Of a stretch of DNA of 64,000 nt, positions 1-64,000 are shown piece after piece. The DNA is taken from assembly GCF_000161795.2 (NCBI RefSeq), contig NZ_CP006882.1, forward strand, positions 124,001 through 188,000, written 5' to 3'. Under the pieces are notes generated by a model, which did no database searches, had not been told where the DNA came from, and worked only from the letters and a program-made list of their open reading frames with translations. Each line of letters begins with the position of its first letter. Within the stretch, counting starts at the first letter, position 1. Position numbers and translations under genes: made by a program. The DNA comes from Synechococcus sp. WH 8109 (GTDB lineage Bacteria > Cyanobacteriota > Cyanobacteriia > PCC-6307 > Cyanobiaceae).

Positions 1-1
1 C

Positions 2-214
2 CAGGCCCGTTTGTTGTCGGCCAGCACGTTGGATCGAGCCCGGGTGTTGGTGCCGGCGTTGCCGGGGATCAAACGCCTCCAGAAGATCCTTTATACCCAG
101 ATGCAGCGGGCGATGTTGGCCCAGATCAGCCCTGAGCAGGCCTTAACAGCTGCGGCGTCGGAATGGAACCGTTACGCCCGTTCGCGGTGGCCTGAGGTTG
201 TCGGCAATTCTTAA
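2..214 (+). CDS. C-terminal end of a probable ABC transporter solute-binding protein (5' partial)
   Basis: The reading frame is open from the left edge of the window, so only about the last 70 residues are present and the true start lies outside. The tail contains a segment ending in SEWNRY that resembles the C-terminal helix of extracellular sugar-type solute-binding proteins (family 1), where a conserved Trp-Asn pair follows an Ala-rich helix. That resemblance is the only basis for the call. It is followed by rpaB on the same strand after about 90 bases. The family is moderately likely and the substrate unknown. Confidence 0.45.
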   Translation, partial: QARLLSASTLDRARVLVPALPGIKRLQKILYTQMQRAMLAQISPEQALTAAASEWNRYARSRWPEVVGNS

Positions 215-306
215 AACAATCGGTAAACCGGCTGCGCGCCAGGGTGTTTGCGTCGGTGTTTAGGCCCTGACCAGTAAGGTTGCAGCTCGTTAAGGGTTTG
301 ATTCGG

Positions 307-1068
307 ATGACGGGCGACCTGCCCTCACAACCCAAAGCGGCCATTCTTGTCGTTGATGACGAGGCTGCAGTCCGTCGTGTCCTGGTGATGCGCCTGCAGC
401 TGTCGGGCTACCGCGTCATATGTGCTGAGGACGGTGAACAGGCCCTTGAAATGTTCCACAACGAGTCCCCCGATCTGGTGGTGCTCGATGTGATGCTGCC
501 CAAGTTGGACGGCTTTGCAGTGTGCCGCCGCCTGCGGGCCGAATCTTGCGTGCCAATCATCTTCCTCTCTGCCGTTGAAGCCATTTCCGAGCGGGTGGCC
601 GGTCTGGATCTTGGCGCTGATGACTATCTTCCTAAACCCTTCAGCCCCAAGGAACTCGAAGCCCGCATCGCCACGATTCTGCGCCGGGTGGGCCGGGGCA
701 ATGCAGTGGTTGAAAGCCGTGAATTGCCCACGGGGCAAGGCGTTTTGCGGCTCGGCGATTTGGTGGTGGACACCAACCGACGCCAGGTGACCCGTGGATC
801 GGAGCGCATCAATCTCACTTACACGGAATTCAGCCTGTTGGAGTTGCTGTTTCGTGATCCCGGCCATGTCGTGCCCCGGGCCGAAATTTTGGAGCAGCTC
901 TGGGGGTATCCCCCCCGTCGAGCCGCTGACCTACGCGTGGTGGATGTCTACGTGGCGCGCTTGCGCGGAAAGCTCGAGCCGGATCCCCGTAACCCTGAGC
1001 TGATCCTTACTGTGCGGGGCATTGGCTACGCCTCCCAGCGCATGGGCGAGGCATCTGCTGCCGGTTGA
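307..1068 (+). CDS. rpaB: Response regulator RpaB (OmpR/PhoB family)
   Basis: Two-component transcription factor of 253 residues. The receiver domain (about residues 11-128) has the acidic pair VVDDE near the N-terminus, the phospho-acceptor Asp61 in VVLDVMLP and the conserved Lys in KPFSPKE. A winged-helix DNA-binding domain of OmpR type follows (about 150-248, ending in TVRGIGY). The sequence matches the cyanobacterial RpaB type, known to bind HLR1 sites and control high-light and photosystem genes such as those for photosystem I. An ATG at 307 is preferred; a TTG at 280 would add nine residues that do not look like part of the receiver fold. It lies just upstream of lysS on the same strand. 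Confidence 0.9.
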   Translation: MTGDLPSQPKAAILVVDDEAAVRRVLVMRLQLSGYRVICAEDGEQALEMFHNESPDLVVLDVMLPKLDGFAVCRRLRAESCVPIIFLSAVEAISERVAGLDLGADDYLPKPFSPKELEARIATILRRVGRGNAVVESRELPTGQGVLRLGDLVVDTNRRQVTRGSERINLTYTEFSLLELLFRDPGHVVPRAEILEQLWGYPPRRAADLRVVDVYVARLRGKLEPDPRNPELILTVRGIGYASQRMGEASAAG

Positions 1069-1112
1069 TCAACCCGCGGCCGGGCAGGATGGCGCCCGAC
1101 TGACCTGCTGCT

Positions 1113-2621
1113 GTGTCTGAGCTGCGCGACACCCGTCTGGAAAAGGCCAAGACGTTGGAAGAGCTGGGGCAGGGCCCCTATGCCCTCACCTTCTGCCCAA
1201 GCCATCGCATGGCCGGTCTGCAGGAGACCCATGCCGATCTGCCCAAGGGGGAAGAGCGGGATGTCAGCGTTTCCGTGGCGGGACGGGTGATGACCCGCCG
1301 GGTGATGGGAAAGCTGGCCTTTTTCACCCTGGCTGATGAGACGGGCTCCATCCAGCTGTTCCTGGAGAAGGCGGGTCTGGAAGCCCAGCAGGCGGGCTGG
1401 TTCAAACAGATCACCTCACTGGTGGACAGCGGCGACTGGCTCGGGGTGAGCGGCACCCTGCGTCGTACCGACCGTGGCGAGCTGTCGGTGAAAGTGAGCG
1501 ACTGGCGCATGCTCACCAAGGCGCTGCAGCCCCTTCCCGACAAGTGGCATGGTCTGGCCGACGTTGAGAAGCGCTACCGCCAGCGGTATCTGGATCTGGT
1601 GGTCTCCCCCGACAGCCGTGAGACCTTCCGTCGCCGGGCCCGCCTAGTGAGCGGCATTCGCCGCTGGCTCGATCAGCGTGATTTTCTCGAGATCGAGACC
1701 CCCGTGCTGCAGAGCGAACCCGGTGGCGCTGACGCGCGGCCGTTCGAGACCCACCACAACGCTCTCGACCTGCCCCTCACCCTCCGGATTGCCACCGAGT
1801 TGCACCTGAAGCGCCTGGTGGTGGGTGGCTTTGAGCGGGTCTATGAGCTGGGCCGGATCTTCCGCAATGAAGGGGTCAGCACGCGCCATAACCCCGAGTT
1901 CACCTCGGTGGAGATCTATCAGGCCTACAGCGATTACATCGGGATGATGGAGCTCACTGAACAGATGGTCAGCGCGGTGTGCCAGGAGGTCTGCGGCACG
2001 ACCACCATCACCTATCAGGGCACCGAGATCGATCTGGCACCGCCGTGGCGGCGCGCCACGATGCATGAGCTCGTGCAGGACGCGACGGGGCTTGATTTCA
2101 ACAGCTTCAGCAGCCGGGAGGCGGCGGCTGCGGCGATGACCGCCAAGGGCCTTCATGTGCCTGAGCTGGCCGACTCGGTGGGCCGTCTGCTCAATGAGGC
2201 CTTTGAGCAAGCGGTGGAAACGACCTTGATTCAGCCCACCTTCGTCACCGATTACCCGGTGGAGATTTCGCCCCTGGCTCGGCCCCATCGCAGCAAGCCC
2301 GGCTTGGTGGAACGGTTTGAGTTGTTCATCGTCGGCCGCGAGCACGCCAATGCCTTCAGTGAGCTCACCGATCCCGTGGATCAACGCCAGCGCCTGGAGG
2401 CCCAGCAGGCGCGCAAGGCGGCGGGTGATTTGGAGGCCCAGGGGTTGGACGAGGATTTCGTCACGGCCCTCGAGGTGGGCATGCCCCCCACCGGAGGTTT
2501 GGGGATCGGCATCGACCGGCTGGTGATGCTGCTCACCGACAGCCCTTCGATTCGGGACGTGATTGCCTTCCCGCTGTTGCGGCCGGAGTCCCGCAAGGGA
2601 GAACCACCCTCAGTGGAATAA
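1113..2621 (+). CDS. lysS: Lysyl-tRNA synthetase (class II)
   Basis: Charges tRNA-Lys with lysine in the cytoplasm. The 502-residue length is normal for bacterial LysS. An N-terminal OB-fold anticodon-binding domain (about residues 45-150, with [11 protein letters not shown]) precedes the class II catalytic core. Motif 1 lies around [10 protein letters not shown], motif 2 around [18 protein letters not shown], and motif 3 is [12 protein letters not shown] near the C-terminus. The start is GTG at 1113. It follows rpaB by 44 bases on the same strand, and a short conserved-looking gene begins 27 bases after its stop. Confidence 0.96.
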
Positions 2622-2648
2622 TGGGAGGAGTGGCATGGTCCTATCCCC

Positions 2649-2912
2649 ATGAGTGGAGAACGCGTCGGGTTTCGCTTCAAGCACGCTGATGCCGTGGTCA
2701 AGCGGAATCCCCAGGGCCGTTCCCGCCGGGGATGGGTGATGGAGCCGGTGGAACAGACCACCAGCCGTGGCACCAAAATGCCCGCTTACCGCATCCGCTG
2801 GCGCGACAGTGAGCGCCCGGAAATTGTGCTTCAGCACATGCTGATTGCCGATCCGGATCCCACCCCTCCGCCCGAGGGTGTCAGCCTGGAGCCTCCTGCA
2901 CCCAAGGCCTGA
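2649..2912 (+). CDS. Small conserved-looking hypothetical protein, 87 aa
   Basis: No family is recognised. The protein is basic in its first half (many Arg and Lys around RVGFRFKHADAV and RNPQGRSRRG) and ends in a proline-rich acidic tail. There is no signal peptide or membrane segment. It begins with ATG 27 bases after lysS and is probably cotranscribed with it. Its stop is separated by a single base from the stop of the convergent coiled-coil gene on the other strand. A small nucleic-acid-associated or housekeeping accessory protein would fit the charge pattern, but this is a guess. Confidence 0.7.
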   Translation: MSGERVGFRFKHADAVVKRNPQGRSRRGWVMEPVEQTTSRGTKMPAYRIRWRDSERPEIVLQHMLIADPDPTPPPEGVSLEPPAPKA

Positions 2913-2913
2913 T

Positions 2914-3393
2914 CTAACTCAGCCCAGCGTCGCGGCGCATCTGTTCAAGCTCCTGTTCCGCTTCAAACAACGCCCAGTCCTTTTCCAGTGTTGAGGGGCT
3001 GGGCGTTTGCTTTTGCTGGTGAAGCTCCTGCAACTGTCGCTCCACCTCGTTGAAGCGGCGTCCCAGATCCTCCAGGTCGGCCCAGAGGGCGCGGCCCTGT
3101 TTCATCAGGCTGGTGAGATGTAGTTCGGCTCGCCCGGCTAGATCCGCTGCGCCGGCTGCCTTGGCACGCTCCACCCGGCTGCGCCAGGCCCGTACGTCCT
3201 CGGCCAGCCTCAGCAGCTGCTGGCGTTGCTGTTTCGCTTCGCCTTGCAGTTGTTGGCGTTGTCGTTGCAGAGCTGTCGCCCGATCCTTCAGGTGCTGTTC
3301 GCTGAACAGGTGGTCTTGAACGGGGTTGTTGCGCAGAAAGGCAGAGAGTCGGGCGTCCAGCTCCCGCTCCAACTGCTCCAGCCAGCTGCTCAT
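2914..3393 (-). CDS. Coiled-coil protein of the hercynine/ergothioneine operon, 159 aa
   Basis: Largely alpha-helical and rich in Gln, Arg, Leu and Glu, with heptad-like repeats over most of its length (about residues 35-150), so a long coiled coil is expected. There is no signal peptide or membrane segment. Its start codon overlaps the stop of the 77-residue gene upstream by the four bases ATGA, and both follow egtB and egtD. Proteins of this kind next to egtBD in cyanobacteria are annotated as hercynine metabolism protein; the biochemical role is not known to me. It has no visible catalytic motif, so a scaffold or regulatory role is only an inference from the coiled coil. Confidence 0.75.
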   Translation of the reverse strand: MSSWLEQLERELDARLSAFLRNNPVQDHLFSEQHLKDRATALQRQRQQLQGEAKQQRQQLLRLAEDVRAWRSRVERAKAAGAADLAGRAELHLTSLMKQGRALWADLEDLGRRFNEVERQLQELHQQKQTPSPSTLEKDWALFEAEQELEQMRRDAGLS

Positions 3394-3623
3394 GCCTCGC
3401 CCGGGGTGGTGATCAACGGTTTTTCGATCTCTTTCTCCAGGGGCTCGATCGCGGCTGTTTTGGAGTTGAGGATCATCTGGGTGAGTTGCGCTGCTTTCAC
3501 TTCTCCCACTTCACCTTCCAGTTCTCCCAGGCGATCGAAGGCTGCCATGTACACCGCCTCAAGGTCTTGGATGAGCTGTTCACGCTGCTGTTTGATCGCC
3601 TGACGTCGTTCGTCTGATTTCAT
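3390..3623 (-). CDS. Hercynine metabolism small protein, 77 aa
   Basis: A short helical protein with a charged N-terminal half (QQREQLIQDLEAVYMAAFDR) and a C-terminal tail with paired Lys-Pro and Thr-Pro residues. It sits directly downstream of egtD (45-base gap) and overlaps the start of the 159-residue coiled-coil gene by four bases, which suggests translational coupling. Small proteins in this position in marine cyanobacteria are named hercynine metabolism small protein by association with EgtD/EgtB. No catalytic residues are evident. It may form a complex with the larger coiled-coil partner (inference). Confidence 0.75.
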   Translation of the reverse strand: MKSDERRQAIKQQREQLIQDLEAVYMAAFDRLGELEGEVGEVKAAQLTQMILNSKTAAIEPLEKEIEKPLITTPGEA

Positions 3624-3668
3624 GCCGCCTGAGCTCCTGGGCTCCGTCTGTGGGATAAGTCTGTGGGC

Positions 3669-4622
3669 TCAGTTTGCCGGCAAAAGCAGATGCAGAGCGA
3701 TCTGCTGGTGTGGATCGGTCCAGCTGTGTTGGATCCGCCAGCCGGCCTGGGCCGCGAGAGCGGTCGCCGCGGCCGCCGAGTATTTGACGCTGTGTTCGGT
3801 GATCCAGGCGTCGCCCTGGCGAAAGAACCAGGTCTCACCGCCCAGGTGCACGGTCTGATCCTGTCGGCTCACCAGCGCCATTTCGATGCGCTGCTGCTGT
3901 GCCTCCCAGCGGGCCCGGTAGCGGAACCGCTTGGGATTGGCATCGCCCTGGAGGTCCCGGTTGAGCCGCAGCAGCAGGTTGCGGGCGAAGGCTGCGGACA
4001 CGCCGGCGGCATCGTTGTAGGCGGCTTCCATCAGGGCCGGCTCGCGGGGTTGATCCAGCCCCAGCAGCAGCGGCCCTCCAGCCAGCAGCTGCCGGGCGTT
4101 GCGCAGGAAGTCCACAGCCTCTTCCGGGGTGAAGTTACCCAAGGAGCTGCCAGGAAAGAAGCCGATGCGTCGTTGGCCGTCTATGGCTGGATGCTGCGGC
4201 AGCTGCTCCAAGCGGGTGTGGTCACAGCAGATGCCGACCATGGCGGTGTTGGGGTGTCGGGCTGCGAGGCCGGAGAGGGCTTCCTTCAGGGCGCTGAGGC
4301 TGATGTCCAAGGCGGCGAAGACGCTGCTGCCCAGAGCTGTGAGCAGCGGATCCACCTTGCGGGCGTTGCCGATGCCGAATTCCACCACCAGCCCAGGGCC
4401 CGTGGCGGCGGCGATGGCGGGTGCGTTGTCTTCCAACAGGGCGATTTCCCGTTGGGTGAGGGTGTATTCCGGCTGCCGGCAGATCTCGGCGAACAGACGT
4501 GATCCTTCGGCGTCGTAGAGCAACCAGGCCGGCAGTTGGCAAGGGTTGCGCTGCAATCCGTCTCGAACCAGGCGCTGCAGATCCGCTTGGGGTGGGTGGA
4601 GGTTGAGCAGGCTGATGCTCAT
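3669..4622 (-). CDS. egtD: L-histidine N-alpha-methyltransferase EgtD
   Basis: Trimethylates histidine with S-adenosylmethionine to give hercynine, the first step of ergothioneine synthesis. The 317-residue length fits EgtD. The methyltransferase core shows the SAM-binding motif VVEFGIGNARK followed by ALDIS, and the family signature FFPGSSLGNFTPEEA. The ATG at 4622 overlaps the egtB stop by four bases (ATGA); the frame stays open upstream inside egtB, but that extension has no EgtD character. It is the second gene of an egtB-egtD-small protein-coiled coil operon. Confidence 0.93.
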   Translation of the reverse strand: MSISLLNLHPPQADLQRLVRDGLQRNPCQLPAWLLYDAEGSRLFAEICRQPEYTLTQREIALLEDNAPAIAAATGPGLVVEFGIGNARKVDPLLTALGSSVFAALDISLSALKEALSGLAARHPNTAMVGICCDHTRLEQLPQHPAIDGQRRIGFFPGSSLGNFTPEEAVDFLRNARQLLAGGPLLLGLDQPREPALMEAAYNDAAGVSAAFARNLLLRLNRDLQGDANPKRFRYRARWEAQQQRIEMALVSRQDQTVHLGGETWFFRQGDAWITEHSVKYSAAAATALAAQAGWRIQHSWTDPHQQIALHLLLPAN

Positions 4623-5767
4623 CGAGCCAGACGGATGCCGGCCGCCATCCAGCGGTTCGCTGGCGGGAAAAAATTGCGGTAATTGTCGCGTTCGTGGCCC
4701 GGGGGCGTGAGCCAGCTGCTGCCCCGTAGCACCATTTGGGAGCTCATGAATTTGCCGTTGTATTCGCCGATGGCACCCTCCACCGGGCGAAAGCCGGGAT
4801 AGGGTCTGTAGGAACTGGCGGTCCACTGCCACAGCGCCCGGTGGGCGTGCTGCATGGCGGCGCCATGCAGGCCAAGGGCGTGTTCCCATTCCGCTTCGGT
4901 GGGGAGCCGGGCACCGCTCCAGCGCGCATAGGCATCCGCTTCGAACCAGCTCAGATGCCGCACAGGTGCCTGGGGGTCTCGGCAGCGGCGGCCCGCCAGG
5001 GTGAATTCATGGTTGTTCTCCCGCCAGTAGCGCGGCGCCTGCCACTGGTGCTGTTGCACCAAGGCCCAGCCTTCACTCATCCATAGCTCGGGACGTTGAT
5101 AGCCCCCATCGGCGATGAAGCCGGCGTAGCCGGCGTTGCTCACCAGGGTGTTGCTCAGCTCAAACGGCTCCAGCCACACCCGGTGCCGCGGCGTCTCGTT
5201 GTCGAAGTGGAATCCCTCGCTCTGATGGCCGATCTCCGTCAACCCGCCGGGGCAGGCCAGCCACTGCTCCTCCTCCAGGGTCAGGGTCAGCTCATCTTCA
5301 AGGTTGTAGACGGGTTCCAACGGCTGACGGTTGAAGCCATCCAAGAGGTCCATCAGCAGCAGTTCCTGGTGCTGTTGCTCGTGCTGCAGGCCGAGCTGCA
5401 CCAAGGCCTCAACCCCTTCAGGCGGGTCCTGCAGCAGTGCTTCTAGACCGGCATCCACCCGTTGACGCCAGGCCAGCACCGCGCCGATGGCCGGACGGCT
5501 GAGCAGGCCCCGCTGCGGTCGGGGGTGACGCGCTCCGACGGAGTCGTAATAGGAGTTGAACTGATAGCTCCAGAGCGGGTCGCAGGCCTGATGTTCCGCT
5601 GCATAGGGCTGCAGCACGAAGGTTTCAAAGAACCAGTTGGTGTGGCCCAGATGCCATTTGGGAGGGCTGGCATCGGCCATCCCCTGGAGCATCAGGTCTT
5701 CCGGTTCCAGAGGCGCGATCATTGCTTCGCTGCGGCGCCGCACCGCCAGCAGAGTGTCCAGCAGCAC
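4619..5767 (-). CDS. egtB: Ergothioneine biosynthesis sulfoxide synthase EgtB
   Basis: Non-heme iron enzyme that joins hercynine to a thiol (cysteine or gamma-glutamylcysteine) by oxidative C-S bond formation. The N-terminal DinB-like half carries the probable iron ligands His42 (in HLGHTNW) and His129/His133 (in HEQQHQE). The C-terminal half is a formylglycine-generating-enzyme-like domain (about 175-382) with GARLPTEAEWEHA and VLRGGS-type elements (here VLRGSSW). Its 382 residues are slightly short for the family but both domains are complete. The start is GTG, 65 bases from the divergent pseudokinase start. Which thiol is used cannot be read from the sequence. Confidence 0.92.
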   Translation of the reverse strand: MLLDTLLAVRRRSEAMIAPLEPEDLMLQGMADASPPKWHLGHTNWFFETFVLQPYAAEHQACDPLWSYQFNSYYDSVGARHPRPQRGLLSRPAIGAVLAWRQRVDAGLEALLQDPPEGVEALVQLGLQHEQQHQELLLMDLLDGFNRQPLEPVYNLEDELTLTLEEEQWLACPGGLTEIGHQSEGFHFDNETPRHRVWLEPFELSNTLVSNAGYAGFIADGGYQRPELWMSEGWALVQQHQWQAPRYWRENNHEFTLAGRRCRDPQAPVRHLSWFEADAYARWSGARLPTEAEWEHALGLHGAAMQHAHRALWQWTASSYRPYPGFRPVEGAIGEYNGKFMSSQMVLRGSSWLTPPGHERDNYRNFFPPANRWMAAGIRLAR

Positions 5768-5832
5768 GGGCTCGATCCATCCTTCGCGGACCCTAGGGGG
5801 TGCGGCAAACCATCGGTACCATCAGCCCATCG

Positions 5833-7470
5833 ATGCGGCTGAATCCCTTGAGCGGTTCCGGCACGGTGCTGGTGGAGCGATATCGCCTGGAGGAACGCCT
5901 GAGTGGACCCGATCCGCTGCGTGGTTCTTTGTGGCGTGCGGTGGATGTGATGGCGGGTGATCTGCCGGTGGCCATTCGCCAACTGGAGACATCGGAATCC
6001 CAGGAGCGGTTGCAAGGGGTTTGGCCACACATGCAGATGCTGTCGCATCCCCAGTCGCCCCGCTGCGGTGAGCTGGTGGAACTGGATGGGGCGTTGTGGC
6101 TTGTGCGTGATTGGCAGGACGGCATCTCCTACGACCTGCTGCTGCATCAAAGGCGGTTCAGTGCGGATGAGGTTCTTCTGTTGCTGCGCCAGTTGCTGCC
6201 GGTGCTTGCGGTGTGGCATGGCCGCGGGCTGGTGCACGGTGATCTGAATGCCCGCCATCTGCTGCGCCGAAACAGCGATGGCTTACCGGTGTTGCTGGAG
6301 GGTGGCGGGGTGCAGCGGCAGGGCACTACCCCTTTGGATGCTCCCTGGCGCGATCTGCACGATCTTGGGCTCACCGCCCTGGTGTTGCTTGGTGGGCCGG
6401 CGAGCGAGGACGGATGCTGGCCAGAGGGCCTGGAGCTCGAGGCGGGATTTCGTCAGGTGCTGGAGCGCCTGCTCTCTGAGGCACCGGAGCGCCGTTTTGC
6501 TGAGGTTGCTGAGGTGCTGCAGGTCCTGGAGTCGGTGGGTTTGCCCGCATCCGAACCGGAGATCGTCGTCTCAGCACGAAGCAGTCGGGTCTTGGCTCGC
6601 GAGCAGGGAGCGGAGGGTCGTCTCTGGCCCGTGGTGGTTGTGCTGGGTCTATCGGCGTTGGTGGGTTCTGCCATCGGCTGGCTGCTGCTCTCGCGCAGCT
6701 CACCTGTAGACATTGCATCTGACCTTGCGGGCCACAAACCTGCCGTCAGCTTGGCGCCGGCGGCGCTGGATCACCGCCAGCAGCTGTTCAGCCGTTTGCG
6801 GGCACTTCAGGTGAATCGCGGCTGGTTTCTCCAGCTTGTGGATGCCAGCCAGCCCAGCGCGGAGTCGCTGGAGGCTGCGCCGTTGCCAAGGGCCTGGACC
6901 GAGCTGGCCGAGGAATGGCTGGCTCGGATTGAGCAGCTGCCGCCGACGATCAGAGTCCGCTTGGGCCGTCTGAGCGATGGGGACTGGGAGCAGACGCGTC
7001 AGGCGTTGGTGCAGCAGGGTGTACATCTGCACGTGGTGGAGCACTTGGTCAGTGCTGGTTCTCATGTGCTGCTGCCGAGGTCCATGCAGGGCTGGAAACC
7101 TGCCGAACCCTTTCTTCAGCTCTGGATTGCAGCGGCGATGCAGAGCCTCAATGACGTCGAAATCGTGCGGCTCAAAGCGTGCCCGCTGGAGCCCACCAAC
7201 ACGTCGTTGCGCATCCCTGCCGGTGGTGCCCGTTTGCTGCTCGTTGAGGTGCCTGCCAGGGATACGTTGGCCTTGGACATCAGCGGCACCCCCCTGATGC
7301 AGATGATGGTGTTTGGTGCCAGTGGCCAGGTGGAGGGTGAGCGTGGCCCACTGCGGGTGACTCGGATTGCGCCTGAAGCCGGTTCCCCCTTACAGGTGCT
7401 GGTCTTCAACGAGGGCGTTTCCTCGGATGCATTCACTTTGGTTTGCTTGGCAGACCCGCGCGATCAGTAG
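5833..7470 (+). CDS. Membrane-anchored Ser/Thr pseudokinase-like protein
   Basis: The first 240 residues have the outline of a protein kinase but lack its key residues. The VAIK lysine is replaced (VAIR, Arg49), the HRD-type loop reads HGDLNARH with the metal-binding Asn replaced by His, the DFG motif is replaced by EGGG, and no glycine-rich loop is visible. A hydrophobic helix (about 264-286) follows, then about 260 residues with no recognised domain, which should lie outside the cytoplasm. An ATG at 5833 is preferred over a GTG at 5800. It overlaps the convergent smpB by 7 bases. Likely a signalling scaffold rather than an active kinase (inference). Confidence 0.8.
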
Positions 7471-7964
7471 CGCTCCATTGCCGCTTTCACATCCTTTTTT
7501 GATTGCTTCTCTTTTTCAGCAGCGCGCTTGTCGTGCAATTTGCGACCTTTGCCTAGCCCGATGGTGAGCTTGATCCAGGACCCCTTGAGGTGAATGTTGA
7601 GGGGGATCAGCGTCAGCCCTTTTTGATCCACCAGACCGCGCAGCTTGTTGATCTCATGGCGATGGGCCAGCAGTTTCCGGGTGCGCAGCGGGTCGTGGTT
7701 GAAGTAGCTGCCGGCGTGGGTGTGGGGTGAGATGTGCACGTTGTGCAACTGCAGTTCCCCATTGCGGATCAGGCAGAAGCCATCGCGCAGGTTGGCTTTG
7801 CCGTTGCGGATCGATTTCACCTCGGTGCCCACTAGCTCGATGCCGGTTTCCAGGGTTTCGAGGATTTCGTACTGGTGACGGGCCTGACGGTTGTCCGCCA
7901 GCATCCGATTGGCAGCGGCCCGTGCTGCGGCTGCGGCTGCTTTTTTCGCTCCTCCCTTGGCCAT
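7464..7964 (-). CDS. smpB: SsrA-binding protein SmpB
   Basis: Partner of tmRNA in rescue of stalled ribosomes. The 166-residue protein has an Ala-rich basic N-terminal extension (about 25 residues) before the SmpB core, which shows [19 protein letters not shown] and [10 protein letters not shown]. It ends in the usual Lys/Arg-rich tail that becomes helical on the ribosome. The ATG at 7964 was chosen because residues upstream are unlike SmpB. It is divergent from ruvB, with 50 bases between the starts. The tmRNA gene itself is not in this window. Confidence 0.95.
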
Positions 7965-8014
7965 GGTTGCGGCTGTGTCTTCCGACCCTATCCAGGTCTG
8001 GGTACCCTGCCTGC

Positions 8015-9061
8015 ATGGCGATTGTCTCCTCCAGTTCCGGTCGCAAGCCACCCCGCCGCCCCGAAGCGCTGGTGGACCCCCAGCCGGCCCCTGAAGAGGT
8101 GGTGAGTCGGCCGGAGGACAAGCTTCGGCCCCAGTTCCTGGACGACTACATCGGTCAGAGCGAGCTTAAGCAGGTGCTGGGTATTGCGGTGGAAGCGGCC
8201 CTGGGTCGTGGGGATGCCCTGGATCATGTGCTGCTCTATGGCCCGCCAGGTTTGGGCAAAACCACCATGGCCATGGTGCTTGCAGAAGAAATGGGGGTGC
8301 AGTGCAAGGTCACCAGTGCACCGGCCTTGGAACGCCCGCGCGACATCGTCGGTTTGTTGGTGAACCTGCAGCCCCGCGATCTGCTGTTCATTGACGAGAT
8401 TCATCGCCTCAGCCGGGTGGCGGAAGAGCTGCTTTATCCAGCGATGGAAGACCGTCGCCTCGATCTCACCGTCGGCAAGGGCAGCACGGCGCGCTCCCGC
8501 TCCCTCGATTTGCCCCCCTTCACTTTGGTGGGGGCCACCACCCGCGCCGGATCGCTGAGTTCCCCGCTGCGGGACCGGTTTGGCCTGATCCAGCGGTTGG
8601 AGTTTTACGGCCAAGGAGATCTGGAAGCGATCGTGGATCGCACCGCCGGGCTGATCGGGGTCGCCCTCACGCCGGAGGCCCGCAGCAGCATTGCCGCCTC
8701 CTGTCGCGGCACGCCCCGGATTGCCAATCGCCTGCTTCGCCGGGTGCGGGATGTGGCCAGTGTCCGTGGCGGCGGCGGTGGAGTTATTGATCAGGCCCTG
8801 GTCGGCGATGCCCTGAGCCTGCACCGCGTTGACCATCGCGGCCTCGATGCCAGCGATCGGCGCTTGCTGCAGCTGCTGATCGACCACCACGGTGGCGGCC
8901 CGGTGGGGCTCGAGACCCTGGCAGCGGCCCTCGGGGATGACCCCGTCACCCTGGAGACAGTGGTTGAGCCGTTTTTGTTGCAGCAGGGGTTGCTGATGCG
9001 TACCCCCCGTGGCCGCATGGTCACGGATGCGGCCCGCAGTCATCTGGCGGAGGCGGCATGA
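8015..9061 (+). CDS. ruvB: Holliday junction branch migration DNA helicase RuvB
   Basis: AAA+ ATPase motor of the RuvAB complex in homologous recombination. The 348-residue protein has a short basic N-terminal extension, then [12 protein letters not shown], Walker A at about 76-83 (GPPGLGKT), Walker [10 protein letters not shown], sensor 1 GATTRAG, the arginine-finger region SPLRDRFG and a C-terminal winged helix. The ATG at 8015 is the start; the frame is open further upstream across the smpB start but that part is not RuvB. It heads an overlapping five-gene operon: its stop overlaps the next start as ATGA. Confidence 0.96.
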
Positions 9062-9822
9062 ACCGGCTTCTCATCCTGTTGTTGAGTCTGGTGCTGGCGC
9101 TGCCCGTGCAGGCCCTGGATCTTCAAGGGCTCTACGAGCAGGCACTGACGGCGAGCCGTCAGGGTGATTTTGTGCAGGCGCTGCTCCTGTGGGATCGCTT
9201 CCTTGAGCAGGTCCCTGAGGATGCAGCAGCGCTGAGCAACCGCGGCAATGTGCGTCTGGCCCTTGGTGATCTGTCTGGGGCGATCGAAGACCAGACCGCT
9301 TCGATTGTTCTGGCGCCGGAGGAAAGTGACCCTCACTTGAACCGGGGCACGGCCGAGGAAACGCTTCAGGACTGGTCCGCGGCAGCGGACGACTATCTCT
9401 GGATCCTGGAGCGGGATCCGCAGGATGCTTCAGCCCTCTACAACCTGGCCAATGTGCGCGGTTCGCAGGGGGACTGGCCTGAGGCGCGAGAGCTTTACGG
9501 CCAGGCTGCCCTCGCCCGCCCCGGCTTCGCCATGGCCCGCTCCAGCGAGGCCTTGGCGGCCTGGCAAGCGGGGGATCTGGAGTTTGCGGAGGCGGAATTG
9601 CGAAAATTGATTCGTCGATACCCTTTGTTTGCTGACGCTCGGGCGGCCCTCAGTGGCCTGCTCTGGCGAGAAGGATCCAGTGGTGAAGCGGAAAGCCACT
9701 GGGCCGCGGCTGCTGGGCTTGATCAGCGTTACCGCCAGGCCGACTGGTTGCAGCAGGTGCGCCGCTGGCCACCACAGCCGACAGCGGATCTGATGGCGTT
9801 CCTGGCCTTGGAGGCGTCCTGA
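9058..9822 (+). CDS. Exported tetratricopeptide repeat protein
   Basis: 254 residues. A hydrophobic signal sequence covers about residues 1-20 ([16 protein letters not shown]), so the protein is exported, probably to the periplasm or thylakoid lumen. At least four TPR-like helical pairs follow, for instance around [20 protein letters not shown] and [21 protein letters not shown] proteins act as protein-binding scaffolds. Translation is coupled to ruvB through ATGA, and its stop is one base from the next gene's start. The partner is unknown. Several TPR lumen proteins in cyanobacteria help photosystem assembly, but nothing here proves that. Confidence 0.85.
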
Positions 9823-9823
9823 G

Positions 9824-11005
9824 ATGAGCCAAGTGGCGTCACTTTCTGATCGACTCAGCCAGGAGCTGCCTGAGCTGCTCGAGCTGCGCCGGCACTTGCA
9901 TGCCCACCCTGAACTCAGTGGGGAAGAGCATCAGACGGCTGCCCTCGTGGCGGGTGAGTTACGCCAGTTGGGGTGGCGTGTCCGCGAGGGGGTCGGTCGC
10001 ACGGGCGTGGTGGCTGAACTGGGCCCTGATCACGGCCCCACGGTCGGCTTGCGGGTGGACATGGATGCCCTGCCGGTGGAGGAGCGCACCGGTCTGTCCT
10101 ATGCCTCCACCCGCCAGGGCCTGATGCACGCCTGCGGCCATGATTTGCACACTTGCACAGGCCTTGGAGTAGCGCGGTTGCTGGCCCAGGAGCCGGCTTT
10201 GGCGGCTCGGGTGCGGCTGCTGTTTCAACCCGCCGAAGAATTGGCCAAGGGGGCGGTTTGGATGCGCGATGCGGGGGCGGTGGAGGGTCTAGATGCGTTG
10301 TATGGCGTGCACGTGGTGCCGAATCTGCCGGTGGGCACGGTGGGAATCCGGCGCGGCTGTCTGACGGCGGCGGCCGGTGAGCTGGAGATCCTCGTGCAGG
10401 GGGAGGGTGGCCACGGGGCCCGTCCCCATCAGTCGGTGGATGCTGTTTGGTTGGCGGCTCGAGTGATCACAGAGCTCCAGCAGACCATCGCCCGCCGCTT
10501 GGACGCGTTGCAGCCGGTGGTGATCAGTTTCGGCAAGGTGGAAGGGGGTCGTGCCTTCAACGTGATTGCCGATCAGGTGCGCTTGCTGGGCACGGTGCGC
10601 TGTCTGGATCTGCAGCAGCACGCCCAGCTGCCGGATTGGATCGATGAGACGGTGCAGGGTATCTGTGCCAGTGGAGGGGGTACGGCGGTGGTGAATTACC
10701 GCTGCATTGCACCACCGGTGCACAACGACCCGCAGCTCACGACCTTGCTCGAACGTTGTGCAGTGGATTGTCTGGGCCGCGACAAGGTGCTCCCCGTAGA
10801 GCAACCCTCCCTGGGTGCCGAAGACTTTGCTGAGCTGCTTCGGGATGTGCCAGGAATGATGGTGCGGCTGGGGGTTGCTGGCCCCGAAGGCTGTGCGCCG
10901 CTGCATAACGGAGCTTTTGTGCTGGAGGAAGACGCCCTCGGTGTAGGCATTGCGGTGCTCACAGCCACCGTGCTGGCGTGGATCAAGGAGAACACCTCGG
11001 CATGA
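9824..11005 (+). CDS. M20 family metallo-amidohydrolase (N-acyl amino acid hydrolase type)
   Basis: Zinc- or manganese-dependent peptidase-like hydrolase of 393 residues, of the IAA-amino-acid/hippurate/N-acetyl amino acid hydrolase group (M20D). Visible metal-site elements are RRHLHAHPELSG at the N-terminus, MHACGHDLHT, the catalytic Glu pair in FQPAEE, a His in YGVHVVP and the C-terminal PLHNGAF. A dimerisation domain inserts in the middle (about 185-300). It is cytoplasmic by lack of signal. It lies two bases after the TPR gene and overlaps the next gene by ATGA. The true substrate cannot be told from sequence; related proteins release amino acids from N-acyl or auxin-like conjugates. Confidence 0.88.
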   Translation: MSQVASLSDRLSQELPELLELRRHLHAHPELSGEEHQTAALVAGELRQLGWRVREGVGRTGVVAELGPDHGPTVGLRVDMDALPVEERTGLSYASTRQGLMHACGHDLHTCTGLGVARLLAQEPALAARVRLLFQPAEELAKGAVWMRDAGAVEGLDALYGVHVVPNLPVGTVGIRRGCLTAAAGELEILVQGEGGHGARPHQSVDAVWLAARVITELQQTIARRLDALQPVVISFGKVEGGRAFNVIADQVRLLGTVRCLDLQQHAQLPDWIDETVQGICASGGGTAVVNYRCIAPPVHNDPQLTTLLERCAVDCLGRDKVLPVEQPSLGAEDFAELLRDVPGMMVRLGVAGPEGCAPLHNGAFVLEEDALGVGIAVLTATVLAWIKENTSA

Positions 11006-11229
11006 ACCAACGTCGTGCGCTGATTTGGGTTTCTCTCGGGGCTCCGTTGCTGGTCCTGCTCGCGTTGCTGGCCACCAACCAGCGTCAGGGCAAGGACCGG
11101 GTGCAGGTGCTCCCTGCAGTGTTGGTGGGTTCGGGTCTCATCATCAGCAGCGCTCTCGGTAGGCAGCGCCGCCGCGCCAGGCTGTTGGCCGATCTTCAAC
11201 GGGCGCGCACCCCCGGCAGCAACCCATGA
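11002..11229 (+). CDS. Small two-helix membrane protein, 75 aa
   Basis: An unrecognised small protein with two predicted membrane helices (about residues 8-25, with LIWVSLGAPLLVLLALLA, and about 38-55, with VLPAVLVGSGLIISSAL), joined by a short charged loop. The C-terminal tail is basic (RQRRRARLL), which favours a cytoplasmic C-terminus. The ATG at 11002 overlaps the amidohydrolase stop as ATGA and its own stop overlaps the next start the same way, so it is certainly part of the operon. An upstream start is possible but less likely given this coupling. Confidence 0.75.
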   Translation: MNQRRALIWVSLGAPLLVLLALLATNQRQGKDRVQVLPAVLVGSGLIISSALGRQRRRARLLADLQRARTPGSNP

Positions 11230-11840
11230 GCGAGACAGACCCACAACGTCCTGATCTCGAGGCGGTGCGTCAGGCCATTGCCAGTGGGGATCCAGTCCAG
11301 GCAATGCCGGCGATCACCCAGCTCCGCCATTGCTCGGACGCTGAGGCGGTGCCGTTGCTGGTGTTAGGCACGGAGCAGAAGCCTTTTTTGGTGCGTTCCT
11401 TGAGTTGCAGCGGACTGGGCTACAAGCGCACCGAACAGGGTTGGACTGTTCTGAGTGCGCTGATCACTGCCGATGAAGACCCCAATGTTCGGGCTGAGGC
11501 AGCCAATGCCCTCGCCAGCTACGGGGTGGAGCGGGCCTGGCCCTTGCTGCGTTCGGCCTTTGAATCTGATGCTGCTTGGCTGGTCCGCTGCAGCATCTTG
11601 TCTGCCTTGGCAGAACAGCCGGAGATCGATCTCACCTGGTTGCTAGAGCTGGCCACCATGGCAATCGCTGATGCTGACGCCATCGTGAGGGTCAGTGGAG
11701 CGGAAATCCTCAGTCGCATCGTTCGTGAAGGGGCCAGCGACTCCATCGGAGCAAAGGCCAGAGGCTTGTTGCAATCTCTGCAACAGGACAGCGATCACCG
11801 GGTGGTGGCTGCGGTGCTCAATGGTTTGCAGGCCAGCTGA
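11226..11840 (+). CDS. HEAT-repeat protein (bilin lyase / NblB-like)
   Basis: 204 residues made of HEAT-like helical pairs, for example DPNVRAEAANALASYG and VRVSGAEILSRI. In cyanobacteria, HEAT-repeat proteins of this size include CpcE/CpcF-like phycobilin lyase subunits and NblB-type phycobilisome degradation factors, but many others are simple scaffolds. No residue here decides between these. It is the last gene of the ruvB operon, coupled by ATGA to the small membrane protein, and is followed by the thiC riboswitch region. There is no signal peptide, so it should be cytoplasmic. Confidence 0.78.
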   Translation: MSETDPQRPDLEAVRQAIASGDPVQAMPAITQLRHCSDAEAVPLLVLGTEQKPFLVRSLSCSGLGYKRTEQGWTVLSALITADEDPNVRAEAANALASYGVERAWPLLRSAFESDAAWLVRCSILSALAEQPEIDLTWLLELATMAIADADAIVRVSGAEILSRIVREGASDSIGAKARGLLQSLQQDSDHRVVAAVLNGLQAS

Positions 11841-11851
11841 CGGGCCTTTGA

Positions 11852-13426
<1,575 letters not shown>

Positions 13427-13451
13427 TTGCGTTGACTGAAGTCAGATGTTG

Positions 13452-13483
13452 CCCGGCGTCCTTTTGGACGTCGGGTTTTTTTT
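13452..13483 (+). terminator. Rho-independent terminator of thiC
   Basis: A 10-base-pair hairpin (CCCGGCGTCC, loop TTTT, GGACGTCGGG; one G-U pair) is followed by eight T residues. It starts 26 bases after the thiC stop. Confidence 0.9.
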
Positions 13484-13507
13484 GTGTAAAACCAACGATT
13501 GTTGGCA

Positions 13508-13540
13508 TAAAAAAAGACCTCCTGATGAATCAGGAGGTCT
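13508..13540 (-). terminator. Rho-independent terminator of the transketolase gene
   Basis: A perfect 12-base-pair hairpin (AGACCTCCTGAT with its complement, 2-base loop) lies at 13515-13540, preceded on the plus strand by a run of A that gives the U tract on the minus-strand transcript. It is 23 bases past the transketolase stop and only 25 bases from the thiC terminator on the other strand. Confidence 0.9.
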
Positions 13541-13562
13541 GGGTATTGCACTGATCTGGCGA

Positions 13563-15572
13563 TCAGCCGAGCAGAGCCTTGGCTTTAGCAACCACGTTCT
13601 CCACCGTGAAGCCGAATTCCTTGAGGCAGGTGCCGCCGGGGGCGGAAGCACCGAAGCGGTTCATGGTGACGCTGTCGCCATCCAGGCCGATGAAGCGGTG
13701 CCAGCCGAAGGACTCAGCGGCTTCCACCACCATGCGCTTGCGCACAGCGTTGGGGAGGACTTCCTCCTTGTAGGCATCGCTCTGCTCGTCGAACAGTTCG
13801 ACGCAGGGCATGGAGACCACGCGCACCTTCTTGCCTTCAGCAGTGAGCTGCTTGGCGGCCTGGACGCAGAGGTCCAGTTCGGTGCCGGTACCGATCAGGA
13901 TCAGATCGGGAGTGCCGGCGCAGTCTTCGAGTACATAACCACCCAGGGCCACCTTGTCGATCGAGGAGTTGGCCTGGTTGGCCATGCCCTGGCGGCTGAG
14001 ACAGAGGGAGCTGGGGCGCTTGCGGTTCTGGATGGCCAACTTGTAGGCACCGCTGGTCTCGTTGCCGTCGCCCGGACGGAACACCAGCATGTTCGGCATT
14101 GCCCGCAGGGAGGGGATGGTTTCGATCGGCTGGTGGGTGGGGCCGTCTTCGCCTACACCGATGGAGTCGTGAGTGAGCACGTAGATCACGCCCAGCTCGC
14201 TCAGGGCCGACAGTCGCATCGAACCACGCATGTAGTCGGCGAACACCAGGAATGTGCCGCCGTAAGGGATCAATCCGCTGTTGTGATACGCGATGCCGTT
14301 GAGGATGGCTGCCATGGCGTGCTCACGCACACCGAAGTGCAGGTAGCGCTTCTCAGGGCTGCTGGCTTGATACGAGCCGGTTTCACCCTTGATGTCAGTG
14401 TAGTTGGAGTGGGTGAGGTCGGCGGAGCCTCCGATTAGCTCGGGCAGGTTGGGGCCCAGTGCGCCCAGGCAGATCTGGGAGTGCTTGCGGGTGGCCAGGC
14501 CACCGTCTTCGGGGGTGTAGGTGGGCAGATCCTTGTCCCAGCCCTCAGGCAGCTCACCGCGCAACATCCGCTCGAATTCGGCGGCTTCGCTGGGGTACTT
14601 GGTTCGGTAAGTGGCCAGGGTCTGGTTCCACTCGGCCTCGAGGCTGGCGCCGCGGTCGATGGCCTGGCGGAACTGGTCGTAGGCGTCCTGGGGGATTTCG
14701 AAGGGTGCATAGTCCCAACCCAATTGCTGGCGAGTCAGGGCTGCTTCCTCTTCGCCCAGAGCAGCACCGTGCACACCGGCTGTGTCGGCCTTGTTGGGGG
14801 AGCCGTAGCCGATGGTAGTGGTCACCTTGATGATTGACGGCTTGTCGGTCACTGCCTTGGCGGCCTCGATCGCTTTGGCGATGGCATCCACATCGGTGTT
14901 GCCTTCGGCCACGTGCTGTACGTGCCAGCCGTAGGCCTCATAGCGCTTCAGCACGTCCTCGGTGAATGACACATCGGTGCGGCCATCGATGGTGATGCTG
15001 TTGTCGTCGTACAGCGCGATGAGCTTGCCCAGCTTCAGGTGACCAGCCAGGGATGCAGCCTCAGAGGACACGCCCTCCTGATTGCAGCCGTCGCCCATGA
15101 TCACGTAGGTGTAGTGATCGACCACGGTGGCGTCGGCCTTGTTGAACTTGGCTGCCAGGTGGGATTCAGCGATGGCCAGGCCCACAGCGTTGGAGATGCC
15201 GGCACCCAGGGGGCCGGTGGTCACTTCAACGCCAGGGGTCTCGAAGGTCTCAGGGTGACCTGGGGTCTTGGAACCCCACTGCCGGAACTGCTTGATGTCC
15301 TCAATGGACACAGAGTCATAGCCGGTGAGGTGCAGTAGCGCGTAAAGCAACATGCAGCCGTGCCCGGCGGAGAGCACGAAGCGGTCACGGTTGAACCACT
15401 TTGGGTTCTTGGGGTTGTGCTTGAGGAACTTGTCCCAGAGCGCATAACCCATGGGTGCGCAGCCCATCGGCAGGCCGGGGTGGCCGCTGTTGGACTTGTT
15501 GATGGCGTCGACAGCCAGCATCCGAATGCTGTTGATGCAGAGCGTGTCGAGAGACGCGGGCGCAGCGACCAT
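13563..15572 (-). CDS. tktA: Transketolase
   Basis: Thiamine-diphosphate enzyme moving two-carbon units in the Calvin cycle and pentose phosphate pathway. Its 669 residues are the standard length. Visible elements are [11 protein letters not shown] near the N-terminus, the ThDP/Mg site from GDGCNQEG through DDNSITIDG, and the pyrimidine-binding domain with the conserved Glu in FGVREHAM and [16 protein letters not shown]. It lies downstream of fabF on the same strand with a 54-base gap and has its own strong terminator. It faces the TPP-controlled thiC gene tail to tail, so a cofactor pathway gene and a main cofactor user are neighbours. Confidence 0.97.
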
Positions 15573-15626
15573 GGTGTTAAGAGGAAAAGTTGGAGCGATT
15601 TTGACGCACGGCGTGAGCGGTAAGGC

Positions 15627-16874
15627 TCAGCTGGCGCGTTTGAATGCCAGGCAGACGTTGTGGCCGCCGAAGCCGAAGGAGTTGGACAAGACGGTTCCCA
15701 GTGTCTGATCCCGCGCTTGATTGGGCACGACATCTAGATCACAGTCGGGGTCCGGGGTGGTGTGGTTAATCGTGGGGGGCACGACACCGTGTTGCAGCGC
15801 CAGCACACAGGCCACGGCTTCGATGCCGCCGGAGCCACCCAGCAGGTGACCGGTCATCGATTTGGTGGAGCTCACCGGGATCTGCAATGCACGTTCGCCT
15901 AGGGCGCTCTTGATTGCCGAGGTTTCGTTTTTGTCGTTCGCCGGAGTGCTGGTGCCGTGGGCGTTGACGTAGTCGATCTCTGATGGATCAATTGCGCCAT
16001 CGGCCAGGGCCAGGCGCATGGCTTCGGCACCGCCAACGCCGCCGGGGGTTGGGGAGGTGATGTGGTGTGCGTCGCAGGTCATCCCGTAACCCACCACTTC
16101 GCCAAGGATCGTGGCGCCACGGGCCTGGGCATGCTCGAGTGTTTCGAGCACTAGGACCCCGGCACCCTCCCCGATCACGAAGCCATCGCGCTCTTTGTCG
16201 AACGGACGGCTGGCTGTAGCCGGGTCATCGTTGCGGAAGGACAGGGCCTTGGCGCTGGCGAAGCCGGCCACTCCCAGGGGAGTGATCGCTGATTCGGCGC
16301 CACCGCACACCATGGCGTCGGCCTTGCCTAACTGCAGCAGCCGGAAGGCATCGCCAACAGCATTGGAGCCGGCAGCACAGGCGGTGGCGACCGCGGAGCT
16401 GGGGCCTTTGGTGCCCAGAGCAATGGCTGCCAGGCCTGTGGCCATGTTGGGAATCATCATCGGCACCGTGAACGGGCTCACCCGTCCAGGACCTTTGCCC
16501 TCCAATACATGGGCCTGCGTCTCCATCGTCAGCAGGCCACCGACGCCGGAACCGATGATCGTGCCGATCCGATCCGCATTTGCGACGTTGATCTCAAGGC
16601 CGGCATTGGCCACAGCCTGTTTAGCTGCCACCACGCCGAACTTGCAGAATCGATCCCAGCGCTTGGCTTCCTTCGGTTCGATGAAGCCGGACGGATCGAA
16701 ATCCTTCACCTCCGCCGCAAAGCGGCAGGCGTGTGCGGATGCATCGAACAGGGTGATGGCGTCCACTCCGTTACTGCCGGAGGTGAGGCCGTTCCAGTAG
16801 TCCTGAACCGTGTTGCCGATCGGTGTGACCGCGCCGAGGCCGGTGATGACGACGCGATGGAGACCATCCACCAT
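15627..16874 (-). CDS. fabF: 3-oxoacyl-[acyl-carrier-protein] synthase II (FabF)
   Basis: Elongating condensing enzyme of type II fatty acid synthesis. The 415-residue protein has the thiolase fold with the Cys-His-His triad: Cys166 in AVATACAAGS, His in VNAHGTSTP and His in SMTGHLLGG. The C-terminal SNSFGFGGHN is also typical. It follows acpP with an 8-base gap on the same strand, so enzyme and carrier protein are cotranscribed. The ATG at 16874 gives a normal N-terminus (HRVVITGLGAVTP). Confidence 0.97.
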   Translation of the reverse strand: MVDGLHRVVITGLGAVTPIGNTVQDYWNGLTSGSNGVDAITLFDASAHACRFAAEVKDFDPSGFIEPKEAKRWDRFCKFGVVAAKQAVANAGLEINVANADRIGTIIGSGVGGLLTMETQAHVLEGKGPGRVSPFTVPMMIPNMATGLAAIALGTKGPSSAVATACAAGSNAVGDAFRLLQLGKADAMVCGGAESAITPLGVAGFASAKALSFRNDDPATASRPFDKERDGFVIGEGAGVLVLETLEHAQARGATILGEVVGYGMTCDAHHITSPTPGGVGGAEAMRLALADGAIDPSEIDYVNAHGTSTPANDKNETSAIKSALGERALQIPVSSTKSMTGHLLGGSGGIEAVACVLALQHGVVPPTINHTTPDPDCDLDVVPNQARDQTLGTVLSNSFGFGGHNVCLAFKRAS

Positions 16875-16882
16875 TGCGTTGC

Positions 16883-17125
16883 TCAGGCCTGTTTGTCTTC
16901 GATGTATTTGACGGCGTCACCAACGGTGGTGATGCCTTCAGCGGCTTCGTCGGGGATCTCGATGTCAAAGGCCTCTTCAAGGGCCATCACGAGTTCCACG
17001 GTGTCCAGAGAATCAGCACCCAGATCGTTCTGGAAGTTGGATTCGGGCTTGACTTCGCCGGAGTCAACACTCAGTTGCTCCGCAACGATTGAGCGCACCT
17101 TTTCGAGAATCGCTTCCTGGGACAT
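16883..17125 (-). CDS. acpP: Acyl carrier protein
   Basis: An 80-residue acidic four-helix carrier of fatty acid intermediates. The phosphopantetheine attachment site is Ser39 in [16 protein letters not shown]. The ATG at 17125 is chosen; an upstream in-frame start would add eight non-conserved residues. It is first in the acpP-fabF unit, and the 146-base space to the divergent psaC start must hold the promoters for both. Confidence 0.96.
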
Positions 17126-17127
17126 AG

Positions 17128-17517
<390 letters not shown>

Positions 17518-17544
17518 TTTTCTCCGTTTCACCTCATAAGCTCG

Positions 17545-17569
17545 GCCCGGCTTCAGCCGGGCTTTTTTT
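17545..17569 (+). terminator. Rho-independent terminator of psaC, abutting glmS
   Basis: A perfect 7-base-pair hairpin (GCCCGGC, loop TTCA, GCCGGGC) is followed by seven T residues. The glmS ATG begins at 17572, two bases after the T run, so the hairpin occupies the place where a glmS ribosome-binding site would be. Confidence 0.92.
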
Positions 17570-17571
17570 GT

Positions 17572-19461
<1,890 letters not shown>

Positions 19462-19464
19462 GCC

Positions 19465-20925
19465 TCAGCTGGCGCTGAAGCTGAGACCGTTGCGGCCGTA
19501 ACGATCCTGAAAGCGCACGATGTCGTCTTCACCGAGATACTCGCCGCTCTGCACCTCGATCAGTTCCACAGGGATCCGTCCAGGGTTCGAGAGGCGGTGT
19601 TTGCAACCCATCGGGATGTAGGTGCTCTGGTTTTCCCCCACCAGCTGTTCGGAGCCATCGCGCTCCACCAGAGCCGTTCCCTTCACCACAACCCAGTGCT
19701 CGGCGCGGTGGTGATGCATCTGCAAGGAAAGGCTGGCGCCGGGTTTGACCGAGATCCGTTTCACCTGCCAACGGGTTCCTTCGGTGACGCCTGTGTAATG
19801 GCCCCACGGGCGGTAGATCTTGCGGTGGGCTTTGCCTTCCGGACTGCCCGCGACCTCCAGCTGCTTCACCACGGTCTTGATGTCCTGGGCCCTGGAGCGA
19901 TCCGCAATCAACACGGCGTCGTCGGTTTCAACGACCACCAGGTTGTCGACCCCCAGCCCCACCACAAGACGGTGTTCGCTGCGCAGGTAGCAGTCGCGGC
20001 TGTCTTCGGCGATCACGTGGCCCTGCAGCACATTGCCTTGGGAATCCTTTTGCTCTGAGGTTTCCCAGAGCGCGCTCCAGCTGCCGACGTCGCTCCAGCC
20101 CGCATCCAGCGGCAGCACACTGCCCAATTCTGTTTGTTCCATCACGGCCACATCAATGGCCACGTTGGGGCATTTGGCAAAGGCCTCCCGCTCGAGTCGC
20201 TGGAATTCCAGGTCAGCCGTGTCCTGCTCCAGAGCTGCCCGGCAGCAGCTCACCACTTCCGGGGCCAGCCGTTCCAGTTCCGCCAGTATGGCGCTGGCGC
20301 GGAACAGGAACATTCCGCTGTTCCAGGTGAAGCGTCCTGTGGCAAGAAACTGCTCTGCTGTGGCCTGATCGGGCTTCTCCACAAACCGCTTGATCGGCAC
20401 ATGGGCTGGTCCACCGAGTGAGAATGGTTCGCTGGCCTCGATGTAGCCATAGCCAGTTTCCGGTGCCGTCGGCACGATGCCAAAGGTCACCAGGCGACCC
20501 TCTTCGGCGGGCTTGCGGCCTGCGTCGATGGCCTGGCGGAACTGGGCGGCATCGCGGATCAGGTGATCTGCCGCCAGCACCAGCAGCAGGGGGTCCTCGC
20601 CGTTGGCCGTGGCCTGCAACGCGGCCACCGTCACCGCTGGAGCGGTGTTGCGGCCCCTCGGTTCCAGCAGGATCGCGTTCGGCTCGACCCCGATCTGCCG
20701 CATCTGTTCGGCCACGATGAAGCGGTGGTCTTCATTGCAGATCAGCAGGGGAGCCGCCAGATCGTCCAGGCCATAAAGCCGCTGTTGGGTCTGCTGCAGC
20801 AACGTGGCCTCGCCGTCTCCGCTCAACGGCCAGTACTGCTTGGGGTAACTCGCCCGCGATAGTGGCCAGAGCCGTGTGCCGGTGCCTCCGCAAAGGATTA
20901 CAGGAATCAGCGGTGTGGAGGCCAT
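19465..20925 (-). CDS. manC: Mannose-1-phosphate guanylyltransferase / mannose-6-phosphate isomerase
   Basis: Bifunctional enzyme giving GDP-mannose for cell-surface glycans. The 486-residue protein has an N-terminal nucleotidyltransferase domain with the signature GGTGTRLWPLSR and YPKQ, the metal/sugar site FVEKP and a TWNSGMFLF motif. The C-terminal type II cupin isomerase domain (about 360-480) shows RPWGHYTG and a His cluster MHHHRAEHW. The ATG at 20925 starts the conserved region; the open frame upstream is not conserved in character. It converges on glmS. GDP-mannose would feed polysaccharide synthesis together with the nucleotide-sugar genes near 51-57 kb. Confidence 0.95.
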   Translation of the reverse strand: MASTPLIPVILCGGTGTRLWPLSRASYPKQYWPLSGDGEATLLQQTQQRLYGLDDLAAPLLICNEDHRFIVAEQMRQIGVEPNAILLEPRGRNTAPAVTVAALQATANGEDPLLLVLAADHLIRDAAQFRQAIDAGRKPAEEGRLVTFGIVPTAPETGYGYIEASEPFSLGGPAHVPIKRFVEKPDQATAEQFLATGRFTWNSGMFLFRASAILAELERLAPEVVSCCRAALEQDTADLEFQRLEREAFAKCPNVAIDVAVMEQTELGSVLPLDAGWSDVGSWSALWETSEQKDSQGNVLQGHVIAEDSRDCYLRSEHRLVVGLGVDNLVVVETDDAVLIADRSRAQDIKTVVKQLEVAGSPEGKAHRKIYRPWGHYTGVTEGTRWQVKRISVKPGASLSLQMHHHRAEHWVVVKGTALVERDGSEQLVGENQSTYIPMGCKHRLSNPGRIPVELIEVQSGEYLGEDDIVRFQDRYGRNGLSFSAS

Positions 20926-20995
20926 CACGTCCTGAAAGCGGTGACCCAGAATCACTCGCCCTATGGGGTTCTGTCGATGCCCTGAGAGAGATCTG

Positions 20996-21529
20996 TCAGA
21001 GCTCCAGTAGGCCCGGCGGTGGGGTGAGCAGCAGCCAGCCGTCCTCCAACTGCACCTTCGGCACGATCGCCTCCACAAAGGGAATCAACAGCTTTCGCCC
21101 TTCTGATGTGGTGATTTCCAGCAGGTCGTTGCCGCCGCTGATTAGGTCGCTCACTGTGCCAACGGCAGGCCCATCGGCCGTGAGACGTGCCTCCAGGCCC
21201 AGCAGATCGAGCAGGTGAAATTCCCCCTCTTCCAATTCGGGCCGGTCATCCGCTGATACCAGCAGTTCATGGCCCACAAGGGTTTCGGCGGCGCTGCGGC
21301 TGTCAATTCCTTCAAGCCGCACCACGAAGAGCGACTTGCCGGGTAGTTGCCGGCCTTTTTTGAGCTGGATTTCTGTCGGCTCACCCCCCTTGCGACTGCG
21401 CAGCCAGCGGGGCCCCGGCGCCGTGAATCGCTCGGGGAAATCACTGGCGGGGTTCACCCGCAGTTCCCCTTGCAGCCCCTGGACTCCCACGATCTTGCCG
21501 ACGCTGAGCCATTCATTGGTCTCTGCCAT
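20996..21529 (-). CDS. rimM: Ribosome maturation factor RimM
   Basis: 16S rRNA processing factor that helps 30S subunit head assembly. The 177-residue protein has an N-terminal RimM domain ([19 protein letters not shown]) and a C-terminal PRC-barrel domain with LLGLEARL and LIPFVEAIV. The ATG at 21529 is preferred; an upstream in-frame start would add about 38 residues of low-complexity character. It is upstream of manC on the same strand with a 70-base gap and divergent from ndhS (55 bases between starts). Confidence 0.94.
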
Positions 21530-21584
21530 GTCATCCGCCGAGCGCTCTGCCGATAATGGCGCCAGATCCGTCCGCGAACGAGCC

Positions 21585-21770
21585 ATGGCGCCTGCAACCT
21601 CTCCGATCCTCCCCGGCTCCACCGTCACCGTGTCGGATGCCACCTCGATTTACAACGGTTACACCGGCTTCGTGCAGCGAATCAGCGGCGAACGTGCGGC
21701 GGTTTTGTTTGAAGGCGGAAACTGGGACAAGTTGGTGACCCTGCGGTTGAAGGACCTCCAGCCGGCCTGA
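21585..21770 (+). CDS. ndhS: NAD(P)H dehydrogenase-1 subunit NdhS
   Basis: A small 61-residue SH3-like protein that forms the ferredoxin-binding site of the cyanobacterial NDH-1 complex (Ssl0352/CRR31 family) in cyclic electron flow. The recognisable core is [22 protein letters not shown] and [17 protein letters not shown]. The ATG at 21585 fits the family length; the longer open frame upstream overlaps rimM antisense and is not part of it. The next gene, an ion channel, starts four bases after its stop. Confidence 0.88.
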
Positions 21771-21774
21771 GGCG

Positions 21775-22602
21775 ATGGACAAGGACCGAAGCCTGCGACA
21801 AAGGCTGCAGTCCACGGTGCTGGAAGCCAGCACCCCGGCGGGCAAGGCCTACAACGCTGTGATTTTTGGGGCGATTCTTCTGAGTGTTCTGGCTCTGCTG
21901 CTGGAACCTGACCCCCTGGGCAATTCAGCCCTGCGCCAAACAAATGTGCCCTGGATCGATCTCGTTCAGAACGTTTGCTTGGCGGTGTTTGTGGCGGATT
22001 TCGTTCTTCATCTGGCCTTGGTGGAGAAGCCTCGCCGTTACCTGTTCAGCTTCACCGGATTGATAGACGCGTCCGCAGTCCTGTTTTTCTTCGTGCCGCA
22101 GGTGCGTAGTGAGCTGTTGCTGTGGGTGTTCAAGTTCGGCCGCATCCTGCGGGTGTTCAAGCTGCTCAAGTTCATCGATGAAGCCCGCGTGCTGGGGCAG
22201 GCCCTGCGGGGAAGTGCCCGCACCATCGGCGTCTTTTTGTTCTTCGTATTCCTGCTGCAGGTGGTGCTCGGCTACAGCATCTTTGTGATCGAGAGCGCCC
22301 GGCCTGATTCCCAGTTCCAGACGGTGGCGAGCGGCGTCTACTGGGCAATAGTCACGATGACCACCGTCGGCTACGGCGACGTGGTTCCCCAGACGGAGCT
22401 GGGGCGACTGTTGGCCTCAGTTGTGATGCTCTTGGGTTTCGGCATCATCGCCATTCCCACAGGGATCCTGACGGTGTCGGGGGTGCGCCATCACCAGCAG
22501 CGGTCGGCTGAGGAGGTCTGCAGCAGCTGCGGGCGTCAGGGGCACCGCAGGGATGCCCGTCACTGCGATGCCTGCGGCGCGTCGCTGCCTTCCAGGGCCT
22601 GA
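21775..22602 (+). CDS. Voltage-gated-type potassium channel with C-terminal zinc ribbon
   Basis: 275 residues. Six membrane helices of the Kv type are seen: S1 about 27-43, S2 about 62-83, S3 about 93-107, an Arg/Lys-rich S4 (FGRILRVFKLLKF, 121-133), S5 about 150-172 and S6 about 211-235. The pore loop carries the K+ selectivity filter TTVGYGD at 196-202. After S6 a short linker leads to four cysteines, Cys249, Cys252, Cys264 and Cys267, spaced as a zinc ribbon. Its last 43 bases overlap the convergent rnc gene, and most of the ribbon tail is encoded there. Potassium homeostasis is the likely role; what the ribbon senses is unknown. Confidence 0.9.
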   Translation: MDKDRSLRQRLQSTVLEASTPAGKAYNAVIFGAILLSVLALLLEPDPLGNSALRQTNVPWIDLVQNVCLAVFVADFVLHLALVEKPRRYLFSFTGLIDASAVLFFFVPQVRSELLLWVFKFGRILRVFKLLKFIDEARVLGQALRGSARTIGVFLFFVFLLQVVLGYSIFVIESARPDSQFQTVASGVYWAIVTMTTVGYGDVVPQTELGRLLASVVMLLGFGIIAIPTGILTVSGVRHHQQRSAEEVCSSCGRQGHRRDARHCDACGASLPSRA

Positions 22603-23285
22603 AGAGCGGCTGTTGCCGCGTTCTGCTCGGCTTCCTTGCGGGAGCGGCCCTTGGCTTCCGCCAGCTCCCGGTCTTGGATGCTCACTCGGCAGCGGAAGCG
22701 TTCGGGATCGCCGTGCTGGCGGCTGCATTCCTCGGTGGCGTAGTTCGGCAGTCCCAGTCCTTGGCCCTGGCTCCACTCCTGCAGCGTTGTTTTCCCGTTG
22801 AACTGGTGGGGATTTGTAAGTACCGCTTGGGCGGTGGCACACCAGTGGGGGGTAAGCCAGCGGTGGATCGCTTCAACGTTGCCCAGGGCGCTGTACAACG
22901 CACCGATGAGAGCTTCGGTGGCATCGGCTCGCAGCCTGGATTGGGCGGAACGATCCCCCTGGGCGTGCCGTCCCACCAATAGATGTTGTTCGATGTCAAG
23001 CGCTGAACCCACATCTGCCAGCCAGCGATCGCTCACCAGCTGGGCCCGCAGGTTGGAGCAGGCACCCACTGCCAGATCGGTATGGTCACGATCAATAAAT
23101 TCGGTGGCGGCGAGCCGCAGCACCGCATCACCAAGGAACTCCAGCCGTTCCAGGTTGCGGGTCCGGCCGCTCGACACGTGGGTGAGAGCCTGATCCACCA
23201 GGGCGAGTAGCTCAGGGTTGATTGGAATCTCAGCGTCGAGCTGCTGGATGAAGTCGGTGAGCTCTGCGGCACGGGATGGATCCAT
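22560..23285 (-). CDS. rnc: Ribonuclease III
   Basis: Double-stranded RNA endonuclease for rRNA and mRNA processing. The 241-residue protein has an RNase III domain with the signature ERLEFLGDAVLRL (about 48-60) and the second acidic site DATEALIGALYSALG, then a double-stranded RNA-binding domain (about 160-230, with NGKTTLQEWSQ). The ATG at 23285 is supported by an AGGAG five bases upstream (23291-23295 on the plus strand). The gene lies 31 bases downstream of rnpB on the same strand. Its 3' end overlaps the convergent channel gene by 43 bases. Confidence 0.94.
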   Translation of the reverse strand: MDPSRAAELTDFIQQLDAEIPINPELLALVDQALTHVSSGRTRNLERLEFLGDAVLRLAATEFIDRDHTDLAVGACSNLRAQLVSDRWLADVGSALDIEQHLLVGRHAQGDRSAQSRLRADATEALIGALYSALGNVEAIHRWLTPHWCATAQAVLTNPHQFNGKTTLQEWSQGQGLGLPNYATEECSRQHGDPERFRCRVSIQDRELAEAKGRSRKEAEQNAATAALQALEGSDAPQASQ

Positions 23286-23316
23286 ACGGACTCCTGAGCA
23301 ACGCTGAATAAGGGTT

Positions 23317-23703
23317 GAAAGCAGGACGTAAGCCGGGTTCTGTTCACGCCCCACAGAGGTTGTTCTGCAGAGGGTGGGTGGCTATCTATCTGGGACCGCC
23401 GTTGCCGACGGCCTCAAGCGGCGCGTTATGGCGGAACGGGGCCAATGGCCAGCCGTCGTTCCTTGGCCTTGCTCCCAGCCGGGGTTTACCGAGCCAGCAC
23501 CTCTCGATGCTGCTGGTGCGCTCTTACCGCACCTTTGCACCCTTGCCTGTGCCGGCGAACCGGCCATCGGCGGTGTGTTTCTGTGGCACTCTCCTCACGG
23601 TCACCCGCACTGGGCGTTACCCAGCAAGCCTGGCCATCAGGGAGCCCGGACTTTCCTCAGCCGACACTCAAAGAGATCGGCCGCAACCACCTCGCCTGCT
23701 TTC
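23317..23703 (-). ncRNA. rnpB: RNase P RNA (bacterial type A)
   Basis: Catalytic RNA that trims tRNA 5' ends. On the minus strand the RNA contains the universal GAGGAAAGTCCGGGCTCC near its 5' side and ACAGAACCCGGCTTA near its 3' side, which together form helix P4. The ends were set by the P1 helix: GAAAGCAGG at the 5' end pairs perfectly with CCTGCTTTC at the 3' end, giving about 387 nt, normal for cyanobacteria. A possible -10 element CATGAT lies about 7 bases upstream of the inferred 5' end (weak). Exact termini may differ by several bases. Confidence 0.94.
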
Positions 23704-23741
23704 AGATCTCATCATGCCTCGTGGGCATAATTCAGAGGTCT

Positions 23742-23815
<74 letters not shown>

Positions 23816-23907
23816 TTAGAATTGCCAACAGGTAGTGAGCGCTACATCTGGTGGGGTGTGCAGATCGTTCACCACCGCTAGGGTTGGAGCAACCGGGTTT
23901 GGGTGCC

Positions 23908-24234
23908 ATGACCCAGCTTCACGATCTTCGTCTGCGGCTGTTGGTGCAGCAGGAAAGTGAGCGTATTGCTGAATCCCAGCCCACGGATCTGGACTTGTCC
24001 GTGGTTCAGGCCCGTTGCCTGTGTTGGCTTGCTCTCCTGGCGGAAGCCCACGAAGACCAGGCCAGTGACGCGGAACGTCGCGGAGACACGGAACAGGCCA
24101 TGGGTTGGTTCGCCGATTCGATGCGGCTGAGGGATGTGATCGGTGTGGTGTCGTCCATTGAGATCCCTCTGCCCGACACCGCTGGTGAGGATGGCCCTCA
24201 GGCCGAGGAGGATCTGGGGCCTCAGGCGGCTTGA
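23908..24234 (+). CDS. Hypothetical protein, 108 aa
   Basis: No family recognised. An acidic, mainly helical protein without signal peptide or membrane helix; the stretch around CLCWLALLAEAHEDQASDAERRG suggests a helical hairpin, and the C-terminal 20 residues are acidic and low complexity. The ATG at 23908 is the likely start. It lies 92 bases after tRNA-Arg and precedes another unknown protein on the same strand with a 37-base gap. Confidence 0.65.
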   Translation: MTQLHDLRLRLLVQQESERIAESQPTDLDLSVVQARCLCWLALLAEAHEDQASDAERRGDTEQAMGWFADSMRLRDVIGVVSSIEIPLPDTAGEDGPQAEEDLGPQAA

Positions 24235-24271
24235 TCGGTGGCATAGTGGGGAATGACCGCGAGGGACTGCA

Positions 24272-24739
24272 TTGCCGGAAGAGCCCTGCCAGTGTCCGGA
24301 TTGCCAACGGTTTTACCGGGAGCATGATCGGCTGATCCGGGAGTCCCCCACGCTTCGTCAGCAACAAGAGCTCAACTGGGCAGCACTCCAGTCATTCCGC
24401 ACCCTGTCGGGTCGAGTGCTCGAGGATCTGCAGAAACAGCACGGTTCCCACCAGACCGCCGATACAGCCGCTGCGAAGCCCGCAGCAGCTGTTGCGCCTG
24501 GGCCAGAGGAGTCAGGTGATGCCATCCAGCAGGCTATTGCCGATCTGGAGAACATCAACGCCCATCTGTTCTCAATTGAGGCCTTGATGGAACGGGTGTT
24601 TGACGTGCGCGTCCCGGAGGAAATCGAGCAGAAGTTCCGCGAACTTGCCGGTGAGTTGGCTCCCGACCCATTGAATGTGGACCGTCTGCGGCTCAACCGC
24701 CTTTTGCACCAGACGCCTGACTTACCCGATCGCAGCTGA
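24272..24739 (+). CDS. Hypothetical protein with N-terminal Cys cluster, 155 aa
   Basis: Unrecognised. The N-terminus has three close cysteines (CQCPDC), which could bind a metal, followed by a helical region (about 15-60), an Ala/Pro-rich linker and a second helical segment (about 90-145). The start must be TTG at 24272, because a stop codon lies six codons earlier and no ATG or GTG intervenes. A strong terminator follows 21 bases after the stop. It is probably cotranscribed with the preceding 108-residue gene. Confidence 0.65.
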   Translation: MPEEPCQCPDCQRFYREHDRLIRESPTLRQQQELNWAALQSFRTLSGRVLEDLQKQHGSHQTADTAAAKPAAAVAPGPEESGDAIQQAIADLENINAHLFSIEALMERVFDVRVPEEIEQKFRELAGELAPDPLNVDRLRLNRLLHQTPDLPDRS

Positions 24740-24760
24740 AGCACTGCTTTTTGGTGTCTT

Positions 24761-24790
24761 AGCCCTGGAAGGAATCCAGGGCTTTTTTTT
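24761..24790 (+). terminator. Rho-independent terminator after the 155-aa gene
   Basis: A perfect 8-base-pair hairpin (AGCCCTGG, 7-base loop, CCAGGGCT) is followed by a T run. It ends 10 bases from the stop of the convergent glgP gene; no matching A run precedes it, so it serves only the plus strand. Confidence 0.88.
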
Positions 24791-24800
24791 GTGGTTGTAT

Positions 24801-27323
24801 TCAGCGCACGTCGCAGGTGATTTCCACGTTGAGTGGATCCACGGCCCAGATGTTCCTGCAGTACTCGCCGATGGAACGGTCGGAGGAGAAGAACCCGGTG
24901 CGGGCCGTGTTCAGTAGCGACATTCGATTCCAGTGCATCCGATCGCTCCAGGCACGGCTCACCGCCTCCTGGGTTCGCAGGTAGTCGGCGTAGTCGGCCA
25001 TCACATAGAAGGGGTCGTTCCCGGTGAGGTTGTCGAGCAGAGGGCGAAACAGTTCGCCGTCGCCGTTGCTGAAGTGCCCCATCTCTATCAGCCTCAGGGC
25101 CTCCTGCAGTTCCGGCAGTGCTGAGATCACATCGCCGGGGCGGTAGCCGTCGTGTTGCAGGGCTGTGATCTCTTCCACGGTCTTGCCGAAAAGGAAGAAG
25201 TTCTCGCTGCCCACCAGCTCGCGGATTTCCACATTGGCGCCGTCAAGGGTGCCGATAGTGAGGGCACCATTCATGGCGAATTTCATGTTGCCGGTGCCGG
25301 AGGCTTCCTTGCCGGCGGTGGAGATCTGTTCGGAGAGGTCGGAGGCGGGATACACCTGCTCTCCCAGCTTTACGTTGTAATCCGGCAGGAACACCACCCG
25401 CAGCAGGCCATCCATGTCGGGATCGGCATTGATGGTGTCGGCGATGCCGTTTAGGAAGCGGATGATCAGCTTCGCCATGTAGTAGCCGGGAGCGGCCTTG
25501 CCGCCGAAGATCACGGTGCGGGGCGCCATGCCGTCGGTCTGGCCGTTCTTGATCCGCAGGTACTGGGTGATCACCTGCAGGGCGTTGAGGTGCTGGCGCT
25601 TGTACTCGTGGATGCGCTTCACCTGCACGTCGAACAGGCTGGCGGGGTCAACCAGCACGCCGGTGTTGCGGTGGATGTAGGTGGCTAGTTTGCGCTTCAC
25701 CGACAGCTTGGTGTTGCCCCAGAGCTCCAGGAAGCTCTGGTCGTTCTGCCGCTCCTCCAGTTTGCGCAGGCTCTCCATGTTGGAGATCCAGTCGGGGCCA
25801 ACGCGCTGATCCAGAAGGGCCGACATCTCGGGATTGGCCAGGGCGACCCAGCGGCGCGGGGTGACGCCATTGGTGACGTTGGTGAACTTCTCCGGCCAGA
25901 GCGCCGCGAACTCCGGCAGCAGGTCGGTTTTCACCAGATCAGAGTGCAGCGCTGCCACACCATTCACATGGTGGGCGCCGATGGTGGCCAGATGGGCCAT
26001 GCGCACGGCCTTGCTGCCCTCTTCATCGATGATCGAGAGCTTGCGCTGGATCGCGTCGTTGCCGGGATAGCGCAGCCGCACCTGCTGCAGAAAGCGCCGG
26101 TTGATCTCGTAGATCAGCTCCAGATGGCGGGGCAGCAGGCTGCCGAACAGGTTGAGGTCCCACTTTTCCAGCGCTTCCGGCAACAGGGTGTGGTTGGTGT
26201 AGGCCACGGAGCGGGAGGTGATGTCCCAGGCCCGGTCCCACTCCAGATGCCGATCGTCGATCAGCAGCCGCATCAGCTCCGCTACCGCGATGGCCGGGTG
26301 GGTGTCGTTCAGCTGTACCGCCCAGTAATCGGGGAACTCCTCAACGGCTAGCCCACGGTTGTCGAGGCTGCGCAGCATGTCCTGCAATGAGCAGCTGACG
26401 AAGAAGTGCTGCTGTTTCAGGCGCAGTCGCCTGCCTTCGTCGGTGCCGTCGTTGGGGTACAGCACCTTGGAGAGGGTTTCGCTGCCCACCTTTTCCTCAA
26501 CGGCGCCGTAGTAGTCGCCGATGTTGAAGGCATAGAAGTCGAAGCTTTCGGTGGCATCGGCACGCCAGAGCCGCAGCCGGTCGCAGATGTTGACGCGATA
26601 GCCCAGCACTGGCACGTCATGGGGAATGCCGATGGCGTGTTCTGCCGGGATCCAGCGGGAGCGGTAGTTGCCTTTGTCGTCGATGTAGCTCTCGGTGCGG
26701 CCGCCGAAGCCCACGAAGCAGGCCTCGTCGGGCTGGGGCAGTTCCCAGGGCCAGCCTCCCTTGAGCCATTTGTCGGTGATCTCCACCTGCCAGCCATCGC
26801 GGATCAGCTGATCGAAGATGCCGAACTCGTAGCGGATGCCATAGCCGGTAGCCGGGATCTTCAAGCTGGCTAGTGACTCCATGTAGCAAGCCGCCAGACG
26901 GCCAAGACCGCCGTTGCCCAGGCCCGGTTCCTCCTCCACATCCAGGATCTGCTGCAATGACTCGATGCCGAAATTCTTCAGGGCCTCTTCAGCCTCCTTC
27001 TGAATTCCCAGATTCAGCAGGTTGCTGTGGAGCTGCGGGCCGATCAGGAATTCCGCCGACAAGTAGGCCACCGACTTCTGTGGGCGTGCCCGCATCGCTT
27101 CGGTGGTGGCCAGGTAGCGCATCATCAGCCGATCACGCACCGCGTAACTCAGGGCCATATAGAGGTCATGGCGGCTGGCGGTGGGGGCGAGCTTGCCGAG
27201 CGTGAAGAACAGGTGTTCCGTCATGCCGTCGAACACGCTCTTGGCATCGAGGCCGGCGCGTTCTGGGTCGTTGTGACAGCCGGGGGTCGGCAGACGCAGA
27301 TCGAACGGTTGTGACGTGGTCAT
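24801..27323 (-). CDS. glgP: Glycogen/starch phosphorylase
   Basis: Releases glucose 1-phosphate from stored glycogen, important at night. The 840-residue length is typical of GT35 phosphorylases. Visible are the N-terminal KSVAYLSAEFLIG, the active-site region EEEPGLGNGGLGRLAACY, the substrate loop RIHEYKRQHLNAL and the pyridoxal-phosphate region EASGTGNMKFAMNGAL with the PLP-binding Lys in GNMK. The 198-base space upstream, shared with the divergent Na+/H+ antiporter gene, must hold both promoters; I saw no clear motif there. Confidence 0.96.
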   Translation of the reverse strand: MTTSQPFDLRLPTPGCHNDPERAGLDAKSVFDGMTEHLFFTLGKLAPTASRHDLYMALSYAVRDRLMMRYLATTEAMRARPQKSVAYLSAEFLIGPQLHSNLLNLGIQKEAEEALKNFGIESLQQILDVEEEPGLGNGGLGRLAACYMESLASLKIPATGYGIRYEFGIFDQLIRDGWQVEITDKWLKGGWPWELPQPDEACFVGFGGRTESYIDDKGNYRSRWIPAEHAIGIPHDVPVLGYRVNICDRLRLWRADATESFDFYAFNIGDYYGAVEEKVGSETLSKVLYPNDGTDEGRRLRLKQQHFFVSCSLQDMLRSLDNRGLAVEEFPDYWAVQLNDTHPAIAVAELMRLLIDDRHLEWDRAWDITSRSVAYTNHTLLPEALEKWDLNLFGSLLPRHLELIYEINRRFLQQVRLRYPGNDAIQRKLSIIDEEGSKAVRMAHLATIGAHHVNGVAALHSDLVKTDLLPEFAALWPEKFTNVTNGVTPRRWVALANPEMSALLDQRVGPDWISNMESLRKLEERQNDQSFLELWGNTKLSVKRKLATYIHRNTGVLVDPASLFDVQVKRIHEYKRQHLNALQVITQYLRIKNGQTDGMAPRTVIFGGKAAPGYYMAKLIIRFLNGIADTINADPDMDGLLRVVFLPDYNVKLGEQVYPASDLSEQISTAGKEASGTGNMKFAMNGALTIGTLDGANVEIRELVGSENFFLFGKTVEEITALQHDGYRPGDVISALPELQEALRLIEMGHFSNGDGELFRPLLDNLTGNDPFYVMADYADYLRTQEAVSRAWSDRMHWNRMSLLNTARTGFFSSDRSIGEYCRNIWAVDPLNVEITCDVR

Positions 27324-27521
27324 GGGGGTTCAGCGAGCCATGGAGCGTGGAATCACCGTCAGGCCAGGGTGCTCGGAGCCCAACTCAATGAATTACCCGG
27401 ACCGTAGCCATCACAACTGGGGCTGCCTGCAAAAAAGCGCTTAATACAGCATTCCCGGTCAATTGGGATCATCCAGCGAACAGTTCAGCGGCGGAATCAC
27501 CATTAAGGTTCGGCGTGAGAC

Positions 27522-28910
27522 ATGCCCGGCTTGATGCTGCTGCCCACCCTGCTGAGCGAAATCAGCAGTCACGACCTCGAATTGGCTGAAACGCTGATCG
27601 GCGTCCTTCGCTTCATGCTGATCTTCGTGGCGGCCCGCACCCTTGCTGAGGTGCTCGTTCGCTTTGAGCTCCCCACGATTCTTGGGGAACTCCTCGCTGG
27701 CGTCCTTATTGGTGCCTCGGGCCTGCATCTTTTGGTGCCGCCGGAGACCCAGGTGCAGCTTTCCGGGGCCTTCTCCGAGGTGGTGTCCGGCCTTTCGCAT
27801 GTGCCGGTGGAGGAAATTTCAGCTCTCTACAACGAGAGCTTCGGCGCCTTGCAGGCGGTGGCCACGCTGGGTCTTTATTCCCTGCTCTTCCTCACGGGTC
27901 TTGAAAGTGAGCTAGAGGAACTGATGGCGGTGGGAGCCCAGGCCTTCAGCGTTGCCGTGGTCGGCGTGGTGCTGCCCTTTGCCCTAGGCACCCTTGGCTT
28001 GATGGCGATCTTCCACGTGGATGCGATTCCGGCCATTTTCGCCGGGGCCTCGATGACAGCCACCAGCATCGGCATCACTGCCAGCGTTTTCGGCGAACTG
28101 GGCTATCTGCGCACCCGAGAAGGCCAGATCGTGATCGGCGCCGCCGTGCTCGACGACATCCTCGGGATCGTCATCCTGGCCATCGTGGTGTCCTTGGCGG
28201 CCGGCGGAACTCTGGAGATCGGGCCCATCGTTCAGCTGGTGGTGGCGGCTGTTCTGTTTGTGGTGGTGGCCTTGTTGTTGAGCCAGAAGGCTGCCCCTGC
28301 TTTCGACTGGGTGATTGATCAGCTCAAGGCCCCTGGCGACAAACTCATTGGTTCTTACTTGCTGCTCGCTGTGAGCTGCTTCGTGGCCTCTGCCATTGGG
28401 CTGGAGGCTGCACTCGGGGCCTTCGCCGCTGGTTTGATCGCCAGCACCTCAAAGCATCGCCACGAGATTCAGGCAGCAGTCACCCCCATCGTTGGGTTGT
28501 TTGCCACCGTTTTCTTCGTGCTGGTGGGTGCAGGAATGGACCTCTCTGTGATCAACCCCTCTGATCCGGGGGCTCGTTCCGCTCTGGTGGTGGCAGCCTT
28601 CCTGTTCGTGGTGGCGATCATCGGCAAGGTGGCTGCCGGCTGGGCCATCTTCAGCAAGGAAAAGACCAACAACCTGGTGGTGGGGCTGGGAATGATGCCC
28701 CGCGGCGAAGTTGGCCTGATCTTCCTGGGCCTGGGTACCGCCTCAGGCCTTCTCAGCCCTGGCCTTGAGGCGGCGATTCTGTTGATGGTGATCGGCACCA
28801 CGTTCCTGGCGCCGGTGCTGTTGCGCATCGTCCTCAAAGACAAGCCCCCTGAAGACGGCAATCAGGTTCCCGACGAATTCGCTGCCGATCCCCTGGCGGG
28901 TGCCTCCTGA
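27522..28910 (+). CDS. Monovalent cation:proton antiporter, CPA2 (NapA/KefB) type
   Basis: An integral membrane protein of 462 residues with about 12-13 hydrophobic helices, giving Na+/H+ or K+/H+ exchange. Family features seen are the early FELPTILGELLAGVLIG helix, the ion-binding region SMTATSIGIT and GAAVLDDILGIV with two adjacent Asp residues (the double-Asp site of electrogenic CPA2 antiporters) and MMPRGEVGLIF. There is no C-terminal TrkA-N regulatory domain, only a short acidic tail. Residues 80-100 form a loop insertion between early helices. Divergent from glgP. Confidence 0.9.
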   Translation: MPGLMLLPTLLSEISSHDLELAETLIGVLRFMLIFVAARTLAEVLVRFELPTILGELLAGVLIGASGLHLLVPPETQVQLSGAFSEVVSGLSHVPVEEISALYNESFGALQAVATLGLYSLLFLTGLESELEELMAVGAQAFSVAVVGVVLPFALGTLGLMAIFHVDAIPAIFAGASMTATSIGITASVFGELGYLRTREGQIVIGAAVLDDILGIVILAIVVSLAAGGTLEIGPIVQLVVAAVLFVVVALLLSQKAAPAFDWVIDQLKAPGDKLIGSYLLLAVSCFVASAIGLEAALGAFAAGLIASTSKHRHEIQAAVTPIVGLFATVFFVLVGAGMDLSVINPSDPGARSALVVAAFLFVVAIIGKVAAGWAIFSKEKTNNLVVGLGMMPRGEVGLIFLGLGTASGLLSPGLEAAILLMVIGTTFLAPVLLRIVLKDKPPEDGNQVPDEFAADPLAGAS

Positions 28911-28911
28911 A

Positions 28912-29262
28912 TCAGTCGTCTTTCCCGGCATTGGCGAGGACGATCAGAACACTCCAGCCCACGGCCACAACGCCAAGGCTGGAGGCCCAGCCAGGACCTA
29001 GGACCCAACTGAATCCGAGCTGGGTGACAACGCCCGTGACGATGGCCAGCAGCAGGCTGCTTATCACAAGCACAGGTTGACGCACCGATTCGGGTAGGTC
29101 ACTCTCTTCAAGGCTTGATTCCAAAGTGCTGAGCGGTGCGCTCAGCGGCACGTAAAGGGCGATGGCCCACAGCAAAGCTCCGCGCCAGACGGATGCGTCC
29201 GCCAGCGGTCCGCCCATCAACTCGTAGCTCACCATCCAGGCCGCTTCAGTGCTGCTTAGCAT
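28912..29262 (-). CDS. Small membrane protein, 116 aa
   Basis: No family recognised. Three hydrophobic segments are seen (about 25-42, 62-82 and 90-110), so it is an integral membrane protein with a short acidic tail. Its start lies only 20 bases from the divergent alpha/beta hydrolase start, and its stop is 1 base from the convergent antiporter stop. An internal ATG about 10 codons in is an alternative start. Confidence 0.65.
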   Translation of the reverse strand: MLSSTEAAWMVSYELMGGPLADASVWRGALLWAIALYVPLSAPLSTLESSLEESDLPESVRQPVLVISSLLLAIVTGVVTQLGFSWVLGPGWASSLGVVAVGWSVLIVLANAGKDD

Positions 29263-29282
29263 CGCGTCCCTCGCAGCCGGCT

Positions 29283-30194
29283 GTGGATCGCGTCACCTGG
29301 AGCCATTTCGGCCATGCCGTGCACACGGTGCAGCAGCATCCCGAGAATGACAGCACTGATCATCCGGCACTTCTGTTGGTGCATGGGTTCGGGGCATCCA
29401 CCGATCACTGGCGCCACAACATTCCCGTCTTGGCCCAGACCCATGCCGTGCATGCGATTGATCTGCTGGGCTTCGGCAGAAGTGCCAAGCCGGCGGGTCT
29501 GAGTTACGGGGGTGCTCTATGGCGCGATCAACTGGTGGCCTATGTGCGCGAGCGGATCGGCCGTCCGACGGTGATCGCCGGCAATTCCCTCGGTGGTTTT
29601 GCGGCCCTTGCTGCCGGGGCTGCCTTGGGATCTGACTGTGCGGGAGTCGTGCTGCTCAATGCTGCCGGTCCCTTCAGTGATGAGCAGAAACCGCCGCAAG
29701 GCTGGGGCGCCATCGCTCGCCAGAGCATCGGCACGGCCCTGCTGAAGAGTCCGGTGCTGCAGCGGTTGCTGTTCGAGAACCTGCGCCGACCCGCCACGAT
29801 CCGCCGCACGCTGAACCAGGTATACGTCGACAAGACCAACGTTGATGATTGGCTGGTGGAGTCGATCCGGCGCCCCTCCCTCGATCCCGGCGCCTTCGGG
29901 GTGTTTCGCACGGTCTTCGATATCCCCCGCGGTCAGCCCCTCGACGAGCTTTTTGTGGAACTGACGGCGCCGCTGTTGCTGCTCTGGGGCATTCGTGACC
30001 CCTGGATCAACGCCCCCGGTCGCCGCTCCACCTTCCAGCGCCATGCTCCGGAGGCCACCACTGAGGTGGTTCTGGAGGCCGGGCACTGCCCCCACGATGA
30101 GGTGCCGGATCAGGTGAATGCGGCGTTACTGCAATGGTTGGAGGGCCTCAGGTCGGCTGCGGCACCGACAAATGTTGATCTGCTGGCTAACTGA
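29283..30194 (+). CDS. Alpha/beta-fold hydrolase
   Basis: A 303-residue cytoplasmic hydrolase. The catalytic triad is visible: nucleophile Ser in AGNSLGGFAAL, Asp in WGIRDPW and His in EAGHCPHDE. LLVHGFGASTDHWRHN supplies the oxyanion hole. The overall form resembles the epoxide hydrolase/haloalkane dehalogenase/pheophytinase-like group common in cyanobacteria and plastids; the substrate cannot be decided. The GTG at 29283 gives the best N-terminus, since the longer frame upstream overlaps the divergent membrane gene. Confidence 0.86.
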   Translation: MDRVTWSHFGHAVHTVQQHPENDSTDHPALLLVHGFGASTDHWRHNIPVLAQTHAVHAIDLLGFGRSAKPAGLSYGGALWRDQLVAYVRERIGRPTVIAGNSLGGFAALAAGAALGSDCAGVVLLNAAGPFSDEQKPPQGWGAIARQSIGTALLKSPVLQRLLFENLRRPATIRRTLNQVYVDKTNVDDWLVESIRRPSLDPGAFGVFRTVFDIPRGQPLDELFVELTAPLLLLWGIRDPWINAPGRRSTFQRHAPEATTEVVLEAGHCPHDEVPDQVNAALLQWLEGLRSAAAPTNVDLLAN

Positions 30195-30220
30195 ATGAAT
30201 GAGCTACCCCGCATCGGCGG

Positions 30221-31075
30221 ATGCCCATGACCCTCACCCAGCAGTCGGCCCCATACGCCCACTGGGATTTCGTCCATCCCAGCAGCGGTGATCGTTTGCG
30301 GATCATTCCCGAGCGGGGTGGTTTGGTGAGTGGTTGGTCTTGCGGGGGGCGGGAGATTCTGTATTTCGATCAGGACCGTTATGCCGATCCCAGCAAAAGC
30401 ATTCGCGGCGGCATTCCGGTGTTGTTTCCGATCTGCGGAAACCTGCCCCGAGATGTGCTGCCTGTGGATGGCGTCGACTATCCCCTAAAGCAGCACGGCT
30501 TCGCACGGGATCTTCCCTGGCAGCTTCAGTTGCTCGAGGATCAGAGCGGTGTGTGCCTCAGCCTCTCCAGCACTGGCGAAACGCTGAAGGCCTATCCCTT
30601 CCCCTTCCGTTTGGAGATGGAGCTGCGCCCGGTGGTCTCTGCCTTAGAGATCTCCACCACGGTGCACAACTGCGGTGATGCCTCCATGCCTTTCAGTTTT
30701 GGCTTGCACCCCTACTTCAGCGTGAGCGATCTGGCCCAGACCCGGCTCACGGGTCTGGCGGAGCGCTGCCTAAACCATCTGGAGATGGCGGAGGCCGCTA
30801 CCGCCGATCAGCTCAAGCGGTTGCCCGAAGGGGTGGATTTCCTCTGCCGGCCTGCGGGTCCTGTCAGTTTGATCGACGATGCCACCAGCGTGACGCTGGA
30901 ACTGCAGCACCAGGCACCGCTGGACTTCAGTGTGGTTTGGACCGAGCCCCCGAGGCGGATGGTTTGTTTGGAACCCTGGACCGGTCCGCGGCAGGCCCTG
31001 GTGAGTGGTGATCGAAAACTGGTGCTCGAGCCCGGTGCAAAGCAGACCCTGGCCTGTCGCTACAGCGTCTCCTGA
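30221..31075 (+). CDS. Galactose mutarotase-like protein (glucose-6-phosphate 1-epimerase type)
   Basis: A 284-residue beta-sandwich enzyme of the aldose 1-epimerase superfamily, interconverting anomers of a hexose or hexose phosphate. Typical elements are KSIRGGIPVLFPICGNLP, QHGFARDLPW, FGLHPYFSV with the catalytic His, and CLEPWTGP with the catalytic Glu. These are closer to the YeaD/hexose-6-phosphate mutarotase branch than to GalM. ATG at 30221 or 30227 are both possible. It overlaps the convergent glcE by 16 bases. Confidence 0.86.
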   Translation: MPMTLTQQSAPYAHWDFVHPSSGDRLRIIPERGGLVSGWSCGGREILYFDQDRYADPSKSIRGGIPVLFPICGNLPRDVLPVDGVDYPLKQHGFARDLPWQLQLLEDQSGVCLSLSSTGETLKAYPFPFRLEMELRPVVSALEISTTVHNCGDASMPFSFGLHPYFSVSDLAQTRLTGLAERCLNHLEMAEAATADQLKRLPEGVDFLCRPAGPVSLIDDATSVTLELQHQAPLDFSVVWTEPPRRMVCLEPWTGPRQALVSGDRKLVLEPGAKQTLACRYSVS

Positions 31076-32211
31076 TCTACCCCCGGCAGACGGCCGCGGC
31101 TGAGTTGCAGCTTGGGGTCGAATTGGCGTTTCACCGCTTCGATCAGCGGTCGCGACGGACGGTCAAGCCAGACCGGCATGGTTGACCCAGCCGCGCGTTT
31201 CAACAGAGTCATTTCGCCGCCGAGGCGGATCACGCTGCGGCGCAGCGCCTCCAGCTGGTGATCCGCTGTCGCCATGTCGCACCAGCCATCACCGCAGCCG
31301 GCTCCCGCGGCAAGTTCCCAGGTCCAAGGCTTGAGGACCCTCATCGCCTCATCCCGCAACAACCGGTGCAACTGGGCCGGTGGTAGCACCAGCCGCACCA
31401 GCTGCGCAGAGGGGCTGGCATCGAAGGGTGTGGTGAGAGCATCGGAACAACGCTGGCGTTCGGCGCTGAGCTGTTGGTTTAGCGCCAACGCCTCGAGCTG
31501 CTTCAGTTGATCTTCCACCGCCCGCTCCGAGACGCTGCTCACCACCAGCCGCAGCCGCCAGGCACCATCGCCGCCGTTGATCCAGTCACAGCGTTCCGGC
31601 GTCAGGCTGGAGCGCAGCAGTTCGCTGCGAAAGGCCTCCTGGGCCTTCACGTCGCCCTCCAGTAGCAGGCCGCTCCGGGCGGGGCGCAGCGGTTGCAGCC
31701 GCAGGGTGAGTTCGGTGATCAGCGCCAGGCTGCCCCAGCTGCCGCAGAGCAGCCGCATCAGGTCGTAGCCCGCCACGTTCTTCACCACTCGTCCACCGGC
31801 ATGGGCTTCGACGCCATCTGCTCGCAACAGGCCGATGCCAATGATCTGATCGCGCACCCCCAGATGGCGTTGCCGCAGTCCCCCCGCCAGTCCACGGGCC
31901 ACCAGGCCGCCGATGCTTCCGGGAGCGCCGGCCCGGGGCCAGTCAATCGGCAGCCATTGCCCCTGTTCCGCCAGCAGATCCTGGAGGTCCTGCAATGGCA
32001 GGCCGGTTTCCACCGTGATGGTCAGATCGTCCACGGCATGGTCGATCACCCGGTTGAGCTGCCGGCAGGAGAGGATCTCATGGCGGGGATCCAGCGGCGG
32101 ACCCCAGTCCAGGCGTGTGCCCAGGCCACTAGGACTCCAGGGGGTGCCGCTCTGGTGCCATTGGCGCACCAGATCAATAAGGGCACTGCGGCTGGTGGGG
32201 GAATGGCTCAC
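31060..32211 (-). CDS. glcE: Glycolate dehydrogenase FAD-binding subunit GlcE
   Basis: Part of the GlcDEF complex that oxidises photorespiratory glycolate to glyoxylate. The 383-residue protein has a PCMH-type FAD-binding domain with APGSIGGLVARGLAGG and GGRVVKNVAGYDLMRLLCGS, features shared with GlcE and GlcD; the short C-terminal half fits GlcE. Its partner glcF lies 1.26 kb upstream on the same strand, with an opposite-strand kinase gene between. glcD is not in the window. Its start is 14 bases from the start of the divergent kinase. Confidence 0.88.
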   Translation of the reverse strand: MSHSPTSRSALIDLVRQWHQSGTPWSPSGLGTRLDWGPPLDPRHEILSCRQLNRVIDHAVDDLTITVETGLPLQDLQDLLAEQGQWLPIDWPRAGAPGSIGGLVARGLAGGLRQRHLGVRDQIIGIGLLRADGVEAHAGGRVVKNVAGYDLMRLLCGSWGSLALITELTLRLQPLRPARSGLLLEGDVKAQEAFRSELLRSSLTPERCDWINGGDGAWRLRLVVSSVSERAVEDQLKQLEALALNQQLSAERQRCSDALTTPFDASPSAQLVRLVLPPAQLHRLLRDEAMRVLKPWTWELAAGAGCGDGWCDMATADHQLEALRRSVIRLGGEMTLLKRAAGSTMPVWLDRPSRPLIEAVKRQFDPKLQLSRGRLPGVDQETL

Positions 32212-32225
32212 GGCACGATGGTGCC

Positions 32226-33572
32226 ATGAAGGTTGTGGTCATTGACGACGATCCCACCGGCTCGCAGACGGTGCACAGCTGCCCGCTGCTGCTGCGCTGG
32301 GATGTCGACACCCTGCGCCAGGGGCTGCGCCACGCATCGCCCCTGTTGTTTCTGCTGGCCGACACCCGGGCGCTGATGCCCACGGATGCCGCGGAACGCA
32401 ACCGCGGTATTGCGGTGGCCTTGGATCAGGCGCTGCAGCAGGAGGGATTGGCGCGTGATCAGGTGCTGCTGGTGAGTCGTGGTGATTCGACCTTGCGCGG
32501 CCATGGAGTACTGGAACCTGAGGTTTTGCAATCGGCTTTCGGACCCTTTGATGCCACGTTCCATGTTCCGGCGTTCTTGGAAGGGGGCCGCACCACCGTG
32601 AACGGGGTGCATCTCCTCCACGGGGAACCGGTGCACACCACGCCGTTTGCTCAGGACCGGCTGTTTGGTTTCAGCAGCAGTGATCTGGCCCGCTGGTTGG
32701 AGGAGAAAAGTTATGGGTCCATTGCTGCGGCGTTCGTGCAGCGCATCAGTGGCCGGGAGCTTGATGCCGCCTGCGCAGCAGGCCTGCCGCTGATGATCGA
32801 GCGCCTGCGTGGGCTCCAGGGCAATGCATCTGTGGTGGTGGATGCCGAGCGGCAGGAGCAGCTCACCGCTTTGGCCGCAGCGGTGCGCGCCTTGCAGGGA
32901 CAGAAACGCTTTTTGTTCCGTTCCGCCGCCAGCATGGTGAAGGCTTTGGCGGATCCAGGCCTGCCGCCGCTTGATCCCAAGGGATTAGCGGGGTTGCGAC
33001 TATTGGCTGCCGATGGAACGTCTCTGCCTGGCCTGGTGATGGTGGGCTCCCATGTGCCCTTGGCGGATCAGCAGCTGGAGCTGTTGCTGCAGGAATCGGG
33101 TTGCCAAGGGGTTGAACTGCCGGTGCCGCGCATCGCTCGGGTGCTGGAGGGGCCGACACCCGACCTGTTGCTGGCGGATCTGGAGCGGGCCTGGTTGCAG
33201 CAGCTGCGAGAGCTGCTTGATCAAGGTCTGACACCGGTGCTGTTCACCAGCCGCGGTGAGCTGCGTTGCGCCTCAGAGCAGGAGGGCCGGCGCTTTTCCT
33301 GCGCTCTGGCCGAGTTGATGGGTCGATTGGCGGCAGCTCTCGCGCCTGATCTGGGCTACCTGATCAGCAAAGGCGGCATCACGAGCCAGACGCTGCTGGC
33401 TCGGGGTCTGGCCCTCGAGTCGGTGCAGCTGGAAGGGCAGCTGCTGCCGGGTCTGTCGCTGGTGCGTCCGTCAGCGGGACCCTGCAGCGGACTGCCGATT
33501 CTCACGTTCCCCGGCAATCTCGGCGTTGCCGGAACCCTGCGGGACGCCTGGCAGCGGATGGAGGCCGGCTGA
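32226..33572 (+). CDS. Four-carbon acid sugar kinase family protein (DUF1537)
   Basis: A 448-residue two-domain ATP-dependent kinase. The N-terminal substrate domain begins VVVIDDDPTGSQTVHSCPLLLRW and has SRGDSTLRGH; the C-terminal nucleotide domain has YLISKGGITSQT and LTFPGNLG. Known members phosphorylate erythronate, threonate or related C4 sugar acids. It sits between glcF and glcE on the opposite strand, overlaps the glcF 3' end by 102 bases and starts 14 bases from glcE. A link to two-carbon and four-carbon acid metabolism in photorespiration is attractive but unproven. Confidence 0.86.
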   Translation: MKVVVIDDDPTGSQTVHSCPLLLRWDVDTLRQGLRHASPLLFLLADTRALMPTDAAERNRGIAVALDQALQQEGLARDQVLLVSRGDSTLRGHGVLEPEVLQSAFGPFDATFHVPAFLEGGRTTVNGVHLLHGEPVHTTPFAQDRLFGFSSSDLARWLEEKSYGSIAAAFVQRISGRELDAACAAGLPLMIERLRGLQGNASVVVDAERQEQLTALAAAVRALQGQKRFLFRSAASMVKALADPGLPPLDPKGLAGLRLLAADGTSLPGLVMVGSHVPLADQQLELLLQESGCQGVELPVPRIARVLEGPTPDLLLADLERAWLQQLRELLDQGLTPVLFTSRGELRCASEQEGRRFSCALAELMGRLAAALAPDLGYLISKGGITSQTLLARGLALESVQLEGQLLPGLSLVRPSAGPCSGLPILTFPGNLGVAGTLRDAWQRMEAG

Positions 33573-34829
33573 GGCGGCCAGCAGTTCCATCGGGTGCTGC
33601 ACCCGGGCCCGATCGCCCAGGTGCCGCCGCAGTTGCAGGGTGCAACCGATGTTGGCGCTGGCCACCAGTTCAGCACCGGTGCCGCTGAGGTCGTCGGCCT
33701 TGATTCGGCCCAGTTCGGCGGCTTCCTCCGGCTGCACGAGGTTGTAGATGCCGGCGCTGCCGCAGCACACCCCCGCCTCGGTTGCTTCCCGCAGCTGAAT
33801 CTTGGGGATGGCCCGCAGCAGCTGACGGGGCTGGGCCTGGATTCCCTGGCCGTGAATCATGTGGCAAGCGTCATGCATGGCCACGACGCCGGGGAGCGGT
33901 TGCAATTGGGTGCGGAACGATTCCAGAAGGCCGCGGTCCGCCAGGAATTCCTGCACATCAAGCACCGGAGCGCGGAAGGCAGTGTTGCCCTTCAGCAGCT
34001 CGCCGTAGGCCTTCATCGTGTGGCCGCAGCCTGAAGCGGCCACCAGTACCGCATCCAGATCTCCTTCAACGGCATTCATGCTCCGGATTAGATCCGTCGC
34101 CAGTTGGCGGGTGAGCTCCAGCTCCCCCTGGTGATGGCTCACCGCCCCACAACAGCCCTGCTCTGGGGGAATCACCACCTCAAAACCGTTGGCCTGTAGC
34201 ACCTTTACCGTTGCGGTGCTGACGCCGGGATCGAAGCAGCGCTGCACGCAGCCCAGTAACAGCGCCACGCGGCCGCGGCGTTTGCCGGAGACGGGATTGA
34301 TCTGGGGTAGACGGTCGCTGAAGCTCTCTGACACCAGGGGCGGAAGCAGTTGCTCCATCGCTTCGATCTCCGGCCCGAACAGACGGGTGAGTCCGGATCG
34401 GCGGGCCAGCTGTTGCACTGGTGTGCCGGCGTAGGCCCGCAGGGGTTGCAGCAGGGCCCGCAGGCGCTGGGGGTAGGGCAGCACCTGCAGCAGCAGCTTG
34501 CGGAAGCTGGTTTGCCAACTGCTGCGCTGGTTGGCCTGATTCAGCCTGGGCCGGGTGGCCTCGATTAGCTGGTCGTAGCGGACTCCTGAAGGACACGCCG
34601 AAACACAGGCGTAACAGCCCAGGCAGGTGTCGAAATGGCTTGCCACCGTGGAATCCAGCTCCAGTTCACCGGCTTCGATCGCCCGCAGCGCATGGATGCG
34701 GCCGCGGGGCGAGTCCATCTCACTGGCCAGCACGCGATAGCTGGCACAGGTGGGCAGGCAGAAGCCGCAGTGCACGCAGGGATCTGCGGCGCCAGCGGGA
34801 AGTCCGGGGAGCTGGGTGGGATAGGCCAT
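33471..34829 (-). CDS. glcF: Glycolate dehydrogenase iron-sulfur subunit GlcF
   Basis: Electron-transfer subunit of GlcDEF. The 452-residue protein has two N-terminal 4Fe-4S motifs (CVHCGFCLPTCASY and CLGCYACVSACPSG) and two CCG domains of the heterodisulfide-reductase type (GCCGAVSHH and CCGSAGIYN). The conserved protein seems to end near HPMELLA; about 33 further residues are read antisense to the kinase gene (102-base overlap) and look non-conserved. It precedes icd on the plus-strand map. Confidence 0.92.
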   Translation of the reverse strand: MAYPTQLPGLPAGAADPCVHCGFCLPTCASYRVLASEMDSPRGRIHALRAIEAGELELDSTVASHFDTCLGCYACVSACPSGVRYDQLIEATRPRLNQANQRSSWQTSFRKLLLQVLPYPQRLRALLQPLRAYAGTPVQQLARRSGLTRLFGPEIEAMEQLLPPLVSESFSDRLPQINPVSGKRRGRVALLLGCVQRCFDPGVSTATVKVLQANGFEVVIPPEQGCCGAVSHHQGELELTRQLATDLIRSMNAVEGDLDAVLVAASGCGHTMKAYGELLKGNTAFRAPVLDVQEFLADRGLLESFRTQLQPLPGVVAMHDACHMIHGQGIQAQPRQLLRAIPKIQLREATEAGVCCGSAGIYNLVQPEEAAELGRIKADDLSGTGAELVASANIGCTLQLRRHLGDRARVQHPMELLAASAGLHPLPGVPQGSGNAEIAGERENRQSAAGSR

Positions 34830-34863
34830 CGCCTGAGTCTGGCGTGAATGGCAGCTCTGGTGA

Positions 34864-36288
<1,425 letters not shown>

Positions 36289-36567
36289 GGCGGTTGGTCG
36301 GGCGTCAGCTAGCTGAGCCTATGACTGAGGAGGGAGCCTTACGGTTCCAAAAAGTGCGTACTGCGCATTGACGGCCTGCGAGCAGATGTGGGTGGAGGCG
36401 ACTTGATTCAAAGAAGTCGAGGTGATCAGCACCTCCATTGATTTTGTTGTTGCCTTGCCGGATGAGGACCATCTGCTGCTCATTGATGACTGACCGTCCG
36501 ATACCAAGGTCGCGGTAATCGGTGCCCCCCAGCAGGCCGTGGCGCAGCCCCCGGTTCAGTGCAGGAA
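36289..36567. other. Intergenic stretch with no supported gene
   Basis: 279 bases between icd and the nucleosidase gene. A minus-strand frame across 36305-36577 is open and contains two short segments, LLGGTDYRDLG and INGGADHLDFF, that faintly recall RTX nonapeptides, but it lacks a convincing start and runs into the nucleosidase gene. I cannot support it as a gene. No hairpin terminator is evident. The icd promoter should be here. Confidence 0.4.
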
Positions 36568-37323
36568 TCATGTGCACTCTTGGGGCGCGTCGTTCCAGCG
36601 TTGCAGTAGGGCCTCAATCAGCCGCCAGGCCTGTTGTTCGTAGCGTTTGACGAAGTCTTCAAAGCTCTGAGCCGCCGCCTCATCAGCACCATCGGAAATC
36701 ACCCGCAGCACCAGCCAGGGGATTCCCTCCTGCTCTGCCACCTGCGCGACGGCAGCACCTTCCATCTCAACTGCCCGCAGTTCGGGCAGAGCATCCCGGA
36801 GTGCTTGCAGCACTGCCGGATCGCAGATGAAACGATCTCCTGTGGCGATCAGACCGCTGCAAGGCCGAGCGAACCCGTCCAGATCACCTGCGCTGTGGGC
36901 CTCCAGTAGAGCGGTTTTGGCCCAGTTGAACCAAGCTGGCTGAGGTTGGAGCCGGTCCTGCTTCAGCACTGGCAGCGTGAAGCGTGGGAACAAGGGCCGG
37001 GCATCCATGTCGTGTTGCACCACGGCATCGGCCAACACAACATCCCATTGACGGAGGGCCGGATCTGCAGCCCCGGCAACGCCGGTGAACACCAGCAGAT
37101 CGATGCTGGCATCACTCGCGAGCAGGCGTGTGGCGGCCCGTGCAGCGCTCACCTTGCCCCAGCCGCTCCAGACCAGGCTGAGACGCACCGTGTCGTCCCA
37201 CGATCCCTTGTGGATTCTCAGGTCGCCGTGGTCGCTGCAGCTCAGATCCGTGAGGTGGCTGAGATCAGAGCCGATCTCTTCCGGCATGGCACCCAGCAGG
37301 CCGATATGCAGCGGTTGCGTCAT
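36568..37323 (-). CDS. 5'-methylthioadenosine/S-adenosylhomocysteine nucleosidase family protein
   Basis: A 251-residue nucleoside-phosphorylase-fold enzyme, likely hydrolysing MTA and SAH. It opens with HIGLLGAMPEEI, where the Glu of the family is present. The nucleoside-binding AVEMEGAAVAQVAEQEGIPWLVLRVISDGAD motif region is clear (VEMEGAA and ISDGAD hold the ribose-binding Glu and catalytic Asp). The ATG at 37323 is chosen over an upstream start that adds seven residues. The gene is divergent from the 147-residue unknown gene, with 77 bases between the starts. Confidence 0.86.
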   Translation of the reverse strand: MTQPLHIGLLGAMPEEIGSDLSHLTDLSCSDHGDLRIHKGSWDDTVRLSLVWSGWGKVSAARAATRLLASDASIDLLVFTGVAGAADPALRQWDVVLADAVVQHDMDARPLFPRFTLPVLKQDRLQPQPAWFNWAKTALLEAHSAGDLDGFARPCSGLIATGDRFICDPAVLQALRDALPELRAVEMEGAAVAQVAEQEGIPWLVLRVISDGADEAAAQSFEDFVKRYEQQAWRLIEALLQRWNDAPQECT

Positions 37324-37400
37324 GGTTTCGTGAACCTCGCGCAACCGTAACGGCGACCTTTTGCTTCTCCCTGCACACTGGGCGAAACCAGGAGGTTGAA

Positions 37401-37844
37401 TTGAACGCGGGCGAGTCGGTACAGAGCGTGGCCCGGATGCGAGTACTGGCGTCCACGATTGCGCTTGTGCGCCGTCAGTTTCCCGCTGCGCAGGCCAACC
37501 TCAGTCCTTGGCGGGACGATCCGCAGACCCGACAGTGGACTGAAACGGAATCACTTGACCTCTCCTTTCACTTCCCGGGCTGGAGTCCACGGCTGGAATG
37601 CCGCAGTCTGCTGATGCAATTGCGCGTCAGCGCGGAGCGTGGTGACGATCAGCAGCGCTTGCTGGGGGTGTTAATGCGGGGCATGACTTACGACGGTGAA
37701 CGCTGGCGCCTCGCCACGGTCGGTGAATGGTTGCCAGAAGGCCCCTACCTGCCTCAGCAGCAGCAGGTGAATCAGCTTCAGCAGATTTGTCGCGAGCTGT
37801 TCGAGCTCTTTGATGGCACCCTTGCGTCTGAACCAGCGGCGTAA
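37401..37844 (+). CDS. Hypothetical protein, 147 aa
   Basis: No family recognised. A soluble protein with Trp-rich segments around SPWRDD and SFHFPGWSPRLECRSLLMQLR, no signal peptide and no membrane segment; the C-terminal half is helical (QQQQVNQLQQICRELFELF). The start is TTG at 37401, supported by a strong AGGAGG at 37390-37395, five bases upstream, with no ATG nearby in frame. It lies 72 bases upstream of heme oxygenase on the same strand, so a link to tetrapyrrole metabolism is possible but not shown. Confidence 0.72.
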   Translation: MNAGESVQSVARMRVLASTIALVRRQFPAAQANLSPWRDDPQTRQWTETESLDLSFHFPGWSPRLECRSLLMQLRVSAERGDDQQRLLGVLMRGMTYDGERWRLATVGEWLPEGPYLPQQQQVNQLQQICRELFELFDGTLASEPAA

Positions 37845-37916
37845 CCCTTCGCAACGCCCAACGCCGTGTTGCCTTGAACCTCTTTTAAGTTCTTCGTAAG
37901 GCAATTGCTCGAAATC

Positions 37917-38630
37917 ATGTCTGTCGCCCTTGCTGCCCAGATCCGGGAAGGCACGAAAAAATCGCACACCATGGCCGAGAACACCGGTTTCGTGAGCTGC
38001 TTTCTGAAGGGAGTCGTTGATAAGGCCAGCTATCGCAAGCTTGTGGCTGATCTGTATTTCGTCTACTCCGCCATGGAGGAGGAGATCGGCAAGCTGACCG
38101 ATCATCCGGTGGTGGGTCCGGTTGCCATGGCTCAGCTGAACCGTCGTGAGGCGTTGGAGCAAGACCTCACCTATTACTTCGGTGACAACTGGAAGGCAGA
38201 AATCAAACCCTCTCCCTCTGCAGCGGCCTACGTAGAACGTATTCACGCTGTTGCCCAGGAGTCTCCCGAGCTGTTGGTAGGTCATCACTACACCCGCTAC
38301 CTCGGTGATCTCTCCGGTGGTCAGATCCTCAAGAACATCGCCCAGAAGGCGATGAACATGGAGGGGGATGCCGGCCTGCGCTTCTACGTCTTCGAAGACA
38401 TCGCTGACGAAAAAGCGTTCAAGACGACATATCGCTCCGCCATGGACATGCTGCCGATCGATCAGGCCATGGCCGATCGCATCGTGGAGGAGGCCAACCA
38501 CGCCTTCCATCTGAATATGAATATGTTCAAGGAGCTGGAGGGTAACTTGGTCGCCGCCATCGGCAAGCTGCTGTTTGGCTTCCTCACTCGCCGGCAGCGG
38601 GCTGGAAGTACTGAATCTGCCGCTGCTTAA
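37917..38630 (+). CDS. ho1: Heme oxygenase (biliverdin-producing)
   Basis: Opens heme to biliverdin IXalpha with ferredoxin, the first step of phycobilin synthesis for phycobilisomes. The 237-residue protein has the proximal heme ligand His17 in KKSHTMAENTGF and the distal helix signature YTRYLGDLSGGQIL. The ATG at 37917 gives the usual N-terminus; four residues could be added by an upstream start. It is the last GC-rich gene before the AT-rich island, which begins within about 20 bases of its stop. Confidence 0.96.
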   Translation: MSVALAAQIREGTKKSHTMAENTGFVSCFLKGVVDKASYRKLVADLYFVYSAMEEEIGKLTDHPVVGPVAMAQLNRREALEQDLTYYFGDNWKAEIKPSPSAAAYVERIHAVAQESPELLVGHHYTRYLGDLSGGQILKNIAQKAMNMEGDAGLRFYVFEDIADEKAFKTTYRSAMDMLPIDQAMADRIVEEANHAFHLNMNMFKELEGNLVAAIGKLLFGFLTRRQRAGSTESAAA

Positions 38631-38648
38631 AGTCAGCTTGGTGGTTCT

Positions 38649-39695
38649 TTGATTTCCTTGCGAGAAATTCGGGTCCTAGTCCCAGGTACTGGGCCACGTT
38701 TTCGTTGTGGAGGTCTGAATGTCGCGAAGCAGACCGCAAGTCTGCTTTCGCAAATTCGAACCACAACGCTTGTTACATATAGAGAGCGAAGCGATAAATA
38801 CCCTTTTTTTGATTCATTGTTGTTAAACGAACAAACTATCCATGATGATTCATTATGGATAGTTTGTTGGGGTTTTGACATTCCTAGGTTGGTAAATCGT
38901 CTTCGCGGAAGAAAAGTTGTTTACCAAGCTCATAGTACTGGATACGGATTTAATCTTCCTCCGAGCGTTCCTATTGTCGCTGTTAGTAGAAATACAATGG
39001 GCTATTGGGGGCATCGTGCACCCAGGAATCCCATATTCTTAATTCCTAATGCACTTGAATCTCAATGGCTAGCAAGAGGAGATCGTAACGGAAGTGTATC
39101 GAGTCGACCAATCGATATTCTTGTTCAAAAAAGAAAGAGTAGTAATTATCTCTTGTACGAATTAGTCCCAGCTTTACGTGCCAAGGGCTTTTATGTAGAG
39201 ATACAGAATGATTGGGTGGATGATTTGGTGCATTTATTTAATAGCACTAAGGTCTTTTTATACGACTCTACTGAACATTGGACTAGAGCTGGTGTGAGCG
39301 AAGGATTTGGTTTACCTCCTTTGGAAGCAATGTCTTGCGGTTGTATTGTATTTAGTAGTTTGAATCATGCCCTTGCAGACACCTTTACGCCTGGCGTCGT
39401 GGGACATCAAATTGGTTACGGCTGTCTATCAAATGACGTGGATAGAATAGCTGCAGCAGTTGCAAATCCTGATGAGTGGAAGCCATTAGAACCTGCTTTA
39501 GATTTTGCATTGAGAGATTTTTCAGAGCCCCTATTCATTGAGAGATGGCGTGCCGTTTTGAAAGAGTTAGATTCTGTAATGCCTACTTTAATTAATAACC
39601 CTCGCCTTTTATTGAAGCCATCCTATGGATTGGCCTTACTTTTGAAATACTTTAAGCAAGCTCTTAGAAGAATTTTAGATTTTTTCGGCTTTTGA
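38649..39695 (+). CDS. Glycosyltransferase (GT4-like, GT-B fold)
   Basis: 348 residues, encoded in strongly AT-rich DNA unlike the neighbours upstream. The C-terminal half has the EX7E-type nucleotide-sugar motif (SEGFGLPPLEAMSCGC) and is preceded by a Rossmann-like region. The N-terminus reads VLVPGTGPRFRCGGLNVAKQ, with a glycine-rich loop. Function is likely transfer of a sugar onto a surface polysaccharide. Start uncertain: TTG at 38649 with a GGTGG nearby, or TTG at 38658; no ATG is available. A perfect 14-base-pair inverted repeat lies inside the gene. Confidence 0.8.
   Translation: MISLREIRVLVPGTGPRFRCGGLNVAKQTASLLSQIRTTTLVTYRERSDKYPFFDSLLLNEQTIHDDSLWIVCWGFDIPRLVNRLRGRKVVYQAHSTGYGFNLPPSVPIVAVSRNTMGYWGHRAPRNPIFLIPNALESQWLARGDRNGSVSSRPIDILVQKRKSSNYLLYELVPALRAKGFYVEIQNDWVDDLVHLFNSTKVFLYDSTEHWTRAGVSEGFGLPPLEAMSCGCIVFSSLNHALADTFTPGVVGHQIGYGCLSNDVDRIAAAVANPDEWKPLEPALDFALRDFSEPLFIERWRAVLKELDSVMPTLINNPRLLLKPSYGLALLLKYFKQALRRILDFFGF
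38830..38868. repeat. Perfect 14-bp inverted repeat inside the glycosyltransferase gene
   Basis: Arms AACAAACTATCCAT (38830-38843) and its exact complement (38855-38868) are separated by 11 bases. No T run follows, so it does not look like a terminator. It lies in the coding region for the segment around NEQTIHDDSLWIVC. Confidence 0.85.
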
Positions 39696-39890
39696 AGTTG
39701 CTAATACTTCACAAAAATCTTGTTCTTGAGAGACGAATTTCTCCTATCCTCGACTTCCAATTGCAAAATCCTTTGCCATGCTTATGGTTTTTATTTTTCT
39801 AGGCACATTGGCCAATCGGTTGGTTAACTGTCTATCAAATGTCAAGGCAAAGGCAGCTGAGCGTAATATGATTTCACTAGTGTCGTCGCT

Positions 39891-41723
39891 GTGTTAAAAG
39901 TATTTGCAAGCGAGACGCTCTATGAGCTAAAAGTTCTTTTTAGGTACGTTGAAAAACAAAGTTTAATCAGGCTTTGGGTAATCATACCAGTATCTATTCT
40001 TTCTGGATTTCTTGATATTGCTACTGTTGCAGTTATAGGTAGGCTCACAGGAACGCTTGTTGGCACTAATCTCATCAACTTATTGCCTGGTGTAAAGGTA
40101 TTTGGAGCTACTCCATATATACAATCTTTGTGGCTAATAGCAATTTTTGTCCTAGTCAACTGGATGCAGTCTGGGGTCCGTTTATTGCTTCGCTTTATGC
40201 AAGAAAATCTTGCAGGAGAATTGTGGCTTGACTTATCGAGTCGAATCTTCAAGCAGACACTGGGTCAGCCTTATGAATATCATTTAACTGGGAATATATC
40301 AGCACTTGCGTCGGATCTACTGTCAAATCTGGATTGTCTCTTGAGGGATATTTTAACTCCGGCTTTGAGAGCTATAAGCTGTTTAATCAGCATTGTATTT
40401 CTGGTTGCTGGAATTTTGTATGTTGGTGGTGGTTCTGCATTTGTATTGATACTATCAATGCTTGTCCTTTATGTAATAATTGGGTATTTGATAAATCCAG
40501 TCTTGCGTAAAGCCTCCAGGCAAAAATTAGTTACGAGAGAGAGATATACCAAACGATTCTTCGAATCTTTCCAGGCAATAGTTGACTTGAAGCTTGGCCT
40601 AAGCGAGCCTTACTTTTCAAGGCGATTTAATCGCTCTACATCAATATTCAAACAATCGGTTGTTAACGCGACAGTTTTTCCCGAGATACCGAGGCTACTA
40701 ATTGAACCCCTTGGCATCTCAATGATCTTTCTTATTGGAGTTGTACCACCAGTTCTATCTGGGCAACAACAAAAAATTATTGAGGTTCTTCCATTTTTAT
40801 CTATATTATCTGTAGGAGCTTTACGTCTTGCAAAACCACTTCAAGACTTTTTCTCTGCAATATCAATTCTCAGAGGGGGATTGCCTGAAATTATGAATAT
40901 AACATTATTACTCGAGAATACTGTGAATTTTCAATCCTCTTCACTGCTTTTTAATAAGACTCCGGAAGGTATTTTCCCTCTAAGATCTATAGGCCTTCGG
41001 AACGTTACTTATAGATATCCAGAAGCAACTAAGAATGCACTTGATAATGTATCCCTAAGTATTCCAGTGGGATCTCGCGTAGCATTTGTAGGTCCTACAG
41101 GTAGTGGAAAAACTACAGCTGCAAATGTTTTGCTTTCATTACTTACTCCTCAACGTGGAGATTTGATCCTTGATGGCATACCTGTGCTTGATGATGAAAT
41201 AACTTCTTGGAATTTATGTTGTGCTCAAGTACCTCAGTCTATAAACTTGTTGTCAGACTCTATTATCTCCAATGTCGCCTTTGGTGTTAATTTAAATGAT
41301 GTCGATGAGGATAAGGTATGGGATGCGCTTGAAGCTGCACAACTTGATGTAGTTGTATCTGATCTTCCTTACGGTTTGTACACACCAATTGGTGACAATG
41401 GTATAAGTTTGTCTGGAGGACAACGTCAAAGGCTAGCGCTAGCAAGAGCTTTTTATAGGTCCGCCAAATTCTTAATTCTTGACGAAGCTACGAGTGCTTT
41501 AGACAATAAAACGGAATCCGAAGTTATCCAGTCTATAGAAATTATTGGAAGAAGATGTACTACCTTAGTTATTGCTCATCGTCTTTCTACTATTCAGAAA
41601 TGCGATCGTATATATGAGTTTGATGCCGGTAAAATTGTTGCCAGTGGTAATTTCGATGAGCTTAAAGACCTCTCATCGAGCTTTAGGCAAATGATCAAAC
41701 TACAATCTTGTACCAATCCTTGA
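39891..41723 (+). CDS. ABC transporter, fused membrane and ATPase domains (flippase/exporter type)
   Basis: 610 residues. The N-terminal half has about six membrane helices (roughly 25-300); the ATPase domain (about 355-605) has Walker A GPTGSGKTT, the signature LSGGQRQRLALARAF, Walker B FLILDEATSALD and the H-loop IAHRLST, all intact. Its form matches MsbA/PglK-like exporters that flip lipid-linked sugars. Its place between a glycosyltransferase and a polymerase-like gene favours an oligosaccharide flippase role (inference). The start is GTG at 39891. AT-rich like the whole island. Confidence 0.88.
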   Translation: MLKVFASETLYELKVLFRYVEKQSLIRLWVIIPVSILSGFLDIATVAVIGRLTGTLVGTNLINLLPGVKVFGATPYIQSLWLIAIFVLVNWMQSGVRLLLRFMQENLAGELWLDLSSRIFKQTLGQPYEYHLTGNISALASDLLSNLDCLLRDILTPALRAISCLISIVFLVAGILYVGGGSAFVLILSMLVLYVIIGYLINPVLRKASRQKLVTRERYTKRFFESFQAIVDLKLGLSEPYFSRRFNRSTSIFKQSVVNATVFPEIPRLLIEPLGISMIFLIGVVPPVLSGQQQKIIEVLPFLSILSVGALRLAKPLQDFFSAISILRGGLPEIMNITLLLENTVNFQSSSLLFNKTPEGIFPLRSIGLRNVTYRYPEATKNALDNVSLSIPVGSRVAFVGPTGSGKTTAANVLLSLLTPQRGDLILDGIPVLDDEITSWNLCCAQVPQSINLLSDSIISNVAFGVNLNDVDEDKVWDALEAAQLDVVVSDLPYGLYTPIGDNGISLSGGQRQRLALARAFYRSAKFLILDEATSALDNKTESEVIQSIEIIGRRCTTLVIAHRLSTIQKCDRIYEFDAGKIVASGNFDELKDLSSSFRQMIKLQSCTNP

Positions 41724-41757
41724 CATAGACTCTTTGTTAAAAGTTTACCGCAACGAG

Positions 41758-43011
41758 ATGCATCTTATGGAAAGATTTTTACAGTTTACGCGACAGAACT
41801 CTGTAGAGATCGCAGCGTTGGTCCTTTCATTTGCTCTTTTTGGTCAAGTATTCTTTTCTTCTATCGTTAACGTGTTGTCTATAGACAATCGCTCGGTAAT
41901 GCTTGTATTTCGTCTGTGCCTAATGCTCATTAATGCCTGTTATATTATATCTTTCTTTTTTCAGAAAGAAGTTTTTTCGATTACTGGTAAATCTTGGATT
42001 AATGTAATTATAGTTTTTTGGGCTTTGTATACGACTAGACTTTTGTATGATGTTTTCTTGGCGAAAGTGAGCCTATCGGTTCCCTTATGGGAACTTCTTG
42101 CATGGGGTTTGGGTAGTTCATTAGTTAGTGGTGTGGCAGCTTGTCTCTTCGCGCCATTTAAAGACCTGGGAAGAGTTTTATACAAAACAATTGAGTTTGG
42201 TGTTCTTTTGCTTGGCATCTCGGTGATTTGCTTTGCGCTTAAGCCAGGATTTGATCAAGGTGGTTTTTACTTAGACCATTTAAATGCTATTACTGCTGCT
42301 AATGCTGGCTGTTCTCTTGTCTTGCTGGGTTTATCCAGTCTTATTGTAAGAGACTATTGTTTGAACCCTTATTGCTACTCCAAATGCATTTCATTCCTTG
42401 GAATAATAATTGGTTCTTTTATCGTAGTTTTCAGTGCTACACGGGGCGCGATTCTGGCAATGCTAATTATTTCGTTGTTTGGAATATGGTCTGCAAAAGG
42501 CTCTTTATTTACCCGATTTTCTTTCTCAACTTCTGGTCTTTTGATAACTTTTTCTATAGGGATATTCGTTGTTGTTGTCCTGTCTAATTCTGGTCTTTTG
42601 CTTGACAAAGTTTTTACCAGCAGGCTGTGGGATACGGTTCTTACAAGAATTGAATTCTGGAAATTGTGCTTCAAAGAATTTTTAACAAGTCCATTTTATG
42701 GCATTGGCTTCAACTTACAGTCATTGCTAGGAAGCCTTGAGATTGAGCAGGGTATTTACTTCCCTCATAATTACTTTTTTGAATCCTTGGCTATTGGAGG
42801 ACTCTTATTGACTCTACCGTTGCTAGCTTGCTTTTTAATTCCAATAACTAAAGTATTCAGTCTTTCTCGTGCGAATTTTTTGCATCTTTCGCTCACTCTC
42901 TTGGCCATGCAAGTAGTAATATATTCTATGCATAATGGCCACTTGGGTGAATATCCTGCTTTTTGGCTTATTCTTGGTCTTGTTGCGGGGAGGGCAAAGG
43001 AATTTAATTAG
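41758..43011 (+). CDS. O-antigen polymerase/ligase-like membrane protein (Wzy/WaaL type)
   Basis: About 417 residues with some 10-12 hydrophobic helices and a long loop between later helices, including RLWDTVLTRIEFWKLCFKEF and GIGFNLQSL, followed by HNYFFESLAIGG. This HN-containing loop after a large extracytoplasmic segment is characteristic of the O-antigen ligase/polymerase family. Start is uncertain: ATG 41758 chosen, TTG 41734 or ATG 41767 also possible. It follows the ABC transporter on the same strand and its stop is 8 bases from that of the convergent GT2 gene. Confidence 0.82.
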   Translation: MHLMERFLQFTRQNSVEIAALVLSFALFGQVFFSSIVNVLSIDNRSVMLVFRLCLMLINACYIISFFFQKEVFSITGKSWINVIIVFWALYTTRLLYDVFLAKVSLSVPLWELLAWGLGSSLVSGVAACLFAPFKDLGRVLYKTIEFGVLLLGISVICFALKPGFDQGGFYLDHLNAITAANAGCSLVLLGLSSLIVRDYCLNPYCYSKCISFLGIIIGSFIVVFSATRGAILAMLIISLFGIWSAKGSLFTRFSFSTSGLLITFSIGIFVVVVLSNSGLLLDKVFTSRLWDTVLTRIEFWKLCFKEFLTSPFYGIGFNLQSLLGSLEIEQGIYFPHNYFFESLAIGGLLLTLPLLACFLIPITKVFSLSRANFLHLSLTLLAMQVVIYSMHNGHLGEYPAFWLILGLVAGRAKEFN

Positions 43012-43019
43012 TATATAAT

Positions 43020-43916
43020 TTATCTGATTTTGGCTTGAGTATATTTTCTTTGAATAAAAATAAAATTGTTAATTAGGCCGGATCTTCCTATGATTGTCAT
43101 AATGCATGTTGGAACATGCTTGAGTCGCGGCTTAAGAATGAGCCGCACAATTGGCTGAACAAGATTTATAAAGTAGATAAAAAAGCCAAGATTATTTCTT
43201 TTGATTAGTTCATATCTCCCCATTCCATACTGCAGTGTTTTTCTTAGCGAGCCCTGGCAAGAATGATGCATGATTCTGATTGTTTCGTCTTTCGCTATAG
43301 GTATGTTCTTTTGCAGGAGTCTTACTAGTAAGTCTGTTTCTTCGTTTGAGGCCCATTCTGTGGCTTTCCCTGGGCCAATATTGGCATCAAAAACATATTT
43401 TAAATCGCTTAATGCCTTCTTCCGTGCAAAAATGTTAGATGTTTCTGCTTTGGCTCTGAATAGATCTAAGACTGTATGTATTTTGATGATGCCTTTTCTT
43501 CTTTGATTGTCTTTACGAATGGTATTTGCGATTTCATCTTTTCCAGCTATTAATACGCCAAGTTCGCTATTTCTTTCAAATCTGTGCATGACATTTTCTA
43601 TTGTATCTTCTCTATAAGTGCAATCGTCGTCGGGGAATGCAATTAGTTCGCCTGTGGCGATGCTTGCTCCAAGATTTCTTGCCTTTGAGGCTCCGGTGAA
43701 TGTGACTTTTGTGTGAACAATATTTAGTTTTTCAGGGCAATCATTTATTAAGCTGTCTAGGAAGCCGGGTGGATTTTGGTCTATAATTATAATTTCTTTT
43801 GGCAGCATCGACTGGCGTCTTACTGAGTGAATAAGCTCTGCTAATTGTTTTGTCCTGCCATATGTGCATATTACTAGTGATAAATCGACCGTACTTGCAT
43901 GCTTCTTGGGAGACAT
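43020..43916 (-). CDS. Glycosyltransferase family 2
   Basis: 298 residues with a GT-A fold. The N-terminus reads LSLVICTYGRTKQLAELIHSV, followed by EIIIIDQNPPG and the nucleotide-sugar motif FPDDDC (DxD type). GKATEWASNEETDLLVRL carries the ED-type acceptor motif. The C-terminus has one or two hydrophobic segments (about 230-260), hinting at membrane association. It is AT-rich and oriented against the other island genes. Probably adds a sugar to the same surface polysaccharide (inference). Confidence 0.85.
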   Translation of the reverse strand: MSPKKHASTVDLSLVICTYGRTKQLAELIHSVRRQSMLPKEIIIIDQNPPGFLDSLINDCPEKLNIVHTKVTFTGASKARNLGASIATGELIAFPDDDCTYREDTIENVMHRFERNSELGVLIAGKDEIANTIRKDNQRRKGIIKIHTVLDLFRAKAETSNIFARKKALSDLKYVFDANIGPGKATEWASNEETDLLVRLLQKNIPIAKDETIRIMHHSCQGSLRKTLQYGMGRYELIKRNNLGFFIYFINLVQPIVRLILKPRLKHVPTCIMTIIGRSGLINNFIFIQRKYTQAKIR

Positions 43917-44230
43917 CGTTTCGGGCTATGGGTTTATAGAGCCTAATTCATTGACGCCATGGTCATGAGGGAACGTATTTTTAATGAGAATTCGTTGCTT
44001 AATTGGTTTGCTTGCCTTTTGGGATCCAGTTTGTTTGGTTGCTTCTTTTTTGAATGTCTTTGGAGATTTCTTAGGATTCTTTTTGAATGCTGGAATTGCC
44101 TAATGACTTCTAGGTGGGCCGCGTGTATCTGGTGTAGAAAGTTGCACTTGCATATTAATTCCGCAATCGCGACACAATTTCCTGCGCAGTTGTCGATAGT
44201 TACTGCACAGCATGCCTAAAATAATTTACT
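43917..44230. other. AT-leaning spacer at the right edge of the island
   Basis: 314 bases between the GT2 gene and pcrA. A plus-strand open frame at 43959-44219 (86 codons) encodes a Cys-, Trp- and Phe-rich stretch with a hydrophobic segment (LLNWFACLLGSSLFGCFFF), matching no family I know; I do not support it as a gene. Promoters for GT2 (minus) and pcrA (plus) are expected. No clear terminator, direct repeat or attachment site was seen. Confidence 0.4.
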
Positions 44231-46615
44231 ATGAGCTTCTTGGATGGCCTCAACGATGCCCAGCGCAGGGCGGTGGATCACTACCAAGGTCCTCTGTTGG
44301 TGGTTGCCGGCGCCGGTAGCGGCAAGACCCGGGCCCTCACCCATCGCATTGCTCACCTGATTGGGGAGCACGGTGTAGATCCAGCGCAGATTCTGGCCGT
44401 CACATTCACCAACAAGGCCGCTCGCGAAATGAAGGAGCGGCTTGAGCTGCTCTTGGCCCAGAAGCTGGCGCAGAGTCAGTACGGCCAGCCCTGGAGCACT
44501 CTGCCGGCGGTGGAGCAGCGTCAGTCGCGTTCGCGCATCTACCGCGAAGTCACCAAAGAACTCTGGATCGGCACCTTCCACGCCTTATTTGCGCGGATGC
44601 TCCGCTACGACATCGACAAATTCCAGGACTCCGAAGGACTCACCTGGACCAAGCAGTTTTCGATCTACGACGAAGCTGATGCCCAGAGCTTGGTCAAGGA
44701 GATCGTCACTCAGGAACTGCAGCTGGATCCCAAACGCTTTGACCCCAAGAAGACCCGTTGGGCGATCAGCAACGCCAAAAACCAGGGATGGCTGCCCGAC
44801 CAGTTTGAGGCCAACGCCGAAGGGCAGCGGGGCAAGCTCACCGCCGATGTCTACCGGCGTTACCGCAAGGCATTGGCGGCAAACAATGCCCTCGACTTTG
44901 ACGATTTGCTGCTTCTCCCGGTGCAGCTCTTGCAGCAAAACGAGCAGGTGCGCAGCTACTGGCACCGTCGTTTCCGTCACGTTCTGGTGGATGAGTATCA
45001 GGACACCAACCGCACCCAGTACGACCTGATCAAGCTGTTGGTGACCGATGGCCAGGAACCGCAGGATTACGACGACTGGGCAGGGCGTTCGGTGTTTGTG
45101 GTGGGTGACGCCGACCAGAGCATTTACAGCTTCCGGGCTGCAGATTTCACAATCCTGATGGGCTTTCAGGACGATTTCGGTGATCAGGCTCCGGATGAGG
45201 CCACGCGCACGATGGTGAAGCTGGAAAAGAATTACCGCTCCACCGCCACCATCCTTGAGGCCGCCAATGCGCTGATTTCCCACAACAGCGAACGGATCGA
45301 CAAAGTGTTGCTCCCCACGCGTGGTGAGGGGGAATTGATCTCTCTCACCCGCTGTGATGACGAAATCGCTGAGGCGGAGGCTGTGGTGCACCGGTTGCGC
45401 ACGATGGAGGCGGCCAATCCCGAGCTCAGCTGGGGTGACATGGCTGTGCTTTATCGCACCAATGCCCAGTCCCGTGCGATCGAGGAATCGCTGGTGCGCT
45501 GGGGCATCCCTTACATCGTTGTGGGGGGACTGCGCTTCTACGACCGGCGTGAGATCAAAGATCTTCTGGCCTATCTGCGGCTGCTGATCAACCCTGCGGA
45601 CACCGTCAGTCTGCTGCGGGTGATCAATGTGCCCAAGCGCGGCATAGGCAAGACCACGATCCAGCGGCTCACCGATGCGGCCAATCAATTGGGCATTCCG
45701 CTCTGGGATGTGGTGAGTGACCCTGAAGCGGTGCGTTCCTTGGGTGGTCGTTCCGCCAAGGGGCTGCTGCAGTTCTGCGATCTGGTGAACGATCTCCAGT
45801 TGCGCAGTCATGAGGTGACTCCCTCGGAACTGATTCAGCAGGTGATGGAGAAAAGCGGTTATGTCAGCGAGTTGATCGCTGATGGCACCGATGAGGCCGA
45901 GGAACGGCGTCGCAACCTGCAGGAATTGGTGAACGCCGCTCTTCAGTACCAGGAGGAGAACGAGGAGGGTGATCTGGAGGGATTCCTGGCCAGTGCAGCA
46001 CTGGCCAGTGATGCCGACAGCAAAGACACCGCCGCGGATCGTGTCACCTTGATGACGCTGCATAGCAGCAAGGGGTTGGAGTTTCCTGTGGTCTGCCTGG
46101 TGGGTTTGGAGCAGGGACTGTTCCCCAGCTATCGCTCCCTCGACGATCCGGCATCACTGGAGGAGGAACGACGTCTTTGCTACGTGGGCATCACCCGGGC
46201 GAAGGAGCGTTTGTTCCTCTCCCATGTCAGTGAGCGGCGTCTTTGGGGTGGGATGCGCGAGGCGGCGGTTCCGTCGGTGTTTCTTTCGGAGCTGCCGGAG
46301 GCCCTGGTGCAGGGGGACATTCCCCAGAGTTGTGGAGTAGCGCTTCGGCGTGAGCGGCGCCTGGAACGGCTCACCCGCGTGGATCGCGACAAACCGTTAT
46401 CGGCTCCAGCGAATGCGGTGCGGCGACGTCAGGCAGGGCCAGCTCCCGGTCGGAGCTGGCAGGTGGGTGACCAGTTGATGCATGCCAGCTTCGGTGTTGG
46501 GGAGATCACCCATACCTTCGGTAGTGGTGAGAAGGTCTCAATTGCGGTCAAGTTTGCAGGGATGGGCCCCAAGATCCTGGATCCGCGCCTCGCCCCAATC
46601 GAGCCTGTTGGTTGA
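44231..46615 (+). CDS. pcrA: UvrD/Rep-family DNA helicase (PcrA-like)
   Basis: ATP-dependent 3'-5' superfamily 1 helicase for repair and replication restart. The 794-residue protein has Walker A GAGSGKTRALTHRI (near residue 30), Walker B HVLVDEYQDTN, motif III VVGDADQSIYSFRAAD, motif IV near KNYRST, motif V TLMTLHSSKGLEFPVV and motif VI CYVGITRAKERL. The C-terminal Tudor-like domain (HASFGVGEITHTFG) is typical of PcrA. GC content returns to the genome norm here, marking the right border of the island. Confidence 0.93.
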   Translation: MSFLDGLNDAQRRAVDHYQGPLLVVAGAGSGKTRALTHRIAHLIGEHGVDPAQILAVTFTNKAAREMKERLELLLAQKLAQSQYGQPWSTLPAVEQRQSRSRIYREVTKELWIGTFHALFARMLRYDIDKFQDSEGLTWTKQFSIYDEADAQSLVKEIVTQELQLDPKRFDPKKTRWAISNAKNQGWLPDQFEANAEGQRGKLTADVYRRYRKALAANNALDFDDLLLLPVQLLQQNEQVRSYWHRRFRHVLVDEYQDTNRTQYDLIKLLVTDGQEPQDYDDWAGRSVFVVGDADQSIYSFRAADFTILMGFQDDFGDQAPDEATRTMVKLEKNYRSTATILEAANALISHNSERIDKVLLPTRGEGELISLTRCDDEIAEAEAVVHRLRTMEAANPELSWGDMAVLYRTNAQSRAIEESLVRWGIPYIVVGGLRFYDRREIKDLLAYLRLLINPADTVSLLRVINVPKRGIGKTTIQRLTDAANQLGIPLWDVVSDPEAVRSLGGRSAKGLLQFCDLVNDLQLRSHEVTPSELIQQVMEKSGYVSELIADGTDEAEERRRNLQELVNAALQYQEENEEGDLEGFLASAALASDADSKDTAADRVTLMTLHSSKGLEFPVVCLVGLEQGLFPSYRSLDDPASLEEERRLCYVGITRAKERLFLSHVSERRLWGGMREAAVPSVFLSELPEALVQGDIPQSCGVALRRERRLERLTRVDRDKPLSAPANAVRRRQAGPAPGRSWQVGDQLMHASFGVGEITHTFGSGEKVSIAVKFAGMGPKILDPRLAPIEPVG

Positions 46616-46659
46616 GGCGAGTAATCTCAAGGGGGCAATCCCATGCGGATGCGTGATGA

Positions 46660-47895
46660 TTGAGCTGCCGACCGAAGCACCACGCATTGGATCTGCCGGG
46701 TGTGCCGCCATCATTAGCGTCTGACTTGCGTGGTGCTGCTCAAGACGCAGGAGTGACGCGGCTAGCCCTCGTGGGTGGAGTGGTCCGAGATCTGCTGCTG
46801 CATCACCTGCATGGTGTTCCATGGGCCGGTGTTCCCGATCTGGATTGGGTTGTCGAGGGGGATGCTCTGGCCCTAACGGACGTGCTGATGCAGCGCTGTG
46901 GTTCGCAGCGGGTCACGGATGTGCAGCATTACGGGGCTTACGGGACAGTTGCACTGCGCTTCGATGGAATCCCTGTTGATTTGGCGTCAGCCCGGCGGGA
47001 GATCTACCCGGCTCCTGCTCAGAATCCCAAGGTGGAACCCGGCACGTTGGAGCAGGATCTTCTCCGGCGGGATTTCACCATCAATGCCATGGCTATTGAT
47101 CTCATGGCTGAGCAGTTGGTTGATTTCCATTCGGGTCAACGCGGGTTGACCGACAAGCAATTGACACTGCTGCATGACCACAGCATTCGGGATGACCCCA
47201 CGCGCGTGATCAGGGCAGCGCGCTATGCGGCTCGGCTGGGGTTCACGTTGGATGAAAAAACTCAGGACCAAATCACCCGAACCATTCAGGCCTGGCCCTG
47301 GGCTTGGTCCACCAGCGCTTCAGCCACGGCGGCCCCACCGGCGCTCTCGACCCGTCTGAGGATGGAACTCCACCGTTTGTTCCAGCATGAACCTTGGGCA
47401 CAGGCCATCGCTTGTCTGCAGGAATGGCAGGCGTTGTCGCTGATTGATCCGAGCCTGCAGGGCGATCCGCTACTGATGCGGCGTCTGCACTGGGCTCAGC
47501 GGCTGGAGCTTCCCCTTGTGCTGGCTTTGGTGTCCGGTACCAGGCATCCGTTGCGCGTTGCGCAGCGACTTCAGCTTCCGGGTCAGGAGCAGCAGTGGTT
47601 GCGCCAGATGCTGGATTTGAAGCAATGGCTTCTGGCGGATGCCCCGCGTGTGTCGTCGCTCCCGTCGGTTTGGTCAGAGGCCTTGGAGGCACGTGGTGCG
47701 AAGGCTGAAAGCGTGGCTCTGCTGATCTGCCTGATGCCGGTTCAATGGAAACCCCTTTTGCGCTGGTGGGGGCGCTGGCGGAAGATCAAATCGCCGAAGA
47801 CCGCTCGTCAGCTCCTGGACTCTGGCTGGAGTTCTGGTCCTGCTTTGGGACAGGAGTTGAACAGGCTCCGCCATGAGGCTCAGGACAAGTCGTGA
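46660..47895 (+). CDS. tRNA nucleotidyltransferase / poly(A) polymerase family (CCA-adding type)
   Basis: A 411-residue class II nucleotidyltransferase. The palm has LVGGVVRDLLL and the catalytic DLDWVVEGD, then LLRRDFTINAMA and the RNA-binding RVIRAARYAARLGF. Its role is adding CCA (or A) to tRNA 3' ends, consistent with tRNA-Arg in the window not encoding CCA. The start is TTG at 46660, as no in-frame ATG is near. Its stop overlaps the GTG start of the broken glycosyltransferase as GTGA. Which of CCA or A activity it has cannot be told from sequence alone. Confidence 0.86.
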   Translation: MSCRPKHHALDLPGVPPSLASDLRGAAQDAGVTRLALVGGVVRDLLLHHLHGVPWAGVPDLDWVVEGDALALTDVLMQRCGSQRVTDVQHYGAYGTVALRFDGIPVDLASARREIYPAPAQNPKVEPGTLEQDLLRRDFTINAMAIDLMAEQLVDFHSGQRGLTDKQLTLLHDHSIRDDPTRVIRAARYAARLGFTLDEKTQDQITRTIQAWPWAWSTSASATAAPPALSTRLRMELHRLFQHEPWAQAIACLQEWQALSLIDPSLQGDPLLMRRLHWAQRLELPLVLALVSGTRHPLRVAQRLQLPGQEQQWLRQMLDLKQWLLADAPRVSSLPSVWSEALEARGAKAESVALLICLMPVQWKPLLRWWGRWRKIKSPKTARQLLDSGWSSGPALGQELNRLRHEAQDKS

Positions 47896-49226
47896 TTAAC
47901 AACAGTTGGCTATTTCTCCTCCCTTTGATTGGCAGTGCCTTTGCACTTCAAACCCTTTTCTGATTGATGCCACGTCCTTGTGGAGTGATGAGCTCTACAG
48001 CGTTGGTAAGATTTTTCAGCCCAGTCTGGAAGCTCTTGTTGAGATGCCGCGTGAGGAAACTCATCCACCTTTTTATTGCTTTCTTCTGTGAATTTTCGGG
48101 AAGCTGATTGGTCAAACTCCGGTCACAAGGAGGCTGTTGTCGAGGTGTGCCTATTGTTTGGGCGGAGTTGTGATGGTGCGCCAGACACGCGCCATTGGTG
48201 GTCACAACATGCAGGTTTTGACGGTGGCTGGTCTGCTTGCGTTTTGTAGTCCTTGTCCGGTCCGTTTCGCCATTGAAGGCAAGAGTTATGCCTTGCTACT
48301 GCTTTTGGTGGCTCTGGCGTGGTGGTGGCGGCGGTCAGAACGTCCCTCGCTGTACGCGCTGGTTTCTGCCTAGGCAGGAATTACCTATTTTTATGGTCTG
48401 TTTGTGGTGCTTGCCGCCGCTGTCTGGGATGGCCTGACGGGCCCGACCCGGTTTGCTGCGGCGGCTCTTATGGCGGCATTGCCTGGCCTGGATTGTTTAT
48501 GCCGCTGACTATTTGTTCAGCGTCAGGGCAGCCAGCTGGATTGGTCCCCTGGATTACGCCCTGTTGGAGGAGACCCTGGCCTGGGGGTTTGGGCTTTGGC
48601 CGCTGCCCAAGTTGGGATTGATTCTGCTGCTGCTTGTGGTGGTGTTAAGTCGTTGGGGAGGGCTGCACCGGCGTTCTTGGCCTGAGACTGGTGTCCTTGA
48701 TCGAAGCAGCTTGATCCCTTCCCTGTTGATGGTGGTTGGAGTGGTGGTGGTGTCGTTCGTGAAGCCGATGGCCTTCAGCCGTTATTTCGTGGTGCTGGTG
48801 CCGGCTGTGCTTCCTGTTCTTGCGGTTCAGTTCGGTGCTCTGAACCTCAATCGCCTTGGCCGCCGCTGTGCCGTTGGGGTTCTTGGCGTGATGTTGGCCA
48901 GTTGGTGGGGGCCGGGTTTTTTTGAACTGGATCCTGCTCTGGGGGGAGTGCGTGAACAGGATCAGTTCCGTCTGATCAGCCAGCGCACTGGTGGCTTCGT
49001 GGAGTCTTATGGCCCGTGGGCCCGTTTGCTCAATCTCAGCGATCGAATGGAAGTTGTCATGGGTCGGATCCCATCGGATCCCGTGCCCTGGGGTGATACC
49101 GACGATCTGGAGAAACGTTTGGCCGCGCCGCCATTGCCTTCGGAGCTCTGGCTGGCCAATAGTGGAACTCCATCGGCCATGGAGCGCAAGCTCAAACCCT
49201 TGCAATCATTAGGTTGCGCAGGCTAG
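47892..49226 (+). pseudogene. Broken GT39-like membrane glycosyltransferase (four lesions)
   Basis: Pieces in two frames line up as one membrane glycosyltransferase. A GTG at 47892 overlaps the previous stop and opens a hydrophobic stretch in frame 0; it shifts to frame 2 between about 47937 and 47961. There SLWSDELYSVGKIF and EETHPPFYCFL match the GT39 catalytic loop, ended by TGA at 48089. The same frame resumes with LGGVVMVRQTRAIGGHN, ended by TAG at 48371, then GITYFYGLFVVLAA. A second shift near 48440-48460 enters frame 0 for the last 257 codons, with VSFVKPMAFSRYFVVLVPA. About 445 codons in total. Too many lesions for one sequencing error. Confidence 0.82.
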
Positions 49227-49255
49227 TTACCAATGCGAACAACGGGCGAACGACC

Positions 49256-51283
49256 TCAGTCATGCGCGGCTGTTGTGTTGCCGATCTGAAGCCATGGGCC
49301 GTTCCGAGTGAGTTGAGTGGCGGCTTTGCTGGTGCAGGCCAGCAGCAAGGGGCCACAGGTCTGTGGGTCCACCAGCAGTTCGAGCAAGGCCGGGGACTCG
49401 TGGTCTCTGAGCTGAACCGGGCCTTCGAGCCATCGCCAGGCAGCACGGTTGGAGGGGGCCAGCGTGCTGGAGATGCCGCGTTCGAAGAGCTCAAGTGCAC
49501 CGGGGTACGCAGGGATGGCAGAACCCTCCAGTTCGACGGTCAGTCCTGGACTGTTCTGGAGCATTTCGCCCAGATGCCCAAGCAGGCCGAAACCGGTGAT
49601 GTCGGTGCAGGCGTGAATGCCCCCGCGGATCGGCTCGATCTGTTCAAGCAGCGTGTGCTGGCTGCAGGCCATGGTCTGCAGCGCAGTATCCAGATCAGCT
49701 GCCTTGGTGGCGCCACTCATGGCCCCTGCAAACAGCACTCCAGTGCCCAGGGGGCGACTGATCAGCAGGGCGTCTCCTGGGCGCAGTCCCGTTTTCAGCC
49801 AGGGTGATTGGGGGCTGTTGCCATTCACCGTGAGGGTGATCTGCACCCCGAGGCTGGCCGGCAGCGGTGAGGTGCTGCGGGATTCCATCGTGTGTCCACC
49901 TATCAGCTCGGCGCACTGTTCATCCAGAACCGAGCGGATGCCTGCCAGGGTCTGCACCAGCAGCTCCTGCTGTTCGTCGGCTGAAACCATCGGCAGCGTA
50001 ATCGTTGCCATGGCGCTGGAGACCGGGGCACCGCAGGCCCAGAGATCAGAGCAGGCGTGCAGGGCCGTCAGACGGCCATTGAGCCAGGGGTCACTCACCA
50101 GGGCTGGAAAGCCATCTACGCTCTGCAGGAGTCCTGGCTGCCCAGCGAGATGGGCGGCGTCTTCGGGCTGTCCGCCAAGCCCCACCCGCTCCAGTGATGC
50201 TGCCAGGGATTGGGCCGGCAACTTGGCAGCGCAGCCCCGGCAGGCCATCGGTGCTGAATCGGCCATCGCTGCTGGCTGTAGAAATCCATTCATGAAGGCC
50301 CGATCAATGCGTTGCTTCAGGTGCCAAAGCAGTCGGGATGGCCCCAGTCGCCAGCCGCCCCAACGCGCCCAGGCGGCATCTTCATGACTGCCGATGAGCT
50401 GCAGAGCCTTGCGCTGGGGATGCCAGGGCCGCAGGGGTTGCCCCTTGCAGGCCGCTTCCAGATTGATGGCCAAGGGGCGTCCGGCGCGCACCGCCCACAC
50501 CCCAGACGCCGGCCGGGGTGATGCGCTGATCACGGCACAGTCGCCGCTGGCGAACAGGCATGGATGGCCTTCGACCCTCAGGTGGCGATCGGTGCGGACC
50601 CGGCCATCGGGAGCTAAGGGCAGACCAGTCGTCGCCAGCCAGGCGGGCCCCTGGCTTCCCGTGCAGAGCAGGCTGGGTCCGTTGTGGTGGTTATCGTCGT
50701 CGGTGACTTCGATATTGGCCTTTTGCAGCACGCGTTGGACGGCTAGATCCAGTTGTCCCCTGCGCTGTTGCAGCTTGAGCTCGCGTTTTGGCCAGCGACG
50801 GCGCAGGGCCAGGACCACCTCCAGGCCGGCAGCTCCCGCTCCGATCACCCGCAGTGGATTGGGATCGCTTGGGTCTTCGCTTTCGAGAAAGGAAAGCGAG
50901 GCTTCCAACGGTTTGATTGGGACCCCTGCGGCGCTCGGTCGGCTCACCGCTCCCACATCCAGGCTGAGCCAATTGAAGTGGAGTGCAGGGCGGTCGCGAA
51001 GGTGCAGAAGGTTTTGCTCAGGATTCAATCCGGTGATTTCTGCTTCCACGAAAGCCACCCCGGCTCGGTCACAGAGCTGTCGCAGGTCGAGGGCGAGCTC
51101 GTCGCGTTGATACAGCCCGGCGATCAATCCCGGCACCATGCCTGAATACAGGGCTGTGCTGCAGCGGTTGACCAGGGTGATGCTCTGCGGTGGGCGTCGT
51201 TCCGGCTGCATGGCCCATCGTTTGAGCAGAAGCGCATGGCTGTGGCCGCCGCCGGCTAGAAGCAGTGTCCCGCCGGTCGTCAT
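49256..51283 (-). CDS. selD: Flavin oxidoreductase-SelD fusion (selenide, water dikinase)
   Basis: A two-domain protein of 675 residues. Residues about 1-335 form an NDH-2-like pyridine nucleotide-disulfide oxidoreductase (FAD motif LLAGGGHSHALLL, NAD(P) region VIGAGAAGLEVV, and FASGDCAV). Residues about 340-675 are SelD: the active-site pair is Cys351 and Lys354 in ACRGCAAKL, followed by DLWACGA and GGHTMESRS. SelD makes selenophosphate from selenide and ATP. The catalytic residue is Cys, not selenocysteine. The ATG at 51283 overlaps the galE stop as ATGA; upstream in-frame starts inside galE are unlikely. Confidence 0.9.
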   Translation of the reverse strand: MTTGGTLLLAGGGHSHALLLKRWAMQPERRPPQSITLVNRCSTALYSGMVPGLIAGLYQRDELALDLRQLCDRAGVAFVEAEITGLNPEQNLLHLRDRPALHFNWLSLDVGAVSRPSAAGVPIKPLEASLSFLESEDPSDPNPLRVIGAGAAGLEVVLALRRRWPKRELKLQQRRGQLDLAVQRVLQKANIEVTDDDNHHNGPSLLCTGSQGPAWLATTGLPLAPDGRVRTDRHLRVEGHPCLFASGDCAVISASPRPASGVWAVRAGRPLAINLEAACKGQPLRPWHPQRKALQLIGSHEDAAWARWGGWRLGPSRLLWHLKQRIDRAFMNGFLQPAAMADSAPMACRGCAAKLPAQSLAASLERVGLGGQPEDAAHLAGQPGLLQSVDGFPALVSDPWLNGRLTALHACSDLWACGAPVSSAMATITLPMVSADEQQELLVQTLAGIRSVLDEQCAELIGGHTMESRSTSPLPASLGVQITLTVNGNSPQSPWLKTGLRPGDALLISRPLGTGVLFAGAMSGATKAADLDTALQTMACSQHTLLEQIEPIRGGIHACTDITGFGLLGHLGEMLQNSPGLTVELEGSAIPAYPGALELFERGISSTLAPSNRAAWRWLEGPVQLRDHESPALLELLVDPQTCGPLLLACTSKAATQLTRNGPWLQIGNTTAAHD

Positions 51284-52341
51284 GCGGATTGTCGGTAGCC
51301 CATTGGATTGGCCTGCTGCCAGGCCCAACCATCGCGACAGATGTCGGTGAGCGTGCGCTTCGTTCGCCATTGGAGAATGTCAGCGGCGCGTGAGGGATCT
51401 GCGACGGTGACGGCGGCATCGCCAGGCCGTCGGTCGACGAGGGCGTAGGGAATGTCTTGTCCGCTGGCGGCGGAAAAGGCGTTGACCACGTCAAGAACAC
51501 TGGCTCCGTCCCCGCTGCCGAGGTTGCAGGTGAGGTGCTGTGGCCCCTGATTGAGCAGGGTGGTGAGGGCGGCCTTGTGGCCTTCTGCCAGATCCATCAC
51601 GTGGATGTAATCGCGTACGCCCGTGCCGTCATGGGTTGGCCAGTCGCTGCCGAACACCCGGAGCTGATCACGGCGGCGGACAGCGACTTGGGTCACGAAA
51701 GGAAAGAGGTTGTTGGGGATGCCCAGGGGATCTTCTCCGATGCGACCGCTGGGATGGGCGCCCACGGGGTTGAAGTAGCGGAGGGATGCGATGCGCCAAG
51801 TGTTGGGAGCGCTGCTGTTGAGATCCGCGAGCATCTGCTCAACAGCGGCTTTGGAAAAGCCGTAGGGGTTGATGGGGTGGATGGGTGCCGATTCAGGGAT
51901 CGGAACGGTTTCGGGGTAGCCGTAGACGGTGGCGCTGCTGCTGAAGACAAGGGTGCGGCAGGCATGGGCATCCATGGCCGCGAGCAGAGTTCGTGAGCCC
52001 GAGACGTTGACATCCCAGTAAAGAAGCGGCTTTTCAACGGATTCGCCAACCGCTTTGAGCCCGGCGAAATGGATGACGGCATCAAAGGGACGACCGCTGG
52101 CGGCAGCCGCTGAAAAGAGCTCATCGAGGGTGATGGGATCGCGGATGTCCCCTCGCTCGATCTGCAGTCGTTGGCTCTTCAGAGCAACATTGGCGACAGC
52201 GGCCACCCTTGTTAGGGCTTCTGGAGAGCTGTTGGAAAAGTTGTCCAGGATCAGCAGGTCGTAACCGGCCTCGAGCAGAACGAGGCAGGTGTGGCTGCCG
52301 ATGAAACCGGCGCCGCCTGTGACCAAAACGCGGCTGCCCAT
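51280..52341 (-). CDS. galE: UDP-glucose 4-epimerase
   Basis: Interconverts UDP-glucose and UDP-galactose. The 353-residue short-chain-dehydrogenase fold has the NAD motif TGGAGFIGSH, the catalytic Ser region SSSATVYG and Tyr-Lys pair in YGFSK, and FNPVGAHPSG with IPNNLFPFV typical of GalE. It is coupled to selD by ATGA, although the two have no obvious metabolic link. It is divergent from hisS with 84 bases between the starts. UDP-galactose would serve surface polysaccharide or galactolipid synthesis. Confidence 0.94.
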   Translation of the reverse strand: MGSRVLVTGGAGFIGSHTCLVLLEAGYDLLILDNFSNSSPEALTRVAAVANVALKSQRLQIERGDIRDPITLDELFSAAAASGRPFDAVIHFAGLKAVGESVEKPLLYWDVNVSGSRTLLAAMDAHACRTLVFSSSATVYGYPETVPIPESAPIHPINPYGFSKAAVEQMLADLNSSAPNTWRIASLRYFNPVGAHPSGRIGEDPLGIPNNLFPFVTQVAVRRRDQLRVFGSDWPTHDGTGVRDYIHVMDLAEGHKAALTTLLNQGPQHLTCNLGSGDGASVLDVVNAFSAASGQDIPYALVDRRPGDAAVTVADPSRAADILQWRTKRTLTDICRDGWAWQQANPMGYRQSA

Positions 52342-52425
52342 CGTTCGCAGAGTTCACAACACGATCTGATTTTGAAGCAACTGAGGCCACCCGGCAGACT
52401 GAGTCGCTGTACCTGAATCCCGTAC

Positions 52426-53718
52426 GTGAGTCAGCTCCAGAGCCTCAGGGGCATGGTGGATCTGCTGCCGGAGGCGCTTCAGCGCTGGCAAGCGGTGGAG
52501 GCCATGGCGCGGGAGCATTTCCATCTTTCTGGGTTTGGTGAGATTCGGACGCCGCTTCTGGAGACGACGGACCTGTTCTGCCGTGGCATCGGTGAAGCCA
52601 CTGATGTAGTGGGCAAGGAGATGTACAGCTTTCAGGATCGCGGCGATCGCTCCTGCACCTTGCGGCCGGAGGGCACCGCATCAGTAGTGCGTGCTGCCCT
52701 TCAGCACGGTTTGCTCAGTCAGGGCGCCCAGAAGCTTTGGTACGCGGGTCCGATGTTTCGCTACGAGCGCCCTCAGGCGGGCCGGCAGCGGCAGTTCCAT
52801 CAGATCGGGGTGGAGTGGCTCGGGGCAGAGCGGGCTCGGAGCGATGTTGAGGTGATTGCTCTGGCCTGGGATCTGCTCGCCAGCCTGGGTGTCGGTGGCT
52901 TGCAGTTGGAGCTGAACAGCCTCGGCACCGCTGAAGATCGTCAGGCCTACCGCAACGCCCTGGTGGCTTGGCTGGAGCAGCGGTCTGAGGCCCTCGATCC
53001 CGATTCTCAGACGCGGTTGAGCACCAATCCCCTGCGCATCCTCGATTCCAAAAACAAAGCCACCCAGGCGCTGTTGGAGGAGGCGCCAACGCTGGCGGAT
53101 GCCCTTTGTGAGGCCAGTCGTGAGCGTTTTGCAGACGTGCAGCGCGGGCTGACCGCACTGGGCATTCCTTTCCGGCTCAATCCGCGGCTGGTGCGGGGTT
53201 TGGACTACTACAGCCACACGGCCTTTGAGATTACAAGTGACCAACTCGGTGCTCAGGCGACCGTCTGCGGTGGTGGTCGTTATGACGGCTTGATCGGCCA
53301 GCTGGGAGGCTCCCCAACCCCCGCCATTGGTTGGGCTCTTGGCATGGAACGGTTGTTGCTGGTGCTGGAAGCAGCAGCCCAGGCGGATGCTCAGGGTGTA
53401 GCTGCGAGGTTGACGGCGGCCGCAGCCCCTGATGTGTACCTCGTGAACCGTGGTGATGCCGCTGAGCGGTCTGCTCTTGCATTGGCCCGGGACCTACGGG
53501 CTTCAGGGCTGCGGGTGGAGTTGGATGCGTCGGGCTCCGCTTTCGGCAAGCAGTTCAAGCGGGCCGATCGCAGTGGTGCGCCTTGGGCCTTGGTGATCGG
53601 TGAGGACGAGGCTGAGCGCGGGGAGGTTCGCCTGAAGGCGTTGAACCAGCAGGCTGAGGAATCCACCGTTGCACTCGCGCCTGTGTCCGCGATCGTGGAG
53701 AGACTGCTGACCCCCTGA
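52426..53718 (+). CDS. hisS: Histidyl-tRNA synthetase
   Basis: Charges tRNA-His. The 430-residue class II enzyme has motif 1 near [10 protein letters not shown], motif 2 with [12 protein letters not shown] and [17 protein letters not shown], the His-specific [14 protein letters not shown] and motif 3 [13 protein letters not shown], then the C-terminal anticodon-binding domain (about 335-430). The start is GTG at 52426. It is followed two bases later by the UDP-xylose synthase-type gene, so it heads a run with the nucleotide-sugar genes. Confidence 0.95.
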
Positions 53719-53720
53719 GG

Positions 53721-54671
53721 ATGCAGATCCACCTCGTCACTGGCGGTGCCGGCTTCCTTGGCTCCCACCTGATTGATCGCCTCATGGAGGCGGGCGATGA
53801 AGTGATCTGCCTGGACAACTACTTCACAGGACGCAAGGCCAACATTGCACGTTGGATTGGCCATCCCCGTTTCGAACTCATCCGCCACGACGTCACGGAA
53901 CCGATCAAGCTTGAGGTGGACAGGATCTGGCATCTTGCTTGTCCTGCCTCACCGATTCACTACCAGTTCAATCCGGTCAAGACGGCCAAAACCAGCTTTC
54001 TAGGCACCTACAACATGCTGGGACTGGCGCGGAGGGTGCGGGCACGGTTGCTGCTCGCCAGCACCAGCGAGGTTTACGGGGATCCTGAGGTGCACCCCCA
54101 GCCTGAGAGTTACTGGGGCTCCGTCAATCCGATTGGTGTGCGCAGTTGCTACGACGAGGGTAAGCGCATCGCAGAGACGCTCTGTTTCGACTACCAGCGC
54201 ATGAATGGCGTTGAGGTGCGGGTGGCGCGCATCTTCAACACCTATGGCCCACGCATGCTGCCTGATGACGGCCGGGTTGTGAGCAACTTCATTGTCCAAG
54301 CGCTGCGCGGTAAGCCACTGACGCTCTACGGCAATGGCAGCCAGACCCGTTCGTTCTGCTACGTCAGTGATCTTGTTGACGGCTTGATCCGCTTGATGAA
54401 CGGCTCTCACATGGGCCCGATCAATCTCGGCAACCCCGATGAATTCACGATTCGACAGTTGGCCGATTTGGTGCGTAAGAAGGTCAACCCAGCTTTGCCA
54501 TTTGTGGAAAAACCTCTCCCAGAGGATGACCCTCAGCAGCGGCAGCCGGCGATCGATCTCGCCCGCCAGCAGTTGAATTGGCAGCCGACTGTGTCACTGG
54601 AGCAGGGTCTGTCTCCCACCATCGACTCGTTCCGTAATCTCCTGGAACTTGGCGAAGGCCGCGGAACTTGA
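53721..54671 (+). CDS. UDP-glucuronate decarboxylase (UDP-xylose synthase type)
   Basis: A 316-residue SDR protein. The NAD motif [28 protein letters not shown] and [16 protein letters not shown] with YDEGKR (Tyr-Lys pair) match UDP-xylose synthase (UXS). It would decarboxylate UDP-glucuronate made by the next gene. The coding region starts two bases after hisS and overlaps the ugd start as TTGA. A dTDP-glucose dehydratase is the main alternative, but the ACPASP segment favours UXS. Confidence 0.88.
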
Positions 54672-56071
54672 CCATCCAACGGATCTGCTGCATAGGTGCT
54701 GGGTATGTGGGCGGCCCGACAATGGCGGTGATTGCCGATCGCTGTCCGCAGGTTCGAGTGCAGGTGGTGGATATCAACCAGGCCCGTATTGATGCTTGGA
54801 ATGATGCCGACCTCGGCAAGTTGCCGGTTTATGAACCAGGTCTCGACTCTGTTGTGGAGCGCGCGCGGGGACGCAACCTTCATTTCTCCACCGATGTGGA
54901 GGCCTCGATCGCCGCTGCCGACATGGTGTTCATCTCAGTGAACACCCCTACCAAGACCAAAGGCTTGGGGGCTGGTCAGGCCAGCGATCTCCGTTGGGTG
55001 GAAGCTTGTGCCCGCACCGTGGCGAAGGCCGCCAAGGGCCACACGATTGTTGTGGAGAAGAGCACCTTGCCCGTGCGTACGGCTGCTGCGATCCAAACCA
55101 TCCTGGAAGCCGCTAGTGAGGGAGAGGATCAGCCCACGTTCTCGGTGCTCTCCAATCCTGAGTTCTTAGCAGAAGGAACGGCCATCCGTGATCTGGAGAC
55201 TCCCGATCGGGTGTTGATTGGTGGTGATGATCCGGCAGCTGTTGAAGCCCTGGCTGAGATCTATGCCAATTGGGTGCCCCAGCAACAGATCCTGCGCACC
55301 AATCTCTGGAGCAGTGAGCTCTCCAAGCTCACGGCCAATGCCTTTTTGGCGCAACGGATCAGCTCGATCAACTCCATTGCGGCGTTTTGTGAAGCCAGTG
55401 GGGCGGATGTGCGCGAGGTGGCTCGGGCCATTGGCACCGACAGTCGGATTGGTCTGAAGTTCCTCAACGCAGGGCCCGGCTTCGGTGGCAGCTGTTTCCA
55501 GAAGGACATCCTCAACCTGGTGTATCTCTGCCGGCATTTCGGACTGCCGGAGGTGGCGGATTACTGGGAGAGTGTGGTGGCTCTGAATACCTGGCAACAG
55601 CACCGAATTGCCCGGTTGGTGGTGCAGAAGCTGTTTGGCACCGTCACAGGAAAGCGGCTCGCCATCCTTGGCTTTGCCTTTAAAGCCGACACCAACGACA
55701 CCCGCGAATCTCCGGCCATTCGCATCTGTCGTGATCTACTCGAGGAAGGTGCTCAGCTGGCCATTCACGATCCCAAGGTGACGGCTCAACAGATCGCCCG
55801 CGACCTGCAACAGGAGGCAGCACCCCAGCCGGATGCGCTCAGTGGAACCGGTAGTTGGGCTGAGGCCGGCAGCGTTGAGGACGCTGTAACCGGGGCCGAT
55901 GCCGTGCTGGTGCTCACCGAATGGCATCACTACAAGGTGCTCAATTGGATGGCTCTGGCCGCACTGATGCGCAAGCCTGCATGGCTCTTTGATGCGAGGG
56001 CTGTGATAAATCCCGAACAGGTCAGAGCGGCAGGTCTGACCCTGTGGCGTGTCGGAGACGGAGAGGGTTGA
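54668..56071 (+). CDS. UDP-glucose 6-dehydrogenase
   Basis: Oxidises UDP-glucose to UDP-glucuronate. The 467-residue protein has an NAD motif [11 protein letters not shown] at the N-terminus, VNTPTKTKG, the catalytic Cys in [10 protein letters not shown], and the C-terminal UDP-binding domain with [16 protein letters not shown]. The length and the GGP variant of the NAD motif resemble the longer eukaryote-like form rather than the short bacterial type. The start is TTG at 54668, overlapping the previous stop. The next gene overlaps it by one base. Confidence 0.93.
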
Positions 56072-57093
56072 TGGCGCGAACTGTTCTGGTCACCGGTGCG
56101 GCGGGATTCATCGGTGCAGCCCTCTCAACACGACTGTTGCAGCGCGGAGACCGTGTTGTTGGCCTCGACAGCCTGAATGATTACTACGACCCCAGCCTGA
56201 AGCAGGCAAGGTTGCGGCAGATCGAGGCGATCGCCTCAGAAGATGCCTGGCGCTTCGCGGAAATGGCTCTGGAGGACGGTGATGCCCTGATGGCGTTGTT
56301 TGCTGCTGAGAAGCCGGAGGTGGTTGTGAACCTCGCCGCTCAGGCCGGTGTTCGTTACTCCCTGGAGAATCCGGCGGCCTACATCCAAAGCAACCTGGTG
56401 GGCTTTGGCTATTTGCTGGAAGGCTGCCGTCACCACGGCACCAAGAACCTCGTCTACGCCTCGAGCAGTTCGGTGTACGGCGGGAATCGAAATTTGCCCT
56501 TCCATGAGCAGCAGCCGGTCAACCACCCGGTGAGCCTTTATGCCGCCAGCAAGAAAGCCAATGAGCTGATGGCACACACCTACAGCCATCTCTATGGCTT
56601 GCCGGCGACGGGTCTGCGGTTTTTCACGGTGTATGGCCCCTGGGGTCGCCCCGACATGGCCCCGATGCTTTTCGCTCGAGCCATCCTGGCGGGTGAACCG
56701 ATCAAGGTGTTCAACCACGGCAAGATGCAGCGGGATTTCACCTATATCGACGACATCGTTGAAGGGGTGCTGCGTTGCTGCGACAAGCCGGCCACTGCCA
56801 ATGCTGCTTTTGATCCATTGCATCCGGACCCTGCGACGGCGGCAGCGCCGCATCGGGTGTTCAATATCGGCAACAGTCAGCCGACGGAGCTTTTGCGCTT
56901 CATTGCGGTGATGGAACAGGCCTTTGGCCGGGAGGCGATCAAGGATTTTCAGCCGATGCAGCCCGGTGATGTGGTGGCGACTGCAGCCGACACCAATGCC
57001 TTGGAGCATTGGGTGGGGTTCAAGCCCTCCACGTCCATCGAAACAGGAGTGGATGCGTTCGCCCGCTGGTACCGCGACTATTTCGCGGTTTGA
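56071..57093 (+). CDS. NAD-dependent epimerase, UDP-glucuronate 4-epimerase type
   Basis: A 340-residue SDR protein with TGAAGFIGAALS, LDSLNDYYD, LAAQAGVRYS, SSSVYGGN and the catalytic YAASKKANE, features shared with UDP-GlcA 4-epimerases giving UDP-galacturonate. It directly follows ugd (the TGATG overlap sets the ATG at 56071), which supplies its substrate. The gene is the last of the hisS/UXS/ugd run. Downstream lies only the terminator of the opposite psb operon. Confidence 0.88.
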   Translation: MARTVLVTGAAGFIGAALSTRLLQRGDRVVGLDSLNDYYDPSLKQARLRQIEAIASEDAWRFAEMALEDGDALMALFAAEKPEVVVNLAAQAGVRYSLENPAAYIQSNLVGFGYLLEGCRHHGTKNLVYASSSSVYGGNRNLPFHEQQPVNHPVSLYAASKKANELMAHTYSHLYGLPATGLRFFTVYGPWGRPDMAPMLFARAILAGEPIKVFNHGKMQRDFTYIDDIVEGVLRCCDKPATANAAFDPLHPDPATAAAPHRVFNIGNSQPTELLRFIAVMEQAFGREAIKDFQPMQPGDVVATAADTNALEHWVGFKPSTSIETGVDAFARWYRDYFAV

Positions 57094-57141
57094 ACCACAT
57101 CGTTTGGTGTGTGTGAGATGCGGATGGATTTAAGAAGGCAC

Positions 57142-57167
57142 AAAAAAACCGACCTTTCGGGCCGGTT
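57142..57167 (-). terminator. Rho-independent terminator of the psbEFLJ operon
   Basis: An 8-base-pair hairpin spans 57147-57167 with a run of A at 57142-57148 that gives a U tract on the minus-strand RNA. The single non-Watson-Crick position is a G-U pair on the minus strand but A-C on the plus strand, so it works for the psb operon and not for the epimerase gene. Confidence 0.88.
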
Positions 57168-57191
57168 GGTGATCGTTTGGTGACCGATCGA

Positions 57192-57392
57192 TCAGGCGGA
57201 ACCAACACCGGTGTAGGAGCCGTAGAAGAAAAGACCCACAACAAACAGAACAGCCATTCCGCCAGCCGTAGCCACCAGCCAGAGGGGAAGAACTCCCTCA
57301 GTCCAGCGCGACTTCCAGGGAACAGCAGGGCGTCCGTCAGGAAGGCGATCCGGGATACGACCGTCGGGAAATGGGGATTTTTTGCCGCTCAT
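57192..57392 (-). CDS. psbJ: Photosystem II reaction centre protein J
   Basis: A 66-residue protein with a single membrane helix in the C-terminal half ([20 protein letters not shown]) and the typical ending [12 protein letters not shown]. The N-terminal stretch (about 25 residues before the conserved GRIP/WKSRW region) is longer than in most cyanobacteria, where PsbJ is about 39 residues. It is the last gene of the operon, 10 bases after psbL. Confidence 0.94.
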
Positions 57393-57402
57393 CGGGTAAT
57401 CC

Positions 57403-57522
57403 TCAGTTGAAGAAGTAGCTGGACATGAGCACGCCTGTCACGAAGACAAACAGAAGACCCAGGTAGAGACTGGTGCGGTTCAGCTCAACCGGGAGGTTGT
57501 TGGGGTTGGGGTTGCGTTCCAT
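57403..57522 (-). CDS. psbL: Photosystem II protein L
   Basis: A 39-residue protein read from 57522: [20 protein letters not shown] at the N-terminus, one membrane helix and the ending SSYFFN, all typical of PsbL, which lies at the PSII dimer interface. It starts 8 bases after the psbF stop. Confidence 0.94.
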
Positions 57523-57530
57523 GGATCAGA

Positions 57531-57671
57531 TCAGCGTCGGATGAACTGCATCGCGGCGAGGGCGCCAAGGAAAAACACCGTCGGGATGCCAAGGGTGTGC
57601 AATGCAAGCCAGCGCACCGTGAAGATCGGGTAATTGCGTGGCGTGGTGGCAACGGGAGGAGCTTGTGTCAT
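57531..57671 (-). CDS. psbF: Cytochrome b559 beta subunit
   Basis: A 46-residue protein with one membrane helix and the heme-ligand His in [19 protein letters not shown]; it ends AMQFIRR. With PsbE it forms cytochrome b559 of photosystem II. The start is ATG at 57671, three bases after psbE. Confidence 0.95.
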
Positions 57672-57674
57672 CGC

Positions 57675-57923
57675 TTATTTCAGTCGGATGTCGAGTTCAG
57701 ATTTGCCTTCGTAACGCTGGCTCACCACGGGAGCCTTGCTTTCTGAAGCCTGAAAATAGGCATCGGGACGAGGTGTTCCGAAGGCGTCGTAAGCCAGGCC
57801 GGTGGACACAAACAGGAAGCCTGCCAAGAAGATGGAAGGCAATGTCACGGCGTGGATCACCCAGTAACGGATGCTCGTGATGATTTCGAAGAACGGACGT
57901 TCTCCTGTTGAGCCGGCGGCCAT
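57675..57923 (-). CDS. psbE: Cytochrome b559 alpha subunit
   Basis: An 82-residue protein of usual length with the heme ligand His in [16 protein letters not shown] and the characteristic lumenal tail [10 protein letters not shown]. It starts the psbE-F-L-J cluster and follows ycf48 by 71 bases. Confidence 0.97.
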
Positions 57924-57994
57924 GGCGTTAGGCGGTTCAGGATGATGATCTTAGGAGGTGGCTCCGGTGAGCCGAGGCTGAGGCAGTGGCTCAG

Positions 57995-58996
57995 TTACAC
58001 AGCGTTGCCGACCCAGCGCAGCAAGTTGCCCCGCTCTCCGAGCACAAAGGCGTGCTCGCCGTCGAAAACCATGCGGGTGAAATTGCTGGGTTGACGGTCT
58101 CCGACGGGATCGTTCTCCCAGCTGTCGCCACCGTCCCGGCTCACCAGCAGGGTGCCGTTGCCGCCGCCGGCCCAGATGGCGCCATCGTCGTCCCAGGCCA
58201 GATCCATGTAGCCGTAGCCGTTGGTGATGGGGATGATGGCTTTGCTCCAGCTGTCAAAATTTCCAGGCTCATCGTTGAGTCGGATCTGTGCACCGCGAGC
58301 AACCATCCAGAGGTTGCCGTCGGGTTGGAAGCCGATGCTCTGCAACCGCTGGCTGCTGACGCGCTGGTGCACCTGCCAGATCGAATCACCCGGCTCCCAG
58401 GTGGCATAGAAGTTGCCGAGGCCACTCACGCTCACGTAGCTGCCATCTTTGCTGCGCCGTAGATCGCGGACGGCACCCGCGGCATCCGTCACCTTCGCTT
58501 CCCAGCTGCTGCCGTCGTTGTGGGTCTCGTAGACCGCACCAACATTGGTGGCGAGTTCTGCGGAATGGCTTCCCAGAGCCGTGATCAAGTAGGGCTCGCC
58601 GGGCAATTTGGTGTCGAGGAACAGGCGTGTCCAGTTCTGGCCCCCGTCGTCGCTGTGCATGAGCAGCCCGGGTTGTCCGGCGATCCAGCCTTCATCACCG
58701 TTGAAGTCGATGCTGATCAGGCGGAAGTTTTCCTCGTCAGGCAGGTCGAGACTGCGCTCATTCCAATGGGCTCCCCCATCGTTGGTTTCCCTGATCATCC
58801 GGTTGCTGCCCACCAGATAGCCATGGCGGCTGTCGGTGAAAGCCACATCCAGTGGATTGGCCTGGGTGTCGAGATCTATGGCCTGCCAGGGGCTGGTGCT
58901 GGCCGTAGGGACGTGGGTGGTAACGCAGCCGCTGAGGCTGATCCCCAGCACCAGCACCAGCAGAAGCTGGGTTGCAGAGTTCAACAGACGTTTCAT
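57995..58996 (-). CDS. ycf48: Photosystem II assembly lipoprotein Ycf48
   Basis: Assembly factor that binds pre-D1 and delivers it into PSII. The 333-residue protein has a signal peptide with a lipobox (ISLSGC, Cys at about 24), so it is a lipoprotein, followed by a seven-bladed beta-propeller with repeated Trp/Gly units such as DGGAHWNERSL, DGGQNWTRLF, DGSSWEAKV and DGGDSWEND. It lies between rubA (9-base gap) and psbE, the order known for other cyanobacteria. Confidence 0.95.
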   Translation of the reverse strand: MKRLLNSATQLLLVLVLGISLSGCVTTHVPTASTSPWQAIDLDTQANPLDVAFTDSRHGYLVGSNRMIRETNDGGAHWNERSLDLPDEENFRLISIDFNGDEGWIAGQPGLLMHSDDGGQNWTRLFLDTKLPGEPYLITALGSHSAELATNVGAVYETHNDGSSWEAKVTDAAGAVRDLRRSKDGSYVSVSGLGNFYATWEPGDSIWQVHQRVSSQRLQSIGFQPDGNLWMVARGAQIRLNDEPGNFDSWSKAIIPITNGYGYMDLAWDDDGAIWAGGGNGTLLVSRDGGDSWENDPVGDRQPSNFTRMVFDGEHAFVLGERGNLLRWVGNAV

Positions 58997-59005
58997 CGGT
59001 GGGCC

Positions 59006-59404
59006 TCAGCGCAGGGAATAAAGGGACAGGAAAAAGGCGAAGCCGAGGGCAAGGCTGCCGAAGATCAGAACATTCTTCTGCCCCGGCGTCATCCGGTTCA
59101 CCCCAAGGCCGAAGTCGAGGTTCTCGTCAAAACCGCTGGCTTTGGCGCGCGGGCCGATATCGCGGAAGGCGGCCACTTTGCTCCGGCATACGGGGCAGCG
59201 GAATGACAGCGCATCGAGGTCTTCGAAAGCTGTGCCTGGGTCGATTCCAACCTTCTTGACCCCTTCTTCGGGGTCATAGACGTAGCCGCAGCTGCGACAT
59301 TCGAAACGGTGGGTTCGTGGGTCGCTCTCCGGAGCGGTTTCAACCGCTGGGTCCACCGCTTCGGTGGCTTCGACCGGCTGGACGGACTGTTGTTCGTCGC
59401 TCAC
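59006..59404 (-). CDS. rubA: Membrane-anchored rubredoxin RubA
   Basis: A 132-residue protein with an acidic N-terminal extension (about 30 residues), a rubredoxin domain with CRSCGYVYDPEEGV and FRCPVCRSK binding one iron, and a C-terminal membrane helix (VLIFGSLALGFAFFLSLY). It is needed for photosystem assembly in cyanobacteria and chloroplasts. It is first in the rubA-ycf48-psbEFLJ operon and divergent from ndhC (83 bases between starts). Confidence 0.95.
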   Translation of the reverse strand: MSDEQQSVQPVEATEAVDPAVETAPESDPRTHRFECRSCGYVYDPEEGVKKVGIDPGTAFEDLDALSFRCPVCRSKVAAFRDIGPRAKASGFDENLDFGLGVNRMTPGQKNVLIFGSLALGFAFFLSLYSLR

Positions 59405-59487
59405 CGTTGTGTTGCTGGGCCTGAAGACTCTATCGACGACAACTTCTGGCGGTGAATGCCAGACTGCACCGGACTACGGGGACCTCC

Positions 59488-59850
59488 ATGTTTGCCCTGC
59501 CCGGCTATGACGCCTTCCTGGGGTTTCTGCTGATCGCGGCCGCCGTACCGACTTTGGCGTTGATCACCAATAAGTTGGTGGCGCCTAAAAGCCGTGCTGG
59601 TGAGCGACAGCTCACATATGAATCCGGCATGGAGCCCATCGGCGGGGCCTGGATTCAGTTCAACATCCGTTACTACATGTTCGCGCTGGTCTTCGTCATC
59701 TTTGACGTCGAGACCGTGTTTCTTTACCCCTGGGCTGTGGCGTTCAACCGCCTTGGCCTGTTGGCTTTCATTGAAGCCCTGATTTTTATAGCCATCCTTT
59801 TGGTGGCCTTGGCCTACGCCTGGCGCAAAGGCGCCCTTGAGTGGAGCTAG
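59488..59850 (+). CDS. ndhC: NAD(P)H dehydrogenase-1 subunit 3 (NdhC)
   Basis: A 120-residue membrane subunit of NDH-1 with three helices. The conserved acidic loop with [20 protein letters not shown] and [13 protein letters not shown] (here [13 protein letters not shown]) is present. The ATG at 59488 fits the family start. It heads the ndhC-K-J operon; ndhK starts two bases after its stop. Confidence 0.96.
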
Positions 59851-59852
59851 TC

Positions 59853-60593
59853 ATGCCGGAAAACACTTCCCCCTCCATTTCCGCTGTTCGCGATCTGCGC
59901 GAAGCCAGCTGCGGTCCGATTGGGGCCCCAACGGTCACCAACGACCTCAGCGAGAACGTCATCCTCACCAGCCTGGATGACCTGCACAACTGGGCCCGTT
60001 TGAGCAGTCTCTGGCCTCTGCTCTATGGAACGGCCTGCTGTTTCATTGAATTTGCCGCGCTTTTGGGCTCTCGCTTCGATTTCGACCGCTTCGGTTTGGT
60101 GCCGCGCAGTTCCCCGCGTCAGGCCGATCTGTTGATCGTGGCCGGCACGGTGACCATGAAAATGGCCCCTGCCCTGGTGCGGCTCTATGAGCAGATGCCA
60201 GAGCCCAAGTACGTGATTGCCATGGGTGCCTGCACTATTACTGGCGGCATGTTCAGCGCTGATTCCACTACCGCAGTGCGCGGCGTCGACAAGCTGATTC
60301 CGGTGGATCTCTACCTGCCGGGCTGTCCGCCCCGCCCCGAAGCGATCTTTGATGCAGTGATCAAGCTGCGTAAGAAAGTTGGGGATGAGTCGCTGGCGGA
60401 GCGGCGCAAGCATCAGCAGACCCATCGGTACATGACGGTGTCCCATCAGATGAAGCGTGTGGAGCCTGTGGTGACAGGTTCTTATCTTCGGGCTGAATCT
60501 CAGAAAGCTGCCCTGGCTGCAGCGCCGGCCGGTCAGACTTTGGCCACCGATGCCGCCGTGCTCACCCCTGCTGCTGAACCTGTCGAGCCATGA
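59853..60593 (+). CDS. ndhK: NAD(P)H dehydrogenase-1 subunit K
   Basis: A peripheral-arm NDH-1 subunit of 246 residues that binds the N2-type [4Fe-4S] cluster. The conserved cysteines are in [21 protein letters not shown] and [10 protein letters not shown]. The ATG at 59853 avoids a long overlap with ndhC, though a GTG at 59841 is possible. The C-terminal tail of about 40 residues is Ala-rich and non-conserved. Overlaps ndhJ as ATGA. Confidence 0.96.
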
Positions 60594-61156
60594 GCGAAAC
60601 CCCTCCCAAGAAGACAGCCGCCTCGGATGAAGCGGGTGCTGTTGTTGCTTCCGAGCCTGGTCCGGTGAGCCAATGGCTGAACAACCAAGGCTTTGATCAC
60701 AACAGCCTCGAGCCTGATCATCTCGGCGTTGAGCAGATCGGCGTTGACGCTGCAGTTCTTCCGATGATCGCTGCGGCTCTCAAGAGCAACGGTTTCGATT
60801 ATCTCCAGTGCCAAGGGGGCTACGACGAAGGCCCCGGTGAGCAGCTGGTTTGCTTTTATCACCTGTTGGCGATGGCGGAACAGGTTGAGGCCATGGCGGC
60901 CAATTCCTCAGCCAAGCTGCGGGAAGTGAGAATCAAGGTCTTCCTCGATCGTGAAGGCACCCCCTCGCTGCCGTCGATATATGGCCTGTTCCGTGGCGCC
61001 GATTGGCAGGAGCGTGAAACCTTCGACATGTACGGCATCCAATTCGAGGGGCACCCGCATCCCAAACGGTTGTTGATGCCTGAGGACTGGAAGGGATGGC
61101 CGTTGCGCAAGGACTACATTCAGCCCGATTTCTATGAGATGCAGGACGCCTATTGA
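60590..61156 (+). CDS. ndhJ: NAD(P)H dehydrogenase-1 subunit J
   Basis: The peripheral-arm 30-kDa-type subunit, 188 residues. The family signature is present as [20 protein letters not shown] followed by [17 protein letters not shown]. The first 40 residues are a hydrophilic extension. It is the last gene of ndhC-K-J, coupled by ATGA, and its 3' end overlaps the convergent YvcK-like gene by 7 bases. Confidence 0.95.
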
Positions 61157-62544
61157 TCGCGTTCGCGGCGATGGGTTCGGTAGAAGCGCATCACTGCAAG
61201 GGCAAGGCTGCGGGAATCGTGGCGCAGCGTTGCTGTTGGCCGCACCCCCTGCAGTGGTGCTTGAGTGACGTCGTAGCCGTCCGCGCGGAGCCCTTCCGCA
61301 TCGCAACGCACGGGATCAGCCCCGCGGCTTTGGTAGTACCGCACCAGGTCAGAATCGGGTAGGTCGTCCTGGGCCAGGACGGCATTGAACAGTCTGGGCT
61401 CAATGCCCAGGCTGGCAAGCTGGGCTTCGATTGCGCGGATGTGGCCACGGACATCCAGGCAGTCGGTCTCGCCGGGTTGCGTCATCAGGTTGCAGATGTA
61501 GAGCCTGGGAGCCTTGCTGCGTTTGATGGCGCTTACTAGCTCTGGCACCAGAAGATTGGGGAGCAGCGACGTGTAAAGGCTGCCCGGCCCGAGCACGATC
61601 AGGTCGGCATTGGCGATCGCTTCAAGCGCCCGCGGCAATGCAGGTGGACGTTCAGGACTGCAGCCCAGACGCACGATGGGGCTAGGGGCGTGGCCTATGT
61701 TGCTTTCACCTTCAATCCGTTGGCCGTTTTCAAGTTCGGCCCAGAGCTGCACATCCACGTTGGTGGCCGGTACCACCTGACCTTGCACCGCCAACACACG
61801 GCTGGATGCGGTAATCGCGGTTTCCAAATTGCCGGTAATCGCTGAGAGAGCAGATAGAAACAAATTGCCGAAGCTGTGCCCCTCCAGGCCGCTCCCGGCC
61901 GCAAAGCGGTATTGGAACAGGCGGGTGAGCAATGGCTCTTCGGTTGACAGGGCGGCCAGGCAGTTGCGGATGTCACCCGGGGGCAGCACTCCCAGTTCAC
62001 GCCGGAGCACTCCGCTGCTGCCGCCGTCATCAGCGACGGTGACGATGGCGGTGATGTGACTGCTGTATCGCTTGAGGCCGCTCAGCAGGGTCGATAGGCC
62101 TGTTCCGCCGCCGATGGCCACGATGTTGGGCCCACGGTTCAAGCGGCTTTTTGCTCGCAGTGCATCCACCAGTACGGTGTCCTTGTCGGGGGCGAGAGCC
62201 TGTTGAATCGAGCCGAAGCTGCGGCTCTGCCCCCAAAGCAAAAGGCCGCTACCGATCAGCAGCACCAGCGGGCCGGTGATCTCTCGCGGCAACACGGTGG
62301 TGATGGTGCTCAGCAGCCAGCTGAGGGTTTCAAGGATCCAGTAGATCGGCTTCAGATCGGCCCAGACGGCGGCCCCCAGCAGCGCTGTCAAAAGGCCCAG
62401 GCCGGAGGTGAGCAGCCAGCGCTTGACCACTAGGCCAGGCTGCAGCCAGCGCATGGCTCGTTGGGAGCGGGTCATGAGATCCCGTCGCCGACGATCCCGC
62501 ATCATCCGGACTTGGCGTCTGCTTGTTGGGGGCTTCAGCGCCAA
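61150..62544 (-). CDS. YvcK/CofD-like protein with N-terminal membrane anchor
   Basis: 464 residues. The C-terminal ~320 residues match the YvcK/CofD-like fold: [57 protein letters not shown] and [16 protein letters not shown]. Bacterial YvcK proteins bind UDP-GlcNAc and affect cell shape and central carbon flux. Here a basic N-terminus is followed by two hydrophobic segments (about 45-65 and 90-108), giving membrane attachment, a feature of cyanobacterial members. ndhJ converges on it with a 7-base overlap. Confidence 0.88.
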
Positions 62545-62627
62545 GGAACGGCTTGGTCCGTAAGTCCACCGAACTGTACGGAGCTTGTGGAAAGGCGGCA
62601 GGATGACTTTGCCTTTCGGCCCAGATC

Positions 62628-63413
62628 GTGCCGCAGTCTCAACCTGTTGTGGAGATGCGGGACCTCACGATGCAGTGGGGTCCCCAGCCTGTACTTGATC
62701 GGGTCTGCTTGACGGTGCATCCCGGTGAACGGTTGGCCGTGGTCGGCCCATCGGGGGCTGGGAAGTCCACGGTGCTGCGGCTTCTGGCAGGTTTGCAGTT
62801 GCCCACCAGTGGTGAGCTTCGCTTGTTCAACAAACCCCAGACCTACCTGCGGTTGGACCAGACCGATCCGCCGGACGTGCGGCTGGTGTTCCAGAACCCC
62901 GCGCTCCTGGCATCGCTCACCGTGGAAGAGAACGTCGGGTTTCTCTTGCGCGAACGTACGCACCTGTCGCGGCAAGAGATTCGTGACCGTGTGCATGCCT
63001 GCCTGGAGGAGGTCGGCCTCTATGACGTGGCCCACCTCTACGCGGGGGAGTTGAGTGGCGGCATGCAGAAGCGGGTGAGCTTTGCCCGTGCCCTGATTGA
63101 TGATCCTCAGAGGGGGGATCAGTCCATGCCTCTTTTGTTGTACGACGAGCCCACTGCAGGGCTTGATCCCGTGGCTTGCACGCGGATCGAAGATTTGATT
63201 GTCAAAACCACCACCGTGGCCCAGGGCTGTTCGGTGGTGGTGAGCCACGTGCGCAGCACGATCGAACGCTCAGCGGAACGGGTGGTGATGCTTTACGACG
63301 GACAGTTTCAGTGGGAAGGGTCGGTTGATGCGTTTCGCAGAACAGACAACCCCTATGTCGTCCAGTTCAGGACGGGTAGCCTGCGCGGACCGATGCAGCC
63401 TGCGGAGCACTGA
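62628..63413 (+). CDS. ABC transporter ATPase, MlaF/TGD3 type
   Basis: A 261-residue ATPase with Walker A GPSGAGKST, Q-loop LVFQNPALLASLTVEENV, signature LSGGMQKRVSFARAL, Walker B LLLYDEPTAGLDP and H-loop VVSHV. The GxMxKR form of the signature is typical of Mla-type lipid importers (MlaF, TGD3). The following gene encodes an MlaD-type substrate-binding protein, supporting phospholipid or glycerolipid transport between membranes. The GTG at 62628 is the start. No permease gene is in the window. Confidence 0.9.
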   Translation: MPQSQPVVEMRDLTMQWGPQPVLDRVCLTVHPGERLAVVGPSGAGKSTVLRLLAGLQLPTSGELRLFNKPQTYLRLDQTDPPDVRLVFQNPALLASLTVEENVGFLLRERTHLSRQEIRDRVHACLEEVGLYDVAHLYAGELSGGMQKRVSFARALIDDPQRGDQSMPLLLYDEPTAGLDPVACTRIEDLIVKTTTVAQGCSVVVSHVRSTIERSAERVVMLYDGQFQWEGSVDAFRRTDNPYVVQFRTGSLRGPMQPAEH

Positions 63414-63418
63414 TCACC

Positions 63419-64000
63419 ATGCGACGCAGCGTTCGTGATGCCATCGTCGGATTCACGGTGATCGGCGGCATCATCGGATGCTCCTCTGCCGCCCTATGGC
63501 TTCGAGGTGTTCATTTGGGATTAAGCCATTGGACTCTGACTGCCCGTTTCAACGATGCAGCGGGTCTGGCGGAGCGTTCTCCTGTCACCTATCGGGGCAT
63601 CCTGGTGGGTTCAGTGCGCTCGATTTTGGTCACATCTGAGTCGGTGGTGGCCGAGCTCGAAATCAACAAAGCTGATCTGCGTCTGCCGCTGCCCGTCACC
63701 GCGACGGTGGGCTCGGCTTCCTTGTTGGGGGGGAGCGCCCGGGTGGCATTGGTCAGCAGCGGAACCCCGCTTCCACCGGATGCACCCCTCCCTCAATCGC
63801 CTGGCTGTCAGCCAACGCGACAACTTTGTAGCGGTGGAACTGTTGTGGGGCAAGAGGTCCCCAGCCTTTTCACTGTGACTGCAACCATGCAGGAACTGCT
63901 GGCACTGGTTCAGGACGAGCGGGTGATCCCCAATGTGGCGGCCTCCCTTGAACAGATTGAGGCCACCACGAAGTCGTTTGAGCTGCTGACGGTGCGGCTC
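63419..64000 (+). CDS. MlaD-family (MCE) lipid transport protein, N-terminal part (3' partial)
   Basis: Only the first 194 codons are in the window. The N-terminus has a membrane helix (about 9-29, with IVGFTVIGGIIGCSSAALWL) and an MCE domain (about 35-115) with FNDAAGLAERSPVTYRGILVGSV. This matches MlaD/TGD2 proteins, which form rings that carry lipids. It starts 5 bases after the ATPase stop, so both form a single transporter operon. The C-terminus is beyond the window. Confidence 0.87.
   Translation, partial: MRRSVRDAIVGFTVIGGIIGCSSAALWLRGVHLGLSHWTLTARFNDAAGLAERSPVTYRGILVGSVRSILVTSESVVAELEINKADLRLPLPVTATVGSASLLGGSARVALVSSGTPLPPDAPLPQSPGCQPTRQLCSGGTVVGQEVPSLFTVTATMQELLALVQDERVIPNVAASLEQIEATTKSFELLTVRL

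Follow-up and report, generated by a model that had tools for sequence, protein, structure and literature searches.

How did a compact set of AT-rich glycan genes come to lie between ho1 and pcrA in Synechococcus sp. WH 8109? The window that we analysed is the whole stretch of 64,000 nucleotides at positions 124,001-188,000 of the complete genome (G000 in our sample; 2,111,515 bases), with an overall GC content of 60%. Directly past the stop codon of the heme oxygenase gene ho1 (37905..38630, plus strand; PF01126, E 1.6e-83) the GC content falls from 0.53-0.57 to about 0.40, and it is 0.58-0.60 again at the start of the helicase gene pcrA (44231..46615, plus strand; PF00580 and PF13361). Of all 5.5-kb stretches in the window, the one with the lowest GC content begins at 38,701, with a value of 0.388 against a median of 0.617 for stretches of this length. 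The four genes in between are all open and closely packed and have a GC content of 0.379-0.411; their GC3 is 0.29-0.35, compared with 0.66-0.81 in five flanking genes. Thus, the AT-rich four-gene block that an earlier note on this DNA had described was confirmed (GC 0.38-0.41, sharp borders on both sides), and the GC and codon-usage check proposed there upheld its low GC and GC3 against the flanks.

The block opens with a GT4-like glycosyltransferase gene (38649..39695, plus strand; PF00534, Glycos_transf_1, E 3.6e-9), followed by a fused ABC exporter and candidate glycolipid flippase (39891..41723, plus strand; ABC_membrane, PF00664, and ABC_tran, PF00005), a Wzy_C membrane protein that is a polymerase or a ligase (41734..43011, plus strand; PF04932, E 2.9e-11) and, on the opposed strand, a GT2 glycosyltransferase (43020..43916, minus strand; PF00535, Glycos_transf_2, E 1.4e-21). 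The Pfam assignments agree with the set for building and exporting a glycan that the earlier note had recognized, the functions of the block proteins being putative throughout. Its statement that no integrase, tRNA or border repeat marks the block also held: Pfam showed no integrase-type gene among the four block genes, the single tRNA of the window sits at 23.7 kb, and the repeat search of 38,300-44,500 gave merely repeats of 16-21 nt, none bordering the block. Within the GT4 coding sequence, a near-perfect palindrome with arms of 19 nt and a 1-nt loop (38830-38868) was observed, the left arm of which is absent from aligned relatives, a pattern as after a template-switch mutation.

Is the block an insertion, or does it occupy a site that carries such genes anyway? 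In a sample of 34 genomes of the genus, ho1 was matched in 27 and pcrA in 31 (some of the latter being distant helicases alone), and the interval could be read in 19 genomes, G000 included, with both genes on one contig and in a 20th, G027, on two contigs. A GT4 homologue follows ho1 in all 20 (in the other 19, it is 54-65% identical to that of the window), and the GT4 gene is in turn followed by an ABC homologue in all 20 (39-72% identity; in G027 across the contig break). An empty ho1-pcrA junction was found in none of these genomes. We therefore rejected a foreign insertion into an empty site, and the word 'inserted' in the earlier note did not survive; as GT4 and ABC homologues stand after ho1 in 20/20, the site is an old variable surface-glycan locus, at which the block has taken the place of another allele. 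The four-gene AT-rich layout itself is rare in the genus (3 of the 20 genomes read), in keeping with the earlier note. By match coordinates, G000 and G028 have an interval of 5.6 kb, and that of the remaining 17 measures 10.6-15.7 kb. The ABC exporter of the window is designated B-type, and most relatives carry an A-type exporter. Pfam scans of A-type loci of the own genus (L070 and parts of L068 and L077) showed GT4 enzymes and sulfotransferases, with kdsA in L070 and L077, and the ABC gene has a GC content of at most 0.51 in 14 of the 17 A-type loci of the genus (L070, L062-L078), most neighbouring genes lying at 0.55-0.64. Among 18 stretches of other genera, drawn around an ABC relative, 13 have the order ho1-GT4-ABC, with a minimal form consisting of ho1-GT4-ABC-pcrA and nothing else in G144, and 5 carry the ABC gene without adjoining ho1 and GT4 (G088, G090, G036, G085, G038).

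An AT-rich GT4-ABC pair is present at this site in G000, G027 and G028 of the own genus and in G152, G296, G316 and G066 of a second genus (g34). In the ABC tree (36 rows), these seven loci fall into a single clade that spans both genera (100/100). In the GT4 tree (33 rows), which contains long rows (G001, G056, G066, G152) and a make-up flagged as odd in G027 and G028, they form one clade together with three other g34 copies (99/98), apart from the remaining own genus. The flanks tell a different story: the AT-rich label is forced to change three times on the HO1 tree and twice on the PcrA tree (which includes 5 of the 7 AT-rich loci), and both ho1 and pcrA remain with those of the host genus. 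Similarity to relatives stops at the ho1 stop codon; at the other end, the AT-rich intergenic stretch that runs up to the right joint (43917..44230) shows no clear similarity up to a point some 10 bases short of the pcrA ATG. Among G000, G027 and G028, dS is 0.25-0.67 for ho1 and pcrA and from 1.2 to saturated for the four block genes; the pair G000-G028 has values of 0.57 and 0.25 in the flanks versus 1.9 to saturated in the block. Trees, joints and dS together thus indicate that the block has been exchanged, and probably repeatedly. In A-type control pairs, dS is also raised (G002-G023: flanks 0.11 and 0.17, GT4 0.23, ABC 0.35; G007-G002: flanks 0.43 and 0.46, GT4 0.66, ABC 1.05), so that part of the excess in the block may reflect fast local evolution. 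What looks like a separate, independent exchange is seen in G012. Its A-type ABC protein groups with G264/G270 (99/95) and its CCA-type protein with G169 (100/100), these three being genomes of the second genus; its interval contains a Wzy_C gene and lacks kdsA.

A donor of the AT-rich block did not emerge: among 400 genomes of the family, a sample of a larger group, ABC relatives outside the two genera reach at most 52% identity. A contig scan with a general ABC-ATPase pattern gave one close relative among the matches listed (L130, 51%). As to carriage by phages, the ABC protein has matches in 509 phage records; all lie below 60% identity, and one of them extends over 80% or more of the protein (28%). 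The GT2 protein has one such record (26%), and the GT4 protein is without a match in IMG/VR. The idea that the B-type locus is always compact was tried and rejected: G152 has an interval of about 8.7 kb and G066 one of 7.7 kb, that of G296 reaches 30.6 kb, and that of G316 did not close. A carbamoyltransferase gene (L112:10715-12586) is part of the long AT-rich locus in G296.

Does the exchange involve more than the block itself? We compared the KDO genes around pcrA in good genomes (at least 90% complete and at most 5% contaminated; 19 of the own genus, 24 of the second). In the own genus, kdsA (TIGR01362) scores above the cut-off inside the interval in 15/19, and G002 has a second copy elsewhere in its genome. 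The same 15 genomes carry kdsB (TIGR00466) above the cut-off about 0.8-1.6 kb to the right of pcrA. The other four, G000, G027, G028 and G012, have no match for kdsA and none for kdsB bar one of 26 bits in G012, and these are the only ones among the 19 with a Wzy_C gene within the interval. To the right of pcrA, the A-type stretches that were read (6 of the 15 such genomes) all carry a gene for a 236-aa protein together with kdsB, kdsC and kpsF. At this place the window has a gap of 44 bases (46616..46659) before a gene for a CCA-type tRNA nucleotidyltransferase (46660..47895, plus strand; PF01743, E 8.7e-20), and none of the four genes was found there in the 4 KDO-less genomes (the 64-kb window and 10-kb stretches of G027, G028 and G012), the absence of kdsC and kpsF referring to the stretch right of pcrA only. 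The 236-aa protein encoded before kdsB (L222:575-1285; 89-98% identical to that of G002 in the other five) has a sub-threshold GT8 match only, and we regard it as a possible partner in the KDO pathway. In the PcrA tree, G015 and G016, which are 79% and 77% complete, adjoin the three B-type genomes (91/83); both have kept kdsA and kdsB by pcrA, and the KDO-less state therefore looks derived.

In the second genus, 18 of the 24 good genomes have kdsA above the cut-off, and all of these 18 except G286 (17) have kdsB as well. Its AT-rich genomes, namely the good G152, G296 and G066 and the 80% complete G316, have neither gene, nor do its A-type genomes G243, G258 and G311, where the A-type label was assigned by search score. 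A strict mutual exclusion of kdsA and Wzy_C holds for 19/19 genomes of the own genus, yet it fails as a rule: in 5 of the 9 A-type loci of the second genus that were read, kdsA occurs together with another kind of Wzy_C, with a weak sixth case in G286. Taking the good genomes of both genera together, kdsA accompanies the A-type ABC in 33/37 and the B-type in 0/6, a difference with a Fisher p of 3.4e-5 that is uncorrected for kinship and goes back to few underlying events.

The ABC protein combines membrane and ATPase domains in one polypeptide. It is related to MsbA, HepA and PglK, lies under every curated NCBIfam cut-off among the families listed (PglK, NF050066: 225.2 bits, cut-off 1000 bits), and has its best PDB matches in ABCB4 and ABCB1, with PglK 5c73 and 6hrc lower down. 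By analogy with Wzk of H. pylori, it is likely a flippase. The earlier note had seen no Wzx or Wzz in the block and suspected an unusual export route. The first point stands for the models used, PF01943 (Wzx) and PF02706 (Wzz), both silent genome-wide in G000, with PF13440, PF14667 and PF01554 outside the search. The second is not specific to the island, as an ABC gene occupies the site in 20/20 genomes of the genus that were read and PF01943 matches none of the 34. This model matched 13 of 14 control genomes and was silent in Synechococcus elongatus, the sole cyanobacterial control, and may thus miss cyanobacterial flippases. PF02706 matched 5 of the 34 genus genomes and 8 of the 14 controls.

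For the Wzy_C protein, we have to weigh two activities. Its Wzy_C domain (43.8 bits, cut-off 31.7) comes without a match to a curated NCBIfam family. We ran the structure prediction that the earlier note had proposed on this one of the four proteins; it supports a WaaL-like fold and does not tell ligase and polymerase apart. The model (mean pLDDT 69.3) aligned to WaaL 7TPG in VIA with Z 21.4 (rmsd 5.1, 353 residues aligned), compared with Z 12.7 to 9.0 for FtsW and RodA, and gave nothing in Foldseek at E of 0.001 or below. It is possible, if on the doubtful side, that the protein is an O-antigen ligase (WaaL) working as in the Wzk and WaaL route of Helicobacter, where a finished chain is flipped and then ligated. 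In favour of a ligase, 7TPG is also the single PDB sequence match (E 2.5e-7), and this route was shown by experiment according to the accessible part of PMC2841628. However, Wzy and WaaL have a common fold, so that the model fits both activities alike; each of the 19 good own-genus genomes has at least 2 further Wzy_C proteins outside the interval, and so ligase candidates exist elsewhere; and the copy at the locus is only 42-55% identical among the three sister genomes G000, G027 and G028, a strong divergence between alleles that is expected of a polymerase. These last two observations tilt the balance toward a polymerase.

Taken as a whole, we consider it probable that the block represents one allele at a hypervariable surface-glycan locus, a cassette that was exchanged across genera and that lacks the KDO genes. 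Crossovers in the conserved flanks would swap the cassette, and would have done so more than once. In the B-type allele, a lipid-linked glycan would be assembled in the cytoplasm by the GT4 and GT2 enzymes and flipped by the ABC protein in the manner of Wzk or PglK; on the outer side, the Wzy_C protein would polymerise it or attach it to its carrier. The glycan exported by A-type strains would need KDO for its assembly. More tentatively, and with considerable doubt, we speculate that marine picocyanobacteria have one surface-glycan slot served by interchangeable routes. The A-type route would depend on KDO and have its CMP-KDO genes around pcrA; the B-type route would be KDO-free, with a PglK-like ABC flippase that passes repeat units to a Wzy-like polymerase without Wzx or Wzz. 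Exchange across genera would switch between the two and take along the KDO genes to either side of pcrA.

Other readings account for parts of these data. The insertion of a foreign four-gene island into an empty ho1-pcrA junction, as the earlier note had it, would suit the sharp change in composition at both ends and the open, tightly packed reading frames, but is extremely improbable given that no junction is empty in 20/20 genomes and that neither an integrase-type gene nor a nearby tRNA is present; that interpretation as a whole is partly supported. Very unlikely, too, is that AT-richness and divergence reflect a local mutation bias and fast vertical evolution with no exchange. Low GC of the ABC gene in most A-type loci and the raised A-type dS speak for such a bias, and against it the ABC and GT4 trees conflict with the flank trees with starred support. 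We take more seriously that the link to KDO is incidental, kdsA and kdsB having been lost for other reasons as mere neighbours of the exchanged cassette; this is quite possible, since independent events are few, three A-type genomes of the second genus are also without kdsA, and kdsA and Wzy_C do occur together in that genus. The skewed distribution of kdsA between the two ABC types, with its Fisher p not corrected for kinship, argues against an incidental link, as does the fact that kdsB, kdsC and kpsF to the right of pcrA are gone as well.

The preferred reading, an exchanged allele of a variable glycan locus, has several precedents. Glycosyltransferase-rich genomic islands are known in marine Synechococcus (Dufresne 2008, PMC2441476), and in the accessible part of that report it is suggested for island genes that the surface glycans may determine which phages and grazers take these abundant cells. 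The block resembles these islands in its deviating composition, in glycosyltransferases as the leading known function, in strain-variable content and in homologous flanks; it differs in that the GT4-ABC core is constant here and whole alleles are common to two genera, and the locus is not named in that part of the report. With Wzk and WaaL of H. pylori it shares a single-polypeptide ABC flippase replacing Wzx and a WaaL-fold protein, as far as the consulted part of PMC2841628 goes, although the ABC protein of the window stays below the PglK cut-off (225 of 1000 bits). Pelagibacterales O-chain clusters are likewise strain-variable glycan loci of an abundant marine bacterium, but are, in the excerpt available of PMC11898729, shared mostly inside one clonal frame, whereas the AT-rich ABC clade spans two genera. 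Similar to the Kps-type capsule route with its Kdo linker (PMC4594306, in part), A-type relatives have kdsA, kdsB, kdsC, kpsF and an ABC exporter at one locus; unlike that route, the exporter is a fused PglK/MsbA-like protein and not KpsM plus KpsT, and the window allele is without KDO genes (KpsC and KpsS lay outside the comparison). The same cyanobacterial survey, as far as accessible, reports KpsS/KpsC, KpsF and KpsU in few strains and doubts a poly-Kdo linker. While kdsA and kdsB are present in most of the genus, the LPS of two marine Synechococcus strains, WH8102 and CC9311, was reported to be without KDO in the part of PMC4515613 at hand.

This kind of locus is thus already known; new are the exchange across genera and the link to KDO. 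In titles and abstract openings of the literature, subscription papers being mostly out of reach, we found no account of the locus as a cross-genus cassette or of a KDO link. The KDO-less B-type strains are natural controls, so that the use of KDO can be tested by strain comparison, and the locus offers a fixed place where surface types could be read from genomes.

Further differences lie to the right of pcrA. The CCA-type gene of G000, G027 and G028 is 55-60% identical to the copies of six A-type genomes and 46% to that of G012; pcrA beside it is 91-94% identical in the comparison with relatives. In several relatives, a CCA-type gene lies inside the glycan locus. A paralogue in the glycan loci was considered and dropped: G264, G270 and G012 show no second copy right of pcrA, and hence the CCA gene was probably relocated. 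Downstream, at 47906-49293, the window contains the remnant of a gene of about 480 aa, spread over three frames and with no Pfam match at E 0.01. This gene is open in G002, G020, G022, G001, G007 and G012, is broken differently in G027 and G028, and is thus decayed in 3/3 B-type genomes of the genus.
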